Source: a virus
IMG/VR virus record: IMGVR_UViG_3300006224_000025
Coordinates: 1 to 32,795 of that record
Direction: 5' to 3' (one strand)
DNA: 32,795 bases
Of this stretch, positions 1 to 32,795 are shown one piece after another. The notes beneath the pieces were generated by a model that saw only the letters and a program-made list of their open reading frames with translations, did not search any database and had not been told where the DNA came from. A program made the position numbers and the translations under genes. Numbering within the stretch: position 1 is the stretch's first letter; the number at the start of each line of letters is the position of its first letter.

Positions 1-1
1 C

Positions 2-73
2 GGCTCACATGGCTGTGAACACGGTGATTCGCAAGTGTTTAAGGGTGAGGGATACGCTGTATCTGTCTTGTAA
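2..73 (+). CDS. Possible C-terminal tail of an upstream gene (partial)
   Basis: One frame is open from the window edge to a TAA at 71-73 and encodes about 23 residues ending GYAVSVL. The composition is protein-like, but a second frame is also open until a TGA at 78-80, so the assignment is weak. If real, it is the 3' end of the last gene of the preceding module, and the hairpin at 71-103 would follow directly at its stop. No function can be given. Confidence 0.25.
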   Translation, partial: GSHGCEHGDSQVFKGEGYAVSVL

Positions 74-103
74 GGTCTGAAACCACTGTATCTCAGTGCC
101 TTA
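71..103 (+). other. Bulged hairpin at the end of the leading open frame
   Basis: TAAGG (71-75) pairs with CCTTA (99-103), and CACTG (84-88) pairs with CAGTG (94-98) around a 5-nt loop. The two helices stack on the 3' side, while the 5' side carries an 8-nt bulge. No U-run follows, so it is not a classical intrinsic terminator. It could be a 3'-end structure of an upstream transcript. Confidence 0.3.
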
Positions 104-153
104 TCATGCCGTCTTGTCCTTAACCGCCTGATTCTCAACATTTCAACGAACGC

Positions 154-177
154 TTGTGGTTTTATCAAAACCGACAA
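154..177 (+). other. Hairpin, ten-pair stem with one bulged base
   Basis: TTGT plus GGTTTT (154-163) pairs with AAAACC (167-172), a bulged G, and ACAA (174-177) around the loop ATC. An AT-rich tract at about 178-245 follows, containing TATATTTG (193-200), which resembles the Bacteroidota -7 element TAnnTTTG. No TTTG lies at the right distance upstream of it. The hairpin could terminate transcription from the left or be an operator. Confidence 0.35.
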
Positions 178-746
178 TACAAATTTAGGAACTATATTTG
201 TAATAAACAAATTTTTTTAAAGGTATTTTTAAAAAAGGTTACAAAAGGCTGTTAATCAAAACATTACAGGCATAAAAAAACACGTTAAGAACAGTAATTT
301 AGTATAATTTAGCCTGAACATAGTGGTAATCAGTACATTGTAATCACAATATACTCACAACCGCAAAAATACGTTGGCTACCGCGAAGTCAATACAGATT
401 GCGGTAGTGCCAAAACATGGCTCAGAAACTGCCAGAAAACGCCTGATCTGCCTTGTAATATGTGGTCAATACGTTTGTATTGCCTGCCATACGTTGGTCC
501 AATCACTTGTAAGAATGCGGTATAGAGTAACCATAAATTGATCAGTACTGAGTATCAATAAATTAACATATATCTGCCATAAAAATAACTATAGGCATAT
601 AATGTACACCTACAAATGTAGTGGTATAGGCTGACACGTGGACGATGTTACAACTAATAAACTGTAGGCAATGTAGTGTACTGTAAAAAATAATAATATG
701 GCATCATTAATTTACCACAGTAAAAAGGCATATTAGGCAATATAGT

Positions 747-856
747 GGTACTGGCAGGTAATTATTGGTATGATGTGGTACTGCTTGGTATAGTGTGGTA
801 ACTATAGGCATGACCTGGTAACTATAGGTATAACCAGGTATAACTTGGTCACATTA
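747..856. repeat. Eleven-unit 10-bp-phased GGYA array
   Basis: GG occurs at 747, 757, 767, 777, 787, 797, 807, 817, 827, 837 and 847, exactly every 10 bp. The first nine units except 807 begin GGTA, 807 is GGCA, 837 is GGTA and 847 is GGTC. Two looser units precede at 727 and 736 (both GGCA). The last six bases of each unit vary, but GGTAACTATA occurs twice (797, 817) and GGTATAAC twice (827, 837). The period equals about one DNA helical turn, so all GG steps face the same side. It lies about 0.77 kb upstream of the small terminase start. A terminase recognition site, origin iterons or a centromere-like site are the options; none is proven. Confidence 0.85.
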
Positions 857-877
857 AAGGTAATGAGTAAGTGACCA
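846..877. repeat. Inverted repeat closing the 10-bp array
   Basis: TGGTCAC (846-852) and GTGACCA (871-877) form a perfect 7-bp inverted repeat with an 18-bp spacer that contains one more GGTA (859-862). The left arm uses the last unit of the 10-bp array, so the array seems to end in a dyad. It may be a binding site for a dimeric protein. Confidence 0.55.
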
Positions 878-1314
878 TAAAAAAATAAGTTTACCCGATA
901 TTAGTTATTAATGTAAAGTAAGTAATAGGTAAAAGAATAGCCGTATCAGCCACAGTCGCAGTGATGAGTGGTGTTGTGGTAGATATAATAGTGTAATATG
1001 TTTAAGGTTGAAGTGGTGGCAAGAATCGCCACGGTCTGCCTGCCTGAGGCATGGCGTTTTGGTTGTGTATTGATGCGGCATTGAGAGGCACTATGGCTCA
1101 GAGAGATACGGCATTACCGCAAGAAAGTAAGGATGCCGCATCACCGCAGACGATGTGCGGTAAAGGCATATTACCATATATGTTTGTATACCGTACCACA
1201 CCACACGTTGGCACGATGGCACTGCCAGAGTGCGGTAGTGCGTAATAGGCATACAAGAAAGTAGTATGGCAGTGCATTGCCGCATCGTGTGAGGTCCTGC
1301 GTGGCACCCCCCCG

Positions 1315-1351
1315 GCGTTGAATGCCTGGTTTTGCTCAGGTCTTTCAATGC
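1315..1351 (+). other. Imperfect 37-nt hairpin
   Basis: The arms pair as GC, TTGAA (1318-1322) and CCTG (1325-1328) with CAGG (1337-1340), TTCAA (1344-1348) and GC (1350-1351). Small internal loops separate the helices and the apical loop has 8 nt. It might be a processing site, a small structured RNA or a DNA element. No U-run follows. Confidence 0.3.
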
Positions 1352-1401
1352 GGTTCCTTCATACGCACAAATTGAATTGGTGTGAAACCGACCTTATCAA
1401 A

Positions 1402-1419
1402 ATTTCAAATTTTTGAAAT
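1402..1419. promoter_or_regulatory. AT-rich palindrome, operator-like
   Basis: ATTTCAAA (1402-1409) and TTTGAAAT (1412-1419) form an 8-bp inverted repeat with a 2-bp spacer, about 140 bp upstream of the terminase promoter. The geometry suits a dimeric repressor or activator. No candidate regulator gene lies in the window. Confidence 0.35.
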
Positions 1420-1555
1420 GGTTCTAAACCACCCTCCACCCGAAGTACAATAAAAAACAGATAGCTTTTGTACGTACACACGTAAAAAAAGTGGTTGTGC
1501 AGAAAGCGTCAGATTGCGGCTCAGGTAACCTTTTTAAAAAATAATTGTTTTTTTA

Positions 1556-1587
1556 TTTGGACCCTATTAGATTTTGTTGTAATTTTG
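1556..1587 (+). promoter_or_regulatory. Bacteroidota-type promoter for the terminase genes
   Basis: A -33 element TTTG (1556-1559) is followed after 20 nt by a -7 element TAATTTTG (1580-1587). This matches the Bacteroidota housekeeping consensus TTTG, 19-21 nt, TAnnTTTG. Transcription should start near 1592-1595 and give a leader of about 30 nt before the ATG at 1623. The leader contains a short tandem repeat of GTCAAA/GTCAGA. This promoter position argues against starting the small terminase at the upstream ATG at 1545, and it is the best single clue to the host group. Confidence 0.65.
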
Positions 1588-1622
1588 ACGTAAAATTAGT
1601 CAAAGTCAAAGTCAGATTAGTC

Positions 1623-2129
1623 ATGGAAAAGATTCAATGGAATCGGAATCGTCCTAAGCAAGCATTCAAATTAGCATTGCTTGGATGCACGGATCGAGAG
1701 ATAGCAGACTTTATGGAGGTCAGTGAACATACTCTCACGTATTGGAAAAGGACAAAGCCAGGTTTCGCCAGAATGCTGAATAAAGGAAAGGCAACTGCCG
1801 ACGCAAAGGTGGCCGTAGCATTGTACAGGAAGGCGATTGGGTATTCACACGTGGAAACGAAAGTCTCGGTCGTGGGAGGGGAGGTCGTACTCACAGATAT
1901 TATTAAGCATTATCCGCCTGACAGCTGGGCCGCGGTCAAATGGCTGAGTATCCGTCAGCGGAGCAAGTGGATGGAGATCACCAAGACAGAATCCACCCAC
2001 ACCAACCTCAATATCCTCAAGATGGATTTTTCAGGGATAACCACGGAAGAACTGATGGCGTTGAAAAAGGTAGGGTTGAGGAATCAATTACCACAAGATA
2101 TACTGGCAAAGAATGTCTCAAGTAACTGA
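1623..2129 (+). CDS. terS: Terminase small subunit
   Basis: This 168-residue protein would recognise the packaging site and hand DNA to the large subunit. Residues about 10-45 form a helix-turn-helix (LLGCTDREIADFMEVSEHTL), followed by a conserved-looking segment with AVALYRKAIGYSH that is common in phage small terminases. The C-terminal part would mediate oligomerisation and contact with TerL. The in-frame ATG at 1545 is rejected because it precedes the predicted transcription start. The stop overlaps the TerL start by 17 nt. No SD is visible. The assignment rests on the HTH, the size and the position directly before a clear large terminase. Confidence 0.85.
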   Translation: MEKIQWNRNRPKQAFKLALLGCTDREIADFMEVSEHTLTYWKRTKPGFARMLNKGKATADAKVAVALYRKAIGYSHVETKVSVVGGEVVLTDIIKHYPPDSWAAVKWLSIRQRSKWMEITKTESTHTNLNILKMDFSGITTEELMALKKVGLRNQLPQDILAKNVSSN

Positions 2130-3684
2130 ATTAACCAGGACAAGGAAACCTAGGCCCAAAAGATCAACTGAACTGATCAGGACAAAGGAACCTAAATCCA
2201 AGATAGCAATGGCGGCATTGTACAATCCTACAGCCGTCATCCGCGAACTCAATAACCGCAGTCTCTATCACTTTTTACAGCATTTCTTTCACATTGTCAG
2301 CCCACACACGTTTCAGCCAAACTGGCACATCGAGCTTTTATGTAGGGAGCTTGAAAAAGTGGCGGAGCGCGTCGCAGCAAGATTGCCGAGGGAATATGAC
2401 TTGATTATTAACGTACCTCCAGGAAGTACGAAGACTATCACGTGCAGTATTATGTTCCCGGCGTGGTGTTGGACAAAATGGTACTGGATGCGGTTTATCA
2501 CCAGTTCGTACTCTGCTACACTTTCCTTAGAGTCTGCAGAGTATTGTCGTGATTTAATCAGGAGTCCAGAATTTCAGCAACTGTACCCGGAGTTAATGAT
2601 TAAAGAGGACAAGGACGTTAAATCAAATTATAAGATCGTAAAGCAAGTAATATCGTCTCCAGGACGCCAACCACAAATGCTTGTAGGTGGTAGTCGTTAC
2701 AGCACGTCAGTTGGAGGAACATTGATGGGATTTCACGGGGATATATTAATAGTAGACGACCCGTTAAACCCGGTTCAAGCAGCAAGTGAGATAGAACTTA
2801 AGAATGCAAACTACTGGGTAGAGCAAACCTTATCCACACGTAAGACAAGCAAGTCCATTACACCAACTGTATTGATTATGCAGAGACTGCATCAGGACGA
2901 TCCGAGCGGTCACACGTTGGCTAAAAATAAGGGTAATGTAAGGCACATTTGTCTCCCTGGAGAGTGTAGAAACTACAAAAACCAAGTGAATCCGCCAGAG
3001 TTAATTGCTAACTATAAAGACGACTTATTAGATCCTAACAGAATGCCTTGGTCTGTACTAACAGACATGGAGGCTGATTTAGGACAGTATGGCTACGCAG
3101 GACAGATTGGTCAAGATCCCACACCTCCTGGAGGAGGTATGTTTAAGGTGGATCATTTTGCAATGGCTACCTCTCCTGCTAAACCAATAGATATAATAAA
3201 TACGATAAGATATTGGGACAAGGCAGGTACTGAAGGCGATGGTGCATTTACAGTAGGTGTACGAATGAGTCGTTTAACAGGCAACCGTTGGATTATTGAA
3301 GATGTAAAACGGGGTAGGTGGAGCAGTCACGAACGTGAAAAAATTATAAGACAGACAGCAGAAGTAGATGGTAAGAGTGTGGAAATTTGGATAGAGCAAG
3401 AACCAGGTAGTGGGGGTAAGGAATCAGCCGAAGGAACAATTCGTAATCTCGCAGGTTATGTCGTCCGTGCGGAACGCCCTACGGGGGATAAGGTGTTCCG
3501 CGCTGATCCTTATTCTGTACAGGTAAACAATGGTGCCTTTTTAATATTAAATGGAATGTGGAACCGGGACTTTATTGAAGAACATCGGTTCTTTCCATTT
3601 AGTACATATAAGGACCAGGTTGATGCTGCTGCTGGAGCTTTCAATAAATTAATAGGTAAAAAAATAGCAAGGAGGATAAGTTAA
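2113..3684 (+). CDS. terL: Terminase large subunit (ATPase and nuclease)
   Basis: This 523-residue packaging motor docks on the portal, translocates DNA and cuts it. The ATPase domain shows a Walker A-type loop VPPGSTKT (101-108), a Walker B motif ILIVDDP (211-217) and a motif III-like IMQRLH (255-260). The RNase H-fold nuclease shows D369 in RYWDKAG, the IEQEPGSGG segment (428-435) and a C-terminal acidic pair D501/D504 in TYKDQVDAAAGAF. Residues 5-32 are two 14-residue direct repeats (TEL.RT.KP.), which end exactly before an alternative ATG at 2209. The true start could therefore be 2113 or 2209. The gene overlaps TerS by 17 nt and ends in TAATG, sharing its last base with the fibre gene. 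Confidence 0.95.
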   Translation: MSQVTELTRTRKPRPKRSTELIRTKEPKSKIAMAALYNPTAVIRELNNRSLYHFLQHFFHIVSPHTFQPNWHIELLCRELEKVAERVAARLPREYDLIINVPPGSTKTITCSIMFPAWCWTKWYWMRFITSSYSATLSLESAEYCRDLIRSPEFQQLYPELMIKEDKDVKSNYKIVKQVISSPGRQPQMLVGGSRYSTSVGGTLMGFHGDILIVDDPLNPVQAASEIELKNANYWVEQTLSTRKTSKSITPTVLIMQRLHQDDPSGHTLAKNKGNVRHICLPGECRNYKNQVNPPELIANYKDDLLDPNRMPWSVLTDMEADLGQYGYAGQIGQDPTPPGGGMFKVDHFAMATSPAKPIDIINTIRYWDKAGTEGDGAFTVGVRMSRLTGNRWIIEDVKRGRWSSHEREKIIRQTAEVDGKSVEIWIEQEPGSGGKESAEGTIRNLAGYVVRAERPTGDKVFRADPYSVQVNNGAFLILNGMWNRDFIEEHRFFPFSTYKDQVDAAAGAFNKLIGKKIARRIS

Positions 3685-6350
3685 TGTCCTACGGAATAGT
3701 AAAGGTAATGCATAAAGGAATGTGGAAAACTCCTAACAAAGGGATCCTCATAGATTTTCAGACGGGAATAGAATATTCGTTTACTCGTCCAGATGAGGTT
3801 GCTTTTGGTACGGTACCTGCAAAGTGGAATGTAAAGGTGCATGATACTGTTTCGTTTACCCTTGTAAATGGTGTAGCTACCAATGTTACACTTTATAAGG
3901 CAAAGAGGGAAGGTTATATACATGGTTCTTTCCCTATTTTTGGTCCAGCCACGTATTATGCTAAAGGAAGTGTTTCTGGTAGGACAATTATAGGTGGGAA
4001 TTGTAGTGGTATTGAATGGACTCCTGAACAGGAATTAGATGGAGAAACTCCAAATTTTTGGTATCGGGAAGGTACAAGAAGTGGATTAACATTACCTGAT
4101 TCTGTAAATCCGGGTGTGGGAGATGAAACTATTACATTACCACATTTGGGATTTGAAACTAATGGATATGCCTATGTGAATGATAATGGAGCAATGGATA
4201 TTATCAATAATCTTGGCACTAATCCTCTGGGTAATGGAGATCAGGGTTTTACTCTTTGTGGGTGGGCAAATAATATCACAGCAGCAAAGGCGGGGTATAA
4301 GTATTTGTTTGGAAAACCGATAGCAGGTAGCCGGGTAGGTAGGTATGGGATTTTAGCGAATATAACAGATGGATATATTCTTGCTTATTTACAATCATCT
4401 GGTGGGTATGTTAACCGTGTTTCAACAATAGACTATACAACGCTAACGTGGGCATTTTTATTGATGGACGTTAATTATACTACGAAAAAAATGCGTTTGT
4501 TTGTAAATAATGTTCAAATAGGTGCAGACGTTGATTTTACAGGGACATTATCGGCTCTTGATAATAAATATAGATTTTATATAAATGTATGCGGAGCCGA
4601 TGCTGATGGTGCGCCTACACTTGGAGGACAGGCAAATCATTATAGCGATATAAGAATATTTAATAAAATTCTTACTCCGACAGAACAGACTACATTATAC
4701 AATAAAGGTCATATTTCAAAGCCTGTATTTAATTACCCATTAGCAACTTATATCGGTACAACGACTCCGGATAGCGGATTAAATGGAAAACATTTAACAT
4801 TTACAAATGCAAATTATAATTATGACGCTTATGGCTCTCGTCAACTTTTAGATGTTGGATATACAAGACATATTGATTTTCCTAATAAAGAATTTCAAGT
4901 AGCCTATGAAGACACAAACACTCCTACGTCACACGTATTCGCAGGATATACTAAAGATTCAGATGTTCCGGGTTCTCCAATTGAATTTAATAAGGCTCAA
5001 AGTTATGTTACTATAACAGGTATTGACAGGTCAGATACAACTGAGTGTAGTTTTCTGGCAAGGCAAACCATATTACAGAATTATTATTTGGCAGCAGGAG
5101 TTAGTTTGTTACATGGAGTCGAATTAAATAACAAAGACATATCCAATTATTTTAACGATAATTATCGGGGTTTAAATTTTGTAAAAGAGTCGGGTGGAAA
5201 GGTTACGGACATATTAAGATATGCCACAAATAAGACCGGAACAGATTATGAAACAATAATAAAATGGACAGCAGAATCTATATTGAAATTTGATGTTATT
5301 GTAGGTGATCATATTTGCGCTGTTAAAGGTGCAAAAGTTTTAAAGTTTGATGATGTTCACACACTTTATTTAAGTAATGATAATGGAGTTACTTATCCAA
5401 TAAGTCTTGTAACTACTTGCAATGAAATTGTAGATGCTTTCTTTTATGATAATGGAAATATAGGATTTTCAGATCACACTAAATGTTATTATAGCGATGA
5501 TGATTTGGCAACATATCAGGAGAGTACGGTATTGGGTGCTGACGGTAATCCTTTTGTTCCGGGAACATTAAATAATTTTAGGGCATGGACACGTGATGAA
5601 AATGAGGCTATTGTTAATGGGGTTCATATAAGAACTTGGGGAACATACGTTACGGGAGGTACTGCTGAGTTTAATAATGTCAACGTGTGGTATACTATTG
5701 ATGGTGGGGTTACTATTAAGAGTTTTTACCTATATGGTGCGCCTAATTTATTAGCAAGGCACGTTCAGTACATAAGATATGATGCCATTGGTGGAGTATG
5801 GTATTTAATGTCCGGAGATGGGGATGGAGTAAATAATTATATAAATTTTCATTCAGTTACATACAATACTACAACTGATGCTTGGACGTTAACCTTGATT
5901 AAAACGTCAAATGACGTTAATGGAATGTGGCAGTCCTCTGGTATTCATTTTGACGATGATTATATTTATTATGTAATTGAAGTAAACTCTGCAAGGAGGG
6001 GAGTTTCAAGAATATTAAGATCAGACGTAGCCAATATTGAGACTAATTTAGAATTAATATATAAAGAAGACGATTGGTGTTATGGGGTAAATATTGATAA
6101 TTACTTTTCTATATTCTTTTCAGGACGTGATGCTAACCCGAAAGGATGGATAACTTTTTCAAATGATAAGAGAAGATTTTTTAGTAGAATATTTAATCAA
6201 GTTCCATTAAATGCTGCTCTTGGAGGTATTTCATATATAGGAAGAATGTCTAATGGATATTATGTATTTATGATTCTTGAAACAGGAGAAAATGCAAATA
6301 ATTATACATTAGGAAATTGTCTATTAATAAAACCGAGTGTTATTTCTTAA
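3684..6350 (+). CDS. Fibre-like virion protein: cold-shock-like N-terminus, LamG-like and Asp-box domains
   Basis: This 888-residue protein is probably a receptor-binding or fibre protein. Residues 1-72 resemble a cold-shock/OB fold: GIVKVMHKG at the start, then a KGILIDF strand and a closing V.DTVSFTLVNGVATNV. Residues about 180-342 are LamG/concanavalin A-like, from GFTLCGWANN to the typical ending DIRIFNKILTPTEQTTLYNKG. The C-terminal third has Asp-box-like turns (LYLSNDNGVTYP 561-572, YYSDDDLATYQ 602-612, YTIDGGVTIKS 670-680 and a weaker one near 825), suggesting a sialidase-type beta-propeller. No catalytic set is recognised, so binding is more likely than cleavage. An AGGAGG at 3670-3675 lies 8 nt before the ATG, inside the end of terL. 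The gene is AT-richer than the terminase genes. Confidence 0.75.
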   Translation: MSYGIVKVMHKGMWKTPNKGILIDFQTGIEYSFTRPDEVAFGTVPAKWNVKVHDTVSFTLVNGVATNVTLYKAKREGYIHGSFPIFGPATYYAKGSVSGRTIIGGNCSGIEWTPEQELDGETPNFWYREGTRSGLTLPDSVNPGVGDETITLPHLGFETNGYAYVNDNGAMDIINNLGTNPLGNGDQGFTLCGWANNITAAKAGYKYLFGKPIAGSRVGRYGILANITDGYILAYLQSSGGYVNRVSTIDYTTLTWAFLLMDVNYTTKKMRLFVNNVQIGADVDFTGTLSALDNKYRFYINVCGADADGAPTLGGQANHYSDIRIFNKILTPTEQTTLYNKGHISKPVFNYPLATYIGTTTPDSGLNGKHLTFTNANYNYDAYGSRQLLDVGYTRHIDFPNKEFQVAYEDTNTPTSHVFAGYTKDSDVPGSPIEFNKAQSYVTITGIDRSDTTECSFLARQTILQNYYLAAGVSLLHGVELNNKDISNYFNDNYRGLNFVKESGGKVTDILRYATNKTGTDYETIIKWTAESILKFDVIVGDHICAVKGAKVLKFDDVHTLYLSNDNGVTYPISLVTTCNEIVDAFFYDNGNIGFSDHTKCYYSDDDLATYQESTVLGADGNPFVPGTLNNFRAWTRDENEAIVNGVHIRTWGTYVTGGTAEFNNVNVWYTIDGGVTIKSFYLYGAPNLLARHVQYIRYDAIGGVWYLMSGDGDGVNNYINFHSVTYNTTTDAWTLTLIKTSNDVNGMWQSSGIHFDDDYIYYVIEVNSARRGVSRILRSDVANIETNLELIYKEDDWCYGVNIDNYFSIFFSGRDANPKGWITFSNDKRRFFSRIFNQVPLNAALGGISYIGRMSNGYYVFMILETGENANNYTLGNCLLIKPSVIS

Positions 6351-6400
6351 AAATTATCATATCAGGGAAAAGTGGTTTGATAAATTATAATAAACAAAGC

Positions 6401-6502
6401 ATGAAAAAACTCTGGGAATTTATAAAAGACTGGTGGCATATTATTTTATTAATCATAGTGCTCATAATTGTTTTTAGTACAAAAAGTATTTTTAATCAAT
6501 GA
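6401..6502 (+). CDS. 33-residue membrane peptide
   Basis: This tiny protein starts MKKLWEFIKDWWHII, followed by about 17 hydrophobic residues (IILLIIVLIIVF) and a short polar tail. It has the layout of a single-span inner-membrane peptide. The leader is A-rich without an SD. Its TGA overlaps the next ATG in an ATGA, which supports real translation and coupling. It could be a small holin, antiholin or membrane-exclusion peptide. No family is recognised. Confidence 0.55.
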   Translation: MKKLWEFIKDWWHIILLIIVLIIVFSTKSIFNQ

Positions 6503-6807
6503 AATTACAACTTGACACAACAGCAAAAACCATTAAGGTTGAAGGTACAGTAAATCTTAATGAGTTGATTAAAGCCCTTGAGAAATTGCTTCCCAACGGG
6601 CTTTGGAAGAAATTCTCAATCGAGTCCAACACAACCATTGTTTGGACTGATCCCGTTCCCACCTATCCGTGGTGGCCTTATTATCCATGGTGGCATCAAC
6701 CTTCCATAATTTATGGATCTGCTGGTGAAACTGTTAATAATATGACCATGCAAAGTGGTGAAGTTACTTATACTCTTGAACAAGGAATTTATAATGTAGA
6801 AATATGA
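6499..6807 (+). CDS. Unknown protein with a Trp/Pro/Tyr-rich segment
   Basis: This is a 102-residue protein. Residues 1-45 look like a compact domain (KLQLDTTAKTIKVEGTVNL, then ELIKALEKLLPNG). Residues 52-68 are an aromatic run, YPWWPYYPWWHQP. The C-terminus is beta-prone. I know of similar small proteins in Bacteroidota phages but cannot name a family. The gene is joined to its neighbours by ATGA overlaps on both sides, so it belongs to the surface/adsorption group. The aromatic run could bind glycans or a membrane; this is inference. Confidence 0.7.
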   Translation: MKLQLDTTAKTIKVEGTVNLNELIKALEKLLPNGLWKKFSIESNTTIVWTDPVPTYPWWPYYPWWHQPSIIYGSAGETVNNMTMQSGEVTYTLEQGIYNVEI

Positions 6808-7427
6808 AAAAACTAATTCTTTTATCGTTTGTAGCTGCTTTTTTAAGTAGCTGTGTTTGCACACTCTCACAGATACCACCGCAAGTCATTTACGCTGGAC
6901 CAAATACCTGTGAAGCTCCTCTTCCTAATTATCTGACTAAGGTTACAGCAACGGATAATTGTGCTTTATCTTCTCTTACTCAGCTTCCGGCAGCAGGGTA
7001 TTTACTCACTGCAACAAATAAAGTGGCTACCGTTAAGATACGAGCGACAGATAATGCTGGAAATTGGAAAGAAACTCAATTTACCGTTTCCCTGGTTGAT
7101 ACAGTCCGACCTACGTTCCATATTGATCCCACATTAACGGCTCAGAACCTACAAAATGCTGACGATGTATACGATGCAGCTGATAGGATGATCTACTGGG
7201 AGTCAAAAAGAATGGATGCAATAGTAAGGGATACTTCAGCAACAAGTGCTTTTCCACCTGATAGTTTTCCTAATTTACGGAACGTTTACCGTGATAGCAG
7301 TTATCTGAAAGACATGATGATTACATGGACTGCTAAAGGTCATGCCGTAACGGGTTATGGAGCAAGATATTTTACATTTGTTCAGGATGCAGATTCAATT
7401 ATATATATAAAAAGAAGGAATTTCTAG
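6804..7427 (+). CDS. Phage-encoded lipoprotein with HYR-like domain
   Basis: This 207-residue protein begins with a lipoprotein signal peptide: MKK, a hydrophobic core, then the lipobox LSSC with C17 as the lipidated residue. Residues about 22-105 resemble a hyalin repeat (HYR) Ig-like domain: a ..VTATDNC.. element, RATDNAGNW and a closing FTVSLVDTVRPTF. The C-terminal half is of unknown type. A lipidated protein is unlikely to be part of the virion. A role at the surface of the infected cell is more likely, for example blocking receptors against superinfection as T5 Llp does, or acting as a spanin-like part of lysis. It overlaps the previous gene by 4 nt. A TAG stop follows. Confidence 0.75.
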   Translation: MKKLILLSFVAAFLSSCVCTLSQIPPQVIYAGPNTCEAPLPNYLTKVTATDNCALSSLTQLPAAGYLLTATNKVATVKIRATDNAGNWKETQFTVSLVDTVRPTFHIDPTLTAQNLQNADDVYDAADRMIYWESKRMDAIVRDTSATSAFPPDSFPNLRNVYRDSSYLKDMMITWTAKGHAVTGYGARYFTFVQDADSIIYIKRRNF

Positions 7428-7451
7428 TACAAACAATTAAATTTTAAGACA

Positions 7452-7901
7452 ATGGCAGGAAGTAAAAAAGATTCGTTTGAAACAGCGTTACTCCAGTTAA
7501 TATTCGAGAATGCGGATATTACACTTATTGGAGATGCAGGTGGACTGAGAGGTTCAGTTACAGCAGGCAATTTCTATATTGCCCTTTTCAAAGATGGTTC
7601 CGAACCATCAGATTCAGCTCAGGGAACAGAATGTGATTACACAGGTTATGCCCGCAAGGCAGTAGCCCGTGCAGCAGGTTCTTGGGTAACAGCATCAGGT
7701 GCTACATCTAATGAGGCAGCTATTACGTTTGATCCCTGTACAGGTGGTAGTAATACCGCTGGTGCCTTTGCTATATGTAAGGCGGGTACGTCAGGTGTTG
7801 ATGATGCTATCTATTGGGGAGAACTCACTTCACCACTGGCAATCTCTTCAGGTATCACACCGGAGTTTGCAATCGGTGATCTTGATGTAAGTGAAGACTA
7901 A
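7452..7901 (+). CDS. Small virion-type protein, tail-fibre-associated
   Basis: The layout of this 149-residue protein recurs in many tailed phages: an N-terminal SFETALLQLIFENADI helix, then beta-rich FYIALFKDGSEP..., CDYTGYARKAV and a closing DDAIYWGELTSPLAISSGITPEFAIGDLDV. Such proteins are usually annotated as tail fibre or structural proteins. The sequence resembles the Gp80-like group, but I cannot confirm the family. It lies between the lipoprotein and the giant repeat protein, so an adsorption-apparatus role is likely. The leader is A-rich with only a weak AAG. A hairpin follows the stop. Confidence 0.6.
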   Translation: MAGSKKDSFETALLQLIFENADITLIGDAGGLRGSVTAGNFYIALFKDGSEPSDSAQGTECDYTGYARKAVARAAGSWVTASGATSNEAAITFDPCTGGSNTAGAFAICKAGTSGVDDAIYWGELTSPLAISSGITPEFAIGDLDVSED

Positions 7902-7906
7902 TAATC

Positions 7907-7925
7907 AGGGTTTACTCAAAACCCT
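7907..7925 (+). terminator. Hairpin between the 149-residue gene and the giant repeat gene
   Basis: AGGGTTT (7907-7913) pairs with AAACCCT (7919-7925) around the loop ACTCA. Only a poor T-run follows (TATCTAATACTT), so it would terminate partially at best. It ends 19 nt before the GTG start of the next gene and may lower expression of the very long downstream gene. Confidence 0.45.
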
Positions 7926-7944
7926 TATCTAATACTTCACTCAG

Positions 7945-10900
7945 GTGGCTATTACATATCACGGTTTAGCTTCGACACCTGTTGATGCAGGTTCGAACTC
8001 TACTTCTCCTACTGTCATTACTCCGCCAGGGAGTATGTCAAGTGGGGATTTAGTGGTAGTGGTATGCTTTAACAGATTAAAAAGTGATACTCACGCTGTC
8101 TATAATAATGGTGGTCAGTCATGGACGAAATTAACCACTCAGACCACTACAGGAGCATTTACAACAGCGACTTGGTTTTATTGTGTATATGACGGAACGT
8201 GGGACGCTAACCCTTCGTTCTCACATGGCGGTACGAACAATACCTGTATGATGATGGTCTTCCGACCAACGTCAGGATATACATGGTCTGTTGATGTTAC
8301 GGAAGCTCCGGCTCTTTTCTCTGCACCCGGTTCTCCTTATGATGTTACGATTACAGGTATAACCTGCGCTTCTGCTTCTGTAGCCATTGCTTCTTGGGCA
8401 TCTTCTGATGACAATACTTGGGCATATCAGTCAGGAACATCATGGACACAACCAACAGGGGCAACTGTCAATAATACAGCAGGTAGTGATAGTGGAGTAT
8501 TAATGGCATATCGCTTAATGCCGTCAGGTGGTGCGTCAGGAAGTCCGGTAGGCAGAGAGACAACCGTTGGCGGTGATCCTGGTTGTCAGAATATAATGTC
8601 GTTCAAGGAGGCAATGGCTGCAAGCCCTATTGCAGGTAGTACGGCAGGAGGTGGAGCAAATACAGTTTCAGGTACTTTAAAAGGACGGGGTAAACTGTAT
8701 GGAGCAAGTGCCGGTATAAGTACTCCAGCTGTATCAGGAACATTAACAGCTAAAGGAAAACTGTATGGTTCTTCGGCAGGTGGGGGTGCAAATACGGTTT
8801 CTGCTAATCTGACAATGTACCATAGGTTAATAGGGCATACCTGTGCCAATTTACATACACGACTGAAAGGTTATTTTAAACTTGAGGAAGCAAGTGGTGA
8901 TGCCGTTAATGAAGTAAATGCTTCCTATCCTCTTTACGACGGTTCAACTCCACCAACTTATCATGAAACAGGTAAGAGTGGATATGGAATGAGTTTTGGT
9001 AATGGTACAAATTGTGTATTAGACAATAGTACAATTTATTTTGCACCAACAGGTAATGAATATTCTATTTCATTTTGGACAAAATTAAAAACTTTACCAT
9101 CAGTAGAAGAGAGAGAGTTTACTTTGGTGAGATTGACAACTCCTTCCACTCCTTGGGATAATATGATATTGTATGTTTATAATGTTGATGATAAACTTCA
9201 TTTTACAGTACGAAATACATCAGGGTATCAAAACGGGAATAATGATACAGCATGGGTAATAGATACTTGGTATCACGTGACTCTTGTAGTCAGGGAAGTA
9301 GGACAGACAGTAGCCCTTTATGTAAATACTGATATTGATTATTCATCGCAACTTCGTGGTCATGGTTACTATCCTCACTCTTCTATATATGTTGGTAATC
9401 AGTGGCAGGGTGGTCCAGATTGGGCTAATGCTATTATTGATGAGTTAATGTTCTATGACCGTGCCCTGACAGCCGATGAAGTTAGTACGTTATATGCAAG
9501 TGGTGATGGTTTCTTCTATCCTTTCCCAAGCAATAAAGTCAGTGGTACTTTAACAGGAAAGAACGGTATTTCAGGTGCTTCTGATGGTATAGCTACTGTT
9601 GGTGGTACCCTTTCAACTACAATGATTGTTCCTGTTAGTGCAACAGGTGACGGTTCGTTATGTGCAGATTTACAATTAGAATGTACTGTTCAGGATTGTT
9701 ATATGACTGTTGATGGGAATGGTATGTTCTATGACAATGAAGGAGGTACAGAGAATCCCGGCACATCAAGAACGATAACCTTTGGCGCACAGCGACAATT
9801 TTGGTTAAAGGTTACAAGTGGTTCGTGCAATGTAACAATCAGGCACTATAATAATCTATATTCATTTTATTGGTTGCATAGTGGAACGAATTATCCTACG
9901 ACAAGTATAACTACAAGTGGTCTTGCTCGTTGTCTTGACACTCTTAATATGAGTGGGAGTAATACGTTTTCAGGCGATTTTGTCGATTTACCACCTAATC
10001 TAAAGGTTCTACAAGGTCAAGATACTCAAATATATGGAGCATTAGCAGACCTGCCAAGGGGAATGACTTCTTTTGGTGTGTATGGAATGGGAACTGTTAC
10101 AGGGGTACTGACGGATTTACCAAGCGGTCTCATATATTTCTATTTTGCAAGTAGTGGTGGTAATATAACAGGTGACATATCAGACCTCCCTTCAGGACTT
10201 CTTATTTTGGATTTATATGGTTCTTCAACTATTTCAGGTGATTTAGCGGATTTGCCTGCGGGAGTAAGATGGTTTAATATCGCCACAGTCAGCACGATTA
10301 AGGATTACACTCAGGGTCACGTTTGGCCTGCAACAACTAATAATGTATCGTTTAATGCCACAACCGATGCTGCCGGACTTTCTCCGACAGAAGTGGACAA
10401 TCTTATAATTGATGTAAATACTTACTCGACTGCTGTTAATGGTTCAATTTATTTAGTGGGATATAACTCAGGTCGCACCTCTGCATCTGATACTGCTTAC
10501 AATGCCTTGATTGCAGACGGTTGGACGATAACAACCAAGAGTGCGATCTCAGGTTCGAGTTCAGGCGGTGGTGCGGAAACTGTCAGCGGGACATTGACGG
10601 GCAAAGGTGCATTAAGTTCGCTTGGTGCTGAATTAATTGTCAATGGTGGATTTGATAATGGTGGTTCGGGATGGACGACATTTGGGGAATCAACAGTCAA
10701 TACAGGAGTTGGAAGAATATACAGTTCTGATGGTTCACCATCCTATTTATATGAAGAAATTGGTTTAGTTTCTGGTCATTTATATAAAGTTGTTTTTGAT
10801 GTAATTGCTACTATTAGTGATTGGATTACATTAGGACAAAATGGGAATGAACATTGGGTTGATGTATCTGAAACAGGAATTAAGATTGAGTGGTTTACTT

Positions 10901-13167
10901 CCGACCATGATTCATGGATGGCATTTAAAAGATCAGGTATTACTGATGTTTCTATTGATAATGTATCCGTAAAAGAAGTTATAACAGTTGGCGTTGCAAC
11001 CGTCTCAGGAACACTTACCGCCAAAGGTGCATTGAAAGGCGCTGTATCACTTATAATATTTGAGAATTTCCAAGAATACAATGTTGGTGCATTAGCAGGA
11101 CAGCATGATTGGGTGGATGCAAGAGCGACTCTCCAAATTGGAGATTATTCAGGAGATAAGAGAATTTATTCTGATCACATAGAGGGCGAGAATGCTTATA
11201 AAAATATTCCATTTAATGCTGATCAGTTTGCAGAAGTAAAATGTGATTCTATTGGGAATGGATACATAGGAGTGGCAGTAAGGGAAACTGGTACTGGAGC
11301 AACATGGGATGGCTATGTATTGACTTATAATGTAAATATTACTACTGGACGGTTATATAAAATTACAGATGGTGGTTGGGCTCAATTAGGTAATACAAGC
11401 ACGTATTCGGTACAGATAGGAGATATAATCAGGCTTGAAGTAAGGGGTAATGTTCTGTCGTGTTATATAAATGGAGTACTTGATACAACAGTTGCTACAA
11501 ACGGTCAATATACTGATTCGGATTATGCGAGCGGTTTTCCTGGATTAAATTGGTATTGTTATTCAATTACAGGAGATCCAACGGGAGATGATTTTAAAGC
11601 AGGAGCATTTGTTACAACTATTGTAGGTACTCTCAAAGCCAAAGGTTCTCTTGCAGGTTCAAGTTCGGGAGTAGCTACGGTTGAAGGTGTTTTGAAGGGG
11701 AAAAGTGAATTAACAGGAGTATCAGACGGATTTGCTATAGTATCAGGTGATCTTACCCCTGCTGCATCAGTAGGAGAATTGGTGGGGCAGACTGACGGTA
11801 TTGCTGATGTTTTGGGTACACTCAAGGGTGCAGGTAGGTTATATGGTGCTACTGCTGGTATAGCTGACGTTTCAGCATTCCTTCGTGTTCAGGGTGGTAA
11901 TCTGCTTTATGGAAGTTCTGATGGTATAGCTACTGTAAGTGGTACAATAAAGAGTAATATACAGGGAGAAGGTTCTGCAACAGGTGTGGCTTCTGTTTTA
12001 GGTATACTTCGTTCAAGACAACCTATTTCAGGAATTATTAGTGGTGTTGCTTTACTATCAGGTACTTTAAAAGCTAAAGGAGAGTTAGCCGGAACGATTG
12101 GTGGAGTGGCTTTGCTTGGTGGTATATTGAAAGGCAAAGGTGAATTGCAGGGAAGTACGGATGGTGTAGCTACGGTTTCTGGTATCATTGCAAGTGAAGG
12201 ATATGCTACAGGAGCAACCGATGGAGTAGCAGTGGTAAGTGGGACGTTAAAAGGAGCAGGCAAACTATATGGCTCTGCAACAGGCATTGCAGATGTTTCC
12301 GGAGTAGTTCAAGCCAAAGGTAAGTTATATGGTGCTACCGATGGTGATGCCTTTGTAGATGGATTACTTACTCAGAATCCGCATATCTATGGAGCAACTG
12401 ATGGAATAGCCGTAGTTGGGGGAACTCTTGAAGGTACAGGCAAGTTGCAGGGTTCTATTACTGGAGTGGCTTCTTTGTGGGGTTCTCTGGCTTTGGGTCA
12501 GATAATGGGACGTACCGATGGTACAGCAACCGTTGGCGGGGCGATACATGGACATGGTAAGTTATCAGGGGCTACAGGTGGCGTTGCTACGGTTAGTGGA
12601 ACAATTAAGAGTAAGATACACGGAGCAGGTTCCATAAGTGGTATCACCACGGTTGGAGGTTCATTAAAAGGCAAAGGAGAGTTACTTGGTGAAATAAGCG
12701 GTTTTGCTTCGGTTTCCGGCACTATAAAGGCAAAGGGTACATTATATGGATCTACGGGCGGAGTTGCCTTGCTGGGTGGTGTATTAGGTGGTAAGGGCGA
12801 TTTATCAGGGGAGATACTGTCTTACGCTACCTTATCCGCTACATTAACCGCAACAGGTGATCTGGCAGGACGGACGGACGGTATTGCAAATGTTTCAGGT
12901 TTTATAGCTGTTCCAGGAATGCTGAGAGGAAGTATAGTTGGAGTGGCTGCAGTATCAGGAACAATACGAAGTTTCATTTATGCTCAGGGTTCTATCAATG
13001 GAGTAGCTTCAGTATCAGGAGAGATGTGGAGTTACATACTTGGAGAACTAATTACGGGGAATAGTTTAATCACTTCATTGATCGAGGGGAATAGTTCAAT
13101 TCTTGAGTTGGTTGATGAAAATAGTACCATAACAGAATTAATTGCGGATAATAGTATAATAATATAA
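7945..13167 (+). CDS. Giant modular repeat protein (tail fibre or adhesin-like), GTG start
   Basis: This is a 1740-residue protein. An in-frame TAA at 7930-7932 leaves GTG at 7945 as the only reasonable start. Residues 1-220 are a beta-rich phage-type domain. About 30 copies of a 20-residue unit of the form TDGVATVSGTLKGKGKLYG follow; about 23 are tandem at roughly 1230-1695 and the rest separate folded modules. These modules are LamG-like (about 302-528), a Cys-containing beta domain (about 560-650), LRR-like with LPSGL and LPAGV turns (about 660-860), a carbohydrate-binding-like domain starting ELIVNGGFDNGG (about 893-1012) and a second concanavalin-like domain (about 1035-1222). The protein ends in four 10-residue repeats of the type LI.GNS.I. 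No enzyme active site is seen. A long, flexible, glycan-binding surface fibre is the best reading, and the Ser/Thr-rich repeats could be glycosylated. Confidence 0.75.
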   Translation: MAITYHGLASTPVDAGSNSTSPTVITPPGSMSSGDLVVVVCFNRLKSDTHAVYNNGGQSWTKLTTQTTTGAFTTATWFYCVYDGTWDANPSFSHGGTNNTCMMMVFRPTSGYTWSVDVTEAPALFSAPGSPYDVTITGITCASASVAIASWASSDDNTWAYQSGTSWTQPTGATVNNTAGSDSGVLMAYRLMPSGGASGSPVGRETTVGGDPGCQNIMSFKEAMAASPIAGSTAGGGANTVSGTLKGRGKLYGASAGISTPAVSGTLTAKGKLYGSSAGGGANTVSANLTMYHRLIGHTCANLHTRLKGYFKLEEASGDAVNEVNASYPLYDGSTPPTYHETGKSGYGMSFGNGTNCVLDNSTIYFAPTGNEYSISFWTKLKTLPSVEEREFTLVRLTTPSTPWDNMILYVYNVDDKLHFTVRNTSGYQNGNNDTAWVIDTWYHVTLVVREVGQTVALYVNTDIDYSSQLRGHGYYPHSSIYVGNQWQGGPDWANAIIDELMFYDRALTADEVSTLYASGDGFFYPFPSNKVSGTLTGKNGISGASDGIATVGGTLSTTMIVPVSATGDGSLCADLQLECTVQDCYMTVDGNGMFYDNEGGTENPGTSRTITFGAQRQFWLKVTSGSCNVTIRHYNNLYSFYWLHSGTNYPTTSITTSGLARCLDTLNMSGSNTFSGDFVDLPPNLKVLQGQDTQIYGALADLPRGMTSFGVYGMGTVTGVLTDLPSGLIYFYFASSGGNITGDISDLPSGLLILDLYGSSTISGDLADLPAGVRWFNIATVSTIKDYTQGHVWPATTNNVSFNATTDAAGLSPTEVDNLIIDVNTYSTAVNGSIYLVGYNSGRTSASDTAYNALIADGWTITTKSAISGSSSGGGAETVSGTLTGKGALSSLGAELIVNGGFDNGGSGWTTFGESTVNTGVGRIYSSDGSPSYLYEEIGLVSGHLYKVVFDVIATISDWITLGQNGNEHWVDVSETGIKIEWFTSDHDSWMAFKRSGITDVSIDNVSVKEVITVGVATVSGTLTAKGALKGAVSLIIFENFQEYNVGALAGQHDWVDARATLQIGDYSGDKRIYSDHIEGENAYKNIPFNADQFAEVKCDSIGNGYIGVAVRETGTGATWDGYVLTYNVNITTGRLYKITDGGWAQLGNTSTYSVQIGDIIRLEVRGNVLSCYINGVLDTTVATNGQYTDSDYASGFPGLNWYCYSITGDPTGDDFKAGAFVTTIVGTLKAKGSLAGSSSGVATVEGVLKGKSELTGVSDGFAIVSGDLTPAASVGELVGQTDGIADVLGTLKGAGRLYGATAGIADVSAFLRVQGGNLLYGSSDGIATVSGTIKSNIQGEGSATGVASVLGILRSRQPISGIISGVALLSGTLKAKGELAGTIGGVALLGGILKGKGELQGSTDGVATVSGIIASEGYATGATDGVAVVSGTLKGAGKLYGSATGIADVSGVVQAKGKLYGATDGDAFVDGLLTQNPHIYGATDGIAVVGGTLEGTGKLQGSITGVASLWGSLALGQIMGRTDGTATVGGAIHGHGKLSGATGGVATVSGTIKSKIHGAGSISGITTVGGSLKGKGELLGEISGFASVSGTIKAKGTLYGSTGGVALLGGVLGGKGDLSGEILSYATLSATLTATGDLAGRTDGIANVSGFIAVPGMLRGSIVGVAAVSGTIRSFIYAQGSINGVASVSGEMWSYILGELITGNSLITSLIEGNSSILELVDENSTITELIADNSIII
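11650..13034 (+). repeat. Tandem array of about 23 imperfect 60-bp units inside the giant gene
   Basis: Each unit encodes 20 residues: a small/polar pair, [DTS]G[VI]A.V.G.[LI], then K.KG.L.G. Most units are exactly 20 residues; a few are 19, 22 or 23. The units differ in codons, so the array is old or under protein-level selection rather than freshly amplified. The same unit recurs upstream between the folded modules (for example 8620-8830, 9535-9610, 10545-10620, 10985-11045). Confidence 0.85.
13048..13164 (+). repeat. Four 30-bp repeats encoding the C-terminal decapeptides
   Basis: The last 39 residues before the stop are 10-residue units aligned on N-S: LITGNSLITS, LIEGNSSILE, LVDENSTITE and a final shorter LIADNSIII. 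The AATAGT core is kept in DNA. The pattern would suit a short beta-solenoid or coiled oligomerisation tip, unlike the Gly-rich 20-residue repeats before it. Confidence 0.7.
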
Positions 13168-13171
13168 GCCA

Positions 13172-13489
13172 ATGGGAAGAGTATTTGCAGAACAGACACA
13201 TTTGAGGATACAGCTTACAGCAGGTGTAAACGTGGCTGGTGCTTTATCTACTCAGATCTTTTATAAGAAACCCGTCAGCGGAACAATTGATTCTGTTGAA
13301 GCTACCGTTTCTAATCAGGCTACCGGAGTAATGTTTTATGATCTGGTGGCTGATAGTAGCGGAGGGACAGATTTCCTAGACGAAGTGGGAAAGTGGAAAT
13401 TCTGGACCTACGTAGAGTTTAGTGATGGGCGTACTGCCAGAGGAGAAACTTATACCAAAGAGGTGTATGATAAAGATGATGAATGTTAA
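13172..13489 (+). CDS. Small beta-rich tail/baseplate accessory protein
   Basis: This 105-residue protein starts 4 nt after the giant gene. Its pattern is recurrent in phages: LRIQLTAGVNVAGALSTQIFYKKP near the start, a middle strand with GVMFYDL, and WKFWTYVEFSDGRTARGETYTKEVY at the end. Comparable small proteins often accompany fibre or baseplate genes, sometimes as an Ig-like or BppU-type adaptor. The exact role is unknown. No SD is visible, and position implies co-translation with the giant fibre. Confidence 0.6.
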   Translation: MGRVFAEQTHLRIQLTAGVNVAGALSTQIFYKKPVSGTIDSVEATVSNQATGVMFYDLVADSSGGTDFLDEVGKWKFWTYVEFSDGRTARGETYTKEVYDKDDEC

Positions 13490-13501
13490 AAATATAAAGC
13501 C

Positions 13502-13897
13502 ATGACAGACAGTCCGGATTACAGGTTATATCTCGAAGAAAAGTTTAAAGGAATACATTCTGATATCCATGCAAGAGATATTAATATTCATGATAAACTG
13601 GATGCTATTGTTGGACAGACTACCAAAACAAACAATAGGGTTAATGATCTTGAAGATGCATTAACTAAACATCCTTTAGAGTGTGACCTCAGACCTGAAG
13701 TTGTAAAAATAAAAGAGGATATGATAGAATATAAGTTTATAAAAAAATATCCCAAGTTGACAATAATATTAATTGCAATATTTGTTGTTGGAATAATTTT
13801 AAGTGCTATTGGAACTTTTGAGACAATTCATAATAAGATGCTTAATAAAGAAACAAATAAAACAATCGAGCGGATTGATAAAAAGATAGAGAATTAA
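13502..13897 (+). CDS. Coiled-coil protein with one membrane segment (lysis-associated?)
   Basis: This 131-residue protein has an N-terminal helical, charged part (residues 8-80) with heptad-like spacing. One strongly hydrophobic span follows at about 85-105 ([22 protein letters not shown]), then a basic C-terminal helix. The layout resembles haemolysin XhlA-like or holin-accessory proteins. It is the first of four consecutive genes with lysis-like features before a strong terminator. The family is not certain. No SD is visible; the ATG follows an A-rich leader. Confidence 0.55.
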
Positions 13898-13924
13898 ATA
13901 TTATTAACCTTGAAGAATGTAAAA

Positions 13925-14332
13925 ATGACAATGTCAGAAAGGGATAGTAATAACATGAATCGCTGGAATGTCTATTCACTTAAAGAATATTTTGATGTAG
14001 TGATTGACAAACTTGACGAGAAGATTGAACAGCGTTTTGCTTCAGTAAAGGAAGCAGTTACAAAAGCTGAAGCAGCAACAGAAAGGAGATTTGAGGGAGT
14101 TAATGAATTCAGGAATACTCTGTCAGATCAGCAACGAACATTTCTACCAAGAAAGGAATATGAGGCTACAATGAGTTCTATTGATTCAAAAATTAATGAA
14201 GTTGGTAAGAAAGTTGACAAGTTAGACTCTATGAAAGCAGGAGGAAAAGATGTTTGGGTTTATATTGTTGCAGTTGCAAGTTTGATATTTGGAATTGCCT
14301 CAATAGCCATAAGTATAATAACACATAAATAA
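13925..14332 (+). CDS. Coiled-coil protein with C-terminal membrane anchor, holin-accessory type
   Basis: A long amphipathic helix contains ERRFEGVNEFRNTLSDQQRTFLPRKEYE, a pattern I recognise from phage small membrane proteins usually placed near holins. One C-terminal membrane span (VWVYIVAVASLIFGIASIAISII) is followed by HK. I start at ATG 13925, giving 135 residues; a TTG at 13910 or the ATG at 13931 are alternatives. A tail-anchored coiled coil next to a holin-like gene suggests a pinholin partner or lysis regulator. Function is inferred from layout and context only. Confidence 0.65.
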   Translation: MTMSERDSNNMNRWNVYSLKEYFDVVIDKLDEKIEQRFASVKEAVTKAEAATERRFEGVNEFRNTLSDQQRTFLPRKEYEATMSSIDSKINEVGKKVDKLDSMKAGGKDVWVYIVAVASLIFGIASIAISIITHK

Positions 14333-14338
14333 TTAAAA

Positions 14339-14749
14339 ATGAATTGGGTATTAAGTAGACGGTTAGGAGAGGTTCAGACAATGGGATGCCTTTATGTGTT
14401 TAATGGGGATCATTCATTTTTTAATTGTCGTACTCTTGAATTGCCGTGGCTTAATAATGCACCAAACATCAGTTGTTATCCAGCAGGAGTCTACGATGTT
14501 GAAAAGTATAAAAGACCAAATGGCAGGTGGGCATTTCTGGTTAAGAATGTACCTGGTAGAACAGGAATACTTTTTCATCCAGGAAATTATGCTTCAATAG
14601 TTAAGACGGATAGTGAAGGATGTACACTTGTTGGTTTTACATATGATGATATTAATCGTGATGGATATGTAGATATTCTTGATAGTCAAAATGCTATGAA
14701 TATTCTTCTATCTATCATGCCAGATAAATTTAAACTTTATGTTATTTGA
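14339..14749 (+). CDS. DUF5675-like protein, possible cell-wall-active enzyme, with an EF-hand-like loop
   Basis: This 136-residue protein matches the general pattern of DUF5675: a start around LSRRLGEVQTMGCLYV, then TLELPW, YPAGVYDVE, and the motif ILFHPGN followed by SEGCTLVG (H80, C95). The His-then-Gly-Cys arrangement recalls L,D-transpeptidase-type active sites, although the family's activity is not established as far as I know. Residues 104-115 (DINRDGYVDILD) form a dockerin/EF-hand-like calcium loop. The gene sits between holin-like genes, so it is the best candidate for the endolysin in this window, but that is inference. Confidence 0.65.
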   Translation: MNWVLSRRLGEVQTMGCLYVFNGDHSFFNCRTLELPWLNNAPNISCYPAGVYDVEKYKRPNGRWAFLVKNVPGRTGILFHPGNYASIVKTDSEGCTLVGFTYDDINRDGYVDILDSQNAMNILLSIMPDKFKLYVI

Positions 14750-14779
14750 AGCTTTATTGTATAACTAAAAATTAAAAAG

Positions 14780-15208
14780 ATGAAAAAGTTGATTATGTTT
14801 TTTGTATTACTGATGGCTATTCCATTGGTAATCTTTGCACAGGATGTTCCTGCACCTCCTGAGGATTGGAGTGATATTATCTTCAATTTCCCTCAGTGGT
14901 TTGGTACACTTACAGGTGTATCTCTTTTGGCAGCTTTTCTTGCAGCGTTCTTTAATGGACTGTTGAAAATTGAGAAAGGTATTTACAAACAGATGATGGC
15001 ATGGCTTATTTCAATAATCCTAATGGTTGTCACTGATTTACTTAACTTCGGATTTGCGAAAGATTTTCCACTTTTACTTGCAGTCATATACGGCTTTGCA
15101 GTAGGTCTTGTAGCGAATGGAGTATTTGATGTACCATTTGTTAAAAGCATACTTGATAAAGTTAGTGAATGGTTTGAACCGAAACCACCTGTACCACCGA
15201 TAGTATAA
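14780..15208 (+). CDS. Holin-like membrane protein with signal peptide
   Basis: In this 142-residue protein, residues 1-21 form a signal peptide (MKKLIMFFVLLMAIPLVIFA, with Q next), cleaved in the Bacteroidota-typical FA|Q manner. An acidic linker leads to three hydrophobic segments: about 42-61 with TLTGVSLLAAFLAAFFNGL, about 73-92 and about 98-116. A charged, Pro-rich C-terminus ends EPKPPVPPIV. The layout fits phage holins that carry an export signal. It is the last gene before the terminator at 15205-15246, closing the presumed lysis cluster. Confidence 0.65.
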   Translation: MKKLIMFFVLLMAIPLVIFAQDVPAPPEDWSDIIFNFPQWFGTLTGVSLLAAFLAAFFNGLLKIEKGIYKQMMAWLISIILMVVTDLLNFGFAKDFPLLLAVIYGFAVGLVANGVFDVPFVKSILDKVSEWFEPKPPVPPIV

Positions 15209-15246
15209 ATATTTCCTGGGCTGAAATATGCCCAGGATATTTTTAA
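15205..15246 (+). terminator. Intrinsic terminator after the lysis cluster
   Basis: CCTGGGC (15215-15221) pairs perfectly with GCCCAGG (15230-15236) around an 8-nt loop, and AT-rich flanks can extend the stem. The run ATATTTTTAA follows. It lies between the holin-like gene and the portal gene, so transcription of the head module must read through or start nearby. No clear TTTG/TAnnTTTG promoter is visible before the portal. Confidence 0.8.
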
Positions 15247-15264
15247 CAATTTAATAGTCAAGAG

Positions 15265-16710
15265 ATGGAAAGAACAAAGAAACCTATAAGTAAGGGTCAA
15301 CAGATAAAAACATTTAGTGAATTGGTTGGCCGAGCAATGTTAGCCACCAAAATGGGTATTCAATTTGGTGGTAACCGAAATCTATATGATGCTCTTGGCT
15401 ATAAAGAAAAACTCACCTTTGAAGATTATCTTTCTCGATATACAAGACAAGATATTGCCAAAGCTATTATTGATCGTCCTGTAAAAGCTACATGGCAAGG
15501 TCCTCTTGAATTAATAGAATCTAATGAACCTGAAGATACTGAATTTGAAAAGGCTTGGAAGGAGTTAGATCGTAAATTAGGATTAAAAACATTACTTTCC
15601 AGAGTAGATCGTTTGACAGGTATTGGAGAATATGGTATATTACTCTTGGGATTGGACGATGTAAAAAATCAGGAAGGATTTATGAAGCCTGTTTCTGAAG
15701 AAGGAGAACATAGTCTGATGTACGTTAAACCATTTGGGCAAAAGACAGCCAAGATAGATTCTTATGAAGAGAATCCTAAGAGTGATCGTTATGGTAAACC
15801 TCTTATATATGCTATTGGTGTTCAAGATATAGCTTCTAAAAGTGATCAGATAGTAAAAGTACATTATTCTCGAATTATTCATATAACAGATGATAACTTG
15901 GAATCTGAGGTGCTTGGAACACCTCGATTAGAAGCTGTGTTTAATCGGTTAATGGATTTAGAGAAGTTGGTAGGAGGTGATGCTGAGATGTTTTGGAGAG
16001 GTGCTCGTCCAGGCTTTCATGGTAAGGTGGATCCAGAATATACAATGACACAAGAAACAAAGGATGATTTACTTAACCAACTGGATGAATATGAACATGA
16101 CCTTCGCAGATTTCTTATTAATGAAGGAGTTGACGTGGAAGCATTAACACAGGCAATAGCTGATCCTGCTAACCATGTGGATGTCCAAATACAAATGATT
16201 TCTGCTGTAACAGGTATTCCTAAGAGAATTTTAACAGGAAGTGAACGTGGGGAGTTAGCGAGTACACAGGATACTGGAGAATGGCTTGCATACGTACAGG
16301 CTCGTAGAGAGGACCATGCGGAGCCACGTATAGTACGTCCTTTTGTAGATAGGCTGGTAGAACTAACGATTCTGCCTAAGCCAAAAGAGGATTATACTGT
16401 AAATTGGAAGGATCTATTTTCCGTTAGTGAGAAAACAAGAGTTGAGATAGGTAAAGGACGTGCTAATGCATTACGCGAATATACCTACAACCCGATAGCA
16501 GAAGCTATTATACCACCTGATGCCTTCTTAGAAAAATTCTTAGGTTTCACTGCAGATGAGATTACAATGATACGTAAGATGAGGGATGAACAACTTGGAG
16601 AGGAAGTTATGGATATTGTAAAAGATACAATAGACAAAGAAACTGAACCTACCCCAGTCCTACAAGGACCGGGGGTAAGATCAACTGTAAAACAAAAGCC
16701 AGTTAAATGA
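15265..16710 (+). CDS. Portal protein (DUF1073 type)
   Basis: This 481-residue protein would form the dodecameric portal, through which DNA enters and leaves the head and on which the terminase docks. Family-typical parts are the N-terminal YDALGYKEKLTFEDYLSRYTRQDIAKAIIDRPVKATW, the segment GIGEYGILLLGLDD, and the very characteristic ILTGSERGELASTQDTGEWLAYV near residue 325-348. The C-terminal 60 residues are charged and probably disordered. The start follows a weak AAGAG. The stop overlaps the next start in ATGA. The head module begins here, far from the terminase, because about 11.5 kb of fibre and lysis genes lie between. Confidence 0.9.
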   Translation: MERTKKPISKGQQIKTFSELVGRAMLATKMGIQFGGNRNLYDALGYKEKLTFEDYLSRYTRQDIAKAIIDRPVKATWQGPLELIESNEPEDTEFEKAWKELDRKLGLKTLLSRVDRLTGIGEYGILLLGLDDVKNQEGFMKPVSEEGEHSLMYVKPFGQKTAKIDSYEENPKSDRYGKPLIYAIGVQDIASKSDQIVKVHYSRIIHITDDNLESEVLGTPRLEAVFNRLMDLEKLVGGDAEMFWRGARPGFHGKVDPEYTMTQETKDDLLNQLDEYEHDLRRFLINEGVDVEALTQAIADPANHVDVQIQMISAVTGIPKRILTGSERGELASTQDTGEWLAYVQARREDHAEPRIVRPFVDRLVELTILPKPKEDYTVNWKDLFSVSEKTRVEIGKGRANALREYTYNPIAEAIIPPDAFLEKFLGFTADEITMIRKMRDEQLGEEVMDIVKDTIDKETEPTPVLQGPGVRSTVKQKPVK

Positions 16711-17663
16711 ATGAAGTAATAGCATATAGGTTTTCTGTTTATAGTAAGGTGGATCCTACACATACTACAGCATTAAGAAATGCTTTTGCCAACGAGATGA
16801 AGAGACGTTTCATCGAATTGAAGAAAGTAATCAAGGTGGCGATAGTAGATCAGGATTGTTTTGGATTAACAAGTTCAAAGGTATCCCTCTTCCAAATGGT
16901 TCCTCCTGGTGTTGGTGCTTTTAATTTTCTACGGAATCCAGCCAAGGTAGAAGTTTTTATGCGTTGGTTACAACATCAGGTTGACAGAGGATTGCTTACG
17001 ATTGGGGAATTTCAACAGATTGGTACAGCAGTTGAAGGAGCTTGGACGAACAGATATGTATTGGATTCTTACAAGCGTGGAGTAATACGAGCAAGATATG
17101 AATTACAAAAGGCAGGATATAAGGTTCCTGGATTGGATGATGTAGGAGGGATTGATGCTGTTATGGGAACACCTTTCCATATGGACAGAGTAGGTTTGTT
17201 ATTTACACGAGTATTCTCTGAATTGAGAGGTGTTACAGAATCTATGGATTCTCTTATTAGCCAGATACTCTCTCAGGGAATGATTGATGGAGATGGACCT
17301 GCTTTAATAACTCGCAAACTTATGGCTGCAATAGATGGAACAGGTACTGCTACATTAGGAATAACAGATAAACTGGGTAGATTTATTCCAGCTCAACGAA
17401 GAGCGATGATGATAGCACGTACAGAACTTATAAGAGCTTTTCATTTAGCAGCTATACAAGAGTACAGAAATTGGAAAGTGGAAGGAGTTTATGTAAAGGC
17501 AGAATGGAGTACAGCTGGAGATAATAGAGTTTGTGAAAGGTGTGCAAAATTACAAGGCAAAATATTTACATTAGATGAAATAGAACCAATGATTCCGCTT
17601 CATCCACAATGTAGATGTATGGCATTACCATATATTAAAGAAGTGCAACAATATTTAAAATAG
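16707..17663 (+). CDS. Minor head protein, SPP1 gp7 / Mu F type
   Basis: This 318-residue head-morphogenesis protein probably associates with the portal inside the prohead. The C-terminal domain carries the family signature: ARTELIRAFHLAAIQEYR, then WSTAGDNRVCERCAKLQGKIF (C276, C279) and PLHPQCRCMALP (H299, C302, C304), which could bind a metal ion. The N-terminal half is helical. It overlaps the portal gene by 4 nt and is followed by an AGGAGG for the protease gene. Function in detail is unknown for most members. Confidence 0.88.
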   Translation: MNEVIAYRFSVYSKVDPTHTTALRNAFANEMKRRFIELKKVIKVAIVDQDCFGLTSSKVSLFQMVPPGVGAFNFLRNPAKVEVFMRWLQHQVDRGLLTIGEFQQIGTAVEGAWTNRYVLDSYKRGVIRARYELQKAGYKVPGLDDVGGIDAVMGTPFHMDRVGLLFTRVFSELRGVTESMDSLISQILSQGMIDGDGPALITRKLMAAIDGTGTATLGITDKLGRFIPAQRRAMMIARTELIRAFHLAAIQEYRNWKVEGVYVKAEWSTAGDNRVCERCAKLQGKIFTLDEIEPMIPLHPQCRCMALPYIKEVQQYLK

Positions 17664-17675
17664 GAGGACAAAATT

Positions 17676-18956
17676 ATGCCATGGAGTGTAGGAGATGTAG
17701 ATGAACACAAGAAAGGACTCAGTGACGAGCAGAAATCGAGGTGGGTAGCGATAGCTAATTCCGCTCTCAAAAGTTGTATGAGTAAAGGTGGAAGTGATGA
17801 AGAATGTGCCGCTTCTGCCATTCGTCAGGCTAATGGTGTGGTAGGACATAGTGAATATGAACACTATTCCATCCACAAGAATAAACAAGATCCAAACTAT
17901 GCTGTACAGGAAAAGATACATCAGGGAAAGAATCATATGGTGGTTCCTGTAGTGATGATGGTGGAGGGCGTTCATCATGGGAGCCATGGGCCGATGCTTC
18001 ATCTAATTGACGAATTGGGACGCTTCCCAGAAATGTGGAATGGCATACCAATCGTAATCAATCATCCCGAAGTGGATGGCATGAATGTATCGGCCAATTC
18101 CCCTGATATCATAGAACAGTCGATTGGACGAGTTTATAATACTCATGTAGATGGTTCTAGGTTGGCAGCAGAATTGTGGATAGAAACTGAAAAGCTGAGG
18201 TTACTATCCGTAGAGGTATTGGAGAATTTACAGAAGGGAATACCTTTAGAAGTCAGTTTGGGAATGTTTACAGAGGATGAACCCTTAACAGGGGATTGGA
18301 ATGGCGAACCGTACGAAGCCATCGCCAGAAATCATAGACCAGATCATTTAGCTCTTCTGCCCGGCGGAGTTGGTGCCTGTTCGATGAAAGATGGTTGTGG
18401 TATTCGTGCTAATAGCAATAATGCAGCCGAAGGTTCTGGCTTTAAGAGAACTAAAGTAAATATTAATATTAATCCAAAGGAGGTTATCAAAATGGCAGAG
18501 AATGTCGTATGTCCGCCTTGCATCAAAACAAAAGTAGATGCCTTACTTGCTAACAAGCAAGGGAAGTTTACTGAGGATGACAGGCCATGGCTGGAAACTC
18601 TATCAGAACCGCAGTTAGACAAACTTGTCCCGACTGTGATTGAAGTAGAAAAGACAGTGGAAGTAAATGTCCTTTCTGATGAAGATAAGCAAATTATCGC
18701 AGATTACAAACGTCAGAAAGCAGAGAAAAGAACTCTAATGGTACAGACAATTCAGACTAATCTGGGAAAAGAAACCTGGACTGATGATGTACTTGCTACG
18801 ATGAAGGACGACGTACTTGAAAAAGTTGTTGGTCTGGTAAACAAGAAGAAAGTGGTTGATTATTCCCTAAATGGGGGAGGATCAAATCTTCAGGAAAATG
18901 AATGTAAGGAGGAGCCACTCCCACCTACAGGTATCAAGTTTAAAACTAATAAATAG
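17676..18956 (+). CDS. Prohead protease (DUF2213 type) fused to scaffold domain
   Basis: This is a 426-residue protein. Residues 3-55 resemble a ChaB-like start found on phage proteases (WSVGDVDEHKKGLSDEQK... to AASAIRQANGVV). Residues about 80-235 are DUF2213-like: WNGIPIVINHPE (H130), GIPLEVSLGMF (S194) and NHRPDHLALLPGGVGAC. H130 and S194 are my candidates for catalysis, unproven. From M273 on, the protein becomes a charged helical scaffold-like domain and can be made alone from an internal start at 18492. The protease would remove scaffold during maturation. AGGAGG at 17662-17667 lies 8 nt before the ATG. The decoration and capsid genes follow. Confidence 0.85.
   Translation: MPWSVGDVDEHKKGLSDEQKSRWVAIANSALKSCMSKGGSDEECAASAIRQANGVVGHSEYEHYSIHKNKQDPNYAVQEKIHQGKNHMVVPVVMMVEGVHHGSHGPMLHLIDELGRFPEMWNGIPIVINHPEVDGMNVSANSPDIIEQSIGRVYNTHVDGSRLAAELWIETEKLRLLSVEVLENLQKGIPLEVSLGMFTEDEPLTGDWNGEPYEAIARNHRPDHLALLPGGVGACSMKDGCGIRANSNNAAEGSGFKRTKVNININPKEVIKMAENVVCPPCIKTKVDALLANKQGKFTEDDRPWLETLSEPQLDKLVPTVIEVEKTVEVNVLSDEDKQIIADYKRQKAEKRTLMVQTIQTNLGKETWTDDVLATMKDDVLEKVVGLVNKKKVVDYSLNGGGSNLQENECKEEPLPPTGIKFKTNK
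18478..18956 (+). CDS. Internal in-frame scaffold protein, with its own ribosome binding site (CDS from ATG 18492)
   Basis: Inside the protease gene an AGGAGG (18478-18483) lies 8 nt before an in-frame ATG at 18492. The sequence and spacing match the sites of the neighbouring head genes. Translation from it gives a 154-residue protein, MAENVVCPPC..., with a CPPC near the start, a mixed charged helical middle and a tail ending GIKFKTNK. The arrangement is the same as lambda C/Nu3, where the scaffold is the C-terminal part of the protease gene. The codons upstream encode a low-complexity linker (VNININPKEV), consistent with a domain joint shaped by the ribosome site. Confidence 0.75.
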
Positions 18957-18971
18957 TAGGAGGAAGAAGCA

Positions 18972-19439
18972 ATGAATATTGCACATAACACAGTAATTCT
19001 GAAGAACTACTCGAATGTATTTGAGGAACACCTTGCGGGTGGGACAATATATCCGGGTATGCTTCTTATTATGTCTGCGGCTGATACGGTCGTTGCACAT
19101 AATGATGATGCCCCAGCAGCTGGCACGATGGTCATGTTTGCTGTGGAAGATGCCCTTCAGGGCAGATCTATTGATGATCCTTATGTATCGGGAGATCCAG
19201 TCAAAGTTTGGATTCCTTATCGTGGGGATTATGTTTATGCTATTCTTGAGGATGGCGCTAATGTAGCAGTTGGAGCTTACCTTGAGTCTAATGGTGCTGG
19301 TTATTTACAGGCATTCTCGTCTGGTAATGGTGCTGTTGCTCAGGCAATGGAAGCACTTGATCTTTCTGGCTCCTCTGGAGAAGAAACATCAGAAGCTCCA
19401 TTTGGCTTCAACAAGAGAATCAAGGTTAGAATATTATAA
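18972..19439 (+). CDS. Capsid decoration / head-stabilising protein
   Basis: This 155-residue protein lies directly before the major capsid gene. It is beta-rich and typical of capsid decoration or head-fibre-like proteins: AGGTIYPGMLLIMSAADTVVAHND, an AAGTMVMFAVEDALQG stretch, VSGDPVKVWIPYRGDYVYAIL and an EDGANVAVGAYLESNGAGYLQ end. It would bind outside the HK97-fold lattice. AGGAGG at 18958-18963 lies 8 nt before the ATG, suggesting high expression. The assignment rests on pattern and position. Confidence 0.75.
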   Translation: MNIAHNTVILKNYSNVFEEHLAGGTIYPGMLLIMSAADTVVAHNDDAPAAGTMVMFAVEDALQGRSIDDPYVSGDPVKVWIPYRGDYVYAILEDGANVAVGAYLESNGAGYLQAFSSGNGAVAQAMEALDLSGSSGEETSEAPFGFNKRIKVRIL

Positions 19440-19458
19440 TGAAAAGGAGGAAAATAAA

Positions 19459-20568
19459 ATGGTAAACGTTGATTTAATTGTTGACGGTAAAGCTCAAGGA
19501 GCTTTGGCAAACTACATTGCAGCCAATGGAAGAATGGATCCTAACAAGATGCGACCTTTCCTTGGTGCTGATAACAAACCGTATTTCTCGGTGTACAAAG
19601 GTGGGGATCCCACAATTCAGGAAAACTGGACTGTTATTCCTGCCTTAAATGTTAATGCTACTCTCCGCAGGGATGAGTGGAAAGCATTAGATGATGCTGT
19701 TGTAAGAGCAGCTGATTACAGGCTTGGTGGTATTGATGATCTAAAAGCCAGAGGACTTACTTATACATTAGGAAATGCTATGGGAACAACTGTTCTCGAA
19801 TGGCATGACGTTGCAGGTGATCTGGAGGCTGATATATCAATGGATGGAATAACAAGGGCACTCAACAATCGTCCTGATTGGAATTACAATTATATTCCAA
19901 TACCCATCGTTCACGTTGATTATGAAATCAATGCAAGAGAATTGGCTACCAGCCGGAACATGGGTAATCCTCTGGATACTACAATGGCTGAACGTGCAGC
20001 TCGTGCTGTATTGGAAAGATTGGACAAAATGTTATTTACCAGCCTTACTTACAGTTATGGTGAGAAAGACAGCCATAGTCGGAACACAATTTACAGTTAT
20101 GTAAATCATCCTGACAGACACCAGATTTCTCTGGGAACTGCTTGGGACGATTCCAGCATTACTGGTAAGGCTATTGTTGATCAGATCATTTCCTGGAAGC
20201 AGCACAGCATTGAAGCCAGACACTATGGTCCATGGCAGATCTATATCCCAACAGCATATGAAACCATACTGGATGAGGATTATGTAGGGACCACACCTGA
20301 CACTGCTCCAAACACAACCATCCGTCAAAGGATAATGCAGATTTCTGGCATCCTTGGTATCAAAGTTATAGATATCCTGGCTGCTGATAATATTCTGATG
20401 GTTCAAATGACATCGGATGTTGTACGTTTGGTTCAGGGACTTGGATTACAGAATGTTCAGTGGGGAGAAGAAGGTAATTTTGTTACCAAATACAAAGTTC
20501 TCACCATCCAGGTACCGCAGATCCGTTCAGATCCTGCAGGTCGAAGTGGAGTATTGCATATTGCATAA
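19459..20568 (+). CDS. Major capsid protein, encapsulin-like HK97 fold
   Basis: This 369-residue main shell protein resembles the encapsulin/Linocin-M18 branch of the HK97 fold: TLRRDEWKALDDAVVRAADY, then LEADISMDGI, IPIPIVHVDYEINARELATSR and AERAARAVLERLDKMLFT. The C-terminal part contains WQIYIPTAYETILDEDY and DVVRLVQGLGLQNVQW. I start at ATG 19459 because AGGAGG at 19445-19450 lies exactly 8 nt upstream; the frame stays open back to 19270, but that overlaps the decoration gene. No long cleaved N-terminal delta domain is seen, consistent with a separate scaffold. A hairpin with T-run follows the gene. Confidence 0.88.
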   Translation: MVNVDLIVDGKAQGALANYIAANGRMDPNKMRPFLGADNKPYFSVYKGGDPTIQENWTVIPALNVNATLRRDEWKALDDAVVRAADYRLGGIDDLKARGLTYTLGNAMGTTVLEWHDVAGDLEADISMDGITRALNNRPDWNYNYIPIPIVHVDYEINARELATSRNMGNPLDTTMAERAARAVLERLDKMLFTSLTYSYGEKDSHSRNTIYSYVNHPDRHQISLGTAWDDSSITGKAIVDQIISWKQHSIEARHYGPWQIYIPTAYETILDEDYVGTTPDTAPNTTIRQRIMQISGILGIKVIDILAADNILMVQMTSDVVRLVQGLGLQNVQWGEEGNFVTKYKVLTIQVPQIRSDPAGRSGVLHIA

Positions 20569-20575
20569 CATTAAT

Positions 20576-20600
20576 TTCACTAATCAAGTGATATTTTTTA
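20576..20600 (+). terminator. Weak terminator after the capsid gene
   Basis: TCACT (20577-20581) pairs with AGTGA (20587-20591) around AATCA, followed by TATTTTTT. The core CTAATCAAG is shared with the hairpin after the tail tube gene (27244-27264). A short stem suggests partial termination, which would give more capsid message than downstream message. Confidence 0.55.
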
Positions 20601-20613
20601 AAAAAACATTATT

Positions 20614-20967
20614 ATGGAACGTACAAAAAGAACAACAAAAGAAGGTGAAATCCAATGGAGAAAGATGGGAGGAGGATTCCTTCATCTACCCAACAGGATA
20701 ATTAAACCTGGCGATGTGTTTTTTGCTCGTCCTGCTGATATCCCAAAGGCTTTTCGTGATACAGTAATTCCTTTAGATAAGGAAGAATTGAGGTCAGTAG
20801 AAGAGAATCCCGTTGAGTTAATTCTGGTTAACAAACCAGAATATACTAAGGTAAAACGGGAAGGGAGTAATTGGTGGGATATTGTGGATGCTCAAGGAAA
20901 GGTTATCAATGAAAAAGCCTTGCGTGAGCCACAGGCAGAAGAGTACCTTCAATCTCTACAAAGATGA
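20614..20967 (+). CDS. Unknown 117-residue protein between capsid and modification genes
   Basis: The protein starts MERTKRTTKEGEIQWRKMGGGFL and then has a compact domain with IIKPGDVFFARPADIPKAFRDTVIPL, which reads like a small beta-barrel adaptor. It continues with YTKVKREGSNWWDIVDAQGKVINEKALR near the C-terminus. Similar proteins often sit after the capsid gene in phages, but the function is unknown. It overlaps the first cassette gene by 4 nt (ATGA). It could be a head protein or the acceptor or adaptor for the modification enzymes. No SD is visible. Confidence 0.65.
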   Translation: MERTKRTTKEGEIQWRKMGGGFLHLPNRIIKPGDVFFARPADIPKAFRDTVIPLDKEELRSVEENPVELILVNKPEYTKVKREGSNWWDIVDAQGKVINEKALREPQAEEYLQSLQR

Positions 20968-21692
20968 GATGGAGTGTACCTCCTATTTGGGAAGGAGGAG
21001 ATGTATGGATACTTGGTGGGGGTTCGTCTGTACCCAAGCAGTTCGGGATCCCTGACGATGTTATACAAAACGTGGTAAAGGGAATATCACCACCAAGCGC
21101 CTACTCTCCATATATGAGTGCATTACATAATAAACACGTGATAGGAATAAACGTGGCATATTTGATAGGAGAGTGGATTGATATGTGCTTCTTTGGAGAT
21201 GGGAAGTTCTTTACTCCCCACAAGGAGAGGTTAGCAAAATGGCCGGGATTAAAGGTTACTTGTTTTAAAGGTCTTGAGAAGGTACCTTGGGTAAAATATT
21301 TGTTACAGGATGCTGCACACTCACGTGGAATTAGTAAAGATCCGTCCACTGTTTCTTGGAATGTAAATAGTGGTTCTGCTGCAATAAGTGTTGCAGCACA
21401 TACGGGAGCGAAGAGAATAATATTGTTAGGATTTGATATGCGTTTTAATAATGAAGGAGAAAGACATTGGCATCATTTATATAAAGGAGTCAGTTCTGAA
21501 CCTCCTATTATCAAAGGAAGAAGGAGAGCTACAAATCCACCGTTTGACTTTTCAAGGCATCTGAGAGGGTTTCCACAGATAGCGGAAGATGCAAGAAAGA
21601 TGGGAATTGAGATATTAAATGCAAGTCCAGATAGTGCAATTACACAATTTCCAAAGTTTACAGTAAAAGAATTATTATTTGATAACAGTTAA
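20964..21692 (+). CDS. DUF115/MptE-like glycosyltransferase-type protein
   Basis: This 242-residue protein opens with a nucleotide-binding-like strand and loop, VWILGGGSSVPKQF. Its core is SGSAAISVAAHTGAKRIILLGFDMRF (about 138-163), the hallmark of DUF115/6-hydroxymethylpterin pyrophosphokinase MptE-like proteins. These include motility-associated (Maf) glycosyltransferases, and relatives with a GT42-like fold occur. HWHH follows. It is the first gene of the cassette and overlaps the preceding gene by 4 nt. Attaching a sugar such as a nonulosonate-type residue to a virion protein is possible; the substrate is unknown. Confidence 0.7.
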   Translation: MRWSVPPIWEGGDVWILGGGSSVPKQFGIPDDVIQNVVKGISPPSAYSPYMSALHNKHVIGINVAYLIGEWIDMCFFGDGKFFTPHKERLAKWPGLKVTCFKGLEKVPWVKYLLQDAAHSRGISKDPSTVSWNVNSGSAAISVAAHTGAKRIILLGFDMRFNNEGERHWHHLYKGVSSEPPIIKGRRRATNPPFDFSRHLRGFPQIAEDARKMGIEILNASPDSAITQFPKFTVKELLFDNS

Positions 21693-21693
21693 G

Positions 21694-22452
21694 ATGAAAA
21701 TAACACAGGGATATCAATCAAAATCATTAAGTGCATTTGAATACGCAAAAATGCACAAGCTCAGGAAGTATGATGATCGGCAGGAGCCACTCGTGGTATT
21801 TGGTTGTTATTCTAACGAAGATATTGATATAATTAAAAATCATAAATCGACTGTCATTATTCAATGGGCAGGTCTTGATTCAAAAAGATGTGGACATTCT
21901 CCATTTATTAAAGCAAGGAATATAATAAATGTCAGTCCTCATCCTCATATTGTGTCCTTTTTTGAACGGATAGACGTAAAATGTCATTTTATAAAGTGGG
22001 CTATTAATGAAACCATTCATTCACAGGTTCTGGGAGATAAGGTATATAGTTATGTGAATAAGAACAATCCTGTGTATTATGGTAGTGAAGTCTTAAAAAC
22101 AATAAAGACAGATTATGAAATATTGATTGCAGATTATACCTACCCAACGAGCAGCTTTCCAAAAGATTTGATATATTCTAAAGCCTTCCTTGGTTTACAA
22201 TTATGTAATTATACAGGTGGAGGGTTTGGCATTGTTGAAATGGGATTGCGTGGAATAAGAGTGGTTACCAATGTTTTAAAACTTCCACATACAATACCTT
22301 GGAGTTGTACCTGTGATATAGAAGAGGTTATAAATGCTGAGTCTTGTAACATAGGAAAGATTAATAAAGAATTGGCGTGGGCTGTATATGATTCAGTTCT
22401 GTGTACAGAGAAATTGGAATGTTATGATTTAGATCAATTAATGATAGCATGA
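21694..22452 (+). CDS. Putative glycosyltransferase, GT-B-like
   Basis: This is a 252-residue protein from ATG 21694; a TTG at 21681 region would add five residues. The early strand LVVFGCYSNEDIDIIKNHKS and IIQWAGLDSKR resemble the first Rossmann half of GT-B enzymes. The late segment YTGGGFGIVEMGLRGIRVVTN resembles the nucleotide-sugar site, where a conserved Glu lies in a G.GI.E..L.G.P pattern. The enzyme class is therefore likely but weakly supported. It ends with an ATGA overlap into the methyltransferase gene. Confidence 0.6.
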   Translation: MKITQGYQSKSLSAFEYAKMHKLRKYDDRQEPLVVFGCYSNEDIDIIKNHKSTVIIQWAGLDSKRCGHSPFIKARNIINVSPHPHIVSFFERIDVKCHFIKWAINETIHSQVLGDKVYSYVNKNNPVYYGSEVLKTIKTDYEILIADYTYPTSSFPKDLIYSKAFLGLQLCNYTGGGFGIVEMGLRGIRVVTNVLKLPHTIPWSCTCDIEEVINAESCNIGKINKELAWAVYDSVLCTEKLECYDLDQLMIA

Positions 22453-22961
22453 ATAACAAGATGGAAGAAATGAGAGTAGGTGTGTTAAAGATAGGATTAT
22501 TGGATTTAATAATGGAATTGCCTTCTCATTTGATTATGGTAGAAATTGGGTGTTTTAAAGGAGAGAGTACTGAATTGTTTTTAAACTCTGGAAAGGTTCT
22601 GAGACTGTATGCTGTGGACACGTGGAGATCTGGGAGATTTAGACAGGCGGAAGTCTTGTTTGATAAAAGGTTTAAGGATAGTAAAGAAAGAGGAAAGATT
22701 AAGAAATTAAGAATGACTATGTCAGAGGCTATACCCTTTCTGCCAAAGGTGAATTTTGTTTATATTGATGGAGATCATACGTATGAATGGGTAAAAAAGG
22801 ATATAACAAATTCCCTAAGGATTCTTAGAAAAGGAGGAATACTTGCAGGACATGATTACGTGAATAGAGGTAATGTGGGTGTTATTCAAGCTGTCAATGA
22901 AATGGTAGGTGTACCTGATAAAATATATAAGGATTCAAGTTGGTTAAAATTAATAGTATGA
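22449..22961 (+). CDS. Class I SAM-dependent methyltransferase (Methyltransf_24-like)
   Basis: This 170-residue protein has motif I IMVEIGCFKGEST (about 29-41), an acidic end of strand two AVDTW, and YIDGDHTYEWVKKDI (about 105-119), followed by LRKGGILAGHDY. This is the pattern of the small Methyltransf_24 group, many of which methylate sugars or glycosylated products and use D/H residues near the active site. In this setting sugar O-methylation is a reasonable inference. Both ends overlap neighbouring genes in ATGA, so it is tightly coupled in the cassette. Confidence 0.8.
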   Translation: MNNKMEEMRVGVLKIGLLDLIMELPSHLIMVEIGCFKGESTELFLNSGKVLRLYAVDTWRSGRFRQAEVLFDKRFKDSKERGKIKKLRMTMSEAIPFLPKVNFVYIDGDHTYEWVKKDITNSLRILRKGGILAGHDYVNRGNVGVIQAVNEMVGVPDKIYKDSSWLKLIV

Positions 22962-23671
22962 AGATAGTTACCGCAGCATTTGCTTATAATGAAAGACCAT
23001 ACATTCCATTCATGGTAGAATATTACCGTGAGCAAGGCTGTGATCTTTTCATACTGGATAATTATTCAACAGATGGTACCTATGAATGGTTAATAGAACA
23101 TGGTGTTACCACGGCTCGGGTAGATACCAGAGATTCTTTTTTACTTGTTAAATTACAGGCAACATTGTTAGCAGGGCTGAGAAAGATAAAACCTGATTGG
23201 GTTGTCTATTGTGGGATTGATAGTTATTATTGCTTTAAAGGAACAATTAGGGAGGAGATTGAGAAAGCAGAAAGTCTTGGATATAATATGATTGAAGTCA
23301 ATCATTTTTCAATGTATAATACAGGAGAGAAATTTCAGTTACCATTCACAAGAAATTATTTTTACGGGGCAAACCATAGAAGGTTACAGATGATAGGAAA
23401 ATTTGTACCAACATTTAAATTCGTAGCTGATGCTCTTTACATGCCAAATAAGAAGGTTTATGTGAGTGATGGTATGTTTGTTAATTATGGAATGTGTAAA
23501 CCCCGTATCGAGCGAGAAATCACGTTTGCTCGGCGAAAAAGAGCTTGGTTGCTTGGGGAGTATAGAGGACATGGTGTTCATTATGCTCCAGCACAACGGA
23601 GACAGTGGATTTGGAGTAAGGAAGAATTAATAGATATAAGAACAACAGAATTTTTTAAGCTAATGAAATGA
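22958..23671 (+). CDS. GT-A (family 2-like) glycosyltransferase, degenerate DxD
   Basis: This 237-residue protein runs from ATG 22958, which overlaps the previous stop. The start IVTAAFAYNERPYIPFMVEYY and the nearby FILDNYSTDGTYEWL are typical of the glycosyltransferase 2/92-like group of bacterial GT-A enzymes. Where these have a D.DEF metal site, this protein has VVYCGIDSYYCF (about 83-93), so only one Asp is kept. It may use a different metal ligand or be inactive. The rest includes a long helical and basic C-terminus with FARRKRAWLLGEYRGHG. It overlaps the next gene by 4 nt. Confidence 0.75.
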   Translation: MKIVTAAFAYNERPYIPFMVEYYREQGCDLFILDNYSTDGTYEWLIEHGVTTARVDTRDSFLLVKLQATLLAGLRKIKPDWVVYCGIDSYYCFKGTIREEIEKAESLGYNMIEVNHFSMYNTGEKFQLPFTRNYFYGANHRRLQMIGKFVPTFKFVADALYMPNKKVYVSDGMFVNYGMCKPRIEREITFARRKRAWLLGEYRGHGVHYAPAQRRQWIWSKEELIDIRTTEFFKLMK

Positions 23672-24423
23672 TAGCACTTATTACACCAACTGGAGGAAGA
23701 CCTGAGCAGATACAACTCTGTGCTGGATTTATGGTACGTCAAGACTATAAAGGAGAAGTTCTCTGGGTAATTATTGATGATGGTATTCAGAAGACAACTG
23801 ATTGTATTACTAATGATTTCAGAGAAGGTTGGAAAATAATAAAGATATTTCCAGAGGAGAAATGGAAACCCGGTGGAAACACACAGGCTCGCAATCTTTT
23901 GTTAGGAATTGAGGAAGTCGAAAATTATGAGGTAGAACTGATTTTTATAGTTGAGGACGATGATTATTATTCTCCACAGTATCTGCGTAAAATGATAGAA
24001 GGGGCAGGAGGTTATGATTTAATTGGGGAACAGAATACTGTATATTATAATCCAGTTATGAGGAGGTATAGGTATAATAGAAATGATAGACATGCAAGTT
24101 TGTTTCAGGTTGCATTTAGACCGACGGTGATTTCTCTATTTAAAACGGTCTGTAAGGTTAAACAACGTTTTGTTGATATTATACTTTTCAAGATGGCTTC
24201 TATGTATATGATAAAACTATATGATAGTAACCAGCATTTTGCGATAGGAATAAAAGGGCTTGGGGGACGTCCAGGAATAGGGCAAGGACATAGGTTAGGA
24301 ATGAGAATGGAGGCTGATTTGTCGATGACAGAATTAAAGAAGTTGATAGGAGAGGATTATGTTTTTTATAAAGATATGTATGAACCAACCAGTATTCATA
24401 ACAGGGGTAGAAAGATCAGGTAG
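23668..24423 (+). CDS. GT-A (family 2-like) glycosyltransferase
   Basis: This 251-residue protein starts LITPTGGRPEQIQLCAGFM, followed by the nucleotide-site strand VIIDDG (about 34-39). A clear metal site FIVEDDDYYSP (about 93-103) follows, where the Asp cluster would hold the metal and nucleotide sugar. This is a more complete enzyme than its upstream paralogue. The C-terminal part holds basic segments. Its end overlaps the sulfotransferase start by 44 nt. It lies in the modification cassette and probably adds a sugar to a virion protein or glycan. Confidence 0.8.
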   Translation: MIALITPTGGRPEQIQLCAGFMVRQDYKGEVLWVIIDDGIQKTTDCITNDFREGWKIIKIFPEEKWKPGGNTQARNLLLGIEEVENYEVELIFIVEDDDYYSPQYLRKMIEGAGGYDLIGEQNTVYYNPVMRRYRYNRNDRHASLFQVAFRPTVISLFKTVCKVKQRFVDIILFKMASMYMIKLYDSNQHFAIGIKGLGGRPGIGQGHRLGMRMEADLSMTELKKLIGEDYVFYKDMYEPTSIHNRGRKIR

Positions 24424-25054
24424 TTCTTTAATTGCCAAAATATTAGATATCTGTGGAGTATTTAAAGGTAATACTTCAACGATGTATGAAAATATTGAGG
24501 TAAGAACCAAACTTGCTTCCTACATTGCACAGAATATTAATAATGGAGAATTTATACCAAATATTCAACAATTGAATATACCTGTAGATTGGAGGAAGAA
24601 AATTGATGATATTTTAGGTCAAGAAGGATATAAGAATGGTTTATGGTTTTTAAAAGGAGCTCAGTTAGCACAGACTTGGCCAGTATGGAACTATGCATAC
24701 CCTAATGCCAGATGGCTGATTGTCAGGCGGAGAACAGGTGATATAATACAGTCCTGTATTAAGACAGGGTATATGCGTATCTTTAAAGATGAGGCAAATC
24801 TACAGGCGATAGGCGTAGGAAGTGAGGAGGAGGGATGGAAATGGTGGGTACATCAATATGAAAAGGCATTTGTTGGCATGATAGAGGCTGGATTGGATTG
24901 CAAGATAATTTGGCCTGAGAGAATGGTAAGAGGTGATTATCAACAGGTGTATGAAACATTGGAATGGTTAGGATTGAAATGGAGCAGTAAGATAGTTGAA
25001 ATAATAGATCCCATGTTAATTAAAAGTAGGAGGAAAGAACAATGGCATGCGTAA
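24380..25054 (+). CDS. Sulfotransferase-like protein
   Basis: This 224-residue protein runs from ATG 24380; an ATG at 24359 would add seven residues. FITGVERSGSSLIAKIL (6-22) is the 5'-phosphosulfate-binding loop of PAPS sulfotransferases. RWLIVRRRTGDIIQSCIKT (111-129) supplies the 3'-phosphate-binding Arg and Ser. The enzyme would move sulfate from host PAPS to a hydroxyl, most plausibly on the glycan made by the preceding genes. The last 13 nt overlap the connector gene, whose AGGAGG lies inside this one. A sulfotransferase in the structural operon of a phage is unusual. Confidence 0.8.
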   Translation: MNQPVFITGVERSGSSLIAKILDICGVFKGNTSTMYENIEVRTKLASYIAQNINNGEFIPNIQQLNIPVDWRKKIDDILGQEGYKNGLWFLKGAQLAQTWPVWNYAYPNARWLIVRRRTGDIIQSCIKTGYMRIFKDEANLQAIGVGSEEEGWKWWVHQYEKAFVGMIEAGLDCKIIWPERMVRGDYQQVYETLEWLGLKWSSKIVEIIDPMLIKSRRKEQWHA

Positions 25055-25449
25055 CATCAGAAGAGGTTTTAGCAATAATGAATGGATGTCCGTTGACTAC
25101 AAGTGAACAGATAGATCCGTTTATTTTATCAGCCCATGCTTTTATAGCAAGAGTGTTGGCAGAAAATACCACGGTAACAGCAGCACAGAAGGCAGAACTT
25201 GAGAAATGGCTTACCGCTCATTTGATTGCTTCCATCTATGGTAGTAATGGAAGTGGAGGAGCTGGTGGTACTGTCAAGCGAGAAAAAGTGGGTGAGGCAG
25301 AAATAGAATATGCTGTACCAAAGGCTGGAACAGGATTAGATGGTACAGTATATGGGCAGATGGTAAAACAGCTTGATCCAACAGGTCTATTGGCTTTGGC
25401 TGGTAAGAAGGCAGCAAGTATTTATGCAGTAAAACAATTTGAAGAATGA
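25042..25449 (+). CDS. Head-tail connector (adaptor) protein
   Basis: In this 135-residue protein, the helical N-terminus CVTSEEVLAIMNG, ITTSEQIDPFILSAHAFIARVLAE-type segment and AELEKWLTAHLIAS match gp6/DUF4054-like adaptors that ring the bottom of the portal. A Gly-rich loop and a C-terminal helix (GLLALAGKKAASIYAV) follow, as usual. AGGAGG at 25028-25033 lies 8 nt before the start, inside the sulfotransferase gene. It is the first gene of the neck module. It overlaps the next gene by 4 nt. Confidence 0.75.
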   Translation: MACVTSEEVLAIMNGCPLTTSEQIDPFILSAHAFIARVLAENTTVTAAQKAELEKWLTAHLIASIYGSNGSGGAGGTVKREKVGEAEIEYAVPKAGTGLDGTVYGQMVKQLDPTGLLALAGKKAASIYAVKQFEE

Positions 25450-25835
25450 GTGGTGTAACTGATTTAGTAGCAAGTGCTTGTACGCAGACATGCGTGTATT
25501 GGGGAAATCCAGTACAGGATGGATATGGAGGTAGTACATATGATGCTCCTGTTGAGATTGCTTGTCGTTGGGAAGGTAAAATCCAACTTGTTAAGGGTTT
25601 TGATATGAAAGGTAATACTATTGAATACATTGGGATAGTATATGTCATTCAAGACTTAGATCAAGATGGTTGTTTGTTATTGGGTACATTGGCAGATTTA
25701 ACCCCTGAGGCGGTAACTAAACCTTTGACACAAGATGGAGTATACATAATAAAACAATTTGAAAAAATCCCGGTATTAAGATCTACTACGGAATTTGTAC
25801 GCAAAGCATTTTTAACACAATGGCAATATAGATAA
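25446..25835 (+). CDS. Probable head closure (stopper) protein
   Basis: This 129-residue beta-rich protein has TCVYWGNPVQDGYGGSTYDAPVEIACRWEG near the start and GIVYVIQDLDQDGCLLLG in the middle, the layout of head-closure or stopper proteins (SPP1 gp16/lambda FII position). It ends VRKAFLTQWQYR. Identity is inferred from length, fold type and place between the adaptor and the HK97 gp10-like gene. Start overlaps the previous stop (ATGA). Confidence 0.65.
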   Translation: MSGVTDLVASACTQTCVYWGNPVQDGYGGSTYDAPVEIACRWEGKIQLVKGFDMKGNTIEYIGIVYVIQDLDQDGCLLLGTLADLTPEAVTKPLTQDGVYIIKQFEKIPVLRSTTEFVRKAFLTQWQYR

Positions 25836-25836
25836 T

Positions 25837-26409
25837 ATGGCAGGCTGGGTTTATTTTGATCAAATAGGGATCCCGAGATCAAGTATAGAAGGGGTTGATA
25901 GAGTTATATCTAATATTAATAAAGAATTCTCTCATCTCCATGATATGAATCTTAGAGGATTGATTAAAGCTGCTGCACTAATTCATTATGAGACGGTAAA
26001 AGGAGATGTTAGAGTACCAGTTGATTATGGTAATTTAAAGGCGAGTTGGTTTGTAACAACTTCCAAAGGAAAATTACAGGCTGGAGGAGGTAAAACACAC
26101 ACACCAGAGGGTGCAGGAGGATCATTTAAAGGACCTGCAGCAGGAATGTTAGGTGCAGGTCATGCCGCAATATTAACGGAAATGAAGGCAAAAGCAGAAG
26201 CATTATCCAAGGTATATAAAGGTCCTTTTTTGATTATGGGGTATAGTGCTAATTATGCATTGTGGGTACATGAAATGCTTGATCCAGGAATAAAGTGGAA
26301 AGCAGAAAAATCAGGTCCTAAATGGTTTGAAGCAGCTTTAAAGAAACATAAGAATAATTTGATTAAGGTTGTTGCTGGAGGAGGTCGTATTAAAAACTAT
26401 AAGGTATGA
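25837..26409 (+). CDS. Tail completion / neck protein, HK97 gp10-like
   Basis: In this 190-residue protein, the family core is visible: helical start, then PVDYGNLKASWFV near residue 67-79 and the segment GYSANYALWVHE near 138-149, which pairs with a C-terminal KWFEAALKKHKNNL helix. These proteins act in tail completion or join the tail to the head. The Gly-rich middle insertion is longer than in typical short relatives. It is followed with overlap by the terminator gene. Confidence 0.8.
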   Translation: MAGWVYFDQIGIPRSSIEGVDRVISNINKEFSHLHDMNLRGLIKAAALIHYETVKGDVRVPVDYGNLKASWFVTTSKGKLQAGGGKTHTPEGAGGSFKGPAAGMLGAGHAAILTEMKAKAEALSKVYKGPFLIMGYSANYALWVHEMLDPGIKWKAEKSGPKWFEAALKKHKNNLIKVVAGGGRIKNYKV

Positions 26410-26798
26410 ATGCACCAAGTGAAGATGTAAAAGATATGCTATTAGCAGATACTGAGTTAGGCTTAACCTTTGCTGAGGATCTTTTTATTAACAGAGAGCC
26501 TGCAACTCCTGATAATGTGGTAACCATATTTGATTCTTATGGTTCTCCTCCATATATTGGATTAACAAATACAGGATATGAATACCCATCCATACAGATT
26601 CGTGCTCGTGGGAATGATTCAAGAGTAACTTTTAATCTATTAAATGAAATATATTTATCATTACATGGCCGGGCACACGAGACATGGAATGATACATTAT
26701 ATGAGTCCATTATTTGTACCAACGTTCCAACTTTATTGGATTGGGATGATAATGGCAGATGCAGATTTATTATTAACTTAAATTTACAAAGGAGGTAA
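26406..26798 (+). CDS. Tail terminator protein
   Basis: This 130-residue protein has a helical start (SEDVKDMLLADTELGL), then DNVVTIFDSYGSPPYIG, YPSIQIRARG and NEIYLSLHGRAHETWN, closing with RFIINLNLQRR. This matches minor-capsid/terminator proteins such as those with the fold of lambda gpU. It would cap the tail tube and fix its end. It lies between the gp10-like gene and the tail tube gene, the usual spot. Overlap with the previous gene is 4 nt. Confidence 0.75.
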   Translation: MNAPSEDVKDMLLADTELGLTFAEDLFINREPATPDNVVTIFDSYGSPPYIGLTNTGYEYPSIQIRARGNDSRVTFNLLNEIYLSLHGRAHETWNDTLYESIICTNVPTLLDWDDNGRCRFIINLNLQRR

Positions 26799-26800
26799 AA

Positions 26801-27235
26801 ATGGCAAGTAATGCTATTGCTGGTGTTGGAACACTATTTCGCAGATGGGATACATCTACGGGGTGGGCATCCATCGCTGAGGTAAACTCAATAACAGGAC
26901 CTGGAATGACCAGAGACTTTATTGATGTAACGTCATTGGACTCCACTGGTGGATATCGTGAATTCATCGCTGGGTTTCGTGATGGGGGTACTGTGACTCT
27001 CGCAATGAACTTCACTCGTGCAACATACGATATTATGAAGGCCGATTTCGAGAGTGATGACGATGTTCTTTATGAAATTGTTCTACCGGATGCTGATGTA
27101 ACTTCTCTGGAATTTATGGGATTGGTAACAGAATTACCACTCACTATTCCAGTAGATGACAAAGTTACAGCTGATGTGACTATTAAAGTCAATGGGCAGG
27201 TAACGGTGAACTCTGGAACAGGAACGGGTGCATAA
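26801..27235 (+). CDS. Major tail tube protein, lambda gpV-like
   Basis: In this 144-residue protein, EVNSITGPGMTRDFIDVTSLDSTGGYREFIAGFRDGGTV is the diagnostic stretch, followed by FMGLVTELPLTIPVDDKVTADVTIKVNGQVTV, the standard end of tail tube proteins. It would form stacked hexameric rings. No Ig-like extension is present. AGGAGG at 26790-26795 lies 5 nt before the ATG. A weak hairpin terminator follows the gene. No sheath gene precedes it, which supports a siphovirus. Confidence 0.92.
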   Translation: MASNAIAGVGTLFRRWDTSTGWASIAEVNSITGPGMTRDFIDVTSLDSTGGYREFIAGFRDGGTVTLAMNFTRATYDIMKADFESDDDVLYEIVLPDADVTSLEFMGLVTELPLTIPVDDKVTADVTIKVNGQVTVNSGTGTGA

Positions 27236-27243
27236 TCAAACTG

Positions 27244-27264
27244 GTCCTAATCAAGGATTTTTTT
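27244..27264 (+). terminator. Weak terminator after the tail tube gene
   Basis: TCCT (27245-27248) pairs with AGGA (27254-27257) around AATCA, followed by seven T. The core CTAATCAAG is the same as in the hairpin after the capsid gene. The short stem implies partial termination, giving more tube than chaperone message. Confidence 0.55.
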
Positions 27265-27292
27265 AATAACAAATAATTGGAGGTTAATCAAA

Positions 27293-27718
27293 ATGGCTTT
27301 ATTAAACAGAGAACTTCTTCTAAAGAGAGAAGTATTGGAAGTAACCCGGGTAGACTTAGGCCCGGATGAATTTGTTTTCGTACGTCAAATGACGGGACGT
27401 GAACGTGATGTGTTTGAACAGTCCTTGTTAAAGAAGAATAGGGATGGAAAGGGAACAATCATAGGTTATGAACAATCTACTGAGGACTTCCGTGCTAAAT
27501 TGGCTGTGGTTACCATATGTGATGAAGAAGGTAACCTATTACTGAGACCGGGAGATTTCTCAGTATTGAGTCAAAGTATGAGTGCAAGGAAACTGGAAAA
27601 AATTATAAATGTTGCCCAGAAAATAAATGCAATATCAGAGGAAGATAAGGAGGCAATAGTAAAAAACTCAGATGCCGTCCCGGACGGCAATTCCAGTTTA
27701 GACTCTGTAGAGAGTTAG
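27293..27718 (+). CDS. Tail assembly chaperone, gpG-like
   Basis: This is a 141-residue protein with a beta-rich N-terminus (EVTRVDLGPDEFVFVRQMTGRERDVFEQSL) and a helical C-terminus, typical of tail chaperones that bind the tape measure. GGAGG at 27279-27283 lies 9 nt before the ATG. Near its end, at 27661-27667, the sequence A AAA AAC in the zero frame permits a -1 shift into the following frame. The TAG-terminated product is the short form; the shifted product is the long one. Confidence 0.85.
   Translation: MALLNRELLLKREVLEVTRVDLGPDEFVFVRQMTGRERDVFEQSLLKKNRDGKGTIIGYEQSTEDFRAKLAVVTICDEEGNLLLRPGDFSVLSQSMSARKLEKIINVAQKINAISEEDKEAIVKNSDAVPDGNSSLDSVES
27661..27688 (+). promoter_or_regulatory. 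Programmed -1 ribosomal frameshift signal
   Basis: A AAA AAC (27661-27667) is in the correct phase (GTA AAA AAC). After a 6-nt spacer comes the perfect inverted repeat GCCGTCC C GGACGGC (27674-27688), which can fold as a 5-6 bp GC-rich stem. The overlap of open frames extends on both sides. All elements of a canonical signal are present. Confidence 0.92.
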
Positions 27719-28125
27719 GTATTATCCATCCAGATTACCTATTGGATGGAACGGTTGATGTTTACAGGATCTTTGGTGTTCCTTTTATGGTGAGAATCAG
27801 AAAAGGATTAACATTAAACCAATTGATTGAATGGGAAGCATACGACAGGTTAGATCCAATAGGTACATGGAGGGACGATTTTAGGATTGCGGCTTTAGAT
27901 ACCATAGTAACAAATTTGGCTATTGATATACATGGAAAGAAAGGTTCAAAACATAAAGAGATATCAGATTTTATGCCAGATTGGTCAGGTGAAGGTAAAG
28001 TGAAAAAGATGCAGAGTGTAGAAGAAATGAAAGAATTCCTTTTAGGTTTTGCAAAGAAACAAAATAAAAGAATAGGTATTCAATCCAAAAAGGTAACACC
28101 TAATAAAACAAAGAGAAATGGCTGA
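27667..28125 (+). CDS. gpT-like extension, expressed by -1 frameshift
   Basis: After the shift at 27661-27667, reading continues at 27667 without a stop to 28125. The segment FRLCRELGIIHPDYLLDG is of the kind that normally begins the T part of lambda-type GT fusions. The fusion would be 125 + 152 = 277 residues. An ATG at 27742 exists but has no ribosome site, and the coding pattern extends upstream of it, so independent start is unlikely. The C-terminus is basic and charged. The last 8 nt overlap the tape measure start. Confidence 0.85.
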   Translation, partial: LRCRPGRQFQFRLCRELGIIHPDYLLDGTVDVYRIFGVPFMVRIRKGLTLNQLIEWEAYDRLDPIGTWRDDFRIAALDTIVTNLAIDIHGKKGSKHKEISDFMPDWSGEGKVKKMQSVEEMKEFLLGFAKKQNKRIGIQSKKVTPNKTKRNG

Positions 28126-31100
28126 CATGGGTTCGATGTATGCTACCTTGGGCATACGATTAAAGGGAATTGCAGAGGCTCAGAAGACTATGCAGAATAT
28201 GCTTCGTTCTGTACAGAGAGAAGCGGATAGGACGAGATCCAGATTACAGGCTTTGGAAACTCAAGCAAAATCTACAGGAGATAAAACAAAGAATACTTTC
28301 AGGGGTATGCCTGCTGCAATTGCTCCTGTTACAAAATCAATAGATCAGCTTTCCGCATCAATATTTGCTTCAGCTCAAAGGTGGAGAACCTTTGGATATT
28401 TAGCATCCATTGTATTGACTGCTCCAATGGTAATGGCAGGTAAGGCAGCATTAAAAACAGCTTCCGATTTTGAATATGCTATGAATAAGGTTGTAGGATT
28501 AGTTGGAATGCCTCGTGAGGAAATGGAGAAGTTCAAACAGGAAATAATAAAAATGGGTCCAGAGGTAGGACAATCCATTCAAGCATTAGCGGAAGCATTT
28601 TACTATATCACATCTGCCGGGTTTAAAGAAGGAACAGAGGCAATGAAAATATTAGGGACTGCAGCAAAGATGTCCACTGCTGGAATGGGAGAAGCAGCGG
28701 ATATTGCAAAACTGTTGGTATTTTCTATGAATGCCTACAAGAAAGAAGGATTAACTTCTACAAGAGCAGCAGATGTGTTTACGGCAGCGGTTAGGGAGGG
28801 TGCTATTGAAGCAGATGGATTTTCTACTGCTATGCAATCAGTATTGCCTATTGCTTCAGCCATGGGACTTGGTATTGAGCAGGTGGCAGGTTCTATGGCT
28901 GCTATGTCATTACAAGGAGCTTCTGCAGCAAATGCTGCTACATATTTAAAAGGTATGCTTAACTCTTTATTAAAAATCAAACCAGGAAGTGGAGCAGCAA
29001 AAGCATTAAAAGAGTTTGGAGTAACAGCAGAAGATTTGTATGCTACATTAAAACAAGAAGGAGGTTTATTAAAGGTACTGGTTCAGTTACAAGACCTTTC
29101 AAATAGGACGACAGGTAATATGTTCTTGAAGAGTATTTTTAGGGACATTAGAGGTATGACAGGAGCTTTGTCATTGGTTGGACAGAACTTAGAATATAAT
29201 GACAAGGTTATGAAGAGTGTAGCTGCTGCAAATGGTGATTATGGAAGGTCATTTAGTGCTGTTGCTCAAGGAATGGATAAGAGAATAAAATCCATGAAAT
29301 CTACAATGGAGACAATTCGAAATACATTTGGAGAATCCTTTGGTCAGATTATGTTACCTGTATTAGAATTTCTTGTAAAGATATTAAAATCCATTGTTAC
29401 CTGGTTTGATAATCTTAGTGACGGTTTAAAGAAGTCCATTGTCTATGCAGGTGCCCTTGTAGCTGCAATAGGTCCATTAGCTTTATTAGGTAGTGTTTTA
29501 AAATATGCATATGGTGGATTCTTTATGACTTTCATTAAATGGATCAGGGCATCCAGACTTGCTGTAAAAGGATTAACAGGAGATCTTGTTGCAATGGAGA
29601 CCGCAGCGAAAACAGCTCCTTGGATTACTAATTCTATTAAAGCATTCGCTGCATATAAATTAGCCGTTGGTGGATGGAAGGGTGTAATGCTTGGTGCTAC
29701 CAAAACATTGGCAAACTTTGGTAGAGTAGCATTAGGTTCAGGAATAGGGGCTCTTGCTGCTGGAATAGCATTTGGAACTATTAAGATTATTAAATTCCAT
29801 AAAGAAGCTAAAAGGGCTTACCAAGAAAGTGACATCTTTAATACAACGATGATCAAGGTTAATGATACAATGAAAAAGTTCAATGAAATCACCTCTGAGG
29901 ATATTGGAATGATGACATTGGATGAGATGACACAAAATCAAGAGAAGGCAAGGAAGGTATGGGAACAGGCCTACAGGATGTATAACCAGTTCCAGGAGAA
30001 TAAAAAGATGGCTAATCAAAGTGATAGAGTAAATAACAAACTTGCTAAGGAACAACTTGAAAATCTAAATTTTGCCAAAAAGGCGTATGAAGATATTGGT
30101 ACTGCTATTACTGCATATAAGAAGAGAATGGAGGAGGCAAGAAAAGCTGCAATAGCCCTACAGGCGGAAGAGGATGCAGAGGAAGTGGTTACATATAATA
30201 ATGAGTTACAGGCTATTTGGAATGATATGATGGATGCCATGGCTGGATTACAAACAATGGCAACAATCAATAAAGATCTGGGAAAACCATTTGATTTAGC
30301 AGATGAGCAAGCTAAAAAACTTACAAGTACCTTGGAAACACTTGTAGGTGAGAAGTGGAAATTAACCATAGAGCATCCTATGATTAAATCACTGATTGTT
30401 TGGTTGAAAGAATTAGGTATTGATTTTACTGAAGTAGGACAGGCTTCTTCCAAATTTATGAATGAGCTCAATGCTGATCTTGCTGCAATAGACATGAAGA
30501 AATTAATACTTGGTCCAGATTTTGATAGGAATACAGCCAAGTTGGATGTCTATACGAAAGCAGTAGATCAGTATATTAATATATTAACAACACCTATAGA
30601 TTCCTCTGGGTTAATATTAACGCCTACACCAGACCAATTAAAGAAACTCGATGAGTTAATTGGGGGAATGAATAAGTACAGTAAGGTAGTACAAGATGCT
30701 GTAGATAAGGAGACATTAGACATCCTTAATGCAGAGGCTAATGCTTTTGGTAATCTGGCAGGTAAGATAGAGGTTGTACGTTACAAACTACAAGCAGCCG
30801 AACGTGATTTGCGGGCTTTATTTCTTAAGAAAAACAAAGGTCTTGTCTCTGAGGAAGAAATACAGAATGCTATTCGTAATATTCAGAAGTTACAAACGGC
30901 TATGATTGATTTGGAAGCAAAGTCTGAGATGACACATCTGCAGAACATGAATGATGTAATGGGTACCGCCAGTTCCGCTTCTGATTTGCTTTCTGGATAT
31001 ATGTCTGTATTGGATAGTAAATTGAGGTACCTTTCAGATACAGGTAAGGGTGCTACAATGCAATTCAAAATTCTTGCTGAGGAGTTAAGAAGTATGCAGT

Positions 31101-32101
31101 GGCTCGATAAAGGTATAGGGATGTTGACGGATACCTTTGATGGGTTTGTTGATATCATTATAGAAGGAGGAGATGAAACCCAAACACTTGGAGAAAAGCT
31201 GGATAAGTTTATATTACAAACATTAAAAGATATTGTTGCTGAGATGATAAAAGCAGCAGCCAAGGCTCTTATTCTACAAGCAGCCATGTCTCGGATAAAA
31301 GGAACAAATATGGATGTTGGTGCCTCCTTAATGGAAAGCATAGAGGGAGGAATTAAAATGTTAATGGAAGGATTCAATAAGAAGAATACAATTCCAATAC
31401 CGGGACTTATAGCACCAACACAGAACATTGGTGGAATTGGTGAAAAAGCAAATATATCCAGTCTAAGTGGAATCACAGGTATTGCCAATCTTTTTAAGCC
31501 TAAGGAAATTGAAAACACTACCAAGGCTTTAGAGGGATTAACCAATGCAACAGATACATATAATGGAATTATAGGAGGAACTCCTGCATTAATGGAAGGA
31601 GTTGCAAAAGCCACTAAAATGTTAGGTACAGCACAGGCAGCAAGTACAATGGCAACTAAGGCTGTGACGGCAGTAGATGCTGCCTCTATTCCTGTTAAAG
31701 AGGCTTCGGCAACAGCTTCCTTTACGGAGGCAGGGGCATCTATGATGAAGGGTGCTGCCAAGATACCTTTCCCATTAAACATGCTTGCCATTGCGGCCAG
31801 TGTTGCCCTTGTTCTTGGTTCTATTGCTGCAATAATGGCGGCTTCTAAGATGGCAAAAGGTGGAGAAATTCCTCCTGGTTATCCTAATGATACTTTCCCG
31901 GCTTGGCTTACATCTGGAGAAACAGTTATTCCAAAAGGAGGAATGAGTGCTCTATTAGAAAATTCATTTAACAATATACTTCCATTGGATAAGATAAAAA
32001 CAAAAGAACCTGAATTTGAAGGTGTTGTACGTTTTGAAATAGAAGGGGATAGGTTAGTTGGTATATTAAAGAAACAAGGTAAGAAATTATCAATATATTA
32101 A
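28118..32101 (+). CDS. Tape measure protein
   Basis: In this 1327-residue protein, residues about 105-350 match the TP901-type tape measure core: ASDFEYAMNKVVGLVGMPREEM, then ALAEAFYYITSAGFK, GMGEAADIAKLLVFSMNAY and AMGLGIEQVAGSMAAMS. Long helical coiled-coil regions and several hydrophobic patches (about 92-110, 440-470, 535-558, 1215-1240) follow. The C-terminus has MAKGGEIPPGYPNDTFPAWLTSGETVIP (about 1245-1272), common at tape measure ends. Using about 0.15 nm per residue, the tail would be about 200 nm long. It overlaps the chaperone gene by 8 nt. Confidence 0.95.
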   Translation: MADMGSMYATLGIRLKGIAEAQKTMQNMLRSVQREADRTRSRLQALETQAKSTGDKTKNTFRGMPAAIAPVTKSIDQLSASIFASAQRWRTFGYLASIVLTAPMVMAGKAALKTASDFEYAMNKVVGLVGMPREEMEKFKQEIIKMGPEVGQSIQALAEAFYYITSAGFKEGTEAMKILGTAAKMSTAGMGEAADIAKLLVFSMNAYKKEGLTSTRAADVFTAAVREGAIEADGFSTAMQSVLPIASAMGLGIEQVAGSMAAMSLQGASAANAATYLKGMLNSLLKIKPGSGAAKALKEFGVTAEDLYATLKQEGGLLKVLVQLQDLSNRTTGNMFLKSIFRDIRGMTGALSLVGQNLEYNDKVMKSVAAANGDYGRSFSAVAQGMDKRIKSMKSTMETIRNTFGESFGQIMLPVLEFLVKILKSIVTWFDNLSDGLKKSIVYAGALVAAIGPLALLGSVLKYAYGGFFMTFIKWIRASRLAVKGLTGDLVAMETAAKTAPWITNSIKAFAAYKLAVGGWKGVMLGATKTLANFGRVALGSGIGALAAGIAFGTIKIIKFHKEAKRAYQESDIFNTTMIKVNDTMKKFNEITSEDIGMMTLDEMTQNQEKARKVWEQAYRMYNQFQENKKMANQSDRVNNKLAKEQLENLNFAKKAYEDIGTAITAYKKRMEEARKAAIALQAEEDAEEVVTYNNELQAIWNDMMDAMAGLQTMATINKDLGKPFDLADEQAKKLTSTLETLVGEKWKLTIEHPMIKSLIVWLKELGIDFTEVGQASSKFMNELNADLAAIDMKKLILGPDFDRNTAKLDVYTKAVDQYINILTTPIDSSGLILTPTPDQLKKLDELIGGMNKYSKVVQDAVDKETLDILNAEANAFGNLAGKIEVVRYKLQAAERDLRALFLKKNKGLVSEEEIQNAIRNIQKLQTAMIDLEAKSEMTHLQNMNDVMGTASSASDLLSGYMSVLDSKLRYLSDTGKGATMQFKILAEELRSMQWLDKGIGMLTDTFDGFVDIIIEGGDETQTLGEKLDKFILQTLKDIVAEMIKAAAKALILQAAMSRIKGTNMDVGASLMESIEGGIKMLMEGFNKKNTIPIPGLIAPTQNIGGIGEKANISSLSGITGIANLFKPKEIENTTKALEGLTNATDTYNGIIGGTPALMEGVAKATKMLGTAQAASTMATKAVTAVDAASIPVKEASATASFTEAGASMMKGAAKIPFPLNMLAIAASVALVLGSIAAIMAASKMAKGGEIPPGYPNDTFPAWLTSGETVIPKGGMSALLENSFNNILPLDKIKTKEPEFEGVVRFEIEGDRLVGILKKQGKKLSIY

Positions 32102-32105
32102 TCAC

Positions 32106-32795
32106 ATGGCTTACGAAATAAAATATCGATCAGTCTTTTATAATCATTTCCACAAGAATGTTAATGTGGCGATTTATAAGAAAGATTATGTAGGTGGTAT
32201 AATAGATATTCGTACTACTGAAGTATCTATTGAAAGTAATTATGCCGATGATGAGACTCCAATCATAGGTAGAGGAGCAAAAGTGGTAATTGCAGCGGAT
32301 GAAACGAATATGGTATATCTGGAGGATTTACTTCTTTCTACTGAAAGGGAATTCATGTGCATTATTTTATATGATGGTACGGTGGTATTTAGAGGATTTA
32401 CTATTTGTGATATAAATGAACGTCAATTATTACCATATGCTGCAATTATAGTTCAATTTACAGATTATCTTCATAGGGTAGAAGGGGAGTATCCTAAGAT
32501 ACTCAGTGATATAGGTGGAACAACTGATCTCTATTCATTGATTAATAATTTACTTGAAGTAACCAATTTAGAGTTTCCTTTACTTGTTAATTCGACTCTA
32601 TTTGAAGATACTATGAATAAAGGTACGTCGGATACTTTTCTTCCTCAAACCTATGTTCAGAATTGTGTATTCTATAATGACTCTTATTCATATGATAATG
32701 TATATGACGCAATGAATAAAGCCCTCAAATCATTTGGTGGTTTCATATACAGTTTTGGTGATAGGTGGATATTAGAGAGGCAGGAGGATATTACT
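32106..32795 (+). CDS. Distal tail / baseplate protein, truncated by the window end
   Basis: The frame is open for 230 codons from ATG 32106 to the window edge with no stop. The start MAYEIKYRSVFYNHFHKNVNVAIYKKDYVGG, followed by IRTTEVSIESNYADDETPIIGRGAKVVI and the segment YDGTVVFRGFTICD, is a pattern I know from proteins that follow the tape measure in Bacteroidota phages and are annotated as tail proteins. It starts 4 nt after the tape measure stop without an SD. A distal tail or baseplate hub role is inferred from position. Confidence 0.65.
   Translation, partial: MAYEIKYRSVFYNHFHKNVNVAIYKKDYVGGIIDIRTTEVSIESNYADDETPIIGRGAKVVIAADETNMVYLEDLLLSTEREFMCIILYDGTVVFRGFTICDINERQLLPYAAIIVQFTDYLHRVEGEYPKILSDIGGTTDLYSLINNLLEVTNLEFPLLVNSTLFEDTMNKGTSDTFLPQTYVQNCVFYNDSYSYDNVYDAMNKALKSFGGFIYSFGDRWILERQEDIT

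Follow-up and report, generated by a model that had tools for sequence, protein, structure and literature searches.

Precedents for the glycosylation of phage particles come from the mycobacteriophages Corndog and Che8. In Corndog, genes for an O-methyltransferase and for glycosyltransferases are located between the portal and protease genes (PMC4351075), and glycosylation of the capsid is reported (PMC12363180). Base modification in phages that depends on glycosyltransferases and sulfotransferases is cited in a paper that refers to Iyer 2013 (PMC10829341). In PAJU2 and phi_D3 (Yuavirus), a gene annotated as an 'alpha-2,3-sialyltransferase' lies in the head-neck module and is followed by a methyltransferase gene, two genes on in PAJU2 and five genes on in phi_D3.

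Here we describe an island of six genes, A to F, in the head operon of an uncultured virus, analysed as a single stretch of 32,795 nucleotides (the window). Hundreds of related viruses keep the two outermost genes of this island and swap those between them, and their virions probably bear changeable sulfated sugars.

Organisation of the island

The genes of the island and the structural genes around it are as follows.

18972..19439, + strand: head decoration protein, candidate acceptor (PHROG 766, head decoration, 2e-7)
19459..20568, + strand: major capsid protein (MCP), upstream anchor of the island (DUF6260, 1.5e-14; phrog_771, 1e-14)
20614..20967, + strand: small conserved protein of 117 residues, located between MCP and A here and in most relatives
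20964..21692, + strand: gene A, Maf/GT42/MptE-fold protein, conserved first island gene (fold match; phrog_4603)
21679..22452, + strand: gene B, probable glycosyltransferase (recurs in order with island genes; no Pfam, PHROG or PDB match)
22449..22961, + strand: gene C, class I SAM methyltransferase (Methyltransf_24, 1.2e-16)
22940..23671, + strand: gene D, GT2-type glycosyltransferase (Glyco_tranf_2_4, 8.9e-9)
23668..24423, + strand: gene E, GT2-type glycosyltransferase with an EDDDYY motif (Glycos_transf_2, 4.8e-4, below cut-off)
24380..25054, + strand: gene F, predicted PAPS-dependent sulfotransferase, conserved last island gene (fold, profile, invariant residues)
25042..25449, + strand: neck or head-tail connector protein (DUF4054, 9e-7; phrog_302, 8e-10), downstream anchor
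26801..27235, + strand: tail tube protein, also a candidate acceptor (major tail protein phrog_158, 1.4e-21)

All six reading frames are open and follow in this order between the MCP gene and the DUF4054 neck gene, both flanks being recognised by Pfam and PHROGs, which confirms the six-gene set that a first-pass annotation had placed between the capsid and neck genes. The same annotation had the genes joined almost everywhere by ATGA overlaps; every one of the six junctions does overlap (−14, −4, −22, −4, −44 and −13), but the 4-base ATGA form is present at two only. The start of gene B is probably slightly downstream (MKITQGY), and that of gene F is most likely at 24380 (MNQPVFITG, as in relatives) rather than 24359. 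Genes inside a structural operon can also act on targets other than the virion. The MCP has 28 relatives in IMG/VR and distant cultured relatives only, with identity of at most 34%.

A conserved frame around an exchangeable interior

Comparison across relatives shows that the ends of the island are fixed. Of the 45 non-redundant loci, all with capsid genes in view have them directly ahead of A, and all but one (44 of 45) place F next to the neck gene. Loci selected on the MCP only carry A wherever there is room for it (18/18); among the 79 selected on F only that have downstream sequence, the neck gene is no more than two genes away in 76, and A is present in all 31 with the MCP in view. A chance arrangement is not an issue, since at least 45 distinct relatives share this frame. 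For the relatives, gene calling simply took the longest ORF, which may have misplaced some starts and misjudged a few small genes; loci in which an opposite-strand ORF masks A in the greedy maps (L112, L113 and L084, for example) were left uncounted.

Between A and F lie 0–10 co-directional genes, encoding glycosyltransferases (GT11 among them), methyltransferases (including the FkbM family), sugar epimerases and radical-SAM enzymes, almost all of them soluble; 234 of 237 interior proteins are free of hydrophobic membrane segments, the other three having one. This interior turns over quickly between relatives, it is poorer in GC than its flanks in every locus compared (39 of 39), and 377 of 378 ORFs are co-directional. 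At one extreme A and F alone remain (L114), and at another A is accompanied by E with no F (L030), where a 90-residue ORF was considered and rejected as an F remnant. In relatives that lack the island the MCP and neck genes are close together. The unit is not, as first described, one fixed set of six genes, but a conserved frame, A...F, whose interior is exchangeable. Nor are sulfotransferases in a structural operon rare in this lineage, as had been supposed: F has at least 500 relatives in IMG/VR, and these sit by the neck gene in the great majority of the F-selected loci.

Gene A

The AlphaFold model of gene A (pLDDT 93.4) matches Maf (5mu5) with Z 13.5 over 193 residues at 4.0 Å in a VIA structure search, with further matches to CstII (Z 12.1) and to an MptE-type HPPK (Z 10.1). 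The DUF115/MptE-like label given to A earlier has weak support from sequence profiles: the only Pfam match is PF01973 (MptE-like), at 1e-3 and 19.3 bits against a cut-off of 34.6. The same profile matches 45 of 48 relatives at E<0.01. We propose that A is an initiating glycosyltransferase. Its fold is also that of MptE, which is not a glycosyltransferase.

In PHROGs, A belongs to phrog_4603, 'alpha-2,3-sialyltransferase' (8e-29). A literal sialyltransferase was rejected, NeuA and NeuB being absent from 47 records; no CMP-sugar synthase gene was found in these records, although the host could supply CMP-nonulosonic acid. Homologues of A are located in the structural modules of the unrelated phages PAJU2, phi_D3 and CcrBL9.

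Genes B to E

Pfam supports the identification of C as a SAM methyltransferase and of D and E as two glycosyltransferases, with E the weaker of the pair. The 'GT-B-like' description of B came from motif reading only, and Pfam, PHROGs and a PDB profile search all return no match; B is a probable glycosyltransferase. When the exact six-gene set was sought elsewhere, genes A-B-C-D-E were seen in the same order in L063 (MCP 53% identical), a contig that ends before the position of F. B also occurs with D and E in L215, and B-D-E stands directly ahead of a head protease in an unrelated phage. Gene E has 19 homologues in the interior set, most of them placed just before F.

Fusions tie the activities together. 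Single ORFs join A to a C-type domain (L011), A to D and E (L032), A to GT2 and GT-B domains (L034), A to GT8 and methyltransferase domains (L086), and a sulfotransferase to a methyltransferase (L067). With the conserved position and an APS kinase beside F, these fusions strongly support the earlier view that A–F form a coherent glycan/methyl/sulfate pathway.

Gene F and the supply of sulfate

The assignment of F as a PAPS-type sulfotransferase is borne out by fold, profile and invariant residues. Its predicted structure (pLDDT 94.9) superimposes on a tyrosylprotein sulfotransferase (TPST) with Z 15.8 and an rmsd of 3.5 Å over 191 residues in the VIA search (Foldseek 4e-6). The top matches in that search are all sulfotransferases, with carbohydrate sulfotransferases at Z near 12, and a profile search gives TPST1 at 1.5e-8. 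The window's own F lies at the Sulfotransfer_3 cut-off (7e-6; 26.8–27.0 against 27), but all 52 F-family members match this profile at E<0.001, the best at 2.2e-10. In these 52 sequences R10 and G12 of the 5'-phosphosulfate loop (GxxRSG) are invariant, as are R115 and S123 of the 3'-phosphate-binding R...S pair. Judged by sequence and model, F is a PAPS-dependent sulfotransferase.

APS kinase is the enzyme that makes PAPS. Of 47 records, 6 carry one that scores over the cut-off (three of them, checked by Pfam, at 6e-17 to 6e-19), and among the 79 F-selected loci 16, about a fifth, have it between F and the neck gene. No match to the F-family sulfotransferase was found among 50,697 phage records, and there is therefore no cultured example of the whole island.

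Proposed function and alternatives

We consider it probable that this island serves to assemble glycans on the phage's own particle. The virion is the best-supported target of A–F, rather than the cell surface, because the interior proteins lack membrane segments, the ORFs are co-directional, and no tyrosine integrase, serine integrase or serine recombinase was found in 16 records, which may be incomplete. The acceptor, the order of steps, the donor sugars and the benefit are inferred. In the host cytoplasm A, expressed along with the head proteins, would attach an initial sugar to Ser/Thr of a virion protein. The interior enzymes, B–E here, would extend and methylate the glycan, and F would complete it by adding sulfate from PAPS. 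Attachment and sulfation, encoded at the conserved ends, would then be the invariant steps, while swaps of the interior between phages would change the type of glycan. As acceptors we favour S/T-rich C-terminal patches in two proteins, the head decoration protein (LSGSSGEETS, about 19362–19391) and the tail tube (C-terminal NSGTGTGA), a suggestion from composition noticed after the fact. Such a patch is present in the last 45 residues of 47 of 74 decoration homologues compared with 0 of 75 MCPs, and in 13 of 35 tail tube homologues.

Phage glycosyltransferases commonly modify the host cell surface, and the GT11, epimerase and FkbM methyltransferase families of the interior resemble O-antigen or capsule genes. 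Modification of the host surface, for superinfection exclusion or serotype conversion, is nonetheless improbable, given the lack of any membrane glycosyltransferase or flippase-like protein among the 237 interior proteins, the lack of an integrase in 16 records and the fixed position within the head operon. That F sulfates tyrosine or another side chain of a virion protein directly, apart from the glycan enzymes, as eukaryotic TPST does, is suggested by its best structure and profile matches and by the locus that retains A and F alone. We regard this as unlikely: Sulfotransfer_3 also includes bacterial enzymes that act on small molecules, carbohydrate sulfotransferases reach Z near 12 in the structure search, F is always accompanied by glycan enzymes, and in L067 a sulfotransferase is fused to a methyltransferase.

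Assembly of the glycan on a small soluble carrier or exopolysaccharide precursor, with the island merely occupying an insertion-tolerant site, would fit the exchangeable, low-GC interior and the closeness of the MCP and neck genes where the island is missing, but a tolerant site would not require A and F to be kept at fixed ends in essentially all members, and we judge this very unlikely. A hypermodified DNA base, glycosylated and sulfated, has the precedent cited above, yet the genes are grouped with head and not replication genes, and no thymidylate-synthase-type enzyme (PF00303) was matched in 16 records; a Tet/JBP search (PF12851) was negative but equally silent for its control. This last reading appears highly improbable.

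Returning to the virion glycan, the broader proposition is that this uncultured lineage has an O-antigen-like polymorphic virion locus at one fixed site of the head operon, in which exchangeable glycan enzymes are enclosed by a conserved Maf-fold protein glycosyltransferase and a conserved sulfotransferase, the latter often with a PAPS-making kinase of its own, giving sulfated, strain-variable particle surfaces; we see the case for it as evenly balanced. If true, this would be the first sulfated phage particle, as far as we have found in the literature, with a surface encoded by a rapidly exchanged locus like the O-antigen or capsule loci of bacteria. It would raise the question of why variable, charged glycans on virions are favoured in environments free of antibodies; candidate answers are adhesion to a matrix, grazing by protists and detection of capsid proteins by the host. 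The mimicry of mucin glycans envisaged at first is unsupported, the relatives found in genome collections coming from MAGs assigned to Spirochaetota, Zixiibacteriota, Deltaproteobacteria and similar groups rather than to gut bacteria. Tests could build on the constant position of the island in this lineage and on its two conserved enzymes.

Comparison with known systems

No sulfated, hypervariable virion-glycan locus fixed at a single site throughout a lineage turned up in the literature searched, and each known system shares only part of the island. The flagellin glycosyltransferase Maf (DUF115), which puts a sugar directly on Ser/Thr of a cytoplasmic protein, and the GT42 sialyltransferases resemble A in fold, but A is a single domain of 242 residues with less than 20% identity to both, and it is found in phages without nonulosonic-acid genes in 47 records. 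TPST1/2 and the Sulfotransfer_3 family share with F the fold, the PAPS-binding motifs and R, E and K residues conserved in corresponding positions, whereas F is ∼17% identical to TPST and is phage-encoded in a head operon. Serotype-conversion (Gtr-like) cassettes are characterised by membrane-embedded transferases or a flippase, a feature the island lacks. The 'alpha-2,3-sialyltransferase' of PAJU2 and phi_D3 is a homologue of A, but there it belongs to a short fixed gene set with no F-family sulfotransferase. The Corndog-type genes of Cluster O mycobacteriophages (gp35–gp38) also set an O-methyltransferase and glycosyltransferases inside the virion operon and, like the 16 island records searched, come with no integrase. 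They lie between portal and protease rather than capsid and neck, and are described with no sulfotransferase, APS kinase, Maf-fold protein or conserved frame with exchangeable interior; capsid and tail-tube glycans are reported for them.

Organisation of the late operon

The late operon of this 32.8-kb IMG/VR virus record runs from the terminase through a long series of other genes to the portal, a MuF-like head protein and a DUF2213 protein, followed by the decoration protein, MCP, a 117-aa protein, six genes (A-F), a DUF4054 neck protein, the tail tube and the tape measure. The six genes are present where the first-pass annotation put them.

Genes A-F of the window
20964-21692, + strand, A: PHROG 4603 protein
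21679-22452, + strand, B: no family assignment from Pfam and PHROG searches
22449-22961, + strand, C: methyltransferase
22940-23671, + strand, D: GT2 glycosyltransferase
23668-24423, + strand, E: GT2 glycosyltransferase
24380-25054, + strand, F: Sulfotransfer_3 protein

Pfam bears out the methyltransferase, both glycosyltransferases and the sulfotransferase. A had been called DUF115/MptE-like, and its Pfam likeness to MptE is weak; the GT-B-like label of B found no match in either database. Overlaps occur at every A-F junction, but the ATGA joints thought to be near-universal are found at two only. The E-F overlap is 44 bases long, with the two genes in different frames; in relatives it is mostly 4 bases, and E seems to have acquired a C-terminal extension here.

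Elsewhere in the window, positions 7945-13167 encode a protein of 1740 aa. After an N-terminal region in which LamG-like and leucine-rich-repeat-like stretches can be made out by eye, it carries many degenerate GVATVSGTLKGKGKLYGSTDG-type repeats; the versions in relatives are shorter. Positions 1-1540, ahead of the small terminase, are AT-rich and largely non-coding, with GGTAT/TGGTAA-like repeats.

A conserved frame with an exchangeable interior

With F, MCP and A as scan queries, 115 loci were obtained, of which 45 are non-redundant by A sequence and extend to the neck genes. In these 45, A directly follows the capsid genes wherever those are in view, and F adjoins the neck genes in 44 (directly in 38, one gene apart in 6). 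Loci selected by MCP, with room downstream and at least 50% MCP identity, all have A (18/18); among those selected by F, a neck gene lies at most two genes away in 76 of 79, and A is present in all 31 with MCP in view. Since both selections show the same arrangement, the frame is not a query effect. The island is absent from relatives at only ∼33% MCP identity, and in Brevundimonas phage MaInes, which has no island, the neck genes lie close behind MCP.

The number of genes separating A from F ranges from 0 to 10; L114 has none, and in L076 the interior spans 8-9 kb (both loci of relatives). At a strict cut-off, the 237 interior proteins sort into 102 families, and 71 of these have a single member. 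Among phage pairs at 60-70% MCP identity, 52% have no interior family in common; at 50-60% identity, 77% have none. In 39/39 loci the interior is poorer in GC than the head and tail genes, on average by 6 and 4 points respectively. The phages L016 and L018, whose MCPs are 98% identical, differ by one 1.1-kb gene, cleanly absent from one of them; the homologue of this gene in L014 encodes a radical-SAM protein. Interior representatives have matches to methyltransferases of several kinds (FkbM among them), GT2, GT11, GT25, GT47 and GT8-type transferases, NDP-sugar epimerase/dehydratases, radical-SAM enzymes, a second sulfotransferase type and APS kinase.

Parts that are separate in the window are joined in single ORFs elsewhere, which is evidence, apart from gene order, that the enzymes belong to one pathway.

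Single-ORF fusions in relatives
L032:11514-13598, A+D+E-type, 694 aa
L011:2295-3572, A+C-type methyltransferase
L034:11452-13893, A+GT2+GT-B
L086:10001-12931, A+GT8+methyltransferase
L067:10740-11945, sulfotransferase+methyltransferase

Sequencing error could fake one such fusion alone, but is unlikely to account for five different ones. The L067 locus also encodes an APS kinase and a second, divergent protein of the F type. At L109:2646-3869, a fusion places E after a second protein, which carries a GKGPSL motif and resembles another MptE/DUF115-type domain; Pfam gave no match there.

Structures of the end genes

The AlphaFold model of F (pLDDT 94.9; alignment of 52 relatives) matches tyrosylprotein sulfotransferases best (Foldseek 4e-6; VIA Z 15.8 over 191 residues), and the F profile recovers TPST1 at 1.5e-8. 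Across the 52 sequences, the 5' loop GxxRSG and the 3' R...S motif show little or no variation, and E35 (49/52) and K90 (51/52) occupy the positions of the TPST catalytic Glu and Lys. The identity of F as a sulfotransferase is firm. Its donor would be PAPS, the product of APS kinase. Of 47 records, 6 contain an APS kinase that scores above cut-off, and in 16 of the 79 F-selected loci the kinase gene separates F from the neck gene; its match to solved adenylyl-sulfate kinases is at 4e-12.

The model of A (pLDDT 93.4; AlphaFold, 48 relatives) is closest to Maf, a flagellin glycosyltransferase (VIA Z 13.5), ahead of the GT42 enzyme CstII (12.1) and MptE-type HPPK (10.1). Because its Pfam score is below the family cut-off, A is placed by fold and is not assigned to the Mafs or the sialyltransferases. 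Flagellin is O-glycosylated on Ser/Thr by Maf enzymes, one of which accepts several donors (PMC11339370).

The virion as probable target

The first-pass observation, a glycan, methyl and sulfate cassette inside the structural operon, holds and is stronger than originally described. The product is probably a protein-attached glycan, which would be assembled in the cytoplasm and then methylated and sulfated, with acceptor and donors putative. The island lies within the head operon, and 377 of 378 ORFs are co-directional. Surface-glycan systems need membrane transferases, whereas 234 of the 237 interior proteins are soluble. In 16 records, the majority >50 kb, searches for tyrosine and serine integrases found none.

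Homologues of A occur in structural modules of unrelated phages, after head closure in PAJU2, beside MCP in phi_D3 and between tail and lysis genes in CcrBL9. B-D-E recurs in an unrelated contig (L215), directly ahead of a head protease. In a post hoc comparison, Ser/Thr-rich C-terminal patches are found in 47/74 decoration proteins, 13/35 tail tubes and 0/75 MCPs, a lead only towards the first two as acceptors. Such patches fit the mycobacteriophage glycans, which are reported on capsid and tail-tube subunits at their C-termini (cited in PMC12619734).

A Zixiibacteriota MAG chromosome (CP070742.1) carries, amid bacterial genes, what is left of a distant cousin's head module: A is there, as are a GT-like gene and a methyltransferase, but F is not. 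This remnant is a hint as to which hosts the wider group may infect. An Omnitrophota MAG contig holds what looks like a temperate phage. It has a serine-recombinase-like gene, and A is the only gene separating a putative MCP-plus-small-ORF pair from a connector-like gene.

Comparison with known systems

Full-text searches of open-licence papers turned up no account of phage virions bearing sulfate, and none of a conserved A...F frame that encloses exchangeable genes. Sulfotransferases have been noted in phage genomes, their function being described as unclear (PMC10580990). The virion operon of Corndog holds an O-methyltransferase and glycosyltransferases, and its authors proposed that the capsid carries methyl and glycan modifications (PMC4351075); glycosylation of the Corndog capsid was later reported (PMC12363180).
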